Shown here: positions 1 through 64,000 of the stretch, one piece after another
Numbering within the stretch: the stretch's first letter is position 1
How the letters are laid out: every line of letters begins with the position of its first letter
NCBI RefSeq assembly: GCF_024138715.1
Contig: NZ_CP092074.1
Coordinates: 2,170,001 to 2,234,000, forward strand
DNA from: Emticicia sp. 21SJ11W-3
GTDB taxonomy: Bacteria; Bacteroidota; Bacteroidia; Cytophagales; Spirosomataceae
Length of the DNA stretch: 64,000 bases
Direction of reading: 5' to 3'
The notes under the pieces: generated by a model
Told to the model about the DNA's origin: nothing
Database searches by the model: none
Seen by the model: the letters and a program-made list of their open reading frames with translations, nothing else
Translations under genes and position numbers: made by a program

Positions 1-390
1 CATTTCCAGCATTTGCTGGTCGTCGGCAGTACGCACATAAGCAGGTATTTTGGTCAGGCCTGCCAGTTTAGATGCCTGCAAACGGCGTTCGCCCGATATC
101 AGAATGTATCTGCCCGGGGTTTCTTCTTTAACAGTAATAGGCTGAATAATACCCAGAATCTTGATAGATTCTGACAATTCCTGAAGCGCCTCCTGGTCAA
201 AGTGGGTTCGTGGCTGATACGGATTGGTTACAATAGAGCTAATCAGTATCTCGTTCATTGAACCCGGTGATTCAGCTTTGCGTGGTATAACGTTATCATT
301 GTCAGTACTTCCGGAGTCTGATAATAATGCGCCCAGCCCACGCCCAAGCCCGGTCATACCTTTTTTTGTATTGAATGTTTTAGCTTCCAT
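1..390 (-). CDS. parB: Chromosome partitioning protein ParB, N-terminal 130 residues (partial)
   Basis: ParB is the CTP-dependent clamp that loads at parS sites and works with ParA in chromosome segregation. The visible N-terminal part carries a short leader, the box I motif NPYQPR and the box II motif GERR (followed by LQASK rather than the usual WRAA). The gene runs off the left edge, so the helix-turn-helix and C-terminal dimer domain are not visible. The ATG at 390 is chosen because the other upstream ATG (400) runs into a stop after six codons. It lies 72 bases downstream of parA on the same strand, the usual parA-parB order. Confidence 0.93.
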   Translation of the reverse strand, partial: MEAKTFNTKKGMTGLGRGLGALLSDSGSTDNDNVIPRKAESPGSMNEILISSIVTNPYQPRTHFDQEALQELSESIKILGIIQPITVKEETPGRYILISGERRLQASKLAGLTKIPAYVRTADDQQMLEM

Positions 391-462
391 AGGTTTTCAT
401 GATAAATGGGTCTTGCTTTCAGGTTCCCAAATACATTTGGTTTAATTCATCTCCAACACTTA

Positions 463-1245
463 TCAGTTTTCGGTTACAAGCTTTCCGTTCTTGATTAATA
501 TCTCACGTGCCAGATTCAGATAGCTGATAGCCCCTTTACTGTCGGCATCCTGAGCCAGAGCAGGTACACCATAACTCGGCGATTCAGATAACCTTATGTT
601 TCGAGGTATGAGGGTCTGAAAAACCATGTTCTTGAAGTGCGTGGTTACTTCATGCACCACCTGGTTTGACAGCCTCACGCGCAGGTCATACATGGTTAGT
701 AAGATACCTTCAATTGTAAGGGCCGGATTGAGACGCTGCTGGATAATCTTGATGGTGTTCAGCAATTTACCCAGCCCTTCCAGGGCAAAGTACTCGCATT
801 GCACCGGAATAATCACCGAGTCGGCAGCTGTTAGGCTGTTAATAACTATTAAACCTAAAGAAGGAGAGCAATCGATGATAATGAAGTCATACATATCTTT
901 CACATCATTCAAAGACTCTTTCATCTTTTCTTCTCGCTTCGGAAGGTTAATCATCTCAATTTCAGCGCCCACCAAATCAATGTGCGACGGCAGCAAATCA
1001 AGATTCGGGAAGTCGGTCTGAATGATAATGTCTCTGGGACGAATATCATTAACCATACATTCATAAATGCTGTTTTCTACTTCCTTGGGGTTCAGGCCAA
1101 GCCCGGATGTAGTATTTGCCTGAGGGTCTGCATCTATGATAAGCGTACGGAACTCAAGGGCAGCCAGACTGGCCGCCAGATTGATTGATGTGGTTGTTTT
1201 ACCTACGCCGCCCTTCTGGTTGGCTATTGCTATTATTTTTCCCAT
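463..1245 (-). CDS. parA: Chromosome partitioning ATPase ParA (Soj)
   Basis: ParA is a deviant Walker ATPase that binds DNA when ATP-bound and moves ParB-parS complexes. At 260 residues it has the family's usual length. The N-terminus holds the deviant P-loop KGGVGKTT (about residues 11-18), followed by DADPQANTT and the Walker B-like region [10 protein letters not shown] (about 121-130). It precedes parB on the minus strand. Its upstream region (1246-1458, shared with divergent truA) contains two 21-base repeats, so ParA/ParB or DnaA may act there. Such a chromosomal parAB pair usually lies near the replication origin. Confidence 0.96.
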
Positions 1246-1310
1246 TTTTAGTGGTTCGAGAAAATTACGGATTCAAATATCCGACTTTTAATGTTAAGAA
1301 ACAATTAAAT

Positions 1311-1352
1311 GTTCCACGACGTGGATAAAACGTTCCACGATGTGGATAACAT
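1311..1352. repeat. Two 21-base direct repeats between parA and truA (half parS-like, half DnaA-box-like)
   Basis: Two copies of GTTCCACGAYGTGGATAA lie head to tail with a 21-base period (1311-1331 and 1332-1352), differing at one core position. The left half, GTTCCACG, matches one half of the known parS palindrome. The right half, read on the minus strand, is TTATCCACG in copy one and TTATCCACA, the exact DnaA-box consensus, in copy two. Each copy is also a near palindrome around one central base. They lie 66 bases upstream of parA. The role as parA operator, diverged parS or DnaA site is inferred. Confidence 0.6.
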
Positions 1353-1446
1353 CTGATTGGGCCATACAGCGCATTTTTTCTATTCAATTTTCTACCCTGA
1401 ATAGCGAAATTTGTTTGTTTGTTGTCTTTATTGCTTTCTGTAGTAT

Positions 1447-1454
1447 TATCTTTG
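1447..1454 (+). promoter_or_regulatory. -7 promoter element of truA
   Basis: TATCTTTG matches the Bacteroidota TAnnTTTG -7 element exactly. It ends only four bases before the truA ATG, so the transcript would start at or very near the initiation codon. Confidence 0.55.
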
Positions 1455-1458
1455 CCCC

Positions 1459-2205
1459 ATGCGTTACTTAATTGAATGTTCTTACAAAGGTACATCATTT
1501 CATGGCTGGCAGGTGCAGGAAAACGCCGCCACTGTGCAGGGGCATATTGAGCAGGCTTTATCTACCGTTCTGAGAGTTCCAACCCAGATAGTTGGCAGCA
1601 GCCGTACTGATGCAGGCGTGCATGCTTATCAGCAGTTTGCCCATTTTGATTCAGAAACGCCCCTGAGCCAGATAGACAAGCTGGTTTATGCCGTGAACGG
1701 CATCTTGCCCAAAGCCATAGCCGTAAATAAAATAGCTGTGGTAAATAACAATTTCCACTCCAGGTTTGATGCCACCTACCGGCGTTATCTTTATAGAATA
1801 GCACTTCAAAAAACACCATTCTGGCAGGATTTTTCTTATTTTTACCGGGCGCCGCTTGAAATTCACCCAATGAACGCGGCAGGAGAGATAATGAAAAATC
1901 ATATTGATTTTCAGTGTTTCAGTAAAGTGCATACAGACGTAGCCACATTTAATTGTAAAATTGAATTTGCCCGCTGGGAACAGCAAGACCAGTTTTTGCT
2001 GTTTCATATCAAGGCCGACCGTTTCTTGAGAGGTATGGTGAGGGCCATTGTGGGTACTATGCTTGAAGTTGGTACCGGAAAAATGAGCCTGGATGCGTTT
2101 GAGCAGGTTATTTTATCAAAAAACAGGCAGAAAGCCGGAAGAGCCGTTCCGGCCGAAGGGCTCACATTGGTAGAAGTGGGCTACCCGGACAGATTAATTA
2201 CCTGA
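1459..2205 (+). CDS. truA: tRNA pseudouridine(38-40) synthase TruA
   Basis: TruA converts uridines 38-40 in the tRNA anticodon stem to pseudouridine. The protein has 248 residues, normal for the family, and begins with the typical YKGTSFHGWQ segment. The catalytic aspartate lies in SSRTDAGVHA (about residues 47-56). The C-terminal region carries RFLRGMVRAIVGTMLEVG. It is divergent from parA and begins a plus-strand group with the GNAT and tsaC genes (six bases to the next ATG), so co-transcription is likely. Confidence 0.96.
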   Translation: MRYLIECSYKGTSFHGWQVQENAATVQGHIEQALSTVLRVPTQIVGSSRTDAGVHAYQQFAHFDSETPLSQIDKLVYAVNGILPKAIAVNKIAVVNNNFHSRFDATYRRYLYRIALQKTPFWQDFSYFYRAPLEIHPMNAAGEIMKNHIDFQCFSKVHTDVATFNCKIEFARWEQQDQFLLFHIKADRFLRGMVRAIVGTMLEVGTGKMSLDAFEQVILSKNRQKAGRAVPAEGLTLVEVGYPDRLIT

Positions 2206-2211
2206 CAAATC

Positions 2212-2682
2212 ATGAAAATAAGCGTTGAAAAAATTACTACACCCGAAGACCTTGAAGCAATTAAGGGTCTGTTCCGGGAATATGAGAAGTTTCTGGGTGT
2301 AAGTCTTTGCTTTCAGAATTTTGAGGAAGAACTGGCCTTGCTACCTGCCAAATATGCCGAGCCGGAGGGTTCTATTTTTCTGGCTATGGTAGATGGCAAC
2401 CCCGCAGGTTGTGTAGCATTATGGAAACTGGAAGAAGGCGTTTGTGAAATGAAAAGGTTGTATGTGAGGCCGGTTTATCAGGGTATCGGGCTGGGAAAAA
2501 AACTTGCTCAGACGGTTATTGATGAGGCAGCAAAAAAGGGCTACCGTAAAATGAAGCTCGACACACTGAAAAGGCTGGCGGCCGCCAATAAATTGTATCA
2601 TGCTCTACAGTTTACTGAAACCCAACCGTATAACTACAATCCTGAAGGCGACGTAGCCTATTTTGAAAAAGATTTAGCATAA
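2212..2682 (+). CDS. GNAT family N-acetyltransferase
   Basis: This is a 156-residue GNAT-fold protein that presumably transfers an acyl group from acyl-CoA to an unknown amine. The acetyl-CoA binding region is visible as MKRLYVRPVYQGIGLGKKLA (about residues 80-99, containing the Q/R-x-x-G-x-G/A loop), followed by DEAAKKGYRKMKLDT. It sits between truA and tsaC, and its stop codon overlaps the next ATG by one base, suggesting translational coupling. The substrate cannot be told from the sequence. Acetylation in translation-factor modification is possible from context only. Confidence 0.88.
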   Translation: MKISVEKITTPEDLEAIKGLFREYEKFLGVSLCFQNFEEELALLPAKYAEPEGSIFLAMVDGNPAGCVALWKLEEGVCEMKRLYVRPVYQGIGLGKKLAQTVIDEAAKKGYRKMKLDTLKRLAAANKLYHALQFTETQPYNYNPEGDVAYFEKDLA

Positions 2683-3638
2683 TGGCCTTAATGAGCAAAG
2701 ATATTGAACTGGCAGTGAAGCTTTTAAATGCCGGTGAGGTGGTTGGGATTCCGACCGAGACGGTGTATGGATTGGCCGGCAACGCCTTGAACACCGATGC
2801 TGTAGCCCGGATATTTGAAGTAAAAAACCGACCAACCTTTGACCCGCTTATTGTGCATACCCACAGCATTGAGCAGTTTGAAAAATACGTAAATGTAACT
2901 GATGAAAGGGTTTATGCCTTAGCTGAAAAATTTATGCCCGGGCCGCTGACCCTCTTATTACCAAGAAAAGAAATAATTCCTGATTTGGTTACATCAGGCC
3001 TGGACACCGTAGCCTTCAGAATACCCAATCATCCGTTAACGCTGCAGTTATTACGTCAATTGGATTTTCCGTTGGCAGCGCCTAGCGCCAATCCGTTTGG
3101 TTATATTTCTCCAACAAGCGCGCTGCATGTGAATCACCAGTTGGGCGAGCAGATAAATCTGATTCTTGATGGGGGAGAGTGCCAGGTAGGCATTGAATCA
3201 ACTATTGTTGGTTTTGCAGGAAATGAAACAATTGTTTACAGAAAAGGTGGTTTATCGATTGAAGAAATTGAAAACGTGGTAGGTAAAGTGCAAATAATTG
3301 AGCATTCGTCTTCCAATCCGCAGGCGCCCGGTATGCTTAAAAGCCACTATGCACCAAGAAAACCCCTGCTTCTAACCAGTCATGATTCAGAAATCACTTC
3401 GAGTAACGAAAAAGTTGCTTATCTGGGCTTTAACGAATTAAGAGCCGATATATCTGCTGAGAATCAACTACTTTTGTCGCCTTCCGGTAATTTCAAAGAA
3501 GCGGCTAAAAATCTGTTTGCTTACCTGCGTGATTTAGACAACAGAAATGTTGAAGTTATATACACCAGCCTACTGCCGGAAAAAGACCTTGGCAGAGCCA
3601 TAAATGACCGTATCAGGCGCGCTACTGTAAAAGATTGA
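2682..3638 (+). CDS. L-threonylcarbamoyladenylate synthase, Sua5 type
   Basis: The enzyme makes threonylcarbamoyl-AMP from threonine, bicarbonate and ATP for the t6A modification of ANN-decoding tRNAs. The N-terminal YrdC domain (residues 1 to about 200) contains GIPTETVYGLAG and the KxR-type motif VKNRPTFDPL. Length (318 residues) and a C-terminal segment ending in GRAINDRIRRA show the two-domain Sua5 form rather than the short TsaC form. Its ATG overlaps the GNAT stop as TAATG; a second ATG at 2691 is an alternative start. With truA it forms a tRNA-modification neighbourhood. Confidence 0.94.
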   Translation: MALMSKDIELAVKLLNAGEVVGIPTETVYGLAGNALNTDAVARIFEVKNRPTFDPLIVHTHSIEQFEKYVNVTDERVYALAEKFMPGPLTLLLPRKEIIPDLVTSGLDTVAFRIPNHPLTLQLLRQLDFPLAAPSANPFGYISPTSALHVNHQLGEQINLILDGGECQVGIESTIVGFAGNETIVYRKGGLSIEEIENVVGKVQIIEHSSSNPQAPGMLKSHYAPRKPLLLTSHDSEITSSNEKVAYLGFNELRADISAENQLLLSPSGNFKEAAKNLFAYLRDLDNRNVEVIYTSLLPEKDLGRAINDRIRRATVKD

Positions 3639-3641
3639 AAA

Positions 3642-5912
3642 TCAATTAGATATCACCTTAAATTCAACTCTTCTGTTCTTCTGGCGCGTTTCTTCGGTGT
3701 CATTTGATGCGACCGGCTGTTGCTGCCCTTTACCCGACGATGTCATGCGAGATGCGGAGACTCCCTTGTTGAACAGGTAATTTGAAACAGCCTTTGCCCG
3801 CAATTCAGACAAGTATAGATTCAGCCGCGGGTCACCCACGTTATCGGTATGGCCAATAATCTCTATATTCACTTTCGGATTCTCTTTCAGCATTTGAACC
3901 AGTTTATCTAATTCGGTATATGATTGCGGCTTGATAATTGGCTGACTCTGGTCAAAAAATACATTTTCAAGTTTTATAGGTTTACCTATTTCAATACTTT
4001 TAAAGTAATTGTCGGTAAGGGCTGCTGCCGGGGCAATAATTGTTTGTTTTGGTGGTGTAACAGGCTCAGGAACCTTGTCAATATTTGGTTGCACTGTTTT
4101 TTCTTCATTTTTTACTATCACCGGCGCATCGGTCTTAGGTTTGTTTTCAACCGGCTGGGGTGCCTTTTTTACCTCTGCTTTTTCAAGCAACACGTCAAAA
4201 GAAAAATTTCCAGAGGCCAGATTCAACAAATTAATGTCAGCTGTGTACAGCTTATAATCATCAGCATGTACACGTAATGTGTATTTCTTTCCGAAATCTG
4301 CCGGAGGTATTGGCGTTGTGGTTCTGCTGTTTTCCAATAAGGCCAGTTTATCATTATCAGATGCCACAAAAGATACCCTTGCATGAGGGATAGGCATGCG
4401 GGTTTTAGAATCGAGGGTGTTGAACGTAAAAATATACCCGTTCTTTTTCAGGGCAATCATCAGCACATTGTCAACCAGCTGGCTTGGGTTTACAGTTGTT
4501 TTAGATGGCTGGTATCCGGGGGCAGATATTTCAATTTCGTAGATTTTATCGGCACTCATTGAAGCCTTGTATCTGTTTCTCTCTGCATCTAATATCCCTT
4601 TAACTGGTGTTAAATCGGTTGATAACTTAAAACCGGCTGGTACTACACTTTTTGTGTAAAAGTCTGTTGCAATAAAATAGGTTTCTTTTACAGGTACCCT
4701 GGCTAATTTCAGGTACAAGGTTTGGCTATCTTTCACCAGCGGTGCGTTATAGGTAATATACCCCTGGCTTTTAACCTCGGCGGTGTAGTTTTCAGCTAAC
4801 TTGAGTACGGCTTGCCATTCCGACTGCACATTGGTAGTCTGCAAAGGAACTACTTCATTGGTTGCATTGAAGATGGTTAAGCTGGCCCCGGGTATGTTTA
4901 GTTTCGTTTCTTCGTCTACTACTATTAATCTGTATCGGTTTGAAGTCTTCTTTTCAAGTATAATATCCTGAGCAAATTGCCTGCGCGAAATCAGTTCTTT
5001 TAAATCAACGTTTTGGTTGGTCTGGGTATATCCTTCCGACTCCACTTCAACTGAATACTCGGCATCCGGTGATAAATTGGCCGAAAAACCATCCTTCTCA
5101 ATGCGTGCTGCAATAGACTGCCTGGTTTTCAGATTGATTATCCGCATCCGGGTATTGATAATAAATTCCTTCGTGTCTTTATCTACTATCCTGAATAAAA
5201 AGTTATAGTTTTCTCTTTTCAGCGGAAAACGTTTCATGGTAATGTTGGCCCCGGGATACTCAGTTCTGATGCTTTCAAAAGTAAGTTGTTCTGTATAGGG
5301 TTTATAACCTTCTGCAGTTATTTCAATGGTAAACTTTTTTTTAGGGCCAATTTCAATTTTGTATGGATTGTCTTTGTCTGATTTACCTGTAAGTATGGTT
5401 TCTTCAGGGCGAATAACCCTGAATGAGGCAGGAATTGTCTCTAACGTGATGGCATCAATGGCGCTCAATGCTAAAGGAGCCGAGTCATTTTTTTTAAGAC
5501 TCAGACTAATAAATCTGTCGATTGGCCGCACAATTTTTTTGGGGTCAACTGCGTCTATTTCAATCTCTGAGCGATTATAGCCCGGAGCCTCAATTGTCAC
5601 AAAATAGCTCTTGGTTTTATCAAGTTTAGCTTTCCATTCGCCAGTTTTGACGTTGAGCACTACCTCTATATCCTGATTATTTTTATCTTTTATTTTTACC
5701 AGTGTGTTGGTTATGATTTGTTTATCTCTGGCGTCGGTAAAAAGGAAAACGTATTCGTCAATGACCGGAACCGACTGGAAAAAGCTGGCCTCGTGAGAGA
5801 TATGATTAATCCGGTAATCAGTATCAGGTTCGGAAACTGATTTATTGTTAGCAAAAGCCGTACAAATGCATTGAAATGTAAAAACAGCAGTAAGTAAAAC
5901 TGAAATTCTCAT
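3642..5912 (-). CDS. OmpA-family envelope protein with six PEGA-like repeats
   Basis: This 756-residue secreted protein has an N-terminal signal sequence (cleavage near residue 20). Six consecutive beta-sandwich-like repeats of 80-90 residues follow (about 53-142, 145-232, 236-323, 326-406, 410-490, 492-580). Each contains a recurring Y-x-V-E-V-x-A-x-G-Y type strand (for example residues 285-295 and 457-467). A Pro/Lys-rich linker (about 581-630) leads to a C-terminal OmpA domain (650-756) with GHTDN and NLYLSELRAKAV, which hold the Asp and Arg that bind diaminopimelate. It probably anchors to peptidoglycan and displays the repeats in the periplasm or at the outer membrane. The partner is unknown. 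It is convergent with tsaC, with three bases between them. Confidence 0.85.
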   Translation of the reverse strand: MRISVLLTAVFTFQCICTAFANNKSVSEPDTDYRINHISHEASFFQSVPVIDEYVFLFTDARDKQIITNTLVKIKDKNNQDIEVVLNVKTGEWKAKLDKTKSYFVTIEAPGYNRSEIEIDAVDPKKIVRPIDRFISLSLKKNDSAPLALSAIDAITLETIPASFRVIRPEETILTGKSDKDNPYKIEIGPKKKFTIEITAEGYKPYTEQLTFESIRTEYPGANITMKRFPLKRENYNFLFRIVDKDTKEFIINTRMRIINLKTRQSIAARIEKDGFSANLSPDAEYSVEVESEGYTQTNQNVDLKELISRRQFAQDIILEKKTSNRYRLIVVDEETKLNIPGASLTIFNATNEVVPLQTTNVQSEWQAVLKLAENYTAEVKSQGYITYNAPLVKDSQTLYLKLARVPVKETYFIATDFYTKSVVPAGFKLSTDLTPVKGILDAERNRYKASMSADKIYEIEISAPGYQPSKTTVNPSQLVDNVLMIALKKNGYIFTFNTLDSKTRMPIPHARVSFVASDNDKLALLENSRTTTPIPPADFGKKYTLRVHADDYKLYTADINLLNLASGNFSFDVLLEKAEVKKAPQPVENKPKTDAPVIVKNEEKTVQPNIDKVPEPVTPPKQTIIAPAAALTDNYFKSIEIGKPIKLENVFFDQSQPIIKPQSYTELDKLVQMLKENPKVNIEIIGHTDNVGDPRLNLYLSELRAKAVSNYLFNKGVSASRMTSSGKGQQQPVASNDTEETRQKNRRVEFKVISN

Positions 5913-6017
5913 AGAAATCGGCGAATATATCTGATGTCGCTTATTTAATCATATCTCATTAGAACGAAGAATTCGAAATGAATTGTAAGTTTTTATGAAA
6001 TTATGTTGTTTTGTTAA

Positions 6018-6659
6018 ATGGAAGAAAATGCAAAAAAAACAGTTTTAATTGATTTACACTATCTACCCTGTACTCAATTTTTTTCTGCGGTGCTGGAGGC
6101 CGATGCGCTGATGCTGGAAAGCCATGAACACTACATCAAGCAAAGTTACCGTAACAGATGCTATTTATTGGGTGCCAACCAGGTTGAAATGCTGATTGTA
6201 CCAGTGGTTGACGGCAACAAAAAAATTCTGGTAAAAGATATACGGATAGATTACCAGCAAAGGTGGTATGATAACCACTGGCGCACCATCAGGGCGGCTT
6301 ATGGTAAATCGCCGTTTTTTGAGTTCTTTGGCGATTACTTTCAGAACACAATACAAAAGAAGCCAACTTTTTTATGGGACCTTAATTTTGAGTTGCTGAC
6401 AATTTGTCTGAAATTATTGCAAATTAACAAGACAATAAGTCTGACTGAAAATTATGAAAAACAACCGGATTCTTCTATTTATGACCTTCGCGGGCTAATA
6501 ACACCTAAAAAAGCCTCTGAAAACGCAATTCCGTTTCATCCGGTGGCATATCAGCAAAACTTTGGCAGTGAATTTGTACCTAACCTTAGCGTTATTGACT
6601 TGCTGTTTTGCAGAGGCAATCAATCTTTAGGAATTTTAAAGAAATCTGCCCGAAATTGA
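6018..6659 (+). CDS. WbqC-like family protein
   Basis: This 213-residue protein matches the WbqC-like family in its N-terminal pattern DLHYLPCTQFFSAVLEAD, then the conserved SYRNRCYLLGANQVEMLIVPV region and the WRTIRAAYGKSPFF segment. Family members are often found near polysaccharide genes, but the biochemical role is not established. It is preceded by a 105-base AT-rich divergent region shared with the OmpA-PEGA gene and followed by clpC after about 150 bases. No signal peptide is seen, so it should be cytoplasmic. Confidence 0.82.
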   Translation: MEENAKKTVLIDLHYLPCTQFFSAVLEADALMLESHEHYIKQSYRNRCYLLGANQVEMLIVPVVDGNKKILVKDIRIDYQQRWYDNHWRTIRAAYGKSPFFEFFGDYFQNTIQKKPTFLWDLNFELLTICLKLLQINKTISLTENYEKQPDSSIYDLRGLITPKKASENAIPFHPVAYQQNFGSEFVPNLSVIDLLFCRGNQSLGILKKSARN

Positions 6660-6765
6660 ACAGAGTTTATTAATAAATCGTTATATTGCAAATGCAAATG
6701 TTTTGCTTAAACCAAATATTTGAGTCTTAAAGCAATATTGACCATTACAAAATTTTGAATTATGG

Positions 6766-6789
6766 AAAAATCGATTCAGCTGATTTTTT
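6766..6789 (+). promoter_or_regulatory. Hairpin with T-run in the clpC leader
   Basis: AAAAATC (6766-6772) pairs with GATTTTT (6782-6788) around a nine-base loop. The T-run ends about 23 bases before the clpC ATG. It could be a terminator for the upstream gene or an attenuator-like leader element. The stem is short, so confidence is low. Confidence 0.3.
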
Positions 6790-6812
6790 CATCTAATCTA
6801 TCGTAAAATTAA

Positions 6813-9350
6813 ATGGAGCCTAAATTTTCACAAAAAGTCAAAGACATCATTACCCTTGCCCGTGAAGAAGCACTTAGGCTTGGTCATGATTACATCGGAA
6901 CAGAACATTTGATTCTGGGGATGATCCGCGATGGAGAAGGTATTGCTTTAAATCTACTGAAAGGGGCTGGTGTATCGCTTGAGGAGTTGCGTATTACAAT
7001 TGAACAAGCCACCAAGGGAACTGCGACCAATAACATTAAAAATTTGGCAAACATTCCGTTAACGCGCCAATCTGAAAAAGTTTTAAAGATTACTCATTTG
7101 GAGGCCAAAATCTTCAAATCTCAACTCATAGGAACCGAGCATCTGTTATTAGCGATTCTGCGCGATGGGGATAACCTCGGTGGACAGATTTTACAGAAAT
7201 TCCACCTCAACTACGAGCAGGCCAAAGAAATGTTAGACTACCAGCTAACCGGCCAGAAACCTGTGATGGAACGCCCTGAAACAGATGACGATGATGAAAG
7301 ATTTTTAGGTGGCGGTGCCGGAGGTTACTCTCAGCAAAGAAATGACCCCAAGAATCCGGAAAAATCGAAAACGCCAGTGCTGGATAATTTCGGTCGTGAT
7401 TTGACCAAGCTTGCCGAAGTGGGCAAACTAGACCCGATTGTTGGGCGTGAGAAAGAAATTGAGCGTGTAGCACAGATTCTTTCAAGACGTAAGAAAAATA
7501 ACCCGATTCTGATAGGTGAGCCTGGTGTTGGTAAAACAGCCATTGCCGAAGGCCTTGCTTTAAGAATTGTACAGAAAAAAGTGTCGAGAATCCTTTTTGG
7601 TAAAAGGGTAGTAACGCTGGATCTGGCTTCGCTGGTGGCAGGTACCAAATACCGTGGCCAGTTTGAAGAAAGAATGAAAGCCGTGATGAACGAGTTGGAG
7701 AAATCGCCGGATGTGATTCTTTTCATAGATGAGATACATACCATTGTAGGTGCCGGTGGAGCCAGTGGCTCGTTGGATGCCTCTAATATGTTTAAACCAG
7801 CTTTAGCCCGTGGGGATATCCAATGTATTGGTGCCACCACGCTTGACGAGTACCGTCAGTACATTGAAAAAGACGGAGCTTTGGCTCGTCGTTTCCAGAT
7901 GGTAATGGTTGAAGCCACTTCTATTGAAGAAACCATTGAGATTCTGAACAACATTAAAGATAAGTACGAAGATCACCACCACGTTAACTATACGCCTGAA
8001 GCGTTGGAATCTGCGGTTAAATTATCTGAAAGATACATTACCGACCGCTACTTGCCAGATAAAGCCATTGACGTATTAGACGAAGTAGGGGCTCGCGTAC
8101 ACATCAATAATATTTCGGTACCACCGGATATCGTAATGCTGGAAGAGCAGGTAGAACTGATTAAGAAAGAGAAAAATCAGGTGGTGAAAAGCCAACGTTA
8201 TGAAGAGGCAGCACAACTGCGCGACCGTGAGAAAAAACTGTTGGAGCAATTGGAAAAAGCCAAAATAGCCTGGGAAGAAGAAGCCAAAACCAAACGTTAT
8301 AACGTAACAGAAGATAACGTTGCCGATGTAGTGGCCATGATGACGGGTATACCAGTGAAACGTGTGAACATGAATGAAGGAGAGAAAATCCTGAAAATGG
8401 GAGACGCGTTGAGAGGAAGAATTATTGGCCAGGACCCAGCGGTTGAAAAACTCGTTAAATCTATCCAGCGCACACGTGTGGGTTTAAAAGACCCTAAAAA
8501 GCCGATTGGTTCGTTCATATTCTTAGGGCCTACCGGTGTTGGTAAAACAGAGTTGGCCAAAACACTGGCAGAATATCTTTTTGATAAAGAAGATGCCCTT
8601 GTAAGAATAGACATGAGTGAGTACATGGAGAAATTCAGTATCTCTCGCCTTGTCGGAGCGCCTCCCGGATACGTTGGTTATGAAGAAGGTGGCCAGTTGA
8701 CAGAGAAAATCCGCAGAAAACCTTATTCGGTAGTTTTGTTGGATGAGATTGAAAAAGCTCACCCGGATGTTTACAATATCCTTCTTCAGGTTCTCGATGA
8801 TGGTGTGTTGACTGACAGCCTGGGTAGAAAAGTTGATTTCAGAAATACAATTATTATCATGACCTCGAACATCGGGGTGCGTGACCTGAAAGATTTCGGA
8901 ACAGGCATTGGTTTTGCTACCAAGGCTCGTAACGAAAATCAGGACGAAATGGTGAAAAGCACAATTCAGAATGCTTTGAGAAAAACCTTCTCGCCTGAGT
9001 TCCTGAATCGTCTTGACGATGTAATTGTGTTCAATTCTCTGGGTCGTGAAGATATCCATAAAATTATTGACATCGCATTGAAACGCCTTACTTCTCGTAT
9101 CAGTAGTATTGGTTATAAAATAGAACTGACCGAAAAGGCCAAGGATTTCTTGGGTGACAAAGGATATGATCAGCAATATGGCGCCAGACCATTAAACAGA
9201 GCGATTCAGAAATATGTGGAAGACCCACTGGCTGAAGAGATTTTGAAAGGAGAAACCAAAGAAGGAGATACCATTCTGGTTGATTACAGCGGAGAAGGCG
9301 AATCGCTTACTTTTAAAGTAATGAACAACGAAGCCGAAATTGAAAAGTAA
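6813..9350 (+). CDS. clpC: AAA+ unfoldase ClpC of the ClpCP protease
   Basis: ClpC unfolds substrates and feeds them to ClpP. The 845-residue protein has the full domain order: two N-terminal Clp repeats (about 1-145, with GTEHLILG and GTEHLLLA), the first AAA+ module with GEPGVGKT and VILFIDEIHT, a UVR-type middle segment (EEAAQLRDREKKLLEQL) that identifies ClpC rather than ClpA or ClpB, and the second AAA+ module with GPTGVGKT and VVLLDEIEKAHPDV. ATG at 6813 gives the canonical N-terminus. A strong hairpin follows the gene. In this phylum ClpC is a general protein-quality-control and stress factor. Confidence 0.97.
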   Translation: MEPKFSQKVKDIITLAREEALRLGHDYIGTEHLILGMIRDGEGIALNLLKGAGVSLEELRITIEQATKGTATNNIKNLANIPLTRQSEKVLKITHLEAKIFKSQLIGTEHLLLAILRDGDNLGGQILQKFHLNYEQAKEMLDYQLTGQKPVMERPETDDDDERFLGGGAGGYSQQRNDPKNPEKSKTPVLDNFGRDLTKLAEVGKLDPIVGREKEIERVAQILSRRKKNNPILIGEPGVGKTAIAEGLALRIVQKKVSRILFGKRVVTLDLASLVAGTKYRGQFEERMKAVMNELEKSPDVILFIDEIHTIVGAGGASGSLDASNMFKPALARGDIQCIGATTLDEYRQYIEKDGALARRFQMVMVEATSIEETIEILNNIKDKYEDHHHVNYTPEALESAVKLSERYITDRYLPDKAIDVLDEVGARVHINNISVPPDIVMLEEQVELIKKEKNQVVKSQRYEEAAQLRDREKKLLEQLEKAKIAWEEEAKTKRYNVTEDNVADVVAMMTGIPVKRVNMNEGEKILKMGDALRGRIIGQDPAVEKLVKSIQRTRVGLKDPKKPIGSFIFLGPTGVGKTELAKTLAEYLFDKEDALVRIDMSEYMEKFSISRLVGAPPGYVGYEEGGQLTEKIRRKPYSVVLLDEIEKAHPDVYNILLQVLDDGVLTDSLGRKVDFRNTIIIMTSNIGVRDLKDFGTGIGFATKARNENQDEMVKSTIQNALRKTFSPEFLNRLDDVIVFNSLGREDIHKIIDIALKRLTSRISSIGYKIELTEKAKDFLGDKGYDQQYGARPLNRAIQKYVEDPLAEEILKGETKEGDTILVDYSGEGESLTFKVMNNEAEIEK

Positions 9351-9378
9351 AATTTGAGTTTCTTGGTAAATAAACAAC

Positions 9379-9405
9379 AAAGGCACGGCTTTTAGCTGTG
9401 CTTTT
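9379..9405 (+). terminator. Terminator after clpC
   Basis: An 11-base-pair stem with two G-U pairs (9379-9389 with 9395-9405), a five-base loop and a T-rich tail. The tail runs into the promoter of the next gene. Confidence 0.75.
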
Positions 9406-9407
9406 GT

Positions 9408-9415
9408 TATTTTTG
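9408..9415 (+). promoter_or_regulatory. -7 promoter element of the methyltransferase gene
   Basis: TATTTTTG matches TAnnTTTG and overlaps the tail of the clpC terminator. It ends five bases before the ATG at 9421, so the transcript should be nearly leaderless. This favours the ATG over the GTG at 9415. Confidence 0.5.
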
Positions 9416-9420
9416 TGCTT

Positions 9421-10191
9421 ATGATTCCTGATTATCTGAAATACATTTTTAGTGCCGGAAACGAACACGACCTGCACTCACCTTTTTTATTTGATTTTTA
9501 TACAAAGGTGCTTAAAAATTCAAAAACTGCTGACGCATTTAAGGCAGTGGAGGAATTGAGAAAATCGTTGTTGAAAGATGAGAGAACAATTGAAATAACC
9601 GATTTTGGGGCGGGTTCAAAAATTAACCAATCGAACCTCAGAAGGATAAAGGACATTGCCCGAAACTCGCAGAAGTCTCCCAAACTGGCGCAGTTGTTCT
9701 TCCGGATAATTCGCTATTTCAATTACAATCAGATATTTGATTTAGGCACTTCATTGGGTATTACAACGGCTTATATGGCCACTGCCAGTTCTGCTGCCAA
9801 AGTTTATACGTTTGAAGGTTGTCCGCAAACAGCGGCAGTAGCCAGCCAAAACTTTCAGAAATTGGGCATTACAAACGTTGAGATAATAACCGGAGACCTG
9901 AACGAGAGCCTTCAAAACCAATTGCAGCAAACAAACCGAATTGATTTTGCTTTTTTTGATGCCAACCACAGATACGAGCCCACCGTTGATTACTTTGAAA
10001 AGTGTTTAGCGAAAGCACACGAAGACACGTGCTTTGTTTTTGATGATATCTACTGGTCTGAAGGCATGAAAAAAGCCTGGGAACATATCAAAAACCATCC
10101 GCGTTCAACAATTACAATCGATATTTTTTATGTGGGTATCGTGTTTTTCAGAAGCAAACAGCCCAAGCAGCATTTCATACTAAAATTTTAA
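9421..10191 (+). CDS. Class I SAM-dependent methyltransferase (O-methyltransferase-like)
   Basis: This protein of about 256 residues has a Rossmann methyltransferase core: motif I as IFDLGTSLGITTAYMA (around residues 108-123), an acidic segment VYTFEG after strand 2, and the motif IDFAFFDANHRYEPTVDYFE after strand 4, which resembles the Asp-containing pattern of class I O-methyltransferases. The substrate is not evident. A GTG at 9415 would add two residues, but the promoter element ends there, so ATG 9421 is preferred. It is a single-gene unit between the clpC terminator and sufS. Confidence 0.85.
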   Translation: MIPDYLKYIFSAGNEHDLHSPFLFDFYTKVLKNSKTADAFKAVEELRKSLLKDERTIEITDFGAGSKINQSNLRRIKDIARNSQKSPKLAQLFFRIIRYFNYNQIFDLGTSLGITTAYMATASSAAKVYTFEGCPQTAAVASQNFQKLGITNVEIITGDLNESLQNQLQQTNRIDFAFFDANHRYEPTVDYFEKCLAKAHEDTCFVFDDIYWSEGMKKAWEHIKNHPRSTITIDIFYVGIVFFRSKQPKQHFILKF

Positions 10192-10275
10192 AGCAAAACA
10201 CTTTTCATATTTAAGGGGTACCAAACTAAAAGGCCTTTTTAGGTGTTAGGTAAAAACAGAAATTATAGAGCAACC

Positions 10276-11493
10276 ATGTTAGATATACAGAAAATTAGAG
10301 CAGATTTCCCGATTCTGGATGAGCAAGTGAATGGAAAAGATCTGGTATATTTTGATAACGCAGCCACTACCCAGAAACCTTTGCCGGTACTGAATGCACT
10401 GGCCAATTACTATGGGCATTATAACGCTAATATTCATAGGGGAATACATAATCTGGCCGAGAAGGCAACTGCAGCATTTGAGGAGTCACGCAAGGCTATT
10501 CAGAAATTTCTTAATGCCAGACTTACCGAAGAAGTAATTTTTACCTACGGCACTACTGATGGTATTAATCTGGTGGCGCAAACATACGGTCGCGCATTTT
10601 TAAAAGCCGGTGATGAAATCATTATCAGCACAATGGAGCATCATTCAAACATTGTGCCCTGGCAAATGCTTTGTGAGCAAAATGGTTGTATCCTGAAAGT
10701 GATACCCATAAATGACAACGGAGAGTTGATAATGGAAGAGTACGACAAGTTGTTGTCAGAAAAAACCAGGTTTGTATCGGTGGTACATGTTTCTAACGCT
10801 TTAGGAACTATCAATCCGGTAAAACAGATTATTGAAAAGGCGCATCAGGTAGGAGCAAAGGTGCTGATTGATGGCGCACAGGCTACTTCTCATATAACTA
10901 TTGATGTGCAGGATTTAGATGCAGATTTCTATGTGTTTTCTGCACATAAAATCTATGGCCCAACGGGCATGGGTGCTTTATACGGCAAAAAAGATATTCT
11001 TGATGCCATGCCACCTTACCGTGGCGGTGGAGAAATGATTAAGGAAGTTACTTTTGAGAAAACCACTTATAACGAATTGCCATATAAATTTGAGGCAGGT
11101 ACCCCAAACATTGCAGACGTTATTGCAGTTAAATATGCACTTGACTACGTAAATGCGCTAGGGAAAGAGAATATTGCAGCCTACGAAAACGAACTGCTGG
11201 CGTATGCAACCGAGCAACTGTCGCAGATTGAAGGACTCAGAATTATAGGTCAGGCAAAAGAGAAAGTATCTGTAATCTCATTTGTGATTGATGGCGTACA
11301 CCCGCAAGATATCGGGGTGATTCTCGACCAGCAGGGTATAGCCGTTCGCACTGGGCACCATTGTACCCAACCGTTGATGAAACGATTAGGAATACCCGGA
11401 ACTTCAAGAGCCTCATTTGCTGTTTATAATACCAAAGATGAAATTGACAAACTGGTAAAGGGTATAGAAAAAGTAAAGAAAATGGTACTTTAA
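10276..11493 (+). CDS. sufS: Cysteine desulfurase SufS
   Basis: SufS is a PLP enzyme that takes sulfur from cysteine for iron-sulfur cluster assembly. From ATG 10276 the protein has 405 residues, matching the family. The PLP lysine is in FSAHKIYGPTG, the histidine of the cofactor site in TMEHHSNIVPW, and the catalytic cysteine in RTGHHCTQP near the C-terminus. A longer frame from GTG 10243 would add 11 residues not typical of SufS. The sufE gene follows 18 bases downstream and a sufT-like gene after that, so the three form one operon. The sufBCD genes are not in the window. Confidence 0.95.
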   Translation: MLDIQKIRADFPILDEQVNGKDLVYFDNAATTQKPLPVLNALANYYGHYNANIHRGIHNLAEKATAAFEESRKAIQKFLNARLTEEVIFTYGTTDGINLVAQTYGRAFLKAGDEIIISTMEHHSNIVPWQMLCEQNGCILKVIPINDNGELIMEEYDKLLSEKTRFVSVVHVSNALGTINPVKQIIEKAHQVGAKVLIDGAQATSHITIDVQDLDADFYVFSAHKIYGPTGMGALYGKKDILDAMPPYRGGGEMIKEVTFEKTTYNELPYKFEAGTPNIADVIAVKYALDYVNALGKENIAAYENELLAYATEQLSQIEGLRIIGQAKEKVSVISFVIDGVHPQDIGVILDQQGIAVRTGHHCTQPLMKRLGIPGTSRASFAVYNTKDEIDKLVKGIEKVKKMVL

Positions 11494-11511
11494 TTAACCA
11501 TAAACATAAGC

Positions 11512-11940
11512 ATGACCATTAACGAAATACAAGATGAACTCATTGAGGAATTTGAACTTTTTGATGACTGGGAAGGGAAATATGAGTATATCATTGATTT
11601 AGGAAAGAAATTGCCGAAACTGGCCGACGCGTATAAAACAGAAGAAAATATAATAAAAGGCTGCCAGTCTGTTGTTTGGCTGCATGCTTATATGAATGGC
11701 CATAAACTGATATTTGAAGCAGACAGCGAGGCCATAATTGTGAAAGGCCTTGTGAGTATGCTCCTTAAAGTGCTTTCTGGCCATACGCCGGAAGAAATTC
11801 TTGGGGCCGACCTTTATTTTATTAATAAAGTAGGTTTAAGCAGCCACCTGGCACAAACCCGCTCAAACGGGCTTGCCTCAATGGTGAAACAAATGAAAAC
11901 TTATGCAGTAGCGTTTCAGTCTTTAGAAGAAAATAAATAA
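11512..11940 (+). CDS. sufE: Cysteine desulfuration protein SufE
   Basis: SufE accepts persulfide sulfur from SufS and passes it to the SufBCD scaffold. The 142-residue protein has the usual length. The acceptor cysteine is in KGCQSVVWL (about residue 51), and the family-typical SRSNGLASM-like end appears as TRSNGLASM (about residues 122-130). It lies directly between sufS and the DUF59 gene with short gaps. Confidence 0.95.
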   Translation: MTINEIQDELIEEFELFDDWEGKYEYIIDLGKKLPKLADAYKTEENIIKGCQSVVWLHAYMNGHKLIFEADSEAIIVKGLVSMLLKVLSGHTPEEILGADLYFINKVGLSSHLAQTRSNGLASMVKQMKTYAVAFQSLEENK

Positions 11941-11947
11941 TATCCCA

Positions 11948-12259
11948 ATGACCGACCAGGAACTTAAAGATAAAGTAGTAGAAGCCCTGAAAACAGTATA
12001 TGACCCGGAAATACCAGTAGATGTGTATGAGTTGGGTTTAATATACGACATCAAGGTTTTTCCGGTTAACAATGTTTACTTATTAATGACACTTACCTCT
12101 CCTTCATGCCCTTCAGCAGAGTCAATACCTGTTGAAATTGAACAGAAAGTTAAGGCCATTGAAGGCGTAAGCGATGTAAGTGTTGAACTAACTTTTGACC
12201 CTCCGTACACCACCGAGATGATGTCTGAAGTAGCCAAACTGGAATTAGGTTTTATGTAA
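11948..12259 (+). CDS. SUF system assembly protein, MIP18/DUF59 family (SufT-like)
   Basis: This 103-residue single-domain MIP18 (DUF59) protein takes part in maturation of iron-sulfur proteins. The family signature is visible: YDPEIPVDVYELGLIYDI near residues 18-35, the conserved cysteine in LTSPSCPSAESIP, and TFDPPYTTEMMS near the end. It starts seven bases after sufE, so it is part of the suf operon. The short single-domain form does not separate SufT from other DUF59 members, so no symbol is given. Confidence 0.9.
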   Translation: MTDQELKDKVVEALKTVYDPEIPVDVYELGLIYDIKVFPVNNVYLLMTLTSPSCPSAESIPVEIEQKVKAIEGVSDVSVELTFDPPYTTEMMSEVAKLELGFM

Positions 12260-12315
12260 TATGATAGTCCGGTTTATTAAAAAGAAACTGACCCCTTCTG
12301 TCTGGTAAGCCGGTT

Positions 12316-12355
12316 AATAAGTATTTTTTAAACCCCTGCGGGTCGGGGACTTATT
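12316..12355 (+). promoter_or_regulatory. Leader hairpin before the bacilliredoxin gene
   Basis: Nested pairing of AATAAGT (12316-12322) with ACTTATT (12349-12355) and CCCC (12333-12336) with GGGG (12345-12348). It ends ten bases before the ATG at 12366. It may be a suf operon terminator or a leader structure that hides the ribosome binding site. Confidence 0.35.
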
Positions 12356-12365
12356 CATAAATGTC

Positions 12366-12788
12366 ATGTATCCTCCACATTTAGTAGCACCCATGAAAGC
12401 CGAATTAGTAAATGTCGGCTTCCAAGAATTACTGACTCCGTCAGACGTTGATAATTTCATTGAAAACCAAAAAGGAACATCTGTTGTAGTAATTAACTCC
12501 GTTTGTGGTTGTGCGGCAGGTACTTGTCGTCCGGGTGTTAAACTGGCATTAGACCGTTCTGAAGTAAAGCCAGATAACCTGGTAACTGTTTTTGCAGGTG
12601 TTGATACCGACGCCACTCAGCAATTACGCTCATATATTCCGTTCCCTCCATCGTCTCCGGCTATTGCCATTTATAAAGATGGTGAGTTGGTACACTTTGT
12701 AGAAAGACACCACATTGAAGGCCGTTCGGCAGAAATGATTGCCACGCACCTTACAGCCGTATTTGAAGAAATAGGCGAAGAAGCGTAA
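12366..12788 (+). CDS. Bacilliredoxin, BrxA/BrxB (YphP/YqiW) family
   Basis: Bacilliredoxins are thioredoxin-fold proteins that reduce mixed disulfides with bacillithiol on proteins; bacillithiol is also made by many Bacteroidota. The 140-residue protein starts with the family-specific MYPPHLVAPM and carries the CGC active site at residues 47-49 (NSVCGCAAG) plus a third cysteine at 54. It lies about 100 bases after the suf genes, a sensible redox and iron-sulfur context. A perfect 13-base-pair terminator follows. Confidence 0.92.
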   Translation: MYPPHLVAPMKAELVNVGFQELLTPSDVDNFIENQKGTSVVVINSVCGCAAGTCRPGVKLALDRSEVKPDNLVTVFAGVDTDATQQLRSYIPFPPSSPAIAIYKDGELVHFVERHHIEGRSAEMIATHLTAVFEEIGEEA

Positions 12789-12804
12789 GCCAAATTAATA
12801 AAGA

Positions 12805-12858
12805 AAACCTCACCTTTTATTTCTCTTGTATCAGAACGAGAGAGCAAAGGTGAGGTTT
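12805..12858. terminator. Bidirectional terminator between brx and LOG genes
   Basis: A perfect 13-base-pair inverted repeat (12805-12817 with 12846-12858) flanked by A and T runs, with a smaller CTCT/AGAG stem inside the loop. It lies between two convergent genes and can serve both. Confidence 0.85.
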
Positions 12859-12880
12859 ATTTTCAGGCAGCTGCCTGAAA

Positions 12881-13609
12881 TCAGAAGTTTGGCTTTAACA
12901 GGTATTTGGCATAAAAATCAGTAATTACTTTTACTGCATCTTCTGCGGTATCTACCAGCTTTATCAGATTCAAATCTTCCGGGTTAATATTCCGTTCGCT
13001 ATTGCACATGGTTTCTTTCAGCCAGTTCAGTAAACCACTCCAGTATTCAGTACCGACCATAACAATCGGGAAACGCGCAATTTTCTTGGTCTGAATCAGC
13101 GTAAGGGCTTCAAATAATTCATCAAGCGTTCCGAAACCACCGGGCATTATAATAAAACCCTGAGAGTACTTCATAAAGCATACCTTACGGGCAAAGAAGT
13201 AGTCGAAGTTAATGCTTTTGTCTGGGTCAACATAAGGGTTGGGTACCTGTTCAAAAGGTAGTTTAATGTTTAGTCCTACCGATTTACCTCCGTTTTTATT
13301 GGCGCCCAGATTTCCGGCCTCCATAATACCCGGGCCACCGCCGGTTATAACACCATAACCTTTTTGTACCAGTTGCTCGGCTATTTCTACCGATAGTTTA
13401 TAGTATTTGTGGTCAGGTTTGGTTCTGGCAGAGCCATAGATTGTAACACAAGGGCCAATTTTGGCCAGTCTGTCAAAACCATCTACAAACTCAGCAACAG
13501 TTTTAAGTATTTGCCATGAATCCTGGCTATGAATTTCGTTCCATCCTTTTTCAACAAATGCCTCACGGATTAACAACTCCTCGTTTGATTCTATTTCGTT
13601 TTCGCTCAT
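12881..13609 (-). CDS. LOG family (TIGR00730-type) nucleotide phosphoribohydrolase
   Basis: Members of this Rossmann family hydrolyse N6-substituted adenosine or other nucleoside monophosphates to base and ribose-5-phosphate. The signature PGGFGTLDELFE (PGGxGTxxE) and the GGGPGIMEAGNLGA loop are both present. ATG at 13609 (242 residues, start MSENE) is chosen; the longer frame to 13666 begins with an unlikely segment that covers the promoter region. It is divergent from rpiB. The physiological substrate is not known; the plant cytokinin name would be misleading here. Confidence 0.9.
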   Translation of the reverse strand: MSENEIESNEELLIREAFVEKGWNEIHSQDSWQILKTVAEFVDGFDRLAKIGPCVTIYGSARTKPDHKYYKLSVEIAEQLVQKGYGVITGGGPGIMEAGNLGANKNGGKSVGLNIKLPFEQVPNPYVDPDKSINFDYFFARKVCFMKYSQGFIIMPGGFGTLDELFEALTLIQTKKIARFPIVMVGTEYWSGLLNWLKETMCNSERNINPEDLNLIKLVDTAEDAVKVITDFYAKYLLKPNF

Positions 13610-13687
13610 AGTTATAATAATAGTAAGTTTGTCGTGCAAAATATAATTCTTCCCTTCCAATATCACAGGAAATGGATAATGAAAACG

Positions 13688-13695
13688 TATATTTG
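13688..13695 (+). promoter_or_regulatory. -7 promoter element of rpiB
   Basis: TATATTTG, an exact TAnnTTTG match, 33 bases upstream of the rpiB ATG. Confidence 0.5.
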
Positions 13696-13728
13696 CAAAA
13701 AAAAGTTTGAACCAACAAATTTATATCA

Positions 13729-14157
13729 ATGAAAGTTGCAATAGGCGCCGACCATGCCGGGTACGAGTACAAGAATATTATCTTACAATGGTTGCAGGAA
13801 CAAAACAATGAAGTAACTGATTTTGGCCCTGATTCGGCCGATTCAATGGATTACCCTGATACGGCACATCCATTGGCAAGTGCGGTTGAAAGTGGTGAAT
13901 ATGAATACGGTATTCTGATATGCGGCAGTGGCAATGGCGTATGTATGACAGCCAACCATCATAAGGGAATCAGAGCCGGATTAGCCTGGAATGTTGAGGT
14001 AGCAGAACTGATTCGCCAGCATAATAATGCCAATATTATTTGTCTCCCTGCCCGCTTTATAGACATTGATTTGGCCAAAGCATGTGTAACTACTTTTCTG
14101 AATACAGCTTTTGAAGGAGGCAGACACGCCAGAAGAGCCGATAAAATATCGTGCTGA
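13729..14157 (+). CDS. rpiB: Ribose-5-phosphate isomerase B
   Basis: RpiB interconverts ribose-5-phosphate and ribulose-5-phosphate in the pentose phosphate pathway. The 142-residue protein has the family N-terminus IGADHAGYEYK and the active-site cysteine in ILICGSGNGVCM (about residue 66), followed by HHKGIRAGLAW. The neighbouring divergent LOG gene encodes an enzyme class that releases ribose-5-phosphate, which makes a functional link plausible but not shown. It is convergent with the following membrane-protein gene, with a long hairpin between them. Confidence 0.95.
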   Translation: MKVAIGADHAGYEYKNIILQWLQEQNNEVTDFGPDSADSMDYPDTAHPLASAVESGEYEYGILICGSGNGVCMTANHHKGIRAGLAWNVEVAELIRQHNNANIICLPARFIDIDLAKACVTTFLNTAFEGGRHARRADKISC

Positions 14158-14164
14158 TACTACG

Positions 14165-14202
14165 GTTTATCAAAGGAAGTTTCAGAACTTCCTTTGATAA
14201 AC
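14165..14202. terminator. 17-base-pair hairpin between convergent genes
   Basis: A perfect stem pairs 14165-14181 with 14186-14202 around a four-base loop. One arm lies inside the last codons of the minus-strand membrane gene (stop at 14182). There is no long T-run on either side, so intrinsic termination is probable but not certain. Confidence 0.55.
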
Positions 14203-15591
14203 ACCTTTCATATCTGTGCTTTTGTAATCAACTGCCAGTGCCGGCAGGCGTTCAAAAATCTTAGGAACAACGTTTTGCTTGTCGATAATTATCTTCGGAG
14301 GGTCTTTTTTGAAATTATCGAAAATATTAATGATACTCTCGTAATTGTCGGGGTTTTGTAAGTCAATCTTAGACAATTCCCAATTCAGGTAACAAGTAGC
14401 GGGCGTTCCCCATTTATACTCATCAATTCTTTCGCCTATTATCAGCATCTTTTGGCCACGCATATTTGCGGGCAGGTCACGAGGCTTTATTCTCATATCA
14501 GACAATTGCTCAAAGCCTTTACCAAAAATTGGCGTAGCACCCTGATACTGTACAAACAATATAACCAGTACTAATGATGTGAAAATAAACTCTGGTAAAA
14601 ATGTGCCCTTAAAATGCAAAAAGAAAGCCGTACAAAAAAAGGCAAAGCACGGAATAAAAATAATAAACTGCATGGGCGACACCGTTGGCGAAAGAAACAA
14701 AGCCAGTAAGGCCACCACAACCCAGAGGAGCATAATTTGCTGAATACGCTGCTGATAATTGCTGTATCTGGTTGCCTGAGACTGCCTCAGGAAACCCAGA
14801 AATGCAAAAGCTGCAGGTAATGTAATAGCCAGCAGCGAGCTCTTGAAGTCTTCGAGGCTATATTGTTTTATTTTCAGCATACCGTTGAACCAGTTATACT
14901 GAAATTCGTCGAGGCTATCGTTAAAATAAAAAAACAGGGCGGCCAGTACAACAGGAATAATAAAGCCCAGCAGGGTAAGGAAATACTGTCTTAAATTGGC
15001 GTTGGTAAAGAAAATAAGCGAAGCGGCGCACCAGATAATAAAAACCATGGCAGGCTGATAAAACAACACTGCAATACCAATATATAAGCCGATTTCAAAA
15101 ACCTCGTCTGACACACCTTCGCGGCGTTCTAATTGCTTAATGGTTTTGTTAAAAGCAAAAAGCAGAAAAGTAGTGGCCAAAAGAACCGGCGATAACTTGC
15201 TCATATCGAACGACAGGTTCATGAGCAAAATATACAGCAAACCAGGGGCATAGTTTCGTTCAAGAAACGCGTGGCGCGTGTTACATATAAAAACAAAATA
15301 CAAAGCCTGAAAATACACCAGCAGCATAGCAATAAACTCATAGGCAAACTGGCTACGCCCGAAAGATAAATCAATGAGCCAGTAAATGAATGCCGACAGC
15401 GGACCCACGTTTGTCCATAATTCTTTATAGAGAAAGTTTCCTTCATGAATCTTCTCTCCAACCAGCATCCATTCCAGTTCGGGTAGTAATACAGGTAACT
15501 TTTCCCCCAGAAAAGGAAGCTTCAGTAAAATCACCAACAATAGCAATGACAGAAAATGGAAAAGCGTATTGAATCTGAAAAACGTTAGCAA
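14182..15591 (-). CDS. Polytopic membrane protein with about ten transmembrane segments, function unknown
   Basis: I do not recognise a named family. The 469-residue protein has an N-terminal membrane segment, the luminal-type loop ELEWMLVGEKIHEGNFLYKE (residues about 37-56), about nine further hydrophobic segments to about residue 360, and a soluble C-terminal part of about 100 residues. The layout of one long acidic loop after the first helix, many helices and a short soluble tail recalls GT-C glycosyltransferases of the ArnT/GT87 type, but no diagnostic motif was found. It stands alone between rpiB and rbfA. Confidence 0.7.
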   Translation of the reverse strand: MLTFFRFNTLFHFLSLLLLVILLKLPFLGEKLPVLLPELEWMLVGEKIHEGNFLYKELWTNVGPLSAFIYWLIDLSFGRSQFAYEFIAMLLVYFQALYFVFICNTRHAFLERNYAPGLLYILLMNLSFDMSKLSPVLLATTFLLFAFNKTIKQLERREGVSDEVFEIGLYIGIAVLFYQPAMVFIIWCAASLIFFTNANLRQYFLTLLGFIIPVVLAALFFYFNDSLDEFQYNWFNGMLKIKQYSLEDFKSSLLAITLPAAFAFLGFLRQSQATRYSNYQQRIQQIMLLWVVVALLALFLSPTVSPMQFIIFIPCFAFFCTAFFLHFKGTFLPEFIFTSLVLVILFVQYQGATPIFGKGFEQLSDMRIKPRDLPANMRGQKMLIIGERIDEYKWGTPATCYLNWELSKIDLQNPDNYESIINIFDNFKKDPPKIIIDKQNVVPKIFERLPALAVDYKSTDMKGVYQRKF

Positions 15592-15711
15592 GGCTGTATT
15601 GTTTATATATTTTTGGCAAAGTTATGAAAAAAGTGCTTGATGCGCGTAACTTTACTTTACATAACCGAAAATAGTGCTGATATTTGTATATTATTATTGA
15701 ATTTGAATAAA

Positions 15712-16092
15712 ATGGAATCGAAAAGACAAAGACAAGTAGCGAAACAAATTCAGAAAGATTTGGGAGAGATTTTTCAGAGAGAAATGAAACAGGTGTTTGA
15801 TAAGGCTTTTGTTACAATTACAGACGTAAAAACTACTCCCGATTTAGGTATTGCCCGTGTTTACTTGAGTTTTTTATTAACCAAAGATAAAGAAGGACTG
15901 CTGGAGAGCATCAGAGAAAACACCAAAATTATCCGTAATCACCTCGCTGCGCGCGTACGTCATCAATTACGTATTGTACCTGAATTGCAGTTTTATCTGG
16001 ATGATACTGCCGAATACGCCCAAAAGATTGAGAATCTTTTTGCCGGTATAGTTATACCACCTGCCCCTGAAGAAGACGAAGAAGAAGAGTAA
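15712..16092 (+). CDS. rbfA: Ribosome-binding factor A
   Basis: RbfA binds immature 30S subunits and helps 16S rRNA 5'-end maturation. From ATG 15712 the protein has 126 residues, starts with ESKRQRQVAKQIQKDLGEIF and contains the KH-like core with TPDLGIARVYLSF (the family's typical sequence before the alpha-x-Gly kink). The longer frame to 15637 adds 25 unlike residues and is rejected. It precedes the LolE-like permease by 31 bases on the same strand and probably shares a transcript. Confidence 0.93.
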   Translation: MESKRQRQVAKQIQKDLGEIFQREMKQVFDKAFVTITDVKTTPDLGIARVYLSFLLTKDKEGLLESIRENTKIIRNHLAARVRHQLRIVPELQFYLDDTAEYAQKIENLFAGIVIPPAPEEDEEEE

Positions 16093-16123
16093 ACCAGATA
16101 CCTAAGATAACTTACGAAACAAT

Positions 16124-17329
16124 TTGAATCTAGCTTTTTTAATAGCCAGACGTTATTTTTTATCAAGAAAGAAAAGAAGTTTTATTAATTTCATTTCTTT
16201 CATGTCTATGTTGGGCATCGGGGTAGGCACCATGGCAACTGTGGCAGTTTTGTCGGTTTTTAACGGCCTTGAAGAACTAAACAGAAGCATTTTTAAGTCG
16301 TTCGACCCGGATATTAAAATAACTGCTAACGTAGGTAAAGTTTTTACGCCTGACGCCGGTAAATTGGCTCAGCTAAAAAAACTGCCGGGTGTTGATTACG
16401 TTACGGAAGTAATTGAAGACAACGCCCTTGTAATGTATCAGAACGGCAAAATGGTGGTTACGCTCAAAGGGGTAGATGATACATTTCAAAAAAACAGTCG
16501 CCTGAAAGGGTCTTTGGTAGAAGGGCAGTTTTTGATTAATCAGGATAGCATTGATTACGCCTTTATAGGTGGGAATGTCTATGGCGCTTTGAATGTCTCG
16601 CTTGATAACGTGCTTGAACCACTGGAAATCTGGTATCCAAAAAATCAGAAAAAGCTATCGCTCATTCCGGAAAACAACATTAATAAAAGAGTTCTGAATA
16701 TTTCTGGCGTTTATGCATTGGAGCAACTACACGACGACTACGTGTATGTGCCTCTTTCTGTAGCCAAAGAACTGACAGAATATACCAGCCAGCGCACAGC
16801 TTTGGAAGTTCAGCTGAAACCAGAAGCCAATACAGAAAAAGTACAAAAGGAGATAGACCGCATTTTTGGAAGCAAGTATGTGGTAAAGAACAGAGAAGAG
16901 CAGAATGCCAATTTGTTCAGAGCTATCAAAATAGAAAAATTGTTTATTTTTATTGCCCTTATTTTTATAATCGGCGTGGCATCGTTCAATATTTTCTTCT
17001 CTTTAACAATGTTGGTGATTGACAAAAAAGAAGAAGTCAGGACATTATATGCGATGGGCGCCGATGATTCGTTAATAAAGATGATATTCTTTAGCGAGGG
17101 CGCCATAATTTCAGTTATCGGCACTGTTACCGGCCTTGTTTTGGGGCTGGTTTTCTGCCTGACACAAGAACGCTTCGGGTGGTTGGGCATGGGAATGGAT
17201 ACCGCGCTGATTGATGCCTACCCGGTTAAAATCAATCCGTTTGATTTTCTGATTACTGCTGTGGCCGTTATCATTATTACCTTGCTGGTTTCTTATTTTC
17301 CTGCCAGGCGCGCTACCGGTCATATCTGA
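16124..17329 (+). CDS. LolC/LolE-type ABC transporter permease (FtsX family), TTG start
   Basis: This inner-membrane subunit of a lipoprotein-releasing (LolCDE-like) ABC transporter has 401 residues. It has one N-terminal transmembrane segment (about 22-45), a MacB-like periplasmic domain (about 50-265) and three C-terminal FtsX-type segments. The motif ARRYFLSRKKRSFINFISFMSMLGIGVG at the start is typical. No ATG precedes this conserved N-terminus; the frame opens with TTG at 16124 after rbfA. A second permease of this type lies at 23369 and a LolD-like ATPase at 41823, so the transporter is encoded in scattered pieces. Confidence 0.88.
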   Translation: MNLAFLIARRYFLSRKKRSFINFISFMSMLGIGVGTMATVAVLSVFNGLEELNRSIFKSFDPDIKITANVGKVFTPDAGKLAQLKKLPGVDYVTEVIEDNALVMYQNGKMVVTLKGVDDTFQKNSRLKGSLVEGQFLINQDSIDYAFIGGNVYGALNVSLDNVLEPLEIWYPKNQKKLSLIPENNINKRVLNISGVYALEQLHDDYVYVPLSVAKELTEYTSQRTALEVQLKPEANTEKVQKEIDRIFGSKYVVKNREEQNANLFRAIKIEKLFIFIALIFIIGVASFNIFFSLTMLVIDKKEEVRTLYAMGADDSLIKMIFFSEGAIISVIGTVTGLVLGLVFCLTQERFGWLGMGMDTALIDAYPVKINPFDFLITAVAVIIITLLVSYFPARRATGHI

Positions 17330-17348
17330 CTAATAAATGTTTTTTTCA

Positions 17349-18353
17349 ATGAACCTACTCTATAAAATTTGCTTGCCGGCACTTTTTGTTACACAATCGT
17401 TTGCGCAAGACCTAAGCCTGCTGTCTAAGAAATGGATACTGCTGAATAGCAGAATCGAAAATAAAGATATTTATCTGGCTTCTTACAGCCCTTCAAAACT
17501 AAAGGCTGATTCGTTTGTTATTCATTTTCTTCATGATGGTAAAATCGATTATGATTATGAGACCAACCACACATCAAAACATAGCAGAAGAACGGAGTTT
17601 CTTGACCTTGACACCGAGGTTTCGGGATGGCAATATGAAGCTTCCGAAAATATAATGTCCCTGACACTGAAAGGGGGTTACACCAGCATGGATGAATTTA
17701 ACTTTAAACGGAGGTACAAAATTGAAAAAATAGTCGGAGGATATGTGCTGAAAAACACCACAGATATAGTTAATGAACTTACAGTGGTTAGTGTGCCAAC
17801 GCAACCGGAGGTATCGAAATTATTGGTTAAAGAAAGTAATGTTGCACCTGCCGCCATGGCAACAAGCTTTGTTGAAGGCCATTTGCCTGAATCTGCAAAA
17901 GAAACGGTGCATGAAAAAACCTTAAATGTAAAAGACCATAAAGCCATTAGTAAGGCCGTATTAATGCCAGCCAGACGCTGGATTCTGGTAGGAAATAAAA
18001 TAACTAAAAATGTTATACGTTTAACTTCTTTTGATGCATCAAAATTCAGAATCAATACGCTGGTGTTAAATTTTGAGGCCGATGGGAAGATTAGCTATGA
18101 GTATGAAATGGACCCTGACCTGGAAGCTTGTGCTGGCATAAATTTTCTGGATATTGATACCGACGAGTCTGGATGGGCTTTTAACGAGACTACCAATGTG
18201 CTAACATTAACCATTAAAGGGGGGGTATCAAGTCTGGACGATTTCAAGTTTAAAAGAGATTACAGAATTGAACAAACAGGTAACGAGTTTGTGTTGCATA
18301 AATTAACCGAACACTATTTTATAGATTTTAAAAAGCCGCATCGCAGCAGATAA
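17349..18353 (+). CDS. Secreted protein with two homologous lipocalin-sized repeats, unknown function
   Basis: The family is not recognised. A signal peptide (MNLLYKICLPALFVTQSFA) is followed by two copies of a domain of about 112 residues (about 27-139 and 208-320 counted from this start) joined by a linker of about 70 residues. Both copies share the order KWIL/RWIL, LxFxxDGKIxYxYE, FLDxDTxxSGW and LTLKGGxxSxDxFxFKRxYxIE, with an overall identity I judge near 40 percent. The beta-rich pattern suits a lipocalin-like or other beta-barrel domain, but this is a guess. An earlier ATG at 17337 adds four residues. It lies between the permease and the M1 peptidase. Confidence 0.75.
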   Translation: MNLLYKICLPALFVTQSFAQDLSLLSKKWILLNSRIENKDIYLASYSPSKLKADSFVIHFLHDGKIDYDYETNHTSKHSRRTEFLDLDTEVSGWQYEASENIMSLTLKGGYTSMDEFNFKRRYKIEKIVGGYVLKNTTDIVNELTVVSVPTQPEVSKLLVKESNVAPAAMATSFVEGHLPESAKETVHEKTLNVKDHKAISKAVLMPARRWILVGNKITKNVIRLTSFDASKFRINTLVLNFEADGKISYEYEMDPDLEACAGINFLDIDTDESGWAFNETTNVLTLTIKGGVSSLDDFKFKRDYRIEQTGNEFVLHKLTEHYFIDFKKPHRSR

Positions 18354-18442
18354 AACCAATGGCATTTAATATAGGTAGTTCATTACAAAACTATAAGTGG
18401 GGTAAGTACAACAAAATTTTATTTAATCAACAATGTAGCCTT

Positions 18443-20959
18443 ATGATGCGCAAGTATTTTCTGTTTATATTTTTGAGCATTACTTTTAGCATTCAGGCGC
18501 AGGAAATGCAACGTCTGGTGCCTGCAAATGGAAGATATAATCCGGAACGCACCAAAAAAAATGACCTGATTCATACAAAACTTGAATTGAGGCCCGATTG
18601 GAAAAAACAATATATGTACGGAGTGGCTACCATAACTTTTAAGCCACATTTTTATGAACAGCATACACTTGAACTTGATGCCAAAGGTTTTGAGATTCAG
18701 AAGGTAACCATGAAGGGTCAGAACCTGAAGTTTGATTATGACAAACGTGTACTGAGCATCAGCCTGGGGAAATCATTCACCAGAAAAGATACGGCTCAGG
18801 TACAGATTGTTTATGTGGCCAAACCAAACGAACTCCCATCAGGAGGCAGTGATGCCATAACAGCCGATAAGGGTTTATATTTTATCAATGCAGATGGCAC
18901 AGACCCTGAAAAGCCCAGACAAATCTGGACTCAGGGAGAAACTGAGGCCAATTCCTGCTGGTTTCCGACTATTGACACGCCCAATCAGAAAACCACGCTT
19001 GAAATTTATATAACCTTAGACAAAGCCTCTGCAGACGCCCGGTTTATTACCCTTTCTAATGGAAAACTGGTGTCTTCAAAGATAAATACTGATGGTACCC
19101 GCACCGACTACTGGAAACAGGATAAACCCGCTGCCCCGTATCTGACCATGATTGCCATCGGGGATTTCAGAAAAGTAGTTGACCCTCGCTACAAGACTTT
19201 TGAGGTAAGTTATTATGTAGAGCCAAAGTTTGAAAAATATGCCATGAATATTTTCGGGCGTACACCCGAAATGATTACTTATTTTGAAAACCTGCTGGGT
19301 GTAAAGTATCAATGGGATAAATACGCCCAGATTGCAGTAAGAGAATATGTGTCGGGCGCTATGGAAAACACCACCGCAACCGTGCATGGCGATTTTATTC
19401 AGAAAGATAACCATCAACTGGCAGATGATAATGATGATGGAGTAATTGCCCACGAGTTATTTCACCACTGGTTTGGAAATTTGGTAACCTGTGAGTCGTG
19501 GTCGAATCTGCCATTGAACGAATCTTTTGCCAATTATTCAGAATACCTCTGGGCGGCGCATAAGTACGGACAGGATGAAGCCGATTTAGTGGCTCATATA
19601 GCTTTTAACCAGTATTTTGGCGAAGCCCAGGAAAAACAGGAGCCGCTTATCAGATACAGATATCATGATAAGGAAGATATGTTTGATTCTCACTCTTATG
19701 CCAAAGGAGGCAGGATTTTGCATTTGCTTCGTAAACAGGTGGGCGATGATGCTTTCTTTGCCGCACTGAAGCTATATCTTACCCAGAATGCCTTTAAAAC
19801 AGCCGAATTAGACCAACTCAGACTGGCTTTTGAAAGTGTAACAGGCGAAGACCTCCACTGGTTTTTTGACCAGTGGTTTATGAAACCCGGCCACCCTGAT
19901 TTACAGGTTTTGCAGCAGTTTGCCAACGGTAAACTAAAATTAACAATCAATCAGGTTCAGGATACCACTTATGCCCCTGTTTACCGATTGCAGCTACCTG
20001 TAGAAGTTTGGGCTAATAATCAGAAAACTACCCATGAGGTGGTAATTGATAAAGCTACGCAAACTTTTGAGTGGCCATTGTCGGCTGCTCCACAAATGGT
20101 TTTGCTTGACCCTGAGAACGTGCTGGTTGGAAGAATTTTGCATCAGAAAACCCAGGAAGAGTATATTTATCAGTATTACCATGCCGAGCGTATTCCGGCT
20201 CGTTTGCTGGCGCTTGAAATACTCACCTTTGAGCCTGATGACGACAGCACTGCTACTAACCCGGCTCTTGATAAAACCATAAGAAAGGTATTGCTTGATG
20301 CAACCAAAGATAAATTCTGGCGGATACGCCAGCTGGCTGTACAGAAATTTAATGATTATGACGGAGACGATTTTCTGGAAGTAGAAAGAGCTTTGCAGAG
20401 CCGCGTGCAGTCTGACGACCGCTCTTATGTGCGTGCCGATGCCATTCTGGCAATGAAGGGTTTTCAGAATGCACAGAACGATAAGCTATTTCGGCAGGCA
20501 CTTACAGACACCTCTTACACGGTTCAGGCTGCTGCGCTTGAGGCGATTCTTGCCAGCAGGCCACCAGATGCAGAAGAACTGGCAAAAAAATATGAGCAGT
20601 CTGGCATCACAGACATTTTTGCTGCCGTTGGCGGTTATTATGCCGAATCTGCATCGCCAGAAAAATTCAACTGGTTTTATGAACATTTAAATAAAATGAA
20701 TGGCGGAGACTTGTACCAGGTTTTAGGTATATTTGGTACTTATCTGGTTAAATCGCCACAAGATGTTCAGAAAAAGAGTCTGCCTCTGCTAAAGAGAATA
20801 GCAATGAATAATACCCAGTGGTATGTAAGATTTGCCGGTATGCAAACGCTGGCCCTGCTTACTGATATTCCGGAGGCCAAGGCGCTTCTGAAAGAAGTAA
20901 TAGCTGCCGAAAAAGATGAGCGTTTGCAAAAAGTATATCAGCAATATAAAGATTTGTAA
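18443..20959 (+). CDS. M1 family aminopeptidase, secreted
   Basis: This zinc metallopeptidase removes N-terminal residues from peptides. The GAMEN motif occurs in VSGAMENTTATVHG and the zinc site as HELFHHW followed 18 residues later by the third ligand in NESFANYSEYLW. From ATG 18443 (838 residues) the protein has a signal peptide ending in IQAQ, so it should be periplasmic or surface-bound. The C-terminal third is an alpha-helical HEAT-like region, as in cold-active M1 enzymes. The frame extends upstream to 18359, but those 28 residues lack a leader. Long spacing on both sides suggests a single-gene unit. Confidence 0.93.
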   Translation: MMRKYFLFIFLSITFSIQAQEMQRLVPANGRYNPERTKKNDLIHTKLELRPDWKKQYMYGVATITFKPHFYEQHTLELDAKGFEIQKVTMKGQNLKFDYDKRVLSISLGKSFTRKDTAQVQIVYVAKPNELPSGGSDAITADKGLYFINADGTDPEKPRQIWTQGETEANSCWFPTIDTPNQKTTLEIYITLDKASADARFITLSNGKLVSSKINTDGTRTDYWKQDKPAAPYLTMIAIGDFRKVVDPRYKTFEVSYYVEPKFEKYAMNIFGRTPEMITYFENLLGVKYQWDKYAQIAVREYVSGAMENTTATVHGDFIQKDNHQLADDNDDGVIAHELFHHWFGNLVTCESWSNLPLNESFANYSEYLWAAHKYGQDEADLVAHIAFNQYFGEAQEKQEPLIRYRYHDKEDMFDSHSYAKGGRILHLLRKQVGDDAFFAALKLYLTQNAFKTAELDQLRLAFESVTGEDLHWFFDQWFMKPGHPDLQVLQQFANGKLKLTINQVQDTTYAPVYRLQLPVEVWANNQKTTHEVVIDKATQTFEWPLSAAPQMVLLDPENVLVGRILHQKTQEEYIYQYYHAERIPARLLALEILTFEPDDDSTATNPALDKTIRKVLLDATKDKFWRIRQLAVQKFNDYDGDDFLEVERALQSRVQSDDRSYVRADAILAMKGFQNAQNDKLFRQALTDTSYTVQAAALEAILASRPPDAEELAKKYEQSGITDIFAAVGGYYAESASPEKFNWFYEHLNKMNGGDLYQVLGIFGTYLVKSPQDVQKKSLPLLKRIAMNNTQWYVRFAGMQTLALLTDIPEAKALLKEVIAAEKDERLQKVYQQYKDL

Positions 20960-21004
20960 ACAAATGTTCTCAGTTTTGAGAACCATAATGTTTTAATCCA
21001 CTCT

Positions 21005-22027
21005 ATGAACAGGAATCTGAAAGATGGTCTGAATTTTTTCTCAAAGGTTACCCCGGCCCGCGCCTGGAATGCTCTTATGAATGTATTCAGTTATATAGCG
21101 TCTAAAATGACAGGCAAACCTGTACATAGAGGATTACCCATTGCTATATCAATTGAACCTACCACCTCGTGTAATTTGCGCTGCCCTGAGTGCCCCAGCG
21201 GTTTAAGGAGTTTTACCCGCCCGACTGGTATGCTTGAAGAGAAGCTATTCAAACAAACCATTGACGAACTTTCTGAAACACTTTTATATCTTATTTTCTA
21301 TTTTCAGGGTGAGCCTTATCTGCATCCCAGGTTTCTTGATTTGGTAAACTATGCTTCGCAGAAAGGTATTTACACGGCTACATCAACCAATGCACATTAT
21401 CTGAGCGATACCAATGCAAAAAGAACCGTGGAATCGGGTCTTGACAGGATGATTATTTCTATTGACGGCACCACACAAGATGTTTATCAGCAATACAGAG
21501 TAGGAGGGAACCTCTCAAAAGTAATAGAAGGTGCCAGAAATATTGTAAAGTGGAAGAAAGAATTGAAATCGGCAACACCACATGTAATTTTTCAGTTTCT
21601 GGTAGTAAAACCCAACGAACATCAGTTAGAAGAAGTAAAACAACTGGCTGCTGAAATTGGCGTAGATGAAATAGCCTTTAAAACAGCACAGATTTACGAT
21701 TATGAAAACGGTTCAGATCTGATACCTACCATTGATAAATATGCCCGCTATGCCCAACAGGCCGACGGCAGCTACAAGATAAAAAATAAACTACTGGACC
21801 ACTGCTGGAAAATGTGGCATTCGTGCGTTATTACGTGGGATGGACTGGTGGTGCCCTGCTGTTTTGATAAAGACGGAGAATACCGTCTTGGAGACCTGAA
21901 ACAAACCAGCTTTAAAAACCTTTGGCAAAGTACACCTTACATCATTTTCCGGCAGTCGCTTATCCGGTCCCGTTCTGAAATAGAAATGTGCAAAAATTGC
22001 ACAGAGGGAACCAGGGTCTGGGGTTGA
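21005..22027 (+). CDS. Radical SAM protein with SPASM-type C-terminus
   Basis: This 340-residue radical SAM enzyme has the cluster-binding CNLRCPEC motif (cysteines 56, 60 and 63) after a short N-terminal helix and the usual EPTTSCN context. A C-terminal cysteine group (CC in VVPCCFDKDGEYRLGD, then CKNC near residue 330) matches a SPASM auxiliary cluster domain. Such proteins modify peptides or small molecules; no precursor peptide gene was seen nearby. It is followed after 60 bases by the nucleoside transporter on the same strand. The product cannot be assigned. Confidence 0.88.
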   Translation: MNRNLKDGLNFFSKVTPARAWNALMNVFSYIASKMTGKPVHRGLPIAISIEPTTSCNLRCPECPSGLRSFTRPTGMLEEKLFKQTIDELSETLLYLIFYFQGEPYLHPRFLDLVNYASQKGIYTATSTNAHYLSDTNAKRTVESGLDRMIISIDGTTQDVYQQYRVGGNLSKVIEGARNIVKWKKELKSATPHVIFQFLVVKPNEHQLEEVKQLAAEIGVDEIAFKTAQIYDYENGSDLIPTIDKYARYAQQADGSYKIKNKLLDHCWKMWHSCVITWDGLVVPCCFDKDGEYRLGDLKQTSFKNLWQSTPYIIFRQSLIRSRSEIEMCKNCTEGTRVWG

Positions 22028-22087
22028 TATTTCGCCTTTCATTTTATAGATTTGCCCTTCTTTCATTTTTTAACCAACCGAACCTCT

Positions 22088-23293
22088 ATGAAGCTCGACT
22101 TACGAATTAAATTAATGCTCATGATGTTCCTGATGTTTGTTACCTGGGGGTCATGGTACGGACAAATGGGCAAATACCTTTTTACTACACTTAAGGCCAC
22201 CGGCGACCAGATTGGGCTGGCTTATACTACCTTTTCAATTGCTTCAATTGCTGCTCCATTTTTTATGGGCTTAATAGCCGATCGCTTTTTTTCGGCGCAA
22301 AAAGTAATGGGAGTTTTGAATATTCTAGGTGCTGTTATTCTTTATTTTCTGATTCAGGTAAAAAGCGCCGACACTTTTATATGGTACATTCTGGCCTATA
22401 CGCTCACTTTTGCGCCTAATCTGGCGTTGTCGAGCTCTATTGCCATGAACCAGATGAAAAATCCTGAAAAGGAGTTCCCGACTATTCGTGTTATGGGTAC
22501 CGTAGCCTGGATTGTAATTACCAATATTATCGGATACTTTGGCGTAGGTGATAAAGTTGAAATTTTCCAGATTGCCATGGTTACATCTTTGGCCTGGGGT
22601 TTGTTTGCCTTTACTTTGCCTGATACTCCTCCAAAGGCTACCAAGGCTACCTCGTTCGGACAGATTCTTGGTACAGATGCCTTTGTGCTTTTCAAAGACC
22701 GCTCATTTCTGGTTTTCTTTATCAGTTCAATTCTGGTTTGTATTCCGTTATCGTTCTATTACGCGCATGCCAACCTTTCGTTAACTGAATCGCACATGAC
22801 CAACGTTGAAAACAAGATGTCTTTAGGGCAGGTTTCTGAGGTCTTATTCATGTTACTGATTCCATTTGCCTTAACCCGCTTTGGTATCAAGAAAATGTTG
22901 ATTGTTGGTTTGATTGCCTGGATTATCCGCTTTATATGCTTCGGTTACGGTGATGGTATTTCTTCAGAGTGGGTTCTATACATTGCCATTGTGCTGCACG
23001 GCGTATGTTATGATTTCTTCTTTGTAACCGGCCAGATATATACAGACAACAAAGCAGGCGAAAAAATCAAGAGTTCGGCTCAGGGGCTTATTACCTTGGC
23101 TACTTATGGTGTTGGTATGGCTATTGGCTCGCTTCTTTCTGGCCGTGTACTTGATATTTACACTACCAAAAATGCTGCCGGTGAGTCTATTCATAACTGG
23201 CAGGGGGTATGGATGGTTCCGGCAGGTATTGCGGCAGCCGTTTTGGTTTTCTTTGTATTAATATTTAAAGACAATACACGTAAGGCAAAATAA
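22088..23293 (+). CDS. MFS nucleoside permease (NupG/NHS family)
   Basis: This proton-coupled nucleoside transporter of the inner membrane has 401 residues and twelve predicted segments. The start MKLDLRIKLMLMMFLMFVTWGSWYGQMGKYL is characteristic of the nucleoside:H+ symporter family, and the region with FTIRVMGTVAW-like sequence (FPTIRVMGTVAWI) after helix 4 supports it. ATG 22088 is preferred over 22052, which adds a short unlike extension. A very long palindromic terminator follows. Substrate preference cannot be read from sequence. Confidence 0.87.
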   Translation: MKLDLRIKLMLMMFLMFVTWGSWYGQMGKYLFTTLKATGDQIGLAYTTFSIASIAAPFFMGLIADRFFSAQKVMGVLNILGAVILYFLIQVKSADTFIWYILAYTLTFAPNLALSSSIAMNQMKNPEKEFPTIRVMGTVAWIVITNIIGYFGVGDKVEIFQIAMVTSLAWGLFAFTLPDTPPKATKATSFGQILGTDAFVLFKDRSFLVFFISSILVCIPLSFYYAHANLSLTESHMTNVENKMSLGQVSEVLFMLLIPFALTRFGIKKMLIVGLIAWIIRFICFGYGDGISSEWVLYIAIVLHGVCYDFFFVTGQIYTDNKAGEKIKSSAQGLITLATYGVGMAIGSLLSGRVLDIYTTKNAAGESIHNWQGVWMVPAGIAAAVLVFFVLIFKDNTRKAK

Positions 23294-23310
23294 GAAATTG
23301 TTTTATCTGC

Positions 23311-23356
23311 TATCATAAAAAATGCTCTATCGGCCGATAGAGCATTTTTTATGATA
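23311..23356. terminator. 46-base perfect palindrome, bidirectional terminator
   Basis: Perfect inverted repeat with 23-base arms (23311-23333 and 23334-23356) centred on CGGCCG and flanked internally by A6 and T6 runs. It separates the convergent transporter and permease genes. Confidence 0.9.
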
Positions 23357-23368
23357 CATTAAGATTGT

Positions 23369-24589
23369 TTATTCTTTAAATTTAAGGGCTTCCACTACCC
23401 GCATTTTAGATACAATAAATGTAGGAATCGTTATTACCGCCAGTATCAAAATAACGGTGGCAATGTTCAGAATGGCTATTACTGCCCAGTCCCACGCAAT
23501 GGGTACATGGTCAATATAATAATTCTCAGGGTCCAGCGGTATCAGCTTAAAGTAAAACTGAATAAAGCTAAGCCCAATACCCAGCATATTGCCATATACC
23601 ATACCTTTCAGAATAATTTTCAAACCATTATAGACAAATATCTTGCGTATCTGGGTGTTATCAGCTCCAAGCGCTTTTAGCATCCCTATCATTGAGGTTC
23701 GTTCCATCATCATTACCAGCAGAACCGATATCATATTAAAAGAAGCAACCACCAGAATAAGCCCCAGCACAATCAGTATGTTTTTGTCCAGCAGGCTAAG
23801 CCAGTCAAAAATTGCCCTGAACATATCTGTAACGCGCTTGGCTTTCATGTTGAGGTCAATTTCTGAATTTATGGTTCCGGTGGCATAATCCAGGTCATCA
23901 AAATTTTTGAGAAAAACCTCATAGTGGCCACAGGTGTTGTTATCCCACTCGTTCATTTTCTGCACCAGAGCAAGGTCGCCGATAATAAAGTTCTTGTCAA
24001 ACTCTTCCAGTCCGGTTTCATAAATGCCAACAACTTTTACTTTTCTTACTCTGGGTGGGCTTTGTATAAAATAAACAAGCACGTCATCGTTAAGTTTTAT
24101 TTTTAATTGTCCGGCAATGCGCTTGCTGATTATTACTTCGCTTGAAAACGTAGAATCTGCAAAGTTTAATTGTCGCCCTTCAACCAGATTCTGCGAGAAA
24201 ACATCCCAGTCATAATCTTTACCTACGCCCTTTACAATAATCCCTGCCAGTTCTTCATTAGATTTAAGCATGCCTGCCTTGTTTGCAACTGCCTGCACGT
24301 GTTCAATCATTGGGTTTTTGCGGTATCCGGCATAAAAATTTGTTTTTATTGGCATCGGAATTTCCTCATACGATTGATTCAATGTAATTTTGCTCACTTG
24401 TATGTGTCCGCTAAGGCTGAAAAGTTTATCTTTGATGGCCTGTTTATAGCCAATCAGGATTCCGAAAGAAATTATCATTACGGCCAGGCCAATGGCAATA
24501 CTGGCGATACCGACTTTAACTACCGTAGAGGTAAAAGATTCAGACTTGGTTTTCTGGATTCGTTGAGAGATAAAGCGGGGTAAATTCAT
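23369..24589 (-). CDS. LolC/LolE-type ABC transporter permease (FtsX family)
   Basis: This is a second lipoprotein-releasing-type permease of 406 residues from ATG 24589 (start MNLPRFISQRIQ). It has the N-terminal membrane segment GIASIAIGLAVMIISFGILIGY, a periplasmic MacB-like domain beginning LFSLSGHIQVSKI, and three C-terminal segments including VASFNMISVLLVMMMERTSMIGMLKALGA, the FtsX hallmark. An upstream ATG (24613) adds eight residues without support. Together with the permease at 16124 it may form the LolC/E heterodimer, but the two genes are not adjacent. Confidence 0.88.
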   Translation of the reverse strand: MNLPRFISQRIQKTKSESFTSTVVKVGIASIAIGLAVMIISFGILIGYKQAIKDKLFSLSGHIQVSKITLNQSYEEIPMPIKTNFYAGYRKNPMIEHVQAVANKAGMLKSNEELAGIIVKGVGKDYDWDVFSQNLVEGRQLNFADSTFSSEVIISKRIAGQLKIKLNDDVLVYFIQSPPRVRKVKVVGIYETGLEEFDKNFIIGDLALVQKMNEWDNNTCGHYEVFLKNFDDLDYATGTINSEIDLNMKAKRVTDMFRAIFDWLSLLDKNILIVLGLILVVASFNMISVLLVMMMERTSMIGMLKALGADNTQIRKIFVYNGLKIILKGMVYGNMLGIGLSFIQFYFKLIPLDPENYYIDHVPIAWDWAVIAILNIATVILILAVITIPTFIVSKMRVVEALKFKE

Positions 24590-24773
24590 ATTTTGTTCAA
24601 TACAGGCCTGCAAAATTGCCGGGCAGCGTTTTTTTGCCCAAGATTTTACAAAACTATCATTTTTGTTTATTATTACCTTTATATTTTAAACAAATGAGCG
24701 GGCAAAGCATCGGTTTTTACATCAATAAAAGCCGTTTGATAATGGTCAGGAAGCTGACAAAAAGATGTAATTC

Positions 24774-25736
24774 ATGAATCAGAAAATTAAGCTGCTTTTA
24801 TTTAAAATAGGTATTCTTGGATTAGCCACACTCGGAACCATCGAAGCCTTATATCAGATTAACCCCTATGCAAAAAAAGAAGCAGAGATATCGTACACTG
24901 CAAGTATAATAGAAAAATACGGCAGGCTCAAAGCGCTTCCCTCACCCAAAATTGTATTAGTTGCAGGTTCTAATTTTGCTTATGGCATTAACAGCCAAAT
25001 GATACAAGACAGCCTGCACCTGCCGGTTGTGAATATGGCAATGCATTATAATTACGGTTCTGATTTTATGCTTCGCCAGATAGAACCGCAATTGCATAAA
25101 GGCGACATTGTGGTGATGGGCTTTGAGTATATTGTAGAAAGCAAAGGCAATATAGGCGAGAAAATTACAATGGCCAGAATGTACCCTGAAGCCGCCAGAT
25201 GGTTCGACTACGAAAGCCCTATTCAATACCTGAAAGAAAATGCCATAGCCCGTATTGCTAATATGAGGCTCACTATAGACAGATTTATAAGTAATGATAT
25301 ACCTCCTGCTGTTGAAGACACAACGAGTATTTTTTTCAGAAGGGCCATTAACAAATACGGCGACCTCATAAGCCATTTAAATAACCCATCTCTTAAAGTA
25401 ATTCCGCCTGCCATTTTAGACGACAGCACCTCAATGCTGCCAGCTATTGCAGACATGAACCACTTTTACAGCAGGGTAAGTAAGAACGGCGTAAAAGCTT
25501 ATTACACTTTTCCATCTTACGCAAGGTCTTCATATAAGGCTGATAAGCCAGTGCTTGACAGGCTGAACAAGCAGCTTACGGAAGGATTAATGTTTCCGGT
25601 TTTAGGAAAACAACAGGATTTTATTTTTGCCGATAGCTTGTGCCAGGACATGGTATACCACCTGAACGCAAAAGGACGGGACCTAAGAACAGGCTTGCTG
25701 ATTGGCCTGATGAAAAAAGAAATGAATAAGAAATAG
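24774..25736 (+). CDS. SGNH-hydrolase-like protein, nucleophile serine replaced by asparagine
   Basis: This 320-residue membrane-anchored protein has one N-terminal hydrophobic segment (about 5-25). It aligns throughout with the next gene product. The block I motif reads G65-S66-N67-F-A-Y-G, where the paralogue has G-S-S-I-S-F-G and classical SGNH enzymes have GDSxxxG. The asparagine therefore sits at the nucleophile position. Block V (D292-x-x-x-H296) is kept, with YHLNAKGR. It precedes its paralogue and an MBOAT gene, a context typical of AlgX/DltD-like partners in surface O-acylation. It may be a non-catalytic or binding partner. Confidence 0.72.
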   Translation: MNQKIKLLLFKIGILGLATLGTIEALYQINPYAKKEAEISYTASIIEKYGRLKALPSPKIVLVAGSNFAYGINSQMIQDSLHLPVVNMAMHYNYGSDFMLRQIEPQLHKGDIVVMGFEYIVESKGNIGEKITMARMYPEAARWFDYESPIQYLKENAIARIANMRLTIDRFISNDIPPAVEDTTSIFFRRAINKYGDLISHLNNPSLKVIPPAILDDSTSMLPAIADMNHFYSRVSKNGVKAYYTFPSYARSSYKADKPVLDRLNKQLTEGLMFPVLGKQQDFIFADSLCQDMVYHLNAKGRDLRTGLLIGLMKKEMNKK

Positions 25737-25755
25737 GTTATTATATGAGGGATGA

Positions 25756-26730
25756 ATGGAATCGATGCGAAAGTTTATAATAAAAGTTTTAATATTCAGT
25801 ATTTCTTTAGCCGCTTCTGTAATTCTGCTGGATAGCCTCTATATCGGCACTAATTACCGGTACGATTATCTGGGAGGAATACTGAATGACAAACATAAAG
25901 TGGCTGCGCAAATGCCTTCACCTAAGCTAATATGGGTTGGTGGGTCGAGCATTTCTTTTGGTATAAATAGCGATACCCTGCAACGTCATGTGGGTATCCC
26001 GGTAGTTAATATGGCGTTTGTTGCGCCGCTGGGTACTTATTTTTTAATGAATGATGCATTGAGGGAGGTAAAAAAGGGCGATAAAGTATTTATTACCACA
26101 GAGTACGATATATCAAGATTCGGCAATGAAGAGGTTATCAGGTCTGCCATAGATTTTTACCCGCAAGGCGCAAATTTTGTGCTGAAAGAAAAATCTGTTT
26201 TGAAGCGGGTGAGCGCTGATATCAGACACAGATTTTCTAATATCCGTAAACTGTTCTGGAATTCGATGGGTAATAATAATAGTGCCTATGCCCAAATTGA
26301 AGACAGCACGTCGGTGTATTTCAGAGGGGCGTTTTCTGCCAGAGGAGACATTGTGAGCCACGTTAATAATCGGTCTTCCAGGTTTGTGTTTACCATGTTT
26401 CCTAAAGATACCATCGATTATTCAGGCCAGATAGAAGATATTAACCATTTGATTCTGGAGGCTGAAAAAAGAGGGGCTGAGGTAAACTTTGTTTTTCCGC
26501 CGATAGCCAAATCTACTTACAGGCATGGCAAAAAAGCCGTAGAGTCTGTAGAAAGCCAGATTAAAACAAGCCTGAAATGTACAGTTTTGGGTAGTGCCAT
26601 AGATTTTGTTTATGAAGATAGCTCTTTTTTTGATACATTCTATCATTTAAAGCCGTCGTCAAGAGATGATAATACCCAGAAAATACTGGATTTATATAAC
26701 CATAAGTCTTTAGTACAACAAATAGACTAA
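25756..26730 (+). CDS. SGNH-hydrolase-like protein, tandem paralogue with intact serine
   Basis: This 324-residue protein has an N-terminal membrane anchor (about 7-27). The motif GGSSISFG (nucleophile candidate S65), the conserved VVNMAF block (asparagine for the oxyanion hole) and D293-x-x-x-H297 in YHLKP suggest a complete SGNH catalytic set. It starts 19 bases after its paralogue and is followed 34 bases later by the MBOAT acyltransferase, so the three genes are probably one operon. By analogy with AlgX/AlgJ/DltD it may hand acyl groups to a surface glycan; the glycan is not identified. ATG at 25765 is an alternative start. Confidence 0.74.
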   Translation: MESMRKFIIKVLIFSISLAASVILLDSLYIGTNYRYDYLGGILNDKHKVAAQMPSPKLIWVGGSSISFGINSDTLQRHVGIPVVNMAFVAPLGTYFLMNDALREVKKGDKVFITTEYDISRFGNEEVIRSAIDFYPQGANFVLKEKSVLKRVSADIRHRFSNIRKLFWNSMGNNNSAYAQIEDSTSVYFRGAFSARGDIVSHVNNRSSRFVFTMFPKDTIDYSGQIEDINHLILEAEKRGAEVNFVFPPIAKSTYRHGKKAVESVESQIKTSLKCTVLGSAIDFVYEDSSFFDTFYHLKPSSRDDNTQKILDLYNHKSLVQQID

Positions 26731-26764
26731 AATCAGCCATAAAACTTTTCAAGTTTTTATAACT

Positions 26765-28228
26765 ATGATATTCAATTCAATAGAGTTTGCCATATTTTTT
26801 CCAATAGTAACTCTGGTGTATTTTCTGTTGCAGCACAAACATCGCTGGTGGTGGTTGCTGGCTACCAGTTGCTATTTTTATATGTTTTTTAAGCCTGAGT
26901 ACATACTAATTCTGGCTTTTACTATTGTAGTTGATTATTTTGCCGGAATACTCATTGAGCAGTCTGAAGGTAAGACCCGAAAGTGGTACCTGATTATGAG
27001 TCTGGTTGCCAATATTGGCGTGCTGGCGGTGTTTAAGTATTATAATTTTTTTAAGCTGGCATTAGGCGAAGCCGGATTGGTAAGCTGGCCTTTGCTTGAC
27101 ATTCTGCTGCCCATTGGGCTCTCTTTCCATACTTTTCAGGCTATGAGTTATACCATAGAGGTATACAGGGGTAATCAGAAAGCAGAGCGGCATTTTGGGA
27201 TATATTCGTTGTATGTAATGTTTTATCCGCAGTTGGTGGCAGGGCCAATTGAACGCCCGCAGAATATTCTGCATCAGTTTTATGAAAAACATACCTTTGA
27301 TTACGACCGGATAACAAGTGGATTGAAACTGATTGGCTGGGGTTTGTTTAAAAAAGTTGTGATTGCCGACAGGCTGGCGCTTTTTGTAGATAAAGTTTAT
27401 AATGCACCGCTTGACTACGAAGGCCTGCCTATAATTGTAGCCACCATATTTTTCTCATTTCAGATTTTCTGCGATTTCTCAGGTTACTCTGACATTGCCA
27501 TTGGCACCGCGCAGGTAATGGGCTTTAAGTTAATGAAAAACTTTGACAGGCCTTATTTTTCAAAAAATATATCGGAGTTCTGGCGCAGATGGCATATCTC
27601 ATTATCTTCCTGGTTCCGCGATTACCTCTATATTCCATTGGGTGGCAACAGGGTAAGCAAGTGGCGATGGTATTTTAATCTGTTTTTTGTTTTCACAATC
27701 AGTGGTTTCTGGCATGGCGCTAACTGGAATTATATTATCTGGGGCGCCATACACGGCCTGTTTCTGGTGGGGGCTATTATAACGGCAAAGCCCCGTAATT
27801 TTATAAACAACCTAACGGGGCTTACCAAATGGCCATGGCTGTTTAAAGTGGTACAGATTGTAACCACATTTGTGCTGGTTTCTTTCGCCTGGATATTTTT
27901 CAGAGGTAGCTACATGGAACTTGGCTGGACCTGGCACCTGGTTACTCACCTTTTTACTAACATGCCTGGTATAGCCGAACTGTCAGATGCTGACTACATT
28001 GCCCGCAATGTTTTTCTTGGTAATGGTGCCAGAGAATTTTTTACAGCTGTATTTCTTATCATTTTTATGGAGATTATTCATTACATTGAGCGCGACAGAA
28101 GCATCCGCAACGTAATTTCAACCAAGCCTGCCTGGGTGCGTTGGGGTATTTACTACCTGTTTGTAATGATGTTTTTTATTTTAGGGATATTCGACTCCCC
28201 GGCGCAATTCATTTATTTCCAGTTCTGA
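26765..28228 (+). CDS. MBOAT family membrane-bound O-acyltransferase (AlgI/DltB/PatA-like)
   Basis: This polytopic acyltransferase of 487 residues moves acyl groups across the inner membrane onto a glycan. The conserved MBOAT core is clear: FFSFQIFCDFSGYSDIAIG, FWRRWHISLSSWFRDYLYIPLGG and the catalytic-histidine motif FTISGFWHGANWNYIIWG (about residues 311-328). The N-terminus MIFNSIEFAIFFPIV is typical for AlgI-type proteins. It closes the operon with the two SGNH-like genes, which are the likely periplasmic partners. The acylated polymer cannot be read from the window. Confidence 0.92.
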   Translation: MIFNSIEFAIFFPIVTLVYFLLQHKHRWWWLLATSCYFYMFFKPEYILILAFTIVVDYFAGILIEQSEGKTRKWYLIMSLVANIGVLAVFKYYNFFKLALGEAGLVSWPLLDILLPIGLSFHTFQAMSYTIEVYRGNQKAERHFGIYSLYVMFYPQLVAGPIERPQNILHQFYEKHTFDYDRITSGLKLIGWGLFKKVVIADRLALFVDKVYNAPLDYEGLPIIVATIFFSFQIFCDFSGYSDIAIGTAQVMGFKLMKNFDRPYFSKNISEFWRRWHISLSSWFRDYLYIPLGGNRVSKWRWYFNLFFVFTISGFWHGANWNYIIWGAIHGLFLVGAIITAKPRNFINNLTGLTKWPWLFKVVQIVTTFVLVSFAWIFFRGSYMELGWTWHLVTHLFTNMPGIAELSDADYIARNVFLGNGAREFFTAVFLIIFMEIIHYIERDRSIRNVISTKPAWVRWGIYYLFVMMFFILGIFDSPAQFIYFQF

Positions 28229-28291
28229 TTTTTAAATTATTGATTCATTAGAAAATTTTTATCTCAGTGGGAAGAGGTGAAAATTTTTTTA

Positions 28292-28316
28292 TTAATCTAC
28301 TTGTTTGGTAGATTAA
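28292..28316. promoter_or_regulatory. Inverted repeat, candidate Rrf2 operator 1
   Basis: TTAATCTAC (28292-28300), a 7-base spacer and GTAGATTAA (28308-28316) form a perfect 9-base-arm palindrome. The same arms and spacer length occur before the Rrf2 gene (31652) and, degenerate, before the peroxiredoxin-like gene (35167). A weak promoter-like TAATTTG lies at 28325-28331. Confidence 0.55.
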
Positions 28317-28393
28317 ATGTGTTTTAATTTGTGTCAGAATCAGATAATCATCAACAGACGGAGAATTTCTTCAGATTTATTATTTGAGACCAC

Positions 28394-28468
28394 GGTCGTG
28401 AGTCTTATACGGAAGACAAAGAGTTTCATAAACTCTTTCAGGTGGTTCGAAACCACTCACGACAACCA
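28394..28468 (+). tRNA. tRNA-like sequence with CAT anticodon and encoded CCA, atypical D arm
   Basis: Reading 28394-28465 in standard tRNA numbering gives an acceptor stem with six of seven pairs (1:72 is G/A), a perfect 5-pair anticodon stem (28420-28424 with 28432-28436), the loop TTCATAA with anticodon CAT, a four-base variable loop, and a T arm of GGTGG / TTCGAAA / CCACT (one G-T pair). Discriminator A and CCA follow at once (28466-28468). Deviations: base 8 is A instead of T, and the D arm is weak in the standard register, although GTCTT/AAGAC (28402-28406, 28413-28417) can pair perfectly. It could be a divergent Met or Ile2 tRNA, a pseudogene, or a tRNA-derived RNA. A near-match promoter box ends eight bases upstream. 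Confidence 0.5.
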
Positions 28469-28493
28469 CAGTTTTGAATCTTGATTTAGTTGG

Positions 28494-29771
28494 ATGTTGA
28501 ACCACGCTATTGATTCAGTAAATTATTTAACAAAAATCAAACCTGCTATGGTACTCAATTATTTGGCGCTGGCTGTACCTTTCTTTTTGTTTTTTATCTG
28601 GCTTGAGTATTTCATTGCCAAAAAGCAAGGTAAGTCTTACTTTAAATTCAATAGTTCAATAGCTAATCTGAATGTTGGCATAGCTGAAAGGCTGATTGAT
28701 TTATTTACGGCCGGAGGTTTCTATTTTTTTTATGACTACCTGCATAAGAACTTTGCCATCTTTGATATTCAGCCAAGTTTGCTTTTATGGATTGCTCTTT
28801 TGCTGGCTACCGATTTTCTATGGTATTGGTATCATCGTTTCGGGCATGAAATTAATCTTTTCTGGGGGTTTCATGTAGTTCATCATACAAGCGAAGAGTT
28901 TAATTATACTGCCGCAACCCGAATAACTATTTTTCAGGCAGTGGTACGCACTTCATTCTGGTCTGTTTTACCGGTTATAGGTTTTCCGGCAGAAATGATT
29001 ACCGTTATTCTGTTAATACATGGTATATATCCCTTTTTTACACATACCCGTTTGATAGGTAAACTGGGCTTGCTTGAGTACATTATCGTTACCCCGTCGC
29101 ATCACAGGGTACATCATGCCAGCAATGAGCAATACCTGGATAAAAATTATGGCGATATGTTTATCATCTGGGATAAACTCTTTGGTACTTATGCCGAGGA
29201 AAAAGAGGAGCCGTCTTTTGGGTTAACCAAACAATTGGATAGCTATAGTTTTTTATGGCAGCATTTCCATTTTCTGGTTGAAATTGCCTACGCAACCAAG
29301 GAACAGAAAGGTTTAGGGAACAAACTAAAAGTAATTTTTGGGAAACCCTCAGATTTTGACCCTGAGATTCGGGCCAGAGCTGAGAAGCGATTCCTGGCTG
29401 TAAGAAAAGTACAGGCCTATACCACAAAATTCAGAGCTTATGTAATAGCCCAGATAGCATTTATAGTTACTGCTTTATTTTTGCTTTTACTGTTTGAACA
29501 CTACGTGCCGGTATTTTTGCAGGTATTGGCAGCATTATTTATTTTGATAACCCTGATTAACTGTGGCGCTATTCTCGACCAGCGCCGCTGGGTTTTTTAT
29601 CTCGAATTTGCTCGCGCAAGTCTGGTTCTGATCGCCACCTTTTATTATTTCCCTAACCCAACTATGGTGGGTATGGCAATTTTGTTAATATTAATAAGCC
29701 TGGCTCGCTTTTCAAGCCTTCAAAGGCACTACCTGTGGTTTATTTACGGAAAAAGAAAGGCTTTTAAATAG
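28494..29771 (+). CDS. Fatty acid hydroxylase / sterol desaturase superfamily membrane protein
   Basis: This di-iron integral membrane oxygenase has 425 residues. The histidine clusters are present in order: HRFGHE (HxxxH), HVVHH (HxxHH) and, after two membrane segments, HRVHH (HxxHH). The first half holds the catalytic region; the last 110 residues contain three extra hydrophobic segments. The family hydroxylates or desaturates lipids; the substrate is unknown. The start at 28494 lies 25 bases after the tRNA-like sequence; ATG 28548, just before a transmembrane segment, is an alternative. Candidate Rrf2 operator 1 lies about 180 bases upstream. Confidence 0.88.
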   Translation: MLNHAIDSVNYLTKIKPAMVLNYLALAVPFFLFFIWLEYFIAKKQGKSYFKFNSSIANLNVGIAERLIDLFTAGGFYFFYDYLHKNFAIFDIQPSLLLWIALLLATDFLWYWYHRFGHEINLFWGFHVVHHTSEEFNYTAATRITIFQAVVRTSFWSVLPVIGFPAEMITVILLIHGIYPFFTHTRLIGKLGLLEYIIVTPSHHRVHHASNEQYLDKNYGDMFIIWDKLFGTYAEEKEEPSFGLTKQLDSYSFLWQHFHFLVEIAYATKEQKGLGNKLKVIFGKPSDFDPEIRARAEKRFLAVRKVQAYTTKFRAYVIAQIAFIVTALFLLLLFEHYVPVFLQVLAALFILITLINCGAILDQRRWVFYLEFARASLVLIATFYYFPNPTMVGMAILLILISLARFSSLQRHYLWFIYGKRKAFK

Positions 29772-29815
29772 TTATAGATGTTTTATCATCGTAATAGGTT
29801 ATGGTAATTAAATTA

Positions 29816-29838
29816 GCTTGGTTAATTTTTAACCAAGC
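29816..29838. terminator. Terminator after the hydroxylase gene
   Basis: A perfect 10-base-pair stem (29816-29825 with 29829-29838) and a three-base loop, followed by GTAA and a T-run. Confidence 0.7.
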
Positions 29839-29905
29839 GTAATTTTTTTCGTAATTATGAAAAAAAATTTTACTCAATTTATAAAGTACAATTAAAACCA
29901 ATTAG

Positions 29906-31195
<1,290 letters not shown>

Positions 31196-31290
31196 ACAGT
31201 TACAGTTAAGACCTGCAACGGCAGTATTTGCAGGTCATATACTTTTACAAGTAACATTGCAAACTAATTTGCTGATGCAAAAATAAAAAA

Positions 31291-31479
31291 GAGATTTACC
31301 GTGCCGGAAAGTTTTATATACTGACAAACCTTACAAAAACGGAAAGGTATATCTTGATTTCAATAAAGCCATAAGCCCTCCATGTGCTTTTACACATTAC
31401 GTCAATTGTCCTTTACCCCAGGCAAAATACGTTGCCGGTTGCCATTCAGGCAGGGGACAAAACGTATGGGCAGCACTGA
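31291..31479 (+). pseudogene. Frameshifted C-terminal remnant of a DUF1684 protein
   Basis: In the 561-base gap between metY and the Rrf2 gene, the frame starting at 31308 reads YKNGKVYLDFNKA, then PPCAFTHYVNCPLP. After a shift the frame at 31423 reads QNTLPVAIQAGDKTYGQH and stops at 31479. Together these match the conserved C-terminus of DUF1684 proteins (LDFNKAYNPPCAF, CPLPP, NxLPVAIxAGEKxYG). A piece before 31308 (YRAGKF) appears in yet another register. The N-terminal half is missing, so it is a decayed gene. Confidence 0.75.
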
Positions 31480-31501
31480 AAATTTTACGTACCTTTAGTT
31501 A

Positions 31502-31589
31502 AGGCCAGGTAGCCTCAAAAAAAGCAATGTGGTTTTTTGTACTCTGAGAGGCTTCATTGCTTTTTTAAACTAATGAAGCAGTCTGGCCT
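31502..31589 (+). promoter_or_regulatory. Interleaved RNA pairing region after metY (possible pseudoknot)
   Basis: AGCCTC (31511-31516) can pair with GAGGCT (31548-31553), while a 12-base arm (31518-31529) pairs perfectly with 31555-31566, which ends in T6. The two stems interleave as in an H-type pseudoknot. AGGCCAG (31502-31508) can also pair with CTGGCCT (31583-31589), which is part of the next terminator stem. The rest of the 561-base gap holds only the DUF1684 remnant, the second terminator and the Rrf2 promoter region. Confidence 0.4.
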
Positions 31590-31618
31590 GGCTTAGCATT
31601 AGCCGGGTCAGATTTTTT
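31582..31618 (+). terminator. Terminator upstream of the Rrf2 gene
   Basis: A 12-base-pair stem with two G-U pairs (31582-31593 with 31601-31612), a 7-base loop and six Ts (31613-31618). It ends transcripts coming from the metY side. Confidence 0.75.
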
Positions 31619-31651
31619 ATGGGGTAGATAAGCCCTACAATTTATAATAAT

Positions 31652-31675
31652 TTAATCTACTAAATTGGTAGATTA
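31652..31675. promoter_or_regulatory. Inverted repeat, candidate Rrf2 operator 2 (autoregulation)
   Basis: TTAATCTAC (31652-31660), a 7-base spacer and GTAGATTA (31668-31675). It covers the expected -33 region of the Rrf2 promoter and starts 39 bases before the -7 box. Confidence 0.65.
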
Positions 31676-31690
31676 TATAGAAATATAGAT

Positions 31691-31698
31691 TATATTTG
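31691..31698 (+). promoter_or_regulatory. -7 promoter element of the Rrf2 gene
   Basis: TATATTTG, exact TAnnTTTG match, downstream of candidate operator 2 and 59 bases before the ATG. Confidence 0.6.
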
Positions 31699-31756
31699 TA
31701 CATCAATAAACTAAACTAAATACTATTTCATCAATTACAATTAACAACCGGGCGCC

Positions 31757-32191
31757 ATGATTTCTAAAAAAGCTAAATATGCCTTAAAAGCCCTGAAGGT
31801 TTTGGCAGAAAAATATGGTGAAAAAGATTCACTTACTGTAACCGATATTGCCAGTGAAGAGAGCATACCGAGGAAGTTTCTGGAAACTATTTTGCTTGAA
31901 TTAAGGAATAATGGCCTGCTAACCAGCCATAAAGGCAAAAACGGTGGTTATTCTTTAAGCATGGAACCCTCTAAAATTACGCTTGCAAGAATATTACGCA
32001 TAACAGATGGCCCAATTGCGCCCACATTATGTGTATCTATTTATTATTACGATAAATGTGATGATTGCGGCGACGAAGAAACCTGTGCCATACGACCCAT
32101 TATGCTAAAAGTGAGAGACGCCAACCTGAAAGTTTATGAAAACACAACCCTGCTGGATTTCGTTAATAAAAAAGAGCTGGCCCTGGCATGA
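31757..32191 (+). CDS. Rrf2 family transcriptional regulator with four-cysteine cluster
   Basis: This 144-residue winged-helix regulator has a DNA-binding N-terminus (SKKAKYALKALKVLAEKYG, then the recognition part SIPRKFLETILLELRNNGLL and the wing SHKGKNGGYSL). The sensory loop carries cysteines at 92, 101, 104 and 110 (C-x8-C-x2-C-x5-C), so an iron-sulfur cluster or thiol switch is likely, as in IscR or NsrR. The sulfur-metabolism surroundings suggest a CymR-like theme, although CymR lacks the cluster. Its own promoter overlaps an inverted repeat that recurs twice in the region. The signal sensed is unknown. Confidence 0.9.
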   Translation: MISKKAKYALKALKVLAEKYGEKDSLTVTDIASEESIPRKFLETILLELRNNGLLTSHKGKNGGYSLSMEPSKITLARILRITDGPIAPTLCVSIYYYDKCDDCGDEETCAIRPIMLKVRDANLKVYENTTLLDFVNKKELALA

Positions 32192-32293
32192 TTCAGCTTA
32201 TAGCTGAATAAAAAGGCAGGAACACTTTTTTAAGTTAGCTCAAGTGAGTATTTTCAAATGGGCTAATTACGTAAATTGGTAAATTGAGGTAAA

Positions 32294-33727
32294 ATGGCAA
32301 AGAAAGAGTATGATGCGGTAATAGTAGGGGCTGGGCCAAATGGCTTGGCTGCGGCTATAACCTTACAGCAGGCAGGTTTATCAGTATTACTGATTGAAGG
32401 ACGGGGAAAAATTGGTGGCGGGCTACGGTCTGAAGCACTCACATTGCCTGGGTTTTTACATGATGTTTGTTCGGCCATTCATCCAATGGCACTCGCATCG
32501 CCTTTTTTCAGGTCGTTGCCTCTGGCTGATTTCGGACTCGAATTTATCCAGCCTCCGGTAGCAGCTGCTCATCCGTTTGACGGTGGTTCAGCTGCGTTGC
32601 TCCACCGCTCTGTGGTAGAAACTGCCTCCGCTTTTGGAATAGATGAAAAAGCGTATTTAAAGTTAATTCAACCATTAACTGCGGGTTTTTCAGGGCTGGT
32701 AAATGATATACTGGCACCTTTACATTTGCCTGACAATATATGGCAGTTTACAAAATTTGGTCTCAATGCCTTGCAACCGGCTTCAATGCTTGCCGGGCGT
32801 TTTCGGTCAAAAGAAGCAAAAGGCTTGTGGGGTGGTATGGCAGCACATTCAATGCTTCCGCTTGATAAATTAACCACCGCCGCCATCGGTCTGGTTTTAC
32901 TTTCAGCTGGGCATGCGCATGGGTGGCCTATACCCAAAGGAGGCTCAAATCAGATAGCCACAGCTTTGGCAGCTTATTTCCAATCTTTAGGCGGGCAGAT
33001 AGAAACCGGTATATATATAAAGTCATTGCAGCAATTACCTTCATCAACAGCTGTATTATTTGATGTTACCCCCCGGCAGCTATTACAAATAGCTGGCCAT
33101 ACCTTCTCTTCAGTTTATCAATCACAACTGAAAAGATACAGGTATGGCATGGGGGTTTTTAAAGTCGACTGGGCATTGGCAGAGCCGGTGCCATTTACTA
33201 ATTCCGGTTGCCGACAGGCCGGTACGGTTCATATCGGGGGTACATTTGAAGAAGTTGCCAATGCAGAGAAAATGAACTGGGCCGGCAAGCATCCTGATAA
33301 ACCTTTTGTTTTATTAGCGCAACAAAGTATATTTGATACCACTCGCGCACCGGAAGGGAAACAAACATTGTGGGGTTACTGTCATGTGCCTGCCAATTCA
33401 ACCCTTGACATGACAGACCGCATTGAACAGCAGATTGAACGCTTTGCGCCCGGGTTCAGAGACAGGATTCTGGCCCGGCATACCATGAATACGGCACAAA
33501 TGGAAGATTATAACCCTAATTATATAGGGGGTGATATTAACGGTGGGGCTCAAACGCTTTCGCAGCTTTTTACAAGGCCCGCACTCAGGTGGTCTCCTTA
33601 TCGTACCTCCACCAAAGGTCTTTACATTTGTTCTTCCTCAACGCCTCCGGGTGGTGGGGTACACGGTATGTGCGGATACCACGCTGCACAAAGATTTTTG
33701 GAAGATTTGTTTCCTCAGCACAGTTAA
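32294..33727 (+). CDS. NAD(P)/FAD-dependent oxidoreductase, phytoene desaturase-like (PYROXD2 type)
   Basis: This 477-residue flavoprotein begins with the dinucleotide-binding motif VIVGAGPNGLAAAITLQQAG and ends in the FAD-contact segment GLYICSSSTPPGGGVHGMCGYHAA, a layout seen in phytoene desaturase relatives and PYROXD2. The middle part carries no carotenoid-specific sign, and no crtB neighbour exists, so carotenoid synthesis is unlikely. It follows the Rrf2 gene by 102 bases and could be co-transcribed with it. The substrate is unknown. Confidence 0.85.
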   Translation: MAKKEYDAVIVGAGPNGLAAAITLQQAGLSVLLIEGRGKIGGGLRSEALTLPGFLHDVCSAIHPMALASPFFRSLPLADFGLEFIQPPVAAAHPFDGGSAALLHRSVVETASAFGIDEKAYLKLIQPLTAGFSGLVNDILAPLHLPDNIWQFTKFGLNALQPASMLAGRFRSKEAKGLWGGMAAHSMLPLDKLTTAAIGLVLLSAGHAHGWPIPKGGSNQIATALAAYFQSLGGQIETGIYIKSLQQLPSSTAVLFDVTPRQLLQIAGHTFSSVYQSQLKRYRYGMGVFKVDWALAEPVPFTNSGCRQAGTVHIGGTFEEVANAEKMNWAGKHPDKPFVLLAQQSIFDTTRAPEGKQTLWGYCHVPANSTLDMTDRIEQQIERFAPGFRDRILARHTMNTAQMEDYNPNYIGGDINGGAQTLSQLFTRPALRWSPYRTSTKGLYICSSSTPPGGGVHGMCGYHAAQRFLEDLFPQHS

Positions 33728-33785
33728 ACAGTAATTAAGTATTTGAAACATAAACCACTATAACCCTCTAAAATTTCGCATTGAC

Positions 33786-35045
33786 ATGCCTACACCTGCC
33801 AAGAAAATCTTTTTTACCGAAGACTCAACCGTTATTTTACTCGGATTTTCAATCATTATTTTATCTATTCTGGGGGTATTGTTACCAACACCTTCATTTG
33901 GCTGGCAAACCAGCAATGATCTGCTAACGAAAGTACTGGCTTATGATAACATTGTAAAAATTCTGGTGTTATTATTAGCCGTGCTTACCTGTGCTATTAT
34001 TGGGGCCTTGGCACTTGGCAAGCCGGTAGTGCCTTTACTGGCTGGTATACCGGTTATTTTTGTGCTTACCATGCTGGCACTTATTATAGCCGGCAACAAT
34101 AAAGTAAAAAACCTTAACCTGGAGGCGGTGATTTTTAGTTTGCTGATAGGCTTAGTTATTGGTAATACTGTACAATTACCTTTGTGGTTAAAAAAATCTT
34201 TGTCAACCGAGGTTTTTGTGAAAATAGGGCTTGTAATTTTAGGTACCAGCGTAATATTTTCCGATATCCTGCAAGCAGGTTTGCTGGGGCTTATTCAGGC
34301 TTTGGTAGTGGTAGTATCAGTGTGGTATTTTGCATTCTGGGTATCTAAAAAATTAGGTATTGATGAAGAAATGGCCATTATGCTGTCAAGCGCTGTTTCT
34401 ATTTGCGGCGTATCTGCGGCTATTGCTACTTCAGGGGCCATTAAAGGAGACTCTAAAAAGTTATCGTACGTTATCTCACTGGTGCTGATAACCGCTATAC
34501 CTATGATGATATTTATGCCTTACATTGCCAAAGCGTTGGGTTTGTCTGAAGAAGTAACCGGTGCTTGGCTGGGTGGTACAATAGATACCACCGGGGCTGT
34601 AGTTGCATCAGGAACACTGGTTGGGGAAGTGGCGTTGAAAACCAGCACAATTGTAAAATTTTCGCAGAATGTTTTGTTGGGAGTTGCTGCTTTTGCCATC
34701 TCTATTTACTGGACCTACACTAACAATCCGCTGGCAAAAGATAATGAAACAAAACCATCATTGACCGTAATTTGGGACCGTTTCCCGAAGTTTGTACTCG
34801 GATTCCTGGCTGCTTCGTTGCTTTTTTCTTTCTTTGTGCCTGCCGATACCATCAATGCAGTAAAGGGAAGCCTGAAAAATCTGCAAGGTTTATGGTTTGC
34901 TTTGGCCTTTACCAGTATTGGTCTTGAAACAAACTTCAGGGATATTTTCAATAAAGACAACAAAAAGCCACTGTATGCCTTTTTAATTGCTCAAACATTT
35001 AATATTTTCATTACCCTGATAATAGCTTATTATCTGTTCAGATAA
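33786..35045 (+). CDS. YeiH family putative sulfate/sulfite exporter
   Basis: This integral membrane protein of 419 residues has about eleven hydrophobic segments. It belongs to the YeiH (UPF0324) family by the segments IGLVIGNTVQLPLWLKKSL, VKIGLVILGTSVIFSDI, SSAVSICGVSAAIATSGAIK and GAWLGGTIDTTGAVVASG. Family members are annotated as sulfate exporters, in part from links to sulfur regulators. Next to metY and an Rrf2 regulator this assignment is sensible. It follows the flavoprotein gene by 58 bases on the same strand. Confidence 0.87.
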   Translation: MPTPAKKIFFTEDSTVILLGFSIIILSILGVLLPTPSFGWQTSNDLLTKVLAYDNIVKILVLLLAVLTCAIIGALALGKPVVPLLAGIPVIFVLTMLALIIAGNNKVKNLNLEAVIFSLLIGLVIGNTVQLPLWLKKSLSTEVFVKIGLVILGTSVIFSDILQAGLLGLIQALVVVVSVWYFAFWVSKKLGIDEEMAIMLSSAVSICGVSAAIATSGAIKGDSKKLSYVISLVLITAIPMMIFMPYIAKALGLSEEVTGAWLGGTIDTTGAVVASGTLVGEVALKTSTIVKFSQNVLLGVAAFAISIYWTYTNNPLAKDNETKPSLTVIWDRFPKFVLGFLAASLLFSFFVPADTINAVKGSLKNLQGLWFALAFTSIGLETNFRDIFNKDNKKPLYAFLIAQTFNIFITLIIAYYLFR

Positions 35046-35166
35046 TTGACTTAGAAAAAACATTCCTTATGGCATGTTTAGTTTAAGCATGCCATTTTTT
35101 TTAATTCAACAGGTACTGCAATAGTATCTTGTTGTAGCTGATATGCAAAGATTATTTTATCTAAAA

Positions 35167-35190
35167 TTAATCTACTAACATACTAGACTA
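35167..35190. promoter_or_regulatory. Degenerate inverted repeat, candidate Rrf2 operator 3
   Basis: TTAATCTAC (35167-35175), a 7-base spacer and CTAGACTA (35183-35190; six of eight match GTAGATTA). It starts 38 bases before a -7 box, nearly the spacing of candidate operator 2. Confidence 0.5.
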
Positions 35191-35204
35191 TATAGATTAT
35201 TTAT

Positions 35205-35212
35205 TATATTTG
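35205..35212 (+). promoter_or_regulatory. -7 promoter element of the peroxiredoxin-like gene
   Basis: TATATTTG, exact TAnnTTTG match, identical to the Rrf2 gene box and 44 bases upstream of the ATG. Confidence 0.6.
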
Positions 35213-35255
35213 CATCGTTAACGGAAAATAAAGTATTTAAATCGATTCAGACGTT

Positions 35256-35888
35256 ATGAGCAACTACACACCCAAATATGACCCGGCTTTCTGGGATACT
35301 GATATTCAGGTAAAAAGAAACAACAGTAAGTTGTTGCCATTGCTTACCGGCTCTAATGCACCCGATATTACTTTCAAAAAAGATATGGGTATCTGGCAGC
35401 AGGTTTCTTATCGATTTAATTATACCCAGGCTACCATAAAGTCAATTATGGATAATAAGCCTCTGGTTATCAGTTTTTTATCTGGCGGCTGGAATAACTA
35501 CGGTTTAAAACACCTGAAGTTACTGAGCCAGGCATATCCTGAGATACTTGCTTTAGGAGGTAACCTGCTGGTAATTGTGCATGCTATGTATCAGGACGTT
35601 AGAGAAATGGTGCAATACTTTGAGATTCCGTTTAATGTAATTGCAGACCCACATAACGAGATATCGGAAAAGTTCGGGCTTTTTTCGAAGGATGTTCCTG
35701 TTTGGGATAAGGTGTCTGGCATTTCAGAAGAGGTACCTATTCCGGCTACCTATGTACTTAATCAATATGCAAATGTCATTTATCATACTATAGACGAAGA
35801 TTTTTTGCATACATTTTCGGCAACCAAAGTGCTGGGGGCTGTGTTTGCGGCTGTCAACAGGGTTCCGTTTGTTAATTATGCTGCCTGA
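35256..35888 (+). CDS. Peroxiredoxin-like (AhpC/TSA) protein with no cysteine
   Basis: This 210-residue protein has the thioredoxin-fold layout of AhpC/TSA proteins: a start strand with SNAPDITF, KPLVISFLSGGWNNYG (residues 68-83) where active relatives have GGWCPYC, then LLVIVHA, FNVIADPHNEISEKFGLF and the cis-proline region IPATYVLNQYANVIYHTIDEDF. Both active-site cysteines are replaced (N80, G83), and the whole protein contains no cysteine. It cannot be a thiol peroxidase and is perhaps a binding or regulatory protein. Its promoter carries candidate operator 3. The hydrolase gene follows on the same strand. Confidence 0.82.
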   Translation: MSNYTPKYDPAFWDTDIQVKRNNSKLLPLLTGSNAPDITFKKDMGIWQQVSYRFNYTQATIKSIMDNKPLVISFLSGGWNNYGLKHLKLLSQAYPEILALGGNLLVIVHAMYQDVREMVQYFEIPFNVIADPHNEISEKFGLFSKDVPVWDKVSGISEEVPIPATYVLNQYANVIYHTIDEDFLHTFSATKVLGAVFAAVNRVPFVNYAA

Positions 35889-35942
35889 TACGCAGACACA
35901 AAGTTTATCCGTTTATTGTTTATTTAATAAACAAATAATAGC

Positions 35943-36524
35943 ATGCAATTCAGAACAGACATCAATTATCTGACAATCCCGGGTCTGGCAAGTTCTGGTC
36001 CGAGGCACTGGCAGACTATTTGGGAAAAACAGAGTCCGGCTATTTTTACCAGAGTAGAACAGGATAACTGGGACCTGCCCAATCGTGCCGAGTGGGTAGA
36101 CCGTCTGAATAGTTATATAAGTAATTTTAAGCAACCTACCATATTGGTAGCACATAGCCTGGGGTGCTTAACTGTTGCGCATTGGGCTCAAAAGTTTTAC
36201 TCTCCATTCGTTAAAGGCGCTTTGCTGGTTGCCCCTGCAGATGCAGAATTATCAGAAAGGCTAAGTTTTGTTGAAGGGTTTAGTCCGATACCAAATACAA
36301 ATCTGCCGTTTGAAACCCTTGTTGTAGCAAGTACCAATGATATATATGCCTCTATTGAGCGCTCAGCATATTTTGCACACCAATGGGGCAGTGCATTTCT
36401 CAACATAGGGGCAAAGGGGCATATCAATGCCAGTTCAGGTTTTGGTGAATGGGCGGAGGGTAAAGCTATTTTGCACGATTTTACCAGCAGGTTGACAAAA
36501 CCAGCTGAGGTGGCCTATTTGTAA
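35943..36524 (+). CDS. Small serine hydrolase, RBBP9/YdeN family alpha/beta hydrolase
   Basis: This 193-residue alpha/beta hydrolase is of the RBBP9/YdeN type. The family start GLASSGPRHWQTIWE and the nucleophile elbow VAHSLGCLTVAHWA (serine about residue 70) are clear. DIYASIERS holds the likely acid and KGHINASSGFGEW the catalytic histidine. The natural substrate is unknown for this family. It lies 54 bases after the cysteine-free peroxiredoxin-like gene and is probably co-transcribed, which would place it in the inferred Rrf2 regulon. Confidence 0.88.
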   Translation: MQFRTDINYLTIPGLASSGPRHWQTIWEKQSPAIFTRVEQDNWDLPNRAEWVDRLNSYISNFKQPTILVAHSLGCLTVAHWAQKFYSPFVKGALLVAPADAELSERLSFVEGFSPIPNTNLPFETLVVASTNDIYASIERSAYFAHQWGSAFLNIGAKGHINASSGFGEWAEGKAILHDFTSRLTKPAEVAYL

Positions 36525-36643
36525 AGCTGGTATTTGTCAGGAATAAAATATTAACTGGCCTTGATATTAGAAAGGCTTTGCGCTGAACGGTTGATTGTAT
36601 TTTCACAATTTTTTACATTTACATGAAATATCCGAATTTTAAT

Positions 36644-36651
36644 TATTTTTG
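36644..36651 (+). promoter_or_regulatory. -7 promoter element of the aldo/keto reductase gene
   Basis: TATTTTTG, exact TAnnTTTG match, 25 bases before the ATG. Confidence 0.45.
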
Positions 36652-36676
36652 TGGCGGATACAATTAAACTAACCTA

Positions 36677-37579
36677 ATGAAAAAAGTTTACCTGAGTGAT
36701 TCGGGCCCTAAAGTTTCGGAGGCAATTTACGGGTTCTGGAGATGGAACGATGAGGGACAAAGTACCACGGCACAAATTGAGAAGATAATTAATCTCTGCC
36801 TTGAGCTGGGTATTAATACTTTTGACCATGCCGATGTTTATGGAAACTATACCATTGAAGAGCATTTCGGTAAAATTATTAAAAGCAAGTCTTTTAAGAG
36901 AGAAGACATTGTTCTTTTTAGTAAATGTGGTATCCGGAAGTCTGATGATGGTTCGTTTGATTACTATGATACATCAAAAGAGCATATTCTGAAAAGTGTT
37001 GATAATTCACTGAAAAGGCTAAAGACTGATTATCTTGATATTTTTCTGCTGCATCAAAGCGATTTTCTTTCAGACCCTGAGCAAACCGCAATGGCCTTGG
37101 CACAGGTGGTAAATTCTGGCAAGGTTAATCATATTGGTGTGGCCAACTTCACTGTTTTTCAGCATCAACTTTTGGCCTCTTACCTGTCTATTCCGATTGT
37201 AACTAATCATATTGAGTTAAATCTGATGAACACAACCGCCATTGAAGATGGCCGGATAGATTTCATTAAGCAAAGTTTTAGCAAACCATTGGCTTGGGCG
37301 CCTTTGGCTGGTGGTAGGATTCTTAGCGGAGAAGACGAAAAGGCCGTTAAATTAAGAACAGTGCTTGAAAGAATTGGTACCAGGTATAATGCTAACATTG
37401 AGCAAACGGCCGTAGCATGGCTTATGAAACTAGGCACATTGCCCATCATAGGGTCAACATCAGAAAGCCGCATCCGTAATGCTGCCAGTGCCTCAGCTGT
37501 TAAATTAACTCATCAGGAATGGTATGAGATTTACAGAGTGGTTGGTAACGCTGTAAATACAGATATAGGGCATGAATAA
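36677..37579 (+). CDS. Aldo/keto reductase (YdhF-like)
   Basis: This NADPH-dependent oxidoreductase has 300 residues and a TIM-barrel pattern. The catalytic tetrad parts are visible: the aspartate and tyrosine in NTFDHADVYGNYTIEE, the lysine in VLFSKCGI, and the histidine in YLDIFLLHQSD. The end LPIIGSTSESRI is the usual cofactor-binding segment. Overall order and length resemble the YdhF subgroup. It has its own promoter and is followed by convergent genes. The substrate is unknown. Confidence 0.9.
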   Translation: MKKVYLSDSGPKVSEAIYGFWRWNDEGQSTTAQIEKIINLCLELGINTFDHADVYGNYTIEEHFGKIIKSKSFKREDIVLFSKCGIRKSDDGSFDYYDTSKEHILKSVDNSLKRLKTDYLDIFLLHQSDFLSDPEQTAMALAQVVNSGKVNHIGVANFTVFQHQLLASYLSIPIVTNHIELNLMNTTAIEDGRIDFIKQSFSKPLAWAPLAGGRILSGEDEKAVKLRTVLERIGTRYNANIEQTAVAWLMKLGTLPIIGSTSESRIRNAASASAVKLTHQEWYEIYRVVGNAVNTDIGHE

Positions 37580-37631
37580 AATGCTGGCAAATCCATTGCA
37601 GGCCTATAATACCTGCAATGGATTTTATTTG

Positions 37632-38471
37632 TCAAACTATTTCAGTGCTTTCTCCTAATTCCAATACCCTGTAAGGTGTTTCTAATTCTTTTGCTTTCAA
37701 AATAAAATTTTGGGGGTCTTCTGTGTTAAACTCAAACAGGTCATAATGGTGCGGAATAGTAAGCCTTGCGCCCATTTCTTTACCCAGCCTTGCTGCTTCT
37801 TCAAAATTCAGATTCCCGGCTACTTTTCTTTCTGGTTTATTGCCGTTTATGGGCAAAAATGCTACATCAACCTGAAAAGGTTTCAGTATCTCAACTATAC
37901 CTTCATACCATAGCGTATCGCCTGAGTGGTAAACTTTATATGGTCCGAATTCGGCAACAAACCCCATGTATTTCAGGTTTCCTGCCTCGTCTCTTTCAAG
38001 TTGGTTATGTGCAGCAGGCACTCCATAAACTCTGAATGGGCCTATTTCGGTACTTTCATTATCGTTTAAGCCAATGGGCCAGTCGTAGGTACATTTTAAT
38101 TTATCCACAACAAAACTTCGGTTAGCTTCCGGGATAATCATGCTAATGGATGGATTAACCTCTAAAAGAGGTAGTAATGTTTCTGCATCCAGGTGGTCGG
38201 TATGATTATGAGACGATGTTACCACGTCAATCATATTCAGCAATGCAGGTTCAATAACTAATTCGCTGATGCGTGTATGCGGCTTATCTGTCTGCGCATA
38301 TTTTTTGGTGAGGGAATCTGACAGGTATGGGTCAAAAAGCAGGTGCCTTCCATTATACTGAATCAGAAACCCACTTTGGCCAAGCCACCAAAGCCTGAAT
38401 CCCTCTCTTTTATCAATCGTGCTTTGTATCTCCTGAAGTAACTCCCCGTCTTTTTTGTAAGCCTGTATCAT
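37632..38471 (-). CDS. MBL-fold metallo-hydrolase (UlaG-like)
   Basis: This is a metallo-beta-lactamase fold hydrolase of about 279 residues from ATG 38471 (start MIQAYKKDG). The metal motif SSHNHTDHLD follows the early LWWLGQSGFLIQYNGRHLLFDPYL segment typical of UlaG-like lactonase or phosphodiesterase relatives. HSGDTLWYEG and IPHHYDLFEF provide further ligands. This start lies seven bases after the stop of the upstream serine hydrolase gene, indicating an operon; the frame continues upstream to 38549 but would then overlap that gene. The substrate is unknown. Confidence 0.88.
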   Translation of the reverse strand: MIQAYKKDGELLQEIQSTIDKREGFRLWWLGQSGFLIQYNGRHLLFDPYLSDSLTKKYAQTDKPHTRISELVIEPALLNMIDVVTSSHNHTDHLDAETLLPLLEVNPSISMIIPEANRSFVVDKLKCTYDWPIGLNDNESTEIGPFRVYGVPAAHNQLERDEAGNLKYMGFVAEFGPYKVYHSGDTLWYEGIVEILKPFQVDVAFLPINGNKPERKVAGNLNFEEAARLGKEMGARLTIPHHYDLFEFNTEDPQNFILKAKELETPYRVLELGESTEIV

Positions 38472-38478
38472 GTTGTAT

Positions 38479-39399
38479 TTAGAATTTATCATAGCCATCA
38501 ACCGGTTTCCATTTTGATTTCGGTTCATAATAATGCCACAGTAAGGCACTTACTTTACGCAATAATTCAAAGCCTTCGTTGGTGCGGGTCCAGGATTCGT
38601 CCTTCTGGTTTTTTGTAATAATGCTGTAAACGTATTCTCCACCTGGCGCGTGTACCAGAACAGTTTCAGAGCGAGAGCGGTTCACGGCTCCGTTTTTGGT
38701 AGCAACCTTTACATTTTCAGGAATCTGTGATAATCCGTGGCTATCCCAGAACTGCCTGCCCAGATTCCGGTACATTCTGTCTGAATAAGCCGGAGATATA
38801 ATTTCACCTCTTCTCAACAAAGTTAATAACTTCGCCATTTCGCGGGGGCTGGTCTGTCCCCAGCCATATTGGCTACGGTACGCTTCCCTGCCGGGAGTTC
38901 TTGAGTTAACTCTTGTTACAACAAAGCCTAGGGAGTCGAGGATAGCATTGATACGCTTTCCGCCACCTGCTAAAGCCTGTAGCCATAAGCTGCCGGTATT
39001 GTCGCTAATGGTACACATCAGCATCATTACATGACTCAGCGGAATTTTCGCGCTGTCGCGAAGCGAGCCGACGATGCCATCGTCATAATGTAAAGAATCC
39101 CGGTAAATCAGTTCCTGCTCGTATTGCAAAGAACCCTGGCGTATTTTATCAAAAGTACCAATCATTATGGGTATTTTAACCATGCTGGCCGTAGGAAACA
39201 CCGTGTCTGCATTAATAGCCACATACTTGTTGGTTTTAAGATTCTGAACATAAATGCCTGCATCTCCATTAAAACCATTAAGAATTTCCTGTAGCTGCGC
39301 TTTCAGTTTCTTGTCTTCTTTTAAGGTTTGGGCAGTGGCAGAAGATACGTAGGCAATCAGGCATAGGGTAAGGATGAAGTAAGTTCTAAGATTTTTCAT
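38479..39399 (-). CDS. Class A beta-lactamase-like serine hydrolase, secreted
   Basis: This 306-residue protein has a signal peptide (cleavage near residue 24, SATAQ). The penicillin-binding fold motifs are present: S72-M-V-K75 (SxxK), SDN at 132-134 and KNG at 235-237 in place of KTG. The omega-loop region (about 160-190, RTPGREAYRSQYGWGQTSP) differs from active class A enzymes and lacks a plain RxExxLN, so beta-lactam hydrolysis is doubtful. It may act on cell-wall peptides or another ester or amide. It is the first gene of a two-gene unit with the metallo-hydrolase. Confidence 0.87.
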   Translation of the reverse strand: MKNLRTYFILTLCLIAYVSSATAQTLKEDKKLKAQLQEILNGFNGDAGIYVQNLKTNKYVAINADTVFPTASMVKIPIMIGTFDKIRQGSLQYEQELIYRDSLHYDDGIVGSLRDSAKIPLSHVMMLMCTISDNTGSLWLQALAGGGKRINAILDSLGFVVTRVNSRTPGREAYRSQYGWGQTSPREMAKLLTLLRRGEIISPAYSDRMYRNLGRQFWDSHGLSQIPENVKVATKNGAVNRSRSETVLVHAPGGEYVYSIITKNQKDESWTRTNEGFELLRKVSALLWHYYEPKSKWKPVDGYDKF

Positions 39400-39569
39400 T
39401 GAGTATCGGTAAAGCCACGAATATATAAAATTTCGGTGGCTTTAGCTGTTTCAAAACACTAGAAATGCTTACCTTCTCAACTAAATGCCATTTACCAAGC
39501 CTGATTAATAATTGAACAAACAAGTTTTATGGCAAGAATTATTGATTTGGTTGGAGCAACATCAAGATG

Positions 39570-40229
39570 TTATAAGGTGATTGGAGTAATTGACGCAAAA
39601 GATTGCATTTCGGCTGATGTTACAATTTTTTTGCCTTTATGGCCTCTTTGCGCAATGGTAATCATGGCATTGGCAACGGTTTCACCTTTAATGGCCTTAT
39701 ATTTGGCCGGAATCAGGAAGTCAAGGCCTTTCATAATAACAGAAGCCATGCCCTCACCGGCTCTTGATTCTTTTCGCTCTCCTAAAAGTAAGGAAGGCTG
39801 AAAAACCACAAGGGTAGGGAAATGCAAATCGGTAAGAGACCTTTCAACTTCGCCTTTTACACGGTTATAGTAAAACATTGAGTTGGCGTTGGCACCCATT
39901 GCGGTTACAATAAAGTATTGTCTGGCGCCATTTTTAAGTGCAGCTTTTGCAATTTCAAAAGGGTAAACAAAATCTACCTTATAAAAGGCTTCTTTTGAGC
40001 CCGCCTGCTTCATAGTTGTTCCCAGGCAGCAGAAAATATCATCGGCCACTACTAAAGACGTATCTAAATGGTCAAAGTCAACTATTATCTGCTCTAATTT
40101 GGGGTGTTGAAAACTCAAAGGTTTTCTGACCAGCGCTTTTACTTTTGAATAGGCCGGGTGATTAATCAACTTTTGGGTGAGATGACCACCAATTAAACCC
40201 GTTGAACCAATTATTAAAGCGGTTTTCAT
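39570..40229 (-). CDS. NAD(P)-binding Rossmann oxidoreductase (atypical short-chain / NmrA-like)
   Basis: This 219-residue Rossmann protein begins with the nucleotide-binding motif ALIIGSTGLIGGHL. FCCLGTTMKQAGSKEAFYKVD and YFIVTAMGANANSMFYYNRVKGEVE (with the YxxxK-like YNRVK) resemble HTATIP2/YwnB-type oxidoreductases. It acts in the cytoplasm on an unknown substrate. It lies between the serine hydrolase and the T9SS plug gene, all on the minus strand, with gaps of 170 and 80 bases. A 90-residue frame on the opposite strand is a shadow of this gene. Confidence 0.87.
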   Translation of the reverse strand: MKTALIIGSTGLIGGHLTQKLINHPAYSKVKALVRKPLSFQHPKLEQIIVDFDHLDTSLVVADDIFCCLGTTMKQAGSKEAFYKVDFVYPFEIAKAALKNGARQYFIVTAMGANANSMFYYNRVKGEVERSLTDLHFPTLVVFQPSLLLGERKESRAGEGMASVIMKGLDFLIPAKYKAIKGETVANAMITIAQRGHKGKKIVTSAEMQSFASITPITL

Positions 40230-40309
40230 AAATTTAAGAAACTGATATACTTCTTTAACAGCAAAAATCTGTGTTTGTTCGCAGCCACAAAAAATTTAAT
40301 CAGGTTTTA

Positions 40310-41590
40310 TTATCTGCGCTTGTTAAAGTCTATGAGTTTATAGCCCACAATTCTTTCAGAGCGGGCAGTAACAGGTTTATGATAGACAAAAATCTCATAG
40401 GTATTCTCGGTTTCTGCAAAGTTTCCTTCAAATGCGGTTTCGTCCGGCTTGCCGTCTTTTACTACAACAAAATCGTAGTTATAAACGCCCTGCTTTAACT
40501 GGATAGTAGCAGTATAGCCTCCGAAATTATTGTCATAGGCCATTTCATTTAGTTTATCCAGCCGCCAGTCATTGAAACTGCCGTTTACATATATTTTTTC
40601 ATTGGCGGCTAGTTCCTGGCTTTTCAGGCCGAATGTCATAAAAATATAATCAGCATCGGTTTCGGCACGGTTACCTTCTCGATTGTCAATTATATACATA
40701 CCGTTGAAATCGTTCTGTTCAATATAAACTGCTTCGCTTCTGTCTCTCTGCGGTGCAACCCACATATCATCTTCTTTCCCCCTTTGTATTTTGTCTATGA
40801 ACAAACCCCTGTTATAAGTGCTTCGCGAGTCAAAGAAACGAAACTCGTTTCCGGCGGCAAAAGTGTTTTCATCATCAAAAAAGCGGTAATCCAACGCACT
40901 GCTTGAATTATTAACACTGAAAGGTTTTAGATTTCTGATGGTTTTATCCCATCGGTAATTCTGCCGGATAATCACCTTAAATTCATCGCGAGGCGACATC
41001 ACATTATATCCTGCATAATTTAACTGAAAATCAATTTGCTGGTGCGTTTTAAATTTTGATGGATTCTGAGCCTGTCTGATGGTCCCTCCGGCGCCTACGG
41101 CATTTTCATAAACCATAAAACGGCGGGTTAGAATTATATCATCCCGTTTTCTGTCTCGCCAAACCACCACCAGATAATTGCCCGACAACAACATGCCTGG
41201 CAGTGCAATTTTATAATGGTAAAAAGGTACTTTAGTGTTCTGAGATACCTGGTAGTCGTTGATAATGAGGTCGTTATATTCTGGCATATATTCTATTTCA
41301 GAAAGCGCCGACTGTTTCCAGTCTATACCGCAATGTAGAATTTTAACATGATATTGCTGGTATCCTGCGTTCAAATCGTCAAATTCAAGCCAAAGATTAT
41401 GATTGTCTTTTAAAGCTATCACAGGCGGATTGAGACTTTTGGAAGGGTCGTCGGCATTTCCAACCAGTGGATATAACTGCACCGACCTGATGTTGGGTTC
41501 ATAGGTATAGTCTTCAAATCGCAATTGCTTATTTTGAGCTGCCAGCCATTGAGTCGGGAAAAGAAGCAATACAACAAAAAGGTTTTTCAT
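40310..41590 (-). CDS. Type IX secretion system plug protein (DUF5103)
   Basis: DUF5103 proteins include the periplasmic plug that closes the SprA translocon of the T9SS. The 426-residue protein from ATG 41590 has a signal peptide (FVVLLLFPTQWLAAQ), an N-terminal beta domain with the family segments RSVQLYP, YHVKILHCGIDWKQSALSEIEY and TKVPFYHYKIALPG, and a C-terminal half with QLNYAGYNVMSPRDEFKVIIRQN and FGLKSQEL. A longer frame to 41686 lacks a leader. This is good evidence that the host has a T9SS and belongs to Bacteroidota. Confidence 0.9.
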   Translation of the reverse strand: MKNLFVVLLLFPTQWLAAQNKQLRFEDYTYEPNIRSVQLYPLVGNADDPSKSLNPPVIALKDNHNLWLEFDDLNAGYQQYHVKILHCGIDWKQSALSEIEYMPEYNDLIINDYQVSQNTKVPFYHYKIALPGMLLSGNYLVVVWRDRKRDDIILTRRFMVYENAVGAGGTIRQAQNPSKFKTHQQIDFQLNYAGYNVMSPRDEFKVIIRQNYRWDKTIRNLKPFSVNNSSSALDYRFFDDENTFAAGNEFRFFDSRSTYNRGLFIDKIQRGKEDDMWVAPQRDRSEAVYIEQNDFNGMYIIDNREGNRAETDADYIFMTFGLKSQELAANEKIYVNGSFNDWRLDKLNEMAYDNNFGGYTATIQLKQGVYNYDFVVVKDGKPDETAFEGNFAETENTYEIFVYHKPVTARSERIVGYKLIDFNKRR

Positions 41591-41822
41591 AAACGGAGTG
41601 GAAATATTCTTGAATTTTACGGGATTGACATACCATTTTAAGTGATTAAATGATAACACCGTTATAATATTGTGCCTGAAAGACAAATAAATGATTTCAT
41701 TCTAAAAAAAGACTTATTTACTGTTAAGTGAGATTTAATATTTATGTAGCACAGCGTAATCAGGTTAATCAAACAAATCCGCCGCGGTGGCACACTGTTC
41801 AATTACAAATCAATAAAGTATA

Positions 41823-42488
41823 TCAAAGCATTTGCCCGTCTTGCATAACCAGTTTACGGTCTGACATCTCAGCCAGGTTTTCATTGTGCGTAATGATTAC
41901 AAATGTCTGATTGAGCTTTTTACGAAGTTCAAAAAATAAATGGTGTAATTCTTCAGCATTTTTAGAGTCCAGATTACCACTCGGTTCATCCGCAAAAACT
42001 ACTGAAGGCGAATTTATGAGCGCTCTTGCCACGGCCACTCTTTGTTGTTCGCCCCCGGACAGTTCAGATGGAAAGTGCTTGATGCGCTCACCTAGTCCGA
42101 GCAGTGTAAGCAATTCTGTTCCTTTTTTTTCTATATCAGTATTTGTGCCGGCTTTACCTCTGCTTTGTTGTATCCAGGCAGGAATGCACACGTTTTCAAG
42201 CGCGGTAAACTCGGGCATCAGGTTATGAAACTGGAAAATGAAACTTATTTTTTCGTTTCTGAAACGAGCCATCTCTTTGTCTTTCAGTGACTGATAATTG
42301 ATGCCGTCCAGGATTACTTCTCCCGAATCGGCCTTATCAAGGGTGCCAAGTATATGCAACAGCGTAGTTTTGCCTGCACCTGACGCACCGACGATAGAAA
42401 CAATTTCTCCCTGATTAACAGAAAGGTCAATGCCTCTTAATACTTGTAAATTGCCGTAACTTTTTTTTATGTTTTTTGCTTGAAGCAT
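41823..42488 (-). CDS. lolD: ABC transporter ATP-binding protein, LolD type
   Basis: This is the ATPase of a lipoprotein-releasing (LolCDE) or MacB-like exporter. The 221-residue single ATPase domain has Walker A GASGAGKT (about 34-41), the signature [15 protein letters not shown] and Walker [14 protein letters not shown], the last being the usual LolD/MacB form. It is not next to a permease gene. The two LolC/E-type permeases at 16124 and 23369 are the obvious partners in the window. The upstream region, divergent from sucC, contains an inverted repeat. Confidence 0.9.
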
Positions 42489-42553
42489 AGTTGATGCGCC
42501 GGAGTGATTTCTGTGGATACAGTGCCCGTTTTTTCTTGATTACCTGACTCATG

Positions 42554-42575
42554 TTACGATTTCTTTAAATCGTAA
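42554..42575. promoter_or_regulatory. Inverted repeat between divergent lolD and sucC
   Basis: TTACGATTT (42554-42562) and AAATCGTAA (42567-42575) separated by four bases, in the divergent promoter region. An operator or small hairpin; no T-run follows. Confidence 0.35.
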
Positions 42576-42669
42576 AAAATGATTAGGCAAAGTAAACGAT
42601 ATTTGATTGATAATTAATAATTGTTCACTAATTTAGCGAAAATTTTATAACCTCTAAAATCTACTTTAC

Positions 42670-43890
42670 ATGAACGTTCACGAGTATCAAGGTAAAGAAA
42701 TACTAAGCCGTTATGGTGTAAGAATCCAACGTGGGATAGTTGCCGAAACTCCGGAGCAGGCTGTAGAAGCTTACAAGCAGATAGCTGAAATGACAAATTC
42801 TAAGTTTGCGGTAGTAAAATCACAAATACATGCGGGTGGACGTGGGAAAGGTAATATCGTCGGTACCGAACAGCGTGGTGTACAATTAGCAAAGTCTGCC
42901 GAAGATGTGGAGCGTATTTCTACCAACCTTCTGGGGAATGTCCTGGTTACACTACAGACAGGTGCCGAAGGTAAAACAGTTAACAAAGTTTTAGTTGCTG
43001 AAGATGCATATTATCCGGGCGACAGTGAGCCTAAAGAATACTATATGGGTATTTTGTTAGACCGGGCCAAAGGTTGTAATGTTATTATGGCCTCAACTGA
43101 AGGTGGTATGGACATTGAAGAAGTAGCTGAACATACGCCTGAGAAAATTTTTAAAGAGTGGATTGACCCTCGTGTTGGTTTGCAGGCTTTTCAGGCTCGT
43201 AAAATAGCCGACAAACTGGGTTTGACAGGTGAAGCCAACAAAGAGATGGTTAAATTTGTGGGTTCACTTTACAAAGCCTATGTGGAGTCTGACTCAGCCA
43301 TGTTTGAAATCAACCCTGTTTTAAAAACATCTGATAACAAAATATTGGCTGTTGATGCAAAAGTAAATCTGGACGATAACGCTTTATATCGTCATAAAGA
43401 TTTAGCTGAAATGCGTGATAAAGCAGAAGAAGACCCATTAGAAGTTGAAGCTGCCGACAACGACCTTAACTATGTAAAACTAGATGGTAACGTAGGTTGT
43501 ATGGTAAATGGTGCCGGTCTGGCTATGGCCACTATGGACATCATCAAATTATCTGGTGGTGAGCCTGCCAATTTCCTTGACGTAGGTGGTGGAGCCAATG
43601 CCAAAACGGTTGAGGCCGGTTTCAGAATCATTCTGAAAGACCCGAACGTGAAGGCGATTCTGATTAATATTTTTGGTGGTATTGTTCGTTGCGACCGTGT
43701 AGCTACCGGTGTTGTTGAGGCCTACAAAGCTATCGGCAAAATTCCAGTACCTATTATTGTTCGTTTGCAAGGAACCAACGCTGCTGAAGGCGCTGCCATT
43801 ATTAATGAGTCAGGGCTGGAAGTTTACTCAGCTATCTTGTTAAAAGAAGCAGCAGAATTAGTTGAGAAAGTACTGAAAGAAAATGCTTAA
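42670..43890 (+). CDS. sucC: ADP-forming succinyl-CoA synthetase, beta subunit
   Basis: SucC is the beta subunit of the citric-acid-cycle enzyme that makes ATP or GTP from succinyl-CoA. The 406-residue protein begins with [17 protein letters not shown] and has the ATP-grasp part with [10 protein letters not shown] and the C-terminal flavodoxin-like part with [19 protein letters not shown] and [13 protein letters not shown]. The alpha subunit gene (sucD) is not adjacent, which is common in this phylum. A strong terminator follows. The promoter contains TAATTTAG, one base off the -7 consensus. Confidence 0.96.
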
Positions 43891-43917
43891 TTGAAGTTTT
43901 CTGGTTAACTATAACGG

Positions 43918-43943
43918 AAAAGGAGGTGTTATCACCTCCTTTT
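43918..43943 (+). terminator. Terminator after sucC
   Basis: A perfect 11-base-pair stem (43918-43928 with 43933-43943), four-base loop and T-run. Confidence 0.88.
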
Positions 43944-43992
43944 TTATTGGCATTCGATATGTTACTCTTCCTAAGAGAAATCCATGAATAAA

Positions 43993-44065
43993 GTGGTGCA
44001 CCACCCCGGTCACCGGCTATCAAAACAAAGGAACATTTTGTTTAGTGAACCCGACTAAAGTCGGG
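43993..44065. repeat. Cluster of three short palindromes between sucC and the HMA gene
   Basis: GTGGTGCACCAC (43993-44004), CCGGT-C-ACCGG (44006-44016) and CCCGACT-AA-AGTCGGG (44050-44065) lie close together in 170 non-coding bases. The region is GC-richer than nearby spacers. No gene is visible. Confidence 0.4.
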
Positions 44066-44113
44066 ATATATAGCTTGGTAACTCGCTGCACAAAGCCCAA
44101 TGCCCTCTGCCAC

Positions 44114-44464
44114 TTAATCTTTATGCGCAGCCGCTGTTTTCTGACAGCAAGATGGAAGTGCATCATGTGACTTCTGGTCTGCAACTACCTCATCTGCATC
44201 ATAACCAATTTTAGAAATAGCTCCCTTAATTTTCTCGGGGCTGGTTTTCTTGGGGTTATAAGTAACAGTTACTACTTTATTATCCAGATTAAGGTTCGAG
44301 CCTACAATTCCTTTGGTTAGGCCCAGGTCGCGTTCAATGCGTTTTTTGCACATACCGCATATAGCAGAAGTTTTAATTTTTACTTCAGCGGTTTTGGGTG
44401 GGTCTAACTTGGCAAAACCGTTAAAAACAACGCCAAAGAAGACAATGAACAATAAATTTTTCAT
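44114..44464 (-). CDS. Secreted heavy-metal-associated (HMA) domain protein
   Basis: This 116-residue protein has a signal peptide (about 1-18) and one HMA domain with the metal site ICGMCKKRIE (C36, C39). A C-terminal LPSCCQ (C106, C107) adds two more possible ligands. It should bind Cu(I) or a similar ion in the periplasm. It is the last gene of the minus-strand metal cluster, 32 bases after the YncE-like gene. Confidence 0.88.
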   Translation of the reverse strand: MKNLLFIVFFGVVFNGFAKLDPPKTAEVKIKTSAICGMCKKRIERDLGLTKGIVGSNLNLDNKVVTVTYNPKKTSPEKIKGAISKIGYDADEVVADQKSHDALPSCCQKTAAAHKD

Positions 44465-44496
44465 GTTGGTAAATTAATTGTTTAGTTATAAAACTA

Positions 44497-45534
44497 TTAT
44501 TCTCTTAAAACAATTCCGTTTGGGTTCAACCCGACAGGTATATCCATTATTTTTTCGTGTGTGGCAGTATTAATGACAGACACCGTATTGCCGCGCTGAT
44601 TGGCCACATATGCAATCTTTTCATCTTTAGAAAACTTAACAGCATGGGCATCATCACCCGTAACAATAGTTGATTTCAGCACCCACTTGTTATTCTTTCT
44701 TTCAAAATAGGCTATTTTTTTCTGGCCTGCCTGGCAAACCCATAATTCGTTTAATCCTTTATGATAAGCCACCTGCCCGGGTTTAAAATCTAAATCTATT
44801 GATTCGGTGGCATTCATGGTGGCGGGGTCTACTACATTAATAGTCAGCAGGTTTTTGTTTTCAACATAAATATATCCGTCATCGGCCAGCCAAACATTCG
44901 TTGGAAACTGGTCTACCTTAATGTATTTCTCTACTTTTTTCAGCTTTACATTCACTGCCAGAATAAAACTACTTTCGCCTAGCGCCACAAACGCGTAACG
45001 GCCATCTTTCGAAAAAACCACTTCTGTTGGGTCGGCTCCCAGAAAAATCTCGTCTTTAAGTACACCAGTGGCTGTGTCAAACACGTGCATTTCTCCGGCA
45101 TGATTGGTAGAGGCCGTCCATATCTCTGTATTATCGTGCGTAAAAACAGCATTGAAATTTACGCGGTCAAGCTGCATTTTTAACAGACTTTTGCCATTAT
45201 CGGCATCAATAATAGCTATTCCACCTTTTAAATTGGTTGCATTGTGCAACTGATCATGGCTTAATGTAAAATCAAATTCCGGTAGGGCAACTGACAGCTT
45301 TTTGCCGTCGGGCGATAACTCAATATGGTGCGGAAAACGCCCCAGGTCTGTGAGCTGAATTAATTTCTTTACTTTACGTTCGTTCAGGTCAATTATTGAA
45401 ATGGTATTACTACCTCCGTTTACCACATACGCAGCAGGAAAATCAATACTTTCGGTTGGTACTTCTTCTTTATCTTTACACGAAACCAGAAATACTGAAA
45501 ACGAGAATAAAAATACCTTATAAATTTTGTTCAT
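44497..45534 (-). CDS. YncE-like beta-propeller lipoprotein
   Basis: This 345-residue protein has a lipoprotein signal (lipobox VSC, C19) followed by a seven-bladed propeller with repeated YVxNxxxxTxSxID-type strands: AAYVVNGGSNTISIIDL near the start, KDGRYAFVALGESS in the middle, EKIAYVANQRGNTVSVINT near the end. Such 40-residue YVTN repeats are surface or periplasmic; their ligand is rarely known. Placement directly after the TonB receptor suggests a role in metal binding or surface recognition. Confidence 0.87.
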   Translation of the reverse strand: MNKIYKVFLFSFSVFLVSCKDKEEVPTESIDFPAAYVVNGGSNTISIIDLNERKVKKLIQLTDLGRFPHHIELSPDGKKLSVALPEFDFTLSHDQLHNATNLKGGIAIIDADNGKSLLKMQLDRVNFNAVFTHDNTEIWTASTNHAGEMHVFDTATGVLKDEIFLGADPTEVVFSKDGRYAFVALGESSFILAVNVKLKKVEKYIKVDQFPTNVWLADDGYIYVENKNLLTINVVDPATMNATESIDLDFKPGQVAYHKGLNELWVCQAGQKKIAYFERKNNKWVLKSTIVTGDDAHAVKFSKDEKIAYVANQRGNTVSVINTATHEKIMDIPVGLNPNGIVLRE

Positions 45535-45597
45535 AAGTCTATTGTTCTTTTCATTTAAACGTTCAATTGACTGCCGAACGTATAAAAACCCATTTAC

Positions 45598-47853
45598 TTA
45601 AATCCGGCCCCCTAATTTATATCTGGTGCCAAAATAGATCATTCTTCCAACTACCGGCCCCCAGGCGCTTCCGGCATCAAATCTTGAACCAAATGGGGTA
45701 TCCGGGGTTACAATCGGGTCTTTTTGTGTAAAGTTATTCAGGTTTTCTCCGCCCAAATATAAATCCCATCTACGAAACGACCTGCTTATCTGAGCATTGA
45801 TGTTAATAAATGCAGGCGCATATTGAATAGGCATGGTTTCATAACTGGTATGCTGATAACTTGGCGAAAGGTTCGGTACACGCCTTGTACCGTTATATTG
45901 CAGGGTAAAGTCCCATTTCCATTTATCATAGGGTAGGGCATAACCTACATTGAACAAAACTCTATCGCGCGGTATAAACATTTTTCTCACCGTAACTGCC
46001 TGGTTATAAGGCTTACCCAGGGTTTGATAAACATCGGTGTACCTATATGCTATTTTAAATTCTAGTCTGCTAATGGGAACCAGATTTAATTCAATCTGTG
46101 CCGAGTTGGCATAGTTCTGTTTGCTGTTTATGCTGCCATCTGAGTTGTAAAAATACAAAAATTGCGGATGTTCAGTATCAGCAATCAGCTGGTTTACAAA
46201 ATTGGTATGATACAAATCAAGAATGAGGTTTGATTTTCCGAAATGCCGGGTATAGCTCAATCCGTAATTCCAGCTGATTTCAGGTTTAATTTTATCTATG
46301 AACTTTACCGTTCTTGAACTTACCAGATTGCCGAAATATTCTGCCAGTGGGTTAGGCGTCCGGAATCCTTTACCGGCCGACAGCCTGATGGCATTGTCAG
46401 GATTAACGTTATACAAAACATGCAGGCGAGGTGTGAAAATTGTGCCATACAAATTGTGAAAATCGGCCCTTGCCCCAGCCACTGCCGTAATTTTGTCGAG
46501 ATATTTATAGGTGTACTCAAAAAATGCCCCCGGTACTACTTCCGTACGGGCCAGCAGGGTATCAGCAAATGTTTCATGGTAATTGTCGTAAATGATACTA
46601 ACACCCGTTTTGTAGGTGTGGTTGGTATTGCCTATGATGTCCTGATAAATCAGATTCCCATACATTGAATTCTGCCTGCCGTTGTAAGGCCTGAAACCAA
46701 ACTCAGACCTTGAGTCATGAATAACGCCATTCAGAATTAACCCCAGACCCCGGTACGGCTTATTCTGGTATAATTTGGCTGTTTTTGAAAATAATTCAAC
46801 CCGGTTGGTGGTATTGGTAAATTTGTAAATGGTGTTGTCAAGCGCCAATGGGTTTTTGGTTATCTGCCCACCCAGACGGTCTTCGTGTAGAAACTTTACA
46901 CCAAATTGCGCCATCATTTTATCTGACTCGTATTTCCATCGGTTTATAAAATTCACCTGCGTATATTTGGGCAAATCATAAAAGTTGTCGTGGTTGTTAT
47001 CAATGTTCGTCTGTAAAGTAGAGCCATGCGTTAACAAGCCGACAGACCATTTTGGTTTGCCTGTTTTAGGTTTCAGAATTTTAGCAAGATTCAGGTTTAC
47101 CTCGCCGCGTCCGAGGCTGTTTACATAGGTATTCAAATATACTTTTTCTGCTAAATCCGGTTTTTGAAGCTCAACATTTATCTGGCCAGTCATAGACTCA
47201 TAGCCGCTTACTACAGACCCTGCGCCTTTGCCTACATCAATAGACTGAACCCATGTGCCAGGTATATAATTCAGGCCAAAAGTAGTTGCCAATCCCCTTA
47301 TAGCAGGTATGTTTTCTGCGTTGGTTTGCACGTAAGTACCGGCTAATCCTAATAACTGAATCTGCTTTGAACCTGTAACTGCATCGGTATAACTTACCGA
47401 AACCGAAGCATTGGTTTCAAAACTCTCAGACAGATTGCAGCAGGCGGCTTTGGCAAGAGCTTTAGAAGTAATGATTTCAGTCTGTATCGGCGACATTCTG
47501 TCTATGGCAGTTGAACCGCTTTTTACTACTACTTCCTGTAGCTGATTCTCAGATTTCAGATAAACTTTCAGCTCGGTTTCATTGGTAATGGTAAGGGTAT
47601 CTGACTTGTAGCCAACAAAACTGATAATCAACCTGCCAGACTTGGTGCGCGGAATTGTGAATTTTCCTTCAATATCGGTTTGGGTAGCCACTTTGGTACC
47701 CAGCCAGTACACCGTGGCGCCAATGATGGCTTCTTCTTTGGCATTTGAATTGTCCAGCACTGTGCCGGTAACATTCTGGCTAAAGGCAGTACCTAAAGAC
47801 CCGGCCAATAAAAAGAACACACGAATTAATCTATTAATTTTAAAGCTGTTCAT
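45598..47853 (-). CDS. TonB-dependent receptor with CarboxypepD-like N-terminus, probable copper/metal uptake
   Basis: This 751-residue outer-membrane receptor has a signal peptide, then a carboxypeptidase-regulatory-like domain (about 28-110), a plug (about 115-240, with GLNYIPGTWVQSIDVGKGAGSVVSGYESMTGQINVEL) and a beta barrel ending in GTRYKLGGRI. Sitting among HMA proteins, a metal-linked AraC regulator and a HYC_CC_PP protein, it probably imports a metal or metal chelate, with copper most likely. There is a CC pair in the plug start (AKAACCNLSESF) that may contact metal. It has no SusD partner, which argues against glycan uptake. Confidence 0.9.
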   Translation of the reverse strand: MNSFKINRLIRVFFLLAGSLGTAFSQNVTGTVLDNSNAKEEAIIGATVYWLGTKVATQTDIEGKFTIPRTKSGRLIISFVGYKSDTLTITNETELKVYLKSENQLQEVVVKSGSTAIDRMSPIQTEIITSKALAKAACCNLSESFETNASVSVSYTDAVTGSKQIQLLGLAGTYVQTNAENIPAIRGLATTFGLNYIPGTWVQSIDVGKGAGSVVSGYESMTGQINVELQKPDLAEKVYLNTYVNSLGRGEVNLNLAKILKPKTGKPKWSVGLLTHGSTLQTNIDNNHDNFYDLPKYTQVNFINRWKYESDKMMAQFGVKFLHEDRLGGQITKNPLALDNTIYKFTNTTNRVELFSKTAKLYQNKPYRGLGLILNGVIHDSRSEFGFRPYNGRQNSMYGNLIYQDIIGNTNHTYKTGVSIIYDNYHETFADTLLARTEVVPGAFFEYTYKYLDKITAVAGARADFHNLYGTIFTPRLHVLYNVNPDNAIRLSAGKGFRTPNPLAEYFGNLVSSRTVKFIDKIKPEISWNYGLSYTRHFGKSNLILDLYHTNFVNQLIADTEHPQFLYFYNSDGSINSKQNYANSAQIELNLVPISRLEFKIAYRYTDVYQTLGKPYNQAVTVRKMFIPRDRVLFNVGYALPYDKWKWDFTLQYNGTRRVPNLSPSYQHTSYETMPIQYAPAFININAQISRSFRRWDLYLGGENLNNFTQKDPIVTPDTPFGSRFDAGSAWGPVVGRMIYFGTRYKLGGRI

Positions 47854-47898
47854 GTGGTTTAAGTTTTACAAAGCCCTGTGCTTTATAAATGATTAAAT

Positions 47899-48651
47899 TT
47901 AAAATGCCAGCAACATGGCCACTGCCATGCCTACCATCAGCAAGTCTTCAATTATTGTAACCGTACTCATAGGTAGGTTAAAAACAGCTCCCAGGCAGGC
48001 ACACCGTATTTTTTTCTTGTTTAATACGCTCAAAATAACTCCTATTGAACTAAAACTCATAACTATAATGGTTACAATATTGGTTAGTTGAGGTTGATAA
48101 TTTATCAGGTAAGCCAAACCTAAAGCTAACTCAATAAAAGGATATATGTAGCCATAGGCAGGCGCTTTCATAGCCAGTATGTCATACATGGCATAGCTTT
48201 CTGCAAAGCCTTTCAGGTCTAAAAACTTAAAGAAAGAGAAAACAATAAAAAAGCCGGCCATAAAATGATTCATGAAATGCATCGGGCTGAAATGCGCCGG
48301 CTCAAAAATGTTGGCATGAAAAGCCGTGATGGCAGATATGCCAGTAATGAATCCGAAAATTAGCAACAATGGTTTGTAAGTGGCCAGCCAGCTTCCTGGA
48401 TTGGCTTCTTCAAAAGCCTTTGCCTGTGATACTGCGAAGGCAACTTTGTCATTAATGTTGTATTTGGGATACGGTTTCAATGCGTCCTGGAATAGGGCTA
48501 ATGGAATATTTTTTTCCATTTCAATAATAGCCGTATTATTGGTTTTGTCTGGCTTAACTGATTTCACCCCGTCCACGTTGCCTAATACATGTTGTATTTT
48601 ATATTCACATGCCTCGCAGGTCATGCCTGTAACTTCATAAGTTTGTGTCAT
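47899..48651 (-). CDS. HMA domain fused to MauE/DoxX-like membrane protein
   Basis: This 250-residue fusion protein has an N-terminal HMA domain (about 1-70) with the metal site GMTCEACEYKI (C11, C14), followed by four predicted transmembrane segments of MauE/DoxX-like type (about 90-250) with the motif RCACLGAVFNLPMSTVTIIED. The C-x-C pair in the last loop is typical of the MauE-like group, which helps disulfide or redox chemistry. It probably handles copper at the inner membrane. It follows the AraC gene by 60 bases and precedes the receptor gene by 45. Confidence 0.87.
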   Translation of the reverse strand: MTQTYEVTGMTCEACEYKIQHVLGNVDGVKSVKPDKTNNTAIIEMEKNIPLALFQDALKPYPKYNINDKVAFAVSQAKAFEEANPGSWLATYKPLLLIFGFITGISAITAFHANIFEPAHFSPMHFMNHFMAGFFIVFSFFKFLDLKGFAESYAMYDILAMKAPAYGYIYPFIELALGLAYLINYQPQLTNIVTIIVMSFSSIGVILSVLNKKKIRCACLGAVFNLPMSTVTIIEDLLMVGMAVAMLLAF

Positions 48652-48711
48652 TGGTTTATATTTTAATGATACAAAAGTAGTGGGTAGCCTGCACTACCGC
48701 ATTACAGAATT

Positions 48712-49299
48712 TTATGCCAGACTTACATGTTTTTTGACAGCATCAATAGGTATAAGCGTATTCTCTTTCCTGGACTTAAAAACTGTAGGACTAACACCCA
48801 CCACCTGCTTAAACTGATTGGAAAGGTGCGCTACACTGCTGTAATCTAGCTGCCAGGCAATTTCAGACAGACTTACATCTCCGTTCATAAGTAAGGCTTT
48901 GGTACGCTCAATCTTTTGGGCAATAATGAATTTTTCTATTGTAGTTTTTTCAGTTGCAGAGAAAAGACTGCTCAGATAGGAGTACTCATACCCGGTTTTC
49001 TTGACCAGAAAATCTGAAAAATTTTGAGAGACGTTTTTTTCGCCTTTATGATGGTGGATTTCATTAATTATGAAATGCTTGATACGTTCCACAATTGTGG
49101 TTTTGTGGTCTTCTATCAGTTCAAAACCTTCTTTTTGCAAGGTTTGCCGAATAAGGTTGTACTGAAAAAACTCGTCGGTGTGGTTTATAGTTACCATGCC
49201 CAGTTCAACTTTTAAAACACTTAAGCCTATTGCCTCAAGCTCTTCACGCACAACACGCACACAGCGGTTGCAAACCATATTTTTAATGAGTAATTGCAT
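48712..49299 (-). CDS. AraC family regulator with HMA-like N-terminus
   Basis: This 195-residue protein has a short HMA-like N-terminal region with KNMVCNRCVRVV (C10, C13), so it can bind a metal directly, and a C-terminal AraC helix-turn-helix (about 98-182, with VSLSEIAWQLDYSSVAHLSNQFKQVVGVSPTVFK). Metal binding at the CxxC could switch DNA binding. It stands within the cluster it likely regulates. An inverted repeat lies 34-54 bases upstream of its start. AraC-type sensors with an HMA head are known in Bacteroidota genomes but little studied. Confidence 0.88.
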   Translation of the reverse strand: MQLLIKNMVCNRCVRVVREELEAIGLSVLKVELGMVTINHTDEFFQYNLIRQTLQKEGFELIEDHKTTIVERIKHFIINEIHHHKGEKNVSQNFSDFLVKKTGYEYSYLSSLFSATEKTTIEKFIIAQKIERTKALLMNGDVSLSEIAWQLDYSSVAHLSNQFKQVVGVSPTVFKSRKENTLIPIDAVKKHVSLA

Positions 49300-49333
49300 A
49301 AGTATGATAAAATTAATAATTAATTATTGGATA

Positions 49334-49353
49334 TTATCCTAAAACAAGGATAA
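49334..49353. promoter_or_regulatory. Inverted repeat upstream of the AraC-HMA gene
   Basis: TTATCCT (49334-49340) and AGGATAA (49347-49353) with a 6-base spacer form a perfect palindrome in the 108-base gap before the AraC gene. Possible operator for autoregulation. Confidence 0.4.
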
Positions 49354-49407
49354 ACGCAAAAGCCACAAATCGTGAAAGACTTGCGGAAAATTAATTACTT
49401 AATTGTA

Positions 49408-49851
49408 TCAGATTATAAAAGATTGATGGGCAATAACTATATCACGCCCGACGAGCGGATTGGGGGAGGAACTCTGAGCCAGAGATGATTCCTGGCTTTC
49501 AAAGATAGTTTCGATAATGGTTTTGAAAAGCTCAGTAAATGTAGCTTTTAGCCAATCGATACTACTTTGTGTAAACTTGGCTACAAGTTGAGAAACAGAC
49601 GAAGAATACTCAACATTTTCGTATTTTTCTTCTTCAGTACAACAGGCTGATTTTTTAACAATTGCACCTTTGTTGGCAGGCAAGGTAGTTTTGGCATTCT
49701 TGGCAGCACAACAAAATTCTCCATTTTTATGAAGTGAAACAGACTTACCCTTTACTATACAGCTATGTTCAACAAAGCCAAACCCTGTGCTGCTTAGCAA
49801 CACAACCACGGCCATGATAACACTGAAAAGTCTGGATAATGCTTGTTTCAT
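49408..49851 (-). CDS. HYC_CC_PP-type small secreted protein, copper-cluster associated
   Basis: This 147-residue protein from ATG 49851 has a signal or anchor segment (about 8-25). The cysteine and histidine pattern H29-x-C31, CC at 47-48 and CC at 70-71 resembles the HYC_CC_PP family often found with copper-linked TonB receptors in Bacteroidota. The last third has an amphipathic segment and ends in PLVGRDIVIAHQSFII. Function is unknown. It is the first gene of the metal cluster. A frame extension to 49908 covers the promoter and is rejected. Confidence 0.72.
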   Translation of the reverse strand: MKQALSRLFSVIMAVVVLLSSTGFGFVEHSCIVKGKSVSLHKNGEFCCAAKNAKTTLPANKGAIVKKSACCTEEEKYENVEYSSSVSQLVAKFTQSSIDWLKATFTELFKTIIETIFESQESSLAQSSSPNPLVGRDIVIAHQSFII

Positions 49852-49872
49852 TCGTATAATTAGAATTATATA

Positions 49873-49880
49873 CAAATGTA
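49873..49880 (-). promoter_or_regulatory. -7 promoter element of the metal cluster
   Basis: TACATTTG on the minus strand, exact TAnnTTTG match, 21 bases upstream of ATG 49851. Confidence 0.5.
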
Positions 49881-49919
49881 CGTATAATAACTGATACTTC
49901 CAAGACAATTTAATAATAT

Positions 49920-50273
49920 TTATGCCAGCCTGCTACCATTCGGTACTTGCCTTTCCGCTTCGGCCAATACGACCGAGCCGTCGCCCAGAATAAAGCCCGT
50001 AGTGAGAACCTCCGACATAAAATCGGCAATTTGTCTGGGCGGGAAATTGGTAACGCAAAGCACTTGTTTGCCTATAAGCTCTTCTTTTGTATAAAAAGTA
50101 GTTATCTGAGCAGACGAGCGTTTGATGCCCGTTTCAGGCCCCAGATCAATCAATAATTTATAGGCCGGTTTCCGGGCTTTCGGAAAATCATCAACCTGAA
50201 TGATGGTACCGGCACGTAGTTCAACTTTTTCAAAATCTTCCCAACTGATGTGTCCTTTTGGCATTTTATTCAT
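49920..50273 (-). CDS. csaA: tRNA-binding domain protein, CsaA family
   Basis: This 117-residue OB-fold protein matches CsaA, a secretion-related chaperone-like and tRNA-binding protein: [32 protein letters not shown] at the start, then [33 protein letters not shown] and the end [19 protein letters not shown]. Its start overlaps the end of the upstream gene by eight bases, so it is the last gene of the operon that begins near 53123. Confidence 0.92.
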
Positions 50274-50868
50274 ATTCAGTTTTAAATCTGTTCCATAAAT
50301 TATCAGCGTCCTGCCTTATTACCTGTGGCAATGCCAGAAAATCAGCATCCTGCTGTTTTTCATCAGTATTTTTAATGCCTTTAATTAACGTTTTACCTCT
50401 GATGGCAGCCTTTTTACCATTTTGCAGCACAATGAGTTTTAATCCTGACGGACTTACGTCGCCCTTGCAGCCGGTTTTATACATAAACATAATTTCTGCA
50501 TAGCCGTTTTTATCCAGGTCGGTTACTTCAAATGCTTCATCAATTAAGGCAAGCTGGTTATCAACCGGGCAGTCTTTTTCAAAATCTACTACCTCTTTCA
50601 ATAACTTAAGCGTTTTGGTTGTGCCTTTAACATAATGCTCAATCCACAAAGTTCTGGAGTTATAATCATCTTTGGCTGCTTCTTCCATGGCAGCAATTAC
50701 GTAGTTAATGCCGTTTTTATCTTTAAATTCAATTTTTTTTAAAAGCAAAGTGCCAGAGGTCTTGAACTGCTTCAGGGTTTCGTCTGAAATCGGCCTGGTC
50801 TCTATTCTTTGTGCAAAGCCATACTGGTAAGCAAACACTAATAAGGCAAACAGGTATAAACGGCTCAT
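50266..50868 (-). CDS. Secreted protein of unknown function (possible M949_RS01915-like family)
   Basis: This 200-residue protein has a signal peptide (cleavage near residue 19, QYGFAQ). The central segment [37 protein letters not shown] resembles the family labelled M949_RS01915 surface polysaccharide biosynthesis; I recall this pattern but cannot confirm it. Two cysteines (about residues 99 and 133) could form a disulfide. It overlaps csaA by eight bases and follows the HAD gene by 13, so it is operonic. The role is unknown. Confidence 0.7.
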
Positions 50869-50881
50869 TTCTTTTCTGATT

Positions 50882-51727
50882 TTACTCTACTATTGCCGCT
50901 TCACATATATAAGTAGGAATAATTCCGGTGCTCTGAATATTCACTTCTACATCTTCAGCCTGCGTGTTGCCACTTAATACCAGCACGGTATCAAGGCCAA
51001 ACTTATTACCTCCCAGAATATCAGTATGCAGGGTGTCGCCTACCATCAGAATATCTTTTTTTTCTATGTTTTTACTTTTGATGTGTTCATAGGCAAAAAT
51101 AAACATCTGGGAGTCCGGCTTTCCGAAACCTACAAACTGCTTGCCTACAATGGCTTCAATCATTCTTGACAGGCCGCCCATAGCTATGGCAATTTCCTTT
51201 TTTGATACCGGATAAGTGCCATCTGTATTGGCCACAATTACCGGAATGTTTTTCCTACGCAGCAGGTTGATGGTCTTGTTCAGGTCATCTTTCCAATCAA
51301 AGCCCTCATCGTCAAGAAATGCGAGCGCCTGAATATCATTCAGGTTGTTTAGGTCCAGTTCACTAATGGGCACGGCCTCTAAGCCCAGGGTTTCTATATA
51401 ATAAGCCGAATCATCAGTGCCTAAAAAAACAACTTTACCACCTTTTACCTTTTGTTTCAGGTAGTCCATAGCCAACATACCCGACGATATAATATTATTA
51501 ATAAATACGTCTTTAATGCCTAATGAATGATAAGAGTCTGCCAGTTGCTGGGGTTTTCTTGAGGCGTCGTTTGTTAAAATATAAAACTCTTTCTGCGTTT
51601 CTTTCAGGTATCTGAACGTATTTTCAACGCCGGGTATTAATCCTTTATAATTTTTTAAAACTCCGTAGGCATCAAAAAATACTACTTTATAATTATCTAT
51701 TACTGTCTTGAAATCGTGTATCTGCAT
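50882..51727 (-). CDS. HAD-IIA family hydrolase-like protein with DxY in place of DxD
   Basis: This 281-residue protein has the NagD-like (HAD subfamily IIA) order: FFDAYGVLKNYKGLIPG, LTNDASRKP, GKPDSQMFIFA and MVGDTLHTDILGGNKFGLDT. The first motif has D19-A-Y21 instead of DxD; the second aspartate normally acts as acid/base for phosphatase activity. Related families (TIGR01459 type) have tryptophan there, so altered activity is possible. It follows the kinase gene by 14 bases, suggesting a pair acting on the same metabolite. Confidence 0.87.
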   Translation of the reverse strand: MQIHDFKTVIDNYKVVFFDAYGVLKNYKGLIPGVENTFRYLKETQKEFYILTNDASRKPQQLADSYHSLGIKDVFINNIISSGMLAMDYLKQKVKGGKVVFLGTDDSAYYIETLGLEAVPISELDLNNLNDIQALAFLDDEGFDWKDDLNKTINLLRRKNIPVIVANTDGTYPVSKKEIAIAMGGLSRMIEAIVGKQFVGFGKPDSQMFIFAYEHIKSKNIEKKDILMVGDTLHTDILGGNKFGLDTVLVLSGNTQAEDVEVNIQSTGIIPTYICEAAIVE

Positions 51728-51741
51728 AAAAGTTTCGGGTT

Positions 51742-52785
51742 TTAAATATTGAGTGCTTTCAGAATCTTACCGGCATCAAATTCTTTATCTATAGATGGTA
51801 AATAAATCTCGTAGGCTTCTCGCTGCAATTTAGTGGCATAAGTACGGTGAAAGAAATATCGGCCATATTTTATTACATAATTAAGAATAAAGAAACGGTA
51901 GGCTTCTTTCATAAAAAGCACGGCGTTTTCGGTAAGCGGATACACCTTATGATATTCTTTAAGAAACAAAATAAAGCGGTCTTCCATTAAAGGCCCTATT
52001 AAATAGCTGAAAGCCGTTCGGTCGCCTACGTCTGATGTTACCCTGCTGAAAAAGTAAAAATCCATTACCCGGTAACTGATTCTGAACCAGTCGTAGTCCC
52101 ACCTTGAATATAATTCAAGATTTTTGGTAACAGAAAAGTTACCGAGGTTCCAGTCCATAAAAACAGGCATGGTTTCCACAACACCTGCTACCAGGTTCTG
52201 GCGGTTTTCCAGAAATATCTCACATTGCTCACGTAGATACCCAATGTGCATGCGGTGTTCAAATTGGCCTACCTCGGTATCAAGTATGTTCAGCAGGTCT
52301 TGTATATCAGAGCGAAGCGTTTTTGATGCCTGCGGTAAAACTGTACTTACTCTGGCACAAGCCTTATGAAATTTGGCAATCTCGCTTCCCAGTTTTTTTA
52401 TATGACCTTCCTCCAGTCGGCGAGGCAAACGATGAAGACTCCGGATAGGATTATAAAACACCACCCAGGCATCGGTTATGCCATCCTGATAACGATAGGT
52501 GTACACTTCATTGTCTTTCACCAGCGACTTCGCCAAAACGTTCTCAAACGGATACAGCAGGTTATTCTGCAAGGTGTGAATAATCTGGTGGTCTTCTTTA
52601 AAATGCTCATAAGTGCCAAAATAAGAAAGTTTGGCAATGATGATGTCGTCGTTATCAAACCTTACCCTGAAAACATGGTTGGTTGAAACCTTGGCGCTGA
52701 TGTCTTCAATGGTATCTATGGTCTTTGAATCATCAAAGTTTTGCCAGGCAAGTTTAATAATGGCCGGATAATCAATTAGTCTCAT
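51742..52785 (-). CDS. APH-like (aminoglycoside phosphotransferase fold) small-molecule kinase
   Basis: This 347-residue protein has a kinase-like fold. The catalytic segment VFMDWNLGNF corresponds to the HxDxxxxN motif (with Met for His and the Asp and Asn kept), and SRWDYDWF to the metal-binding aspartate region. The N-terminus contains NHVFRVRFDNDDIIIAKL, the usual nucleotide-binding strands with lysine. Substrates of such kinases include choline, homoserine or sugars; resistance is not implied. It overlaps the upstream gene by four bases (ATGA) and precedes the HAD gene. Confidence 0.8.
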   Translation of the reverse strand: MRLIDYPAIIKLAWQNFDDSKTIDTIEDISAKVSTNHVFRVRFDNDDIIIAKLSYFGTYEHFKEDHQIIHTLQNNLLYPFENVLAKSLVKDNEVYTYRYQDGITDAWVVFYNPIRSLHRLPRRLEEGHIKKLGSEIAKFHKACARVSTVLPQASKTLRSDIQDLLNILDTEVGQFEHRMHIGYLREQCEIFLENRQNLVAGVVETMPVFMDWNLGNFSVTKNLELYSRWDYDWFRISYRVMDFYFFSRVTSDVGDRTAFSYLIGPLMEDRFILFLKEYHKVYPLTENAVLFMKEAYRFFILNYVIKYGRYFFHRTYATKLQREAYEIYLPSIDKEFDAGKILKALNI

Positions 52786-53123
52786 GGCATGGTGGGTTTA
52801 GTTTTTATTTTTTTCCTGGTTACTTCATTATAGGCGGTTTCAAGTGCATCCAGCATCAATTCTTGCTCCAGTTTTTCAATTTCAAAGAGTGTCCAACCCT
52901 GCTTACCCCATTTATTCGGCACAGGATAGATGCCTCCTGACTGGTGTGTGCTGAATACCGACTGGTCAATTTCAGACAGTTTCAGGCAGGCGCGTTTATC
53001 TGCTGCCGAATACGTAGCAAAGATTTTCTTTTTTATTCTGAACGATGTTTTTTCAAAATGTGGCTTTTCTTCTGAATCGGCAAAAGAAAGCGCCATCTCT
53101 CTGAGAGTTACTTCATCAACCAT
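52782..53123 (-). CDS. MmcQ/YjbR family DNA-binding-fold protein
   Basis: This 113-residue protein from ATG 53123 has the double-wing YjbR fold pattern: VTLREMALSFADSEEKPHFEKTSFRIKKKIFATY, then KLSEIDQSVF and the end segment VPNKWGKQGWTLFEIEKL. The function of the family is not established. Its stop overlaps the kinase ATG as ATGA, so the two are translationally coupled. An ATG at 53153 would add ten residues. Confidence 0.85.
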   Translation of the reverse strand: MVDEVTLREMALSFADSEEKPHFEKTSFRIKKKIFATYSAADKRACLKLSEIDQSVFSTHQSGGIYPVPNKWGKQGWTLFEIEKLEQELMLDALETAYNEVTRKKIKTKPTMP

Positions 53124-53289
53124 AATCTTAACTGAAATTAGTACCAAACTCAAATATAATCAAGACTATTTAATTTGGAACTCATTTATAATGGTAGTTT
53201 TTGGCTACACTACAGTATATTCATAAAAAAACTTGTATCCATACTATTTTTTAAGGATATTAGAGAGGTTTTTTATGCCCCAATTAATA

Positions 53290-56031
53290 ATGAATTTTCA
53301 GAAATTAACCTGGATAAGTCTTGCCGGGGCTGCAATTATTGCAGCTGCCTCAGTTTTTTATTCCACCCGTGGGCATATCAGTTATAATGAAGATATCCGT
53401 CCGGTTTTTAACAAGAAATGTATAGTTTGTCATGGCGGCGTAAAAAAAAGCGGGGGTTTTAGTCTGCTTTTCAGAGACGAGGCACTTGCAAAGGCCAAGT
53501 CGGGCAGGTTTGCTATTATTCCGTTTGATGCCGAAAACTCAGAACTTGTAAAAAGACTTAAAACGCATGACAAAGAAGCGCGCATGCCTTTAGATGCCGA
53601 GCCTCTCAGCGATGAAGAAATAAGTAAAATAGAAAGGTGGATAAATGAAGGCGCAAAATGGGAGGACCACTGGGCTTATATAAAACCGGATAAATCTATT
53701 GCGCCACCAGATATTAACGACCCATGGATTGTAAATGGAATAGATAACTTTATTATAGACAAGCTGAGAAAGGAGGGTTTAACGCATTCGCCGGAGGCAG
53801 ATAAAACGGCATTATTGCGCAGATTAAGCCTTGATTTAATTGGTTTACCGCCCACCATGCAAGAAACCCAGGCCTTTATTAATGATATAAGTGCCAATGC
53901 CTACGAAAAGCAGGTGAACCGACTGTTGATGTCGCCCCAGTTTGGTGAGCGATGGGCAACCATGTGGCTGGACCTGGCTCGTTATGCAGATTCAAAAGGT
54001 TATGAGAAAGATTTAGACCGGAGCATCTGGCAGTACCGCGACTGGGTAATCAGGGCATTTAATGCTGATATGCCTTTCAATCAGTTTACGATTCATCAGC
54101 TGGCCGGTGATTTATTGCCGCAATCAGCTGACATCAGCGCCGGGGAAATTGAAAACCGGCTGATAGCCACGGCTTTTCATAGAAACACGATGGCTAATGA
54201 TGAAGGTGGCACCAACGATGAGGAGTTCAGAAATATGGCTCTGCTCGACAGGGTTTCAACTACATGGGAAGTCTGGCAAGGCACTACCATGGCCTGCGTG
54301 CAATGCCATAGCCACCCTTATGACCCTTTCAGGCAGAAAGATTTTTATCAGTCGTTTGCTTTTTTTAACAATACACAAGACCGCGACCTTTATAACGACA
54401 AACCCCTGCTGAAAACCTACCACCCTGCCAAAGAGAAAGAACTGAAAAAACTGCTTACATGGCTGAAAAGCATTGAGCATAACCCGGAACCCATTTCAGC
54501 GAAAATTCCACTTGATAGGCAAAAACAGGATTATTTACGCCGGATGGGTTTATATAGAATTGAAGCCGAAGATTTTGACAGCGCCAGCAGACACATTGAG
54601 CTATGGAATAACCAGAAAACCATTATGCAAACCACCGAGGGCGCTTATACGGTTTATGAAGATGTAGATCTGACAGGCATTACCCAGGTTACCTACCGAT
54701 ACCAGAGCGGTGCTGAAAACGCTTTTATTGAAATGCGGCTCGGGAGCTCGGAAGGAGAACTGATAAGCAAAGTTGAAACCAGATGCAGTGAAGAAACCGT
54801 TAATGACGGGTGGTCGCGCTGGAAAGATTACACCACTACTAGCGGTAAAATAAAGCCAACCAAAGGTGTACATGATGTGTATCTGGTTTACAGAAAGGGC
54901 AGGAGTTTCTGGACAGACCTGATACATCTGGACTGGATGGACTTACAACATAGCGCCCCTTTGAAGAATAAATTTGGCAAGGCATTCAGCGATTCTCTTG
55001 ACAAGCTGGTGATGATTGAAAGCATTGCTACCCCTGTTGTATTGGAAATGGCTCCGAACAGAAGACGTAAAACCCATGTTTTCGTCAGAGGAAACTGGAT
55101 GGTGCATGGCGACCAGGTTAAGCCTGATGTACCTGGCTCATTGCCTGATTTGGGGAGGCTTAAAGCAGACCGTCTGGGCTTTGCACAATGGCTGGTAAGC
55201 AATGAAAATCCGCTTACGGCGAGAGTGATGGCAAACAGATTCTGGGAGCAACTGTTCGGTAATGGAATTGTGGAATCGCTGGAGGATTTCGGCACTATGG
55301 GTGCCAGACCTTCGCATCCTGAACTACTCGACTGGCTGGCTGTGCGTTTCAGAGATGATTATAAATGGAGCGTAAAGAAATTACTGAAACTAATGGTGAT
55401 GTCGGCAACTTACAGGCAAACAGAAATGGTGAATAAAGATTTGCTTGAAAAAGACCCCCGCAATCTGTTACTGGCTCGCGGGCCACGGGTAAGGTTGTCG
55501 TCAGAGCAAATAAAAGACCAGGCGCTGTTTGTAAGTAACTTACTAAACAAGCAAATGTATGGCCCAAGTGTAAAACCACCCAACCCGACTGACGAAAGCT
55601 GGCGCCGAGAACCCAAAGACAACCTTTTCAGAAGAGCAGTTTATACCTATTGGCGGCGCACTAATCCATATCCGTCTATGATTACGTTTGACAGCCCTCA
55701 ACGCAATGTCTGCACCTCGCGCCGGATTCGTACCAATACGCCATTACAGGCCTTAACCACTTTAAACGATACCGTTTTTTATGCGGCAGCACAAAATATT
55801 GCCCTGAAAATGCAGGCAGTTAAAAGCCCCAGGGTAGAGGAAAAGCTGAAACAGGGATATCAGTATCTGTTTCAGAAAGCCCCCGGCGATACTAAAACCC
55901 GTTTGTTGTATCAATTGTATCAGGACGCGCTCCTTGAATTGAGAAAGAAAAAAGACCGTGAAGCAGAATTGGGAGCCTTAACCCTGACAGCCAACGCCAT
56001 GATGAACCTGGATGAATTTTTGACCAAATGA
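53290..56031 (+). CDS. PSD1-type cytochrome c domain protein with DUF1549 and DUF1553
   Basis: This secreted protein of about 913 residues (932 from the first ATG at 53233) belongs to the group common in Planctomycetes. After a membrane or signal segment comes a cytochrome-type region with CIVCHGG, then DUF1549 (WAYIKPDKS to about residue 400, with a second heme-type motif ACVQCHSHPYDPF), a middle beta domain and DUF1553 (LTARVMANRFWEQLFGNGIVESLEDFG to the end with TPLQALTTLNDTVFYAAA). Such proteins are thought to work with a DUF1501 partner on sulfated glycans or other polymers. ATG 53290 gives the best leader; 53275 is possible. The next ATG overlaps its stop. Confidence 0.88.
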   Translation: MNFQKLTWISLAGAAIIAAASVFYSTRGHISYNEDIRPVFNKKCIVCHGGVKKSGGFSLLFRDEALAKAKSGRFAIIPFDAENSELVKRLKTHDKEARMPLDAEPLSDEEISKIERWINEGAKWEDHWAYIKPDKSIAPPDINDPWIVNGIDNFIIDKLRKEGLTHSPEADKTALLRRLSLDLIGLPPTMQETQAFINDISANAYEKQVNRLLMSPQFGERWATMWLDLARYADSKGYEKDLDRSIWQYRDWVIRAFNADMPFNQFTIHQLAGDLLPQSADISAGEIENRLIATAFHRNTMANDEGGTNDEEFRNMALLDRVSTTWEVWQGTTMACVQCHSHPYDPFRQKDFYQSFAFFNNTQDRDLYNDKPLLKTYHPAKEKELKKLLTWLKSIEHNPEPISAKIPLDRQKQDYLRRMGLYRIEAEDFDSASRHIELWNNQKTIMQTTEGAYTVYEDVDLTGITQVTYRYQSGAENAFIEMRLGSSEGELISKVETRCSEETVNDGWSRWKDYTTTSGKIKPTKGVHDVYLVYRKGRSFWTDLIHLDWMDLQHSAPLKNKFGKAFSDSLDKLVMIESIATPVVLEMAPNRRRKTHVFVRGNWMVHGDQVKPDVPGSLPDLGRLKADRLGFAQWLVSNENPLTARVMANRFWEQLFGNGIVESLEDFGTMGARPSHPELLDWLAVRFRDDYKWSVKKLLKLMVMSATYRQTEMVNKDLLEKDPRNLLLARGPRVRLSSEQIKDQALFVSNLLNKQMYGPSVKPPNPTDESWRREPKDNLFRRAVYTYWRRTNPYPSMITFDSPQRNVCTSRRIRTNTPLQALTTLNDTVFYAAAQNIALKMQAVKSPRVEEKLKQGYQYLFQKAPGDTKTRLLYQLYQDALLELRKKKDREAELGALTLTANAMMNLDEFLTK

Positions 56032-57512
56032 AAAGAATATCGATTACAGAAGAGGCTTTTTTAGAAGAAGCCAAGTTAAATACCCGGCGCCATTTTCTGA
56101 AACAATGTACTTCAGGCCTTGGCGGTTTAGCTGTTTCTTCTTTGCTGGGCGGTTGCTTTGGTGGTTCTTCAGATAAGCCACAACTCAACGAAAACCCGCT
56201 GGCTGTCAGACCATCGCATTTCAGCCCCAAAGCCAAACGTATTATCTTTATGCACATGGAGGGGGCGCCGTCGCAGCTTGAATTGTTCGATTACAAGCCA
56301 GAACTGGCAAGGCTTGACGGACAGCTTTGTCCGCCTTCCCTGCTTGAAGGTAAGCGATTTGCTTTTATTAAAGGGGTACCCAAAATGCTGGGACCGCAGT
56401 CAACCTTTCAGCAATATGGGCAATCGGGTGCCTGGTTTTCAGACTACTTCAACTATTTGCCAAAGCTGGCTGATGACCTCACCTTTCTGAAAGCTATGCA
56501 TACCGACGAATTTAACCATGCACCTGCGCAGTTGTTTATGCATACGGGTGCTTCAAGAGTCGGCCGGCCGAGTATGGGGTCTTGGATAACCTATGGGCTT
56601 GGTTCTGAAAACCAGAATCTTCCGGGTTATGTGGTGTTGGTGTCTGGCTCTGAGCCAAGTGCTGGCAAATATCTGTGGGGCAACGGCTTTTTGCCATCTG
56701 TATACCAGGGTGTACAATGCCGGTCGAAAGGTGATCCGGTTTTATACATTAACAACCCGGGTAATATTGATAGCACACTCAGAAAAAAATCTATTGAAAC
56801 CATCAATAAAATTAATGAACTGACATATCAGGAAGTAGGCGACCCCGAGATTCTGACACGTATATCTCAATATGAGTTAGCATACAGAATGCAGGCCGAA
56901 GTGCCGGGAACAATGGATATCTCTGGCGAACCGGCATATATACATGAAATGTATGGTACTGAACCCGGCAAGGCCAGCTTTGCCAATAACTGCCTGCTGG
57001 CCAGAAAACTATTGGAGAAAGGCGTAAGGGTAGTGCAGCTGTTTGACCGCCGGTGGGATAACCACGGAACGGATGCCGGCAGTGGAGTAGATATTGGTTT
57101 AAGAAGAAACGTAGAATATGTTGACAAACCAATATCAGCCTTGATACTTGACTTGAAACAACGAGGTTTGCTGGAAGATACCCTCATTGTGTGGGGGGGC
57201 GAATTTGGCAGAACGCCCATGATGGAAAACAGGGCAGGGGATAACAATACGCCATTTAAAGGCCGCGACCACCACGTGGATGCCTTTACTATGTTTATGG
57301 CTGGTGCAGGTTTGAAAAAAGGGTATTCGCACGGAGAAACCGACGAGATAGGATATTACGGTATTAAAGGCCGCACCCATATACATGATTTGCAGGCAAC
57401 TATTTTGCATCTGATGGGCTTTGACCATGAAAAGCTGGTGTTTCCGTTTCAGGGCAGAAATTTCAGATTAACCGATGTAGCAGGCAAAGTGGTGAACGAG
57501 GTACTGGCTTAA
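56028..57512 (+). CDS. DUF1501 domain protein with Tat-type leader
   Basis: This 494-residue protein has a twin-arginine leader (NTRRHFLKQCTSGLGG, about 22-37) and an alkaline-phosphatase-like DUF1501 core with FMHMEGAPSQLELFDYKPEL (motif I region) and LIVWGGEFGRTPMMENRAGDNNTPFKGRDHH (metal ligands Asp/His) near the end. It probably acts in the periplasm as a sulfatase- or phosphatase-fold enzyme. Its ATG overlaps the stop of the DUF1549/1553 gene by four bases, so the two are made together. A terminator follows. Confidence 0.9.
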   Translation: MKRISITEEAFLEEAKLNTRRHFLKQCTSGLGGLAVSSLLGGCFGGSSDKPQLNENPLAVRPSHFSPKAKRIIFMHMEGAPSQLELFDYKPELARLDGQLCPPSLLEGKRFAFIKGVPKMLGPQSTFQQYGQSGAWFSDYFNYLPKLADDLTFLKAMHTDEFNHAPAQLFMHTGASRVGRPSMGSWITYGLGSENQNLPGYVVLVSGSEPSAGKYLWGNGFLPSVYQGVQCRSKGDPVLYINNPGNIDSTLRKKSIETINKINELTYQEVGDPEILTRISQYELAYRMQAEVPGTMDISGEPAYIHEMYGTEPGKASFANNCLLARKLLEKGVRVVQLFDRRWDNHGTDAGSGVDIGLRRNVEYVDKPISALILDLKQRGLLEDTLIVWGGEFGRTPMMENRAGDNNTPFKGRDHHVDAFTMFMAGAGLKKGYSHGETDEIGYYGIKGRTHIHDLQATILHLMGFDHEKLVFPFQGRNFRLTDVAGKVVNEVLA

Positions 57513-57563
57513 TAATACTTTGTGTAATACATGTTTGACTCAGCGGTATGCCGTGGTAAAATT

Positions 57564-57598
57564 AAACCCTGCTTCCAAACTGGTTGAAAGCAGGGTTT
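57564..57598. terminator. Terminator between convergent DUF1501 and fumC genes
   Basis: A perfect 11-base-pair stem (57564-57574 with 57588-57598) with T-run on the plus strand and A-run on the other side; serves both genes. Confidence 0.85.
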
Positions 57599-57615
57599 TT
57601 ATTGAGGTTGGAGTA

Positions 57616-59016
57616 CTATTTCAAACTACCCACCATATCTTCAGGTTTTACCCATTCGTCAAATTCTTCAGCTGTCAGGTATCCAAGTCTGATAGCCGTT
57701 TCTTTCAAAGTGCTTCCTGTTTTATGTGCAGTCTGTGCAATTTCAGCTGCCTTATAATAACCAATTTTGGTGTTAAGGGCAGTAACCAACATCAACGAAT
57801 TATCAACATGCTTTTTGATATTTTCTTTCAAGGGCTCAATACCAACGGCACATTTATCATTGAAAGACACGCAACCATCGCCAAGCAAACGTGCCGAATG
57901 CAGAAAGTTGTATATCATTACCGGTTTAAAAACGTTCAGTTCAAAATGACCCATTGAACCACCTACGTTAATGGCCACGTCGTTACCCATTACCTGCGCG
58001 GCAATCATGGTTAATGCTTCGCATTGGGTTGGGTTTACTTTGCCCGGCATTATTGATGAACCTGGTTCGTTGTCTGGTATGAAAATTTCACCAATACCTG
58101 AACGTGGGCCAGACGATAACATTCTGATGTCATTAGCAATTTTCATCAGGCTAACCGCTACTGTTTTCAAGGCACCGTGTGCTTCAACAATGGCATCATG
58201 CGCTGCCAGGGCCTCAAATTTATTTTCTGCTGTTACAAACGGAATACCCGTAAGGCCGGCAATATGTTTTGCTACCAGTTCTGAATACCCTTGCGGTGTA
58301 TTAATACCTGTGCCAACAGCAGTACCACCCAATGCCAGCTCTGAAAGGTGCGCCAATGTGTTCTTGATGGCTTTCAAGCCATGATTCAGCTGAGACACAT
58401 AACCAGAAAACTCTTGTCCGAGTGTCAAAGGCGTGGCATCCATAAAGTGGGTGCGGCCAATTTTAACTACATTTTTAAATGCTTCCGATTTCTCAGCCAG
58501 TGTATCACGTAGTTTTTCTATACCCGGAATGGTCGTTTCAACCAGCATTTTATATGCTGCAATGTGCATGGCAGTCGGGAATGTATCGTTTGATGACTGC
58601 GATTTATTTACATCATCATTCGGGTGAAGGAATTTGGTTTTATCGCCCAATTCACCACCTTGCAGAACGTGTCCGCGGTAAGCAATTACTTCGTTGCAGT
58701 TCATGTTAGATTGTGTGCCAGAACCAGTCTGCCATACTACCAGCGGAAACTGGTCGTCCAGTTTACCATCCAGTATTTCCTGACAAACAGTGCCTATCAA
58801 ATCTGCTTTTTCTTTAGGTAGTACACCTAAATCAAAGTTGGTCAAGGCTGCTCCGTGTTTCAGGTAAGCAAAAGCTTTGATGATTTCTTTCGGCATTTTA
58901 TTGATATCCTGCGCAATTTTAAAGTTTTCAATAGAGCGTTGCGTTTGTGCACCCCAATATACGTCAGCAGGCACCTGCACCTCGCCCATTGTATCTTTTT
59001 CTATTCTGTACTGCAT
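57616..59016 (-). CDS. fumC: Class II fumarate hydratase
   Basis: FumC interconverts fumarate and malate without an iron-sulfur cluster. The 466-residue protein has the class II order: [32 protein letters not shown] at the start, [14 protein letters not shown], the TSQS-like [18 protein letters not shown], and the signature [16 protein letters not shown] in the C-terminal half. It is on the minus strand, convergent with the DUF1501 gene. A promoter box (TACTTTTG) lies 47 bases upstream of the ATG. Confidence 0.97.
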
Positions 59017-59062
59017 AATTATTTATGAATTAGATATAATAAGTTAAATAGGAATTTTGGTG

Positions 59063-59070
59063 CAAAAGTA
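59063..59070 (-). promoter_or_regulatory. -7 promoter element of fumC
   Basis: TACTTTTG on the minus strand, exact TAnnTTTG match. Confidence 0.5.
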
Positions 59071-59130
59071 AGTCAGAAAAAAACAGGTAAATAGTTTTTT
59101 TCTGTTTTTTTCAATGAAAAATTCATTAAA

Positions 59131-59154
59131 AAAGCACAGCCTGAGCTGTGCTTT
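59131..59154 (-). terminator. Terminator after apaG
   Basis: A perfect 10-base-pair stem (59131-59140 with 59145-59154) and four-base loop, followed on the minus strand by a T6 run. The stem sequence resembles that of the clpC terminator. Confidence 0.82.
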
Positions 59155-59215
59155 CATATATACTGTTTGTTCAGATTTAATCAATGCAAAAGTTTAAAAT
59201 CAGGTAAGCATAACC

Positions 59216-59620
59216 TTAGTTTAGTCTGTAAGGCGTTATCAGATTAAACTCCGGAATCTGGACACTGAATTTGTTGCCGTCAACAAGACGCTCCATAATA
59301 AAAGTGCCCACCATCTTACCTATGGATGATTTCAGGCTACAGCCCGAAATGTATTCATGACTTTCACCCGGTTCCAGAATGGGGGTTTGGCCTACCACCC
59401 CTTCGCCTTCTACTTCTTTTACCGGTGCAACAGAGTCATATATCAGCCACTTTCTTCTTTGTAATTGTATGGTGTTGTTACTGTGATTTTCAATTCTTAT
59501 TCTGTAACTGAATACAAAATGCGATTGAAATGGGCTTGAATAGTCCGGTTGAAATTCCGTTTTTACACTAACTTCTATGCCCTCTGTAGTTGCCGTAATC
59601 GTGTTCATAGTTTCTGACAT
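59216..59620 (-). CDS. apaG: ApaG domain protein
   Basis: This 134-residue immunoglobulin-like beta-sandwich protein matches ApaG throughout: IEVSVKTEFQPDYSSPFQSHFVFSYRIRIENHS, then LQRRKWLIYDS and EVEGEGVVGQTPILEPGESHEYISGCSL. ApaG was linked to diadenosine tetraphosphate and Co/Mg resistance in enterobacteria; its action here is unknown. The start at 59620 puts a 24-base palindrome two bases upstream; ATG 59608 would leave 14 bases. The gene stands alone, flanked by fumC and ung. Confidence 0.95.
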   Translation of the reverse strand: MSETMNTITATTEGIEVSVKTEFQPDYSSPFQSHFVFSYRIRIENHSNNTIQLQRRKWLIYDSVAPVKEVEGEGVVGQTPILEPGESHEYISGCSLKSSIGKMVGTFIMERLVDGNKFSVQIPEFNLITPYRLN

Positions 59621-59622
59621 CT

Positions 59623-59646
59623 ACATCATTTTTGCAAAAATGATGT
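59623..59646. promoter_or_regulatory. 24-base perfect palindrome before apaG
   Basis: Arms ACATCATTTTTG (59623-59634) and CAAAAATGATGT (59635-59646) meet without a spacer, two bases from the apaG start codon. Candidate operator or leader hairpin. Confidence 0.45.
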
Positions 59647-59768
59647 TTAAAAGTTTTAGCAATTTGAGAATCTAATATGTAAATTAACAAATAAATATTT
59701 TTTGAGTGTGTTTTTTTAGAAAAAAGTTGCTAAACGGTAGCATTATCTATTGGCATAACAATTTTTTT

Positions 59769-59776
59769 TATCTTTG
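59769..59776 (+). promoter_or_regulatory. -7 promoter element of ung
   Basis: TATCTTTG, exact TAnnTTTG match, 25 bases before the ATG at 59802. It lies inside the longer open frame, which supports the shorter start. Confidence 0.55.
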
Positions 59777-59801
59777 TTCCGCACCTAAAAAAACAAAAAA
59801 T

Positions 59802-60467
59802 ATGGATGTAAGGATTGCCGAGAGTTGGAAAATCCGGCTGCAGGATGAGTTTGAAAAAGATTATTTTAAAAGTCTCAGTGATTTTGTACGCAACGAATAT
59901 AAAACAGCGGTTTGTTATCCGCCCGGCAGGTTGGTTTTTAATGCTTTTGATAAATGCAGCTTTGACGATACCCGGGTTGTTATTCTGGGGCAAGACCCGT
60001 ATCATGGCCCCGGGCAGGCAAATGGCTTGTGCTTTTCTGTCAATGATGGTATCCCGTCTCCACCATCGCTCATCAATATTTTTAAAGAGATTCATGACGA
60101 TTTAGGCAAGCCTATTCCCAAAAGTGGAAACCTTGAACGCTGGGCAAAACAAGGGGTTTTGCTTCTGAATGCAACACTAACCGTTAGAGCTGCCTCGGCA
60201 GGCTCACATCAAGGCAAAGGTTGGGAGGTTTTTACTGATGCGGTTATCAGGCACCTGAACAACGAAAAAGACGGCATAGTTTTTATGCTTTGGGGAAAAT
60301 ACGCACAGGAAAAAGGCAAAATAATTAATGACAAAAAACACTTTGTTCTACGCGCAAAACACCCGTCACCCATGTCGGCCAATTTTGGCGGGTGGTTTGG
60401 TACCAGGCATTTCAGCCAGGCCAATAATTATCTGGTAAGCAAAGGCCTGCCAACTATTGAATGGTAA
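59802..60467 (+). CDS. ung: Uracil-DNA glycosylase, family 1
   Basis: Ung removes uracil from DNA at the start of base excision repair. From ATG 59802 it has 221 residues, the normal length. The active-site loop VVILGQDPYHGPGQANGLCFS contains the catalytic Asp (GQDPYH), and the leucine-intercalation loop is AKHPSPMSANFGGWFGTRHFS. A longer frame from 59706 adds 32 residues over the promoter and is rejected. It precedes guaA by about 220 bases on the same strand. Confidence 0.96.
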   Translation: MDVRIAESWKIRLQDEFEKDYFKSLSDFVRNEYKTAVCYPPGRLVFNAFDKCSFDDTRVVILGQDPYHGPGQANGLCFSVNDGIPSPPSLINIFKEIHDDLGKPIPKSGNLERWAKQGVLLLNATLTVRAASAGSHQGKGWEVFTDAVIRHLNNEKDGIVFMLWGKYAQEKGKIINDKKHFVLRAKHPSPMSANFGGWFGTRHFSQANNYLVSKGLPTIEW

Positions 60468-60661
60468 ATTGCTACCAGGTATAATTTCAGCACTTTTTAA
60501 ACTTCCAATTTATGATTCATTTGGGTGCTTAATTGGCTGATTATTGCATACTGGCAATACTTTTTGTGCGTAATTACAAATAATTTAACTGATACAGCAC
60601 TTTTGCAGTATCAAATTAATACTTTTTTATAAACTTAATTGCACAGGCATACTAAATCTGC

Positions 60662-60669
60662 TAATTTTG
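60662..60669 (+). promoter_or_regulatory. -7 promoter element of guaA
   Basis: TAATTTTG, exact TAnnTTTG match, 17 bases before the ATG. No purine-riboswitch core was found in the 219-base leader region. Confidence 0.5.
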
Positions 60670-60686
60670 CATTTTAGAAACCTATC

Positions 60687-62216
60687 ATGACAGAACAAAT
60701 TCTTATTCTTGATTTCGGCTCGCAATTTACTCAACTTATTGCCCGAAGAGTTAGAGAACTTAATGTGTATTGTGAGATACACCCTTTCAATAAAATTCCA
60801 GCCATTACTTCTGATATTAAGGGAATTATCCTTTCCGGAAGCCCCTGCTCAGTGCGTGAAGAAGATGCCCCCATTGTTAACTGGCAGGATTTCCCCTCTC
60901 ATGTACCAGTACTGGGTATTTGCTACGGTGCGCAAATGATGGCACAGACAGGTGGAGGTGAAGTACTTCCGTCTTCCATCAGAGAATATGGCCGAACCAT
61001 CCTTAATAATCTGGATAACCGCTATGCCCTTTTTAAGGATGTGGCAGATAACACACAGGTATGGATGTCACACAGCGATACCATTGCCGCACCTCCTGCC
61101 GGGGCAGATATTATTGCCTCAACAGATACCGTAAAGGTAGCTGCTTTCAAAATGCATGACCAGCCTCGCTATGGTATACAGTTTCACCCCGAGGTTACCC
61201 ATACCCTTCAGGGTAAAACCATACTTAAGAATTTTGTGGTAGATATCTGCCAGTGTTCTCAAAGTTGGACACCCGATTCTTTCGCCGAAGCTGCAATCAG
61301 AGAATTAAAAGAAAAGTTGGGTGATGACAAAGTCATTATGGGTCTTTCGGGTGGTGTTGACTCATCGGTTGCAGCCACACTGATACATCATGCCATTGGC
61401 AAAAATCTATACTGTATTTTTGTTGATAACGGCCTGCTTCGTAAAAACGAGTTTGAAGAAGTACTTGAATCCTATAAAGGTCTTGGCCTAAACGTAATAG
61501 GGGTTGATGCCAGAGAGCAGTTTTACAAAGCACTGGAAGGTTTAACAGACCCGGAAGCAAAACGAAAAGCCATTGGTAAAACCTTTATAGATGTGTTTGA
61601 TGCCGAGTCTCATAAAATTGAAGGAGCTAAATGGCTTGGACAGGGAACCATCTACCCCGATGTTATCGAGTCTGTATCGGTAAAAGGGCCTTCTGTTACC
61701 ATCAAGTCTCATCATAATGTTGGTGGATTGCCCGACTTCATGAAGCTGCAAGTGGTAGAACCGCTTCGGCTTTTGTTTAAAGATGGCGTGCGCGAAGTAG
61801 GCAAATCTTTAAATGTACCTGATAACATTATTGGTCGCCATCCTTTCCCGGGTCCTGGTTTGGCCATACGTATTCTTGGCGATATCACTCCCGAAAAAGT
61901 AGATATTTTACAGGAGGTAGATGCCATTTTTATAAATGCCCTGAAAGACACTGGCCTTTACGATAAAGTTTGGCAGGCCGGAGCCATTTTGTTGCCTATA
62001 CAAAGTGTAGGTGTAATGGGCGATGAAAGAACATACGAAAAGGTGGTAGCGCTTCGTGCCGTAACCAGCGTTGATGGTATGACAGCCGACTGGGCTCATT
62101 TGCCTTATGAGTTTTTGGCAGATGTTTCAAATGAAATTATTAACAGGGTAAAAGGGGTAAACAGAGTGGTGTATGACATCAGCTCTAAACCACCAGCTAC
62201 TATTGAGTGGGAGTAA
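60687..62216 (+). CDS. guaA: GMP synthase (glutamine-hydrolysing)
   Basis: GuaA aminates XMP to GMP. The 509-residue protein carries an N-terminal class I glutamine amidotransferase with [18 protein letters not shown] and the cysteine nucleophile in [11 protein letters not shown], then the ATP pyrophosphatase domain with the P-loop [14 protein letters not shown], and the C-terminal dimer domain ending [15 protein letters not shown]. This is the full two-domain form. It is a single-gene unit with its own promoter and a strong terminator. Confidence 0.97.
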
Positions 62217-62234
62217 AATTTGCGCTCATTTATA

Positions 62235-62278
62235 CCATCAAAAAAAGCTCTTTCACAGGAAGGAGCTTTTTTTGATGG
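62235..62278 (+). terminator. Terminator after guaA
   Basis: A perfect 16-base-pair stem (62235-62250 with 62263-62278) with A7/T7 tracts and a 12-base loop. Confidence 0.9.
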
Positions 62279-62332
62279 CAACGGATTGACAATGATTATT
62301 TGCTTCTTGTGTTTTGGAGGCAATTCAAAAAA

Positions 62333-62372
62333 AGAACCCCGAAACCATTTCTTATAAAAGTTTCGGGGTTCT
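62333..62372 (-). terminator. Terminator after the WecA-type gene
   Basis: A perfect 13-base-pair stem (62333-62345 with 62360-62372), 14-base loop, and T-run on the minus strand. Confidence 0.88.
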
Positions 62373-62426
62373 GTTATAATGCTGAAATATATGTCGTAAG
62401 TTTTTTGAACCAACCTTCAAAATAGA

Positions 62427-63659
62427 TTAGTTTGCGCTGATTTCGCGTAACTCCAGTTTTTCTTTTCCTGCAATTTTTCCACCGGCTGGTTTCGGGTCTG
62501 TATCGCTACCGTTAGGTTTCTCAACCAGGTTAGCTTCCACCGTATTTTCTTTTTGTTTTTTGGCTTGTAAAGCTCTTAGTCTTCTAACTTCAAGCCAATT
62601 GGCAGTAAAGAAATAGCATACCAACAAAAACATAATAAAGAAACAAAGTTCGGTATTACTAAAATATACCCTTGCCGAGTAGGTAAGCACCGTTAACACA
62701 ATTGTAACCGCATAGAGTATAAAAGACGCCTGCATGTGCGAAAGGTTGTTGTCTATCAATAAATGATGCATGTGCATGCGATCTGCCTTAAAAGGAGATT
62801 TGCCTCTTAAAATACGAACCGAGAATACGCGTATGGTATCAAAAATTGGTACCACAAGTATAACTACCGCGATGATGGGCGCACTGACAAAAGCACTGGT
62901 GGGGTCCCACTGATGCATGACATTGAAATGAATAAACTTAACCGCCAGTACCGTAATGATATAGCCCACTATCAGCGAGCCGGTATCACCCATGAATATT
63001 TTACTGCTTTGCGAGAAGTTGAATCTTAAGAAACCCAACAATGAACCCGAAAGACATAAGGCCAGACAAGCCAGAGAATAATGGTGGTTAATTAAAAACC
63101 ACAGACCAAAACCTCCACCGGCTATCATTCCAATTCCGCCTGCCAATCCATCAATACCATCAATTAGGTTGAAAGCATTAATCATGGCAACAAAAATGAA
63201 AATGGTTAATCCTATGCTTAACAGGTAGGGTATCTGGCCAATGCCAAAAATGCCGAAAAGGTCAGAAATTCGGAGGTCGCATCCCACCACTACTATGGCC
63301 GAGGCAATAATCTGAATACCCAGCTTTTTGGTTGGTGACAATGCGTATAAATCGTCTTTTATTCCAAGAAAGAAAAGAATGGTAATACCGGCAAAAACTT
63401 TATGAAGTAAGATACCTTCGTCTCCAAAATTCCAGAGCATGTAACCAATCAGGATACCGGCAAAAATAGCAACTCCACCAAAAGTAGGGGTTGGCGCGCT
63501 ATGTGAACTCCTTTTTACAGGATTATCCATCAAACCGCGCAAGCCACTGATATTTATAATGACAGGTATTGAACGCAGATTAATGAAAAGTGCGATAAGT
63601 GCAGAAATTAAAACTTGAATATTCTTATCAGGTATCAGCGATTCAAATGTTGGAAACAT
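62427..63659 (-). CDS. Undecaprenyl-phosphate N-acetylglucosaminyl/sugar 1-phosphate transferase (WecA/TagO type)
   Basis: This MraY-family membrane enzyme transfers a sugar-1-phosphate to undecaprenyl phosphate, the first step of O-antigen, capsule or related glycans. The 410-residue protein has about eleven membrane segments and the family motifs: NPVKRSSHSAPTPTFGGVAIF, FFLGIKDDLYALSP (DD pair), NAFNLIDGIDGLAGG, FMGDTGSLIVGYII and the loop with HMHHLLIDN. The C-terminal 50 residues are charged and cytoplasmic. The nearby minus-strand acetyltransferase suggests a polysaccharide locus that continues to the right of the window. Confidence 0.93.
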   Translation of the reverse strand: MFPTFESLIPDKNIQVLISALIALFINLRSIPVIINISGLRGLMDNPVKRSSHSAPTPTFGGVAIFAGILIGYMLWNFGDEGILLHKVFAGITILFFLGIKDDLYALSPTKKLGIQIIASAIVVVGCDLRISDLFGIFGIGQIPYLLSIGLTIFIFVAMINAFNLIDGIDGLAGGIGMIAGGGFGLWFLINHHYSLACLALCLSGSLLGFLRFNFSQSSKIFMGDTGSLIVGYIITVLAVKFIHFNVMHQWDPTSAFVSAPIIAVVILVVPIFDTIRVFSVRILRGKSPFKADRMHMHHLLIDNNLSHMQASFILYAVTIVLTVLTYSARVYFSNTELCFFIMFLLVCYFFTANWLEVRRLRALQAKKQKENTVEANLVEKPNGSDTDPKPAGGKIAGKEKLELREISAN

Positions 63660-63764
63660 TATATATTTTTTAAGATTAAAAAATACTTCAGAGGCATCTT
63701 TAATTACAAAATAAACACTTTTTTTTGGGTAAAAAGAAAAATGTTTATTTCTTTTTCAATAATT

Positions 63765-64000
63765 TTATTCTGTGGCTGCAGTTCTCTGACGAACAAGAAC
63801 AGCCGGATTACCCTGGTATATACCATAGGCTTCCAGATTTCGGTTAGCTACAGAATTAACAGCCAAAACCGAATGAGACGCACACCTAACACCCGTGCAA
63901 ACTACCGCTCTGGCGCCAATCCAGACACCGTCTTCGAGAATGATATCTTTAATAATCAGGTCAAAGCTTTCTTTTTTGTAATTATGATTACCGGAAAGCA
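63765..64000 (-). CDS. Hexapeptide-repeat acetyltransferase, WcaF-like, C-terminal part (partial)
   Basis: This is the last 78 residues of a left-handed beta-helix acyltransferase whose start lies beyond the window. The visible piece reads LSGNHNYKKESFDLIIKD, then ILEDGVWIGARAVVCTGVR and the tail with VLAVNSVANRNLEAYGIYQGNPAVLVRQR. The order and tail match WcaF/MaoA-type sugar O-acetyltransferases of polysaccharide clusters. It lies 105 bases upstream of the WecA-type gene on the same strand and stops at 63765. Confidence 0.87.
   Translation of the reverse strand, partial: LSGNHNYKKESFDLIIKDIILEDGVWIGARAVVCTGVRCASHSVLAVNSVANRNLEAYGIYQGNPAVLVRQRTAATE

Follow-up and report, generated by a model that had tools for sequence, protein, structure and literature searches.

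As cluster-binding members of the Rrf2 family of regulators, IscR, NsrR and RirA hold three cluster cysteines, spaced C-x5-C-x5-C or C-x7-C-x5-C. CymR, the repressor of cysteine metabolism in Bacillus and Staphylococcus, acts with CysK as its partner (PMC2869319, whose excerpted text gives no CymR site for comparison). In Pseudomonas, sulfur starvation strongly induces the 1-Cys peroxiredoxin LsfA, which ranks among the most induced genes (PMC12581299, excerpt), and in the sulfur-sparing response of Rhodococcus the starvation proteins are poor in Cys and Met and a CymR/Rrf2 protein has been proposed as the regulator (PMC8557817, excerpt). The excerpt of PMC9239112 contains nothing on sulfur, and among the matches listed from open-licence PubMed Central papers we found neither the operator presented here nor a sulfur regulon run by Rrf2 described for the group.

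By computation, we describe a palindromic operator, the membership of its regulon across species, its sulfur targets, its co-occurrence with Rrf2 and the sulfur-poor receptors that it precedes, starting from three sites in the window (the whole 64-kb stretch of DNA that was analysed). We consider it quite probable that the palindrome serves as operator to a sulfur-starvation, sulfur-sparing regulon under an Rrf2-family repressor. The window's own Rrf2 protein (144 aa, 31757..32191, + strand; PF02082, E 2.1e-33) has CymR as its best solved-structure and fold match (Foldseek, 2y75, TMq 0.78, for a model that is a monomer and says nothing on cluster binding), and resembles it further in having sulfur and cysteine genes as targets, here by operators and gene context only. 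It differs in scoring 73.8 bits, below the curated CymR cut-off of 195, in carrying four conserved cysteines in a stretch missing from the CymR alignment, and in targets such as SusCD. With IscR, NsrR and RirA it shares the fold and a cysteine-rich loop in the same region, and its putative sites are likewise palindromic, but it scores far below their cut-offs (54.2, 31.9 and 45 bits against 207.55, 182 and 193, respectively), has sulfur targets, and carries four cysteines, C-x8-C-x2-C-x5-C, rather than three. The LsfA type has a counterpart at locus L022, where the operator-linked gene (211 aa, 1-cysPrx_C domain, a single Cys and, beyond the start, a single Met) finds its best solved match in 6p0w (E 2e-94), which we take to be LsfA; the difference is that the gene here lies under an Rrf2-linked operator. 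Compared with Rhodococcus, an outer-membrane SusC is here depleted to zero along its 1013 residues, and a defined operator goes with it.

A recurring palindrome in the window

The original prediction placed TTAATCTAC, a 7-base spacer and GTAGATTA at three positions, and a mismatch search of both strands of the 64-kb window recovered all of them: 28292 (no mismatches on either strand), 31652 (none on +, one on -) and 35167 (two on +, three on -), with no fourth place within 3 mismatches. At this limit there are six strand-matches in three places against 0.23 expected, a count reached in 0 of 100 shuffles; the palindrome is genuine and goes far beyond what chance would give. The 7-base spacer is itself constrained: across the sites of our 15-site profile (below) the centre tends to YAAWTTR, and the element is therefore one continuous 25-bp palindrome with a consensus of roughly TTAATCTACYAAWTTRGTAGATTAA. 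The -7 box of Bacteroidota has the consensus TAnnTTTG; as predicted, TATATTTG starts 39 and 38 bases past the start of the second and third sites (31691..31698 and 35205..35212, both +), and the first site is followed only by a near -7 box, TTAATTTG, 32 bases past its start.

The open reading frames of the stretch match their earlier description. Operator 1, the perfect 25-bp palindrome (28292..28316, unstranded like the other two), lies upstream of a gene for a fatty acid hydroxylase/sterol desaturase family protein (28494..29771, +; PF04116) that falls within the Rrf2/TonB cluster of relatives, and the orthologous promoters of genomes G027 and G094 also carry the operator (G000 is the own genome, and the other G labels are comparison genomes). 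A MetY-type O-acetylhomoserine sulfhydrylase follows (29909..31195, +; TIGR01326; no Cys and two Met after the start); in G074 an operator is centred 305 bases upstream of the MetY gene. Operator 2 (31652..31676) occupies the promoter of the Rrf2 gene, which probably shares an operon with the next two genes: a CrtO/phytoene-desaturase-like FAD oxidoreductase (32294..33727, +), in the same gene order at loci L060 and L061, and a YeiH-family putative sulfate exporter (33786..35045, +; PF03601; 107.1 bits for TIGR00698, below the cut-off of 232.6). Operator 3, with its imperfect right arm (35167..35191), precedes the gene for a peroxiredoxin-like protein without cysteine (35256..35888, +; PF00578), and the RBBP9/Ser_hydrolase-type alpha/beta hydrolase downstream (35943..36524, +; PF06821; one Cys and no Met after the start) probably belongs to the same operon. 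In relatives the same cluster includes the aldo/keto reductase beyond it (36677..37579, +; PF00248). For the 5' leader at 28330-28500 an RNA element was considered and rejected (folding z -0.98, single copy in the genome), and nothing in the window reached the gathering score of an Rfam family.

Operator sites across the genome, genus and order

A local regulon of three sites, as originally proposed, is ruled out by further sites genome-wide: accepted operators occupy seven promoters of the own genome, three in the window and four elsewhere, with matching promoters in relatives, and the regulon is therefore not local. The kinship of the three sites was borne out, as they form one operator family and the same promoters carry sites in relatives. 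The peroxiredoxin-like gene promoter has its site in the own genome, G094, G027, G074 and G109, and the Rrf2 gene promoter in the own genome and two orthologues (G094 and G027); a palindrome before this Rrf2 gene is thus kept in part, with G109 (79 % identical Rrf2) lacking one there and having it before the fatty-acid-hydroxylase gene, which stands two genes ahead of Rrf2.

With a profile trained on 15 hand-picked sites (seven from the own genome, four each from G094 and G085), a search of 11 genus genomes gave 41 distinct places at E<=0.1, 11 of which are training sites. All 30 independent sites have a correctly oriented gene start <=420 bases away (one, G110 C34, falls inside its own target ORF, whose start is over-extended). 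Homologues of regulon-set genes lie downstream of 24 of the 30 (a count that includes one weak case, FA-hydroxylase-like at 29.8 %, and G110 C32, identical in sequence to a training site), so that the motif is not common at unrelated positions; the other six precede other genes without a clear sulfur link and count against our reading. The peroxiredoxin site was found in 10/11 genus genomes, and genes at the scattered operators of the own genome cluster with Rrf2 copies in G110, G085 and G049. An order-wide profile search, whose stricter filters lose weak sites, gave 12 genomes with strong sites, some of them (G068, G204 and G289) without a visible sulfur link, which again counts against our reading. 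Relatives were also covered by hand-picked sets of 19 genomes (the sister genus g23, and genomes in which Rrf2 occurs in several copies) and 24 genomes; a contig-level genome scan gave three Emticicia relatives and two distant ones.

The operator targets include 1-Cys peroxiredoxin, transporters of the Sulf_transp (YeeE/YedE) and TauE types, MetY, SusCD and TonB receptors and, in other genera, sulfite reductase; this list is the reason for the sulfur theme, and we accordingly re-read the regulon as one of sulfur starvation rather than peroxide defence. The leaning of the original prediction, a peroxide or Fe-S stress regulon in which sulfur genes are secondary, now appears unlikely: it would account for the peroxiredoxin and redoxin-domain targets, for four Rrf2 cysteines that could hold a cluster and for operator sites before what we read as a nuoI-like gene in G019 and G014, but sulfur genes make up most of the named conserved targets, the receptors contain little sulfur, and a 1-Cys peroxiredoxin is one of the genes that sulfur starvation induces most in Pseudomonas (PMC12581299, excerpt). 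In G000 and G027 the peroxiredoxin gene has a TACATTTG box upstream of the operator, an arrangement that suits a repressor; the absence of this box from the G094 peroxiredoxin promoter counts against it.

Pattern matches at 3 mismatches were set aside as a class, the reversed control equalling or exceeding the forward matches in 7/11 genus genomes (the own genome has 15 forward matches for the pattern and 7 for the control). The own-genome places at this level other than 4066213 were dropped as probable chance, as was 2579669 (2 mismatches), which is not among the profile matches listed. Some 100 bases ahead of a 999-aa ORF there is a further, weak profile site (1588536, 13.6 bits).

Candidate regulators and sulfite reductase

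Cysteines 92, 101, 104 and 110 of the window's Rrf2 are present in 40/40 aligned sequences (alignment A3, hand-selected), and C-x8-C-x2-C-x5-C recurs in 51/51 of its close homologues. Judging from sequence, the regulon is probably repressed by an Rrf2 protein with these four invariant cysteines, and its link to sulfur extends beyond the genus. Outside the own family, Rrf2 and sulfite reductase occur together in 64 genomes, Rrf2 only in 22, the reductase only in 21 and neither in 105 (odds ratio 14.5). Within family f19, where Rrf2 relatives adjoin sulfate-assimilation genes, 15 genomes carry both Rrf2 and sulfite reductase, in 14 of them <= ~4.2 kb apart, and four annotated loci have, in a row, Rrf2, cysH, cysD, cysN, sulfite reductase and cobA (by Pfam for L307).

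An operator-like site (p<=0.02) precedes sulfite reductase in 32/75 Rrf2-positive and 0/15 Rrf2-negative genomes scored, where negative means no match at E<=1e-25 and members of the same family are not independent samples. Under a second criterion, the counts were 34 and 0, respectively, for the motif, and 1-7 and 0-2 for 12 column-permuted palindromes. Scoring covered 90 of 114 sulfite-reductase genomes, chosen by hand beforehand (30 loci and a further 60); the other 24 include six Rrf2-negative genomes, fragments and more own-family members. Several results count against the association: at the strictest threshold (p<=0.001) the contrast is 17/75 against 0/15 (Fisher 0.065), the site is found in 1/5 Rrf2-positive genomes of f5 and passes in 3/15 of f19, and the own genome's sulfite reductase has a weak site only. 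Among Rrf2-positive genomes the site was absent before sulfite reductase throughout f15 (0/12), f16 (0/2) and f12 (0/3).

Only gene neighbourhood and co-occurrence tie Rrf2 to the operator, and an unrelated regulator (such as a MarR, GntR or LysR protein) might bind it and control the sulfur genes, with Rrf2 a bystander. We hold this to be improbable, given the absence of the site from all 15 Rrf2-negative genomes scored, the comparisons of Rrf2-positive with Rrf2-negative genomes within families (f18, 8/12 against 0/4; f20, 1/3 against 0/5; f4, 1/1 against 0/3; f14, 1/2 against 0/2), and the resemblance of the 25-bp length and 7-bp centre to the 23-bp operator of NsrR (PMC9338935, excerpt).

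A more serious alternative concerns which Rrf2 protein binds. The own genome has a second one, the housekeeping paralogue G000:C1:730747, 64 % identical to the window's, and a reading in which it owns the operator and the window's Rrf2 is a target or feed-forward duplicate is possible, although we do not favour it. Rrf2 of the housekeeping kind is family-wide (119/120 genomes match at E<=0.001), the two copies resemble each other in their recognition regions, and G102, with one Rrf2 match, nearest the housekeeping type, yet has operators before peroxiredoxin and DUF1684 genes. G117 likewise has the operator while its one Rrf2 match is of this type, and in G093 and G061 the Rrf2 near operator sites is 32-35 % identical; these genomes count against the window's protein. 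On the other side, the regulon clusters contain window-type Rrf2 and further extra copies, the operator stands before the window's Rrf2 gene and two orthologues, the usual arrangement for repressors that regulate themselves, and housekeeping Rrf2 genes have no such operator upstream among the copies scored. The second Rrf2 and the case of G102 therefore leave the window's own Rrf2 as a likely binder, and we infer that it acts rather than, or together with, the paralogue at 730747.

A probable sulfur-sparing response and its sulfur-poor proteins

For the preferred reading, a sulfur-starvation regulon under an Rrf2-family repressor, we infer repression, a ligand and induction by starvation as follows. 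At sufficient sulfur a dimeric repressor, itself made from an operator-bearing promoter, would cover the -33 region and keep the promoters off; a drop in sulfur (probably sensed as cysteine, or as Fe-S cluster or persulfide status) would change the state of the four-cysteine sensor loop and release the repressor. Derepression would then supply sulfur scavenging and handling (TonB and SusCD receptors, YeeE/YedE, TauE, YeiH, MetY and sulfite reductase) together with peroxide defence (1-Cys peroxiredoxin). Several of the induced proteins, above all the huge receptors, have shed almost all Met and Cys, and the response would therefore be cheap in sulfur. There is perhaps an even chance that the wider picture is correct, namely a Bacteroidota sulfur-starvation regulon with a four-cysteine Rrf2 sensor unlike CymR or IscR, an outer membrane redeployed with sulfur-free SusC/TonB proteins, and a peroxiredoxin-like protein that traded its catalytic cysteine for another task. 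The operator makes such a regulon readable from genome sequences. Receptors 850-1000 residues long that lack Met and Cys entirely or almost entirely would represent an extreme of element-sparing protein evolution, and would signal which SusCD systems serve sulfur scavenging.

The peroxiredoxin-like protein is free of cysteine, as predicted, both here and in three aligned orthologues (4/4 sequences; 5/5 in a composition count), so that the gene at 35256 lacks the peroxidatic cysteine of an active peroxiredoxin. Its GGWNNYG stands where related proteins usually carry active-site cysteines. Its Met content is ordinary (4 in 210), which counts against sulfur sparing, and a sequence search gave no solved relative at E<=0.01. 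We count the gene as a member of the regulon, which gives this cysteine-free protein a frame.

First genes at operators (n=61, including orthologues and divergent neighbours) have a median of 1.35 S residues per 100 aa, compared with 2.68 for the 502 other genes at the 41 hand-selected loci concerned; YeeE, Rrf2 and most TauE proteins are exceptions, not sulfur-poor, and count against the trend. For the 467-aa gene after SusD a 'DoxX-like' identity was rejected, as Pfam gave no match. The own-genome receptor search gave 55 pieces, the best 30 of which were taken to loci; 21 receptors were counted (read from 25 large ORFs), 20 of them with upstream sequence scored. The two lowest in sulfur of these 21 are the operator-linked ones, a SusC with no Cys and no Met in 1013 residues and a TonB receptor with no Cys and one Met in 860. 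Across genomes the SusC has no S residues in 4/4 sequences, and the TonB receptors have 0-3 in 10/10, some of these lying in over-extended starts.

A palindromic operator within and beyond the window

The 25-bp palindromic operator marks, on sequence evidence, a real and lineage-specific sulfur regulon, for which binding and induction are predicted. As originally proposed, three palindromes stand at window positions 28292, 31652 and 35167 (six strand-matches at three places against 0.23 expected; 0 of 100 shuffles had six), with no fourth place in the window at three or fewer mismatches. The -7 boxes of the second and third sites are identical, starting 39 and 38 bases past the site starts, and the first site has a weaker box, TTAATTTG, 32 bases past its start. 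The 7-base spacer of the original prediction is not free, as the consensus of a 25-position profile built from 15 sites is one continuous palindrome. The proposed local regulon held for its palindrome sites and failed in its confinement, own-genome sites also occurring outside the window. The gene families of the window are MBOAT, fatty acid hydroxylase, MetY, Rrf2 (31757-32191), CrtO-like FAD oxidoreductase, YeiH, an AhpC/TSA-like protein without cysteine, a Ser_hydrolase-type protein and aldo/keto reductase. Between MetY and Rrf2 lies a DUF1684 gene remnant in two frames (31282-31476; tblastn 65% over 37 aa), of which intact copies are found between MetY and Rrf2 at locus L060 and before Rrf2 at L061. 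The fatty acid hydroxylase leader (28375-28480) is a hairpin-rich, single-copy stretch whose folding is not exceptional and which has no Rfam match.

A pattern search of the 5.18-Mb genome gave a further perfect match at 930999. Looser matches fall at 2347502 and 3557706 (at most two mismatches) and at 4066213 (at most three). The first of the four stands upstream of a TonB receptor on the minus strand and repeats the spacing between operator and -7 box seen in the window; the second stands upstream of a 1-Cys peroxiredoxin. The third is followed by SusC, SusD and a 467-aa protein that matches no known family, and the fourth by two Sulf_transp (YeeE/YedE) proteins. As a class, three-mismatch matches are mostly noise: a reversed control equals or exceeds the pattern in 7 of 11 genomes of the genus (Emticicia, by nearest named relatives), the own genome giving 7 for the control and 15 for the pattern.

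The profile search of these 11 genomes gave 41 distinct places at E<=0.1, all classified; 11 are training sites, and the remaining 30 were scored as a test of the profile. All 30 have a correctly oriented gene start within 420 bases, 24 lying upstream of regulon-set genes and 6 upstream of other genes; the place on C34 of genome G110 lies within its own target ORF, whose start is called too far upstream. The 24 targets, counted with a place on C32 of G110 that is the sequence of a training site, are peroxiredoxin (9), DUF1684 (3), YeeE (3), peroxiredoxin-like protein (2), fatty acid hydroxylase (2, one of them at just 29.8% identity), and SusC, Rrf2, a redoxin-domain protein, TonB receptor and MetY (1 each). 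The peroxiredoxin site is present in 10 of 11 genomes, own genome counted.

Six genomes of the sister genus g23 (G093, G061, G117, G084, G022 and G109) have a strong palindrome upstream of TauE, and four of them (G093, G061, G084 and G109) have one upstream of the TonB receptor too. Beyond g23 the palindrome is found upstream of TauE in genus g32 (G051, G087, G076 and G032) and in G045, and upstream of sulfite reductase in G045 and in G134 (family f14). Across an order sample of 241 genomes, stricter filters left 12 genomes at E<=0.01, and no sulfur link was visible at the strong sites of G068, G204 and G289; the exact operator is thus mainly a feature of this lineage. Operator-like sites with a TAnnTTTG box also precede a nuoI-like gene (assigned by translation reading) in two genera (L181 and L184, genomes G019 and G014), which may point to a connection with Fe-S proteins of respiration. 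In several genera PstS-like substrate-binding-protein genes recur beside operator sites (PBP_like_2 at L021; assigned from reading alone at L182, L194 and L347).

Association with sulfur assimilation genes

In G110, G085 and G049, the genes that lie behind scattered operators in the own genome form clusters that include Rrf2 copies. The G110 cluster adds a molybdopterin oxidoreductase of sulfite-oxidase type (Oxidored_molyb, Mo-co_dimer), cytochrome c, a class-V aminotransferase (cysteine-desulfurase-like from reading), TauE, DUF4395 and a redoxin-domain protein. In 14 of the 15 genomes of family f19 that carry both genes, no more than about 4.2 kb separates the Rrf2 relative from sulfite reductase. 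Four f19 loci (L307, L308, L312 and L313) share the row Rrf2, cysH, cysD, cysN, sulfite reductase and cobA, the names at L307 being backed by Pfam (PAPS_reduct twice, GTP_EFTU, NIR_SIR, TP_methylase), and at L311 Rrf2 is surrounded by sulfite reductase, cobA and a cysH-like gene.

Of the 241 order genomes, Rrf2 and sulfite reductase occur together in 93, Rrf2 alone in 22 and the reductase alone in 21, and 105 lack both; leaving out the own family reduces the first count to 64, the others remaining 22, 21 and 105. Operator-like sites upstream of sulfite reductase occur at p<=0.02 in 32 of 75 Rrf2-positive and 0 of 15 Rrf2-negative genomes (Fisher 0.0008), at p<=0.001 in 17/75 and 0/15 (Fisher 0.065), and at p<=0.05 in 41/75 and 0/15, genomes inside one family not being independent. 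When a site was accepted if no more than 1 of 60 randomised sequences equalled it, the motif gave 34/75 and 0/15, and twelve column-permuted palindromes gave 1-7/75 and 0-2/15. Within families, Rrf2-positive against Rrf2-negative counts are 8/12 and 0/4 (f18), 1/3 and 0/5 (f20), 1/1 and 0/3 (f4), and 1/2 and 0/2 (f14). Counting against the association are the Rrf2-positive genomes of f15 (0/12), f16 (0/2), f12 (0/3), f5 (1/5) and f19 (3/15); in several f19 genomes a candidate form like CCTAT-N7-ATAGG is visible at comparable distance.

The regulator and its predicted mode of action

Cysteines 92, 101, 104 and 110 of the window Rrf2 are invariant in an alignment of 40 sequences, and all 51 close homologues keep their spacing. 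Among solved structures, CymR proteins are nearest to this Rrf2 in both sequence and fold (model pLDDT 86); in the alignment they lack the four-cysteine stretch. Because it falls far short of the cut-offs of the CymR, IscR, NsrR and RirA models, it is not filed as CymR; by gene context it would work like CymR, its binding and role being predicted. The operator is found in the window-type Rrf2 promoter of the own genome, G094 and G027, and none was found upstream of the second Rrf2 (730747; 64% identical). G102 has one Rrf2 match, closest to the 730747 type, yet keeps two operators, so that the window Rrf2, the 730747 copy, or both may bind. A different Rrf2 (32-35% identical, with another cysteine pattern) lies near a like operator in G093 and G061 (L167, L169).

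The TAnnTTTG box, where present, mostly begins about 28-40 bases past the site start; several sites lack it. At the peroxiredoxin gene of the own genome and G027 the operator is downstream of a TACATTTG box, and G094 does not have this box. Both arrangements, the site ahead of a TAnnTTTG box or downstream of a TACATTTG box, are compatible with repression. The signal would be cysteine or sulfur status, perhaps sensed by the four Rrf2 cysteines through a cluster or a persulfide. LsfA is described as strongly induced in sulfur-starved Pseudomonas (PMC12581299), to which the 1-Cys peroxiredoxin of the predicted regulon is a parallel, and a CymR/Rrf2 protein is proposed as sulfur regulator in the sulfur-sparing response of Rhodococcus (PMC8557817). 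In site length and 7-bp centre the palindrome is comparable to the 23-bp NsrR operator described in PMC9338935.

Sulfur-poor target proteins

The sulfur-free receptor set of the predicted regulon is unusual. The operator-linked SusC has no cysteine and, past its start, no methionine in 1013 residues, a length over which a typical receptor of this genome would have about 12.5 sulfur residues. The TonB receptor has 1 Met in 860 residues, and SusD a single Cys, without any Met, in 445; 1 Met was counted in the 467-aa protein and 2 Met in the 428 residues of MetY. All four SusC sequences, own genome counted, have no sulfur residues (a 47% identical, operator-bearing SusC has 2), and ten of ten TonB receptor sequences have 0-3, some of these within over-extended starts. 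The two are lowest in sulfur among the 21 large receptors readable in the genome, and are the sole operator bearers among the 20 with upstream sequence (scores 31.0 and 34.8; the rest <=1.6). Two other low-sulfur receptors are without operator (3 Met; 3 Met and 1 Cys). These SusC-type receptors, at 3563470 (L320) and 2491927 (L336), with 3-4 sulfur residues, are possibly under another low-sulfur control.

In first genes behind operators (n=61, including orthologues and divergent neighbours) the median content of sulfur residues is 1.35 per 100 aa, against 2.68 for 502 other genes of the same 41 loci; depletion was not seen in YeeE, Rrf2 and most TauE proteins. The cysteine-free peroxiredoxin-like protein of the original prediction has ordinary methionine, and zero cysteines over 210 residues is not by itself a strong count. 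Notably, the loop in which related peroxiredoxin-type proteins usually have their active-site cysteines is GGWNNYG in each of the four sequences aligned.
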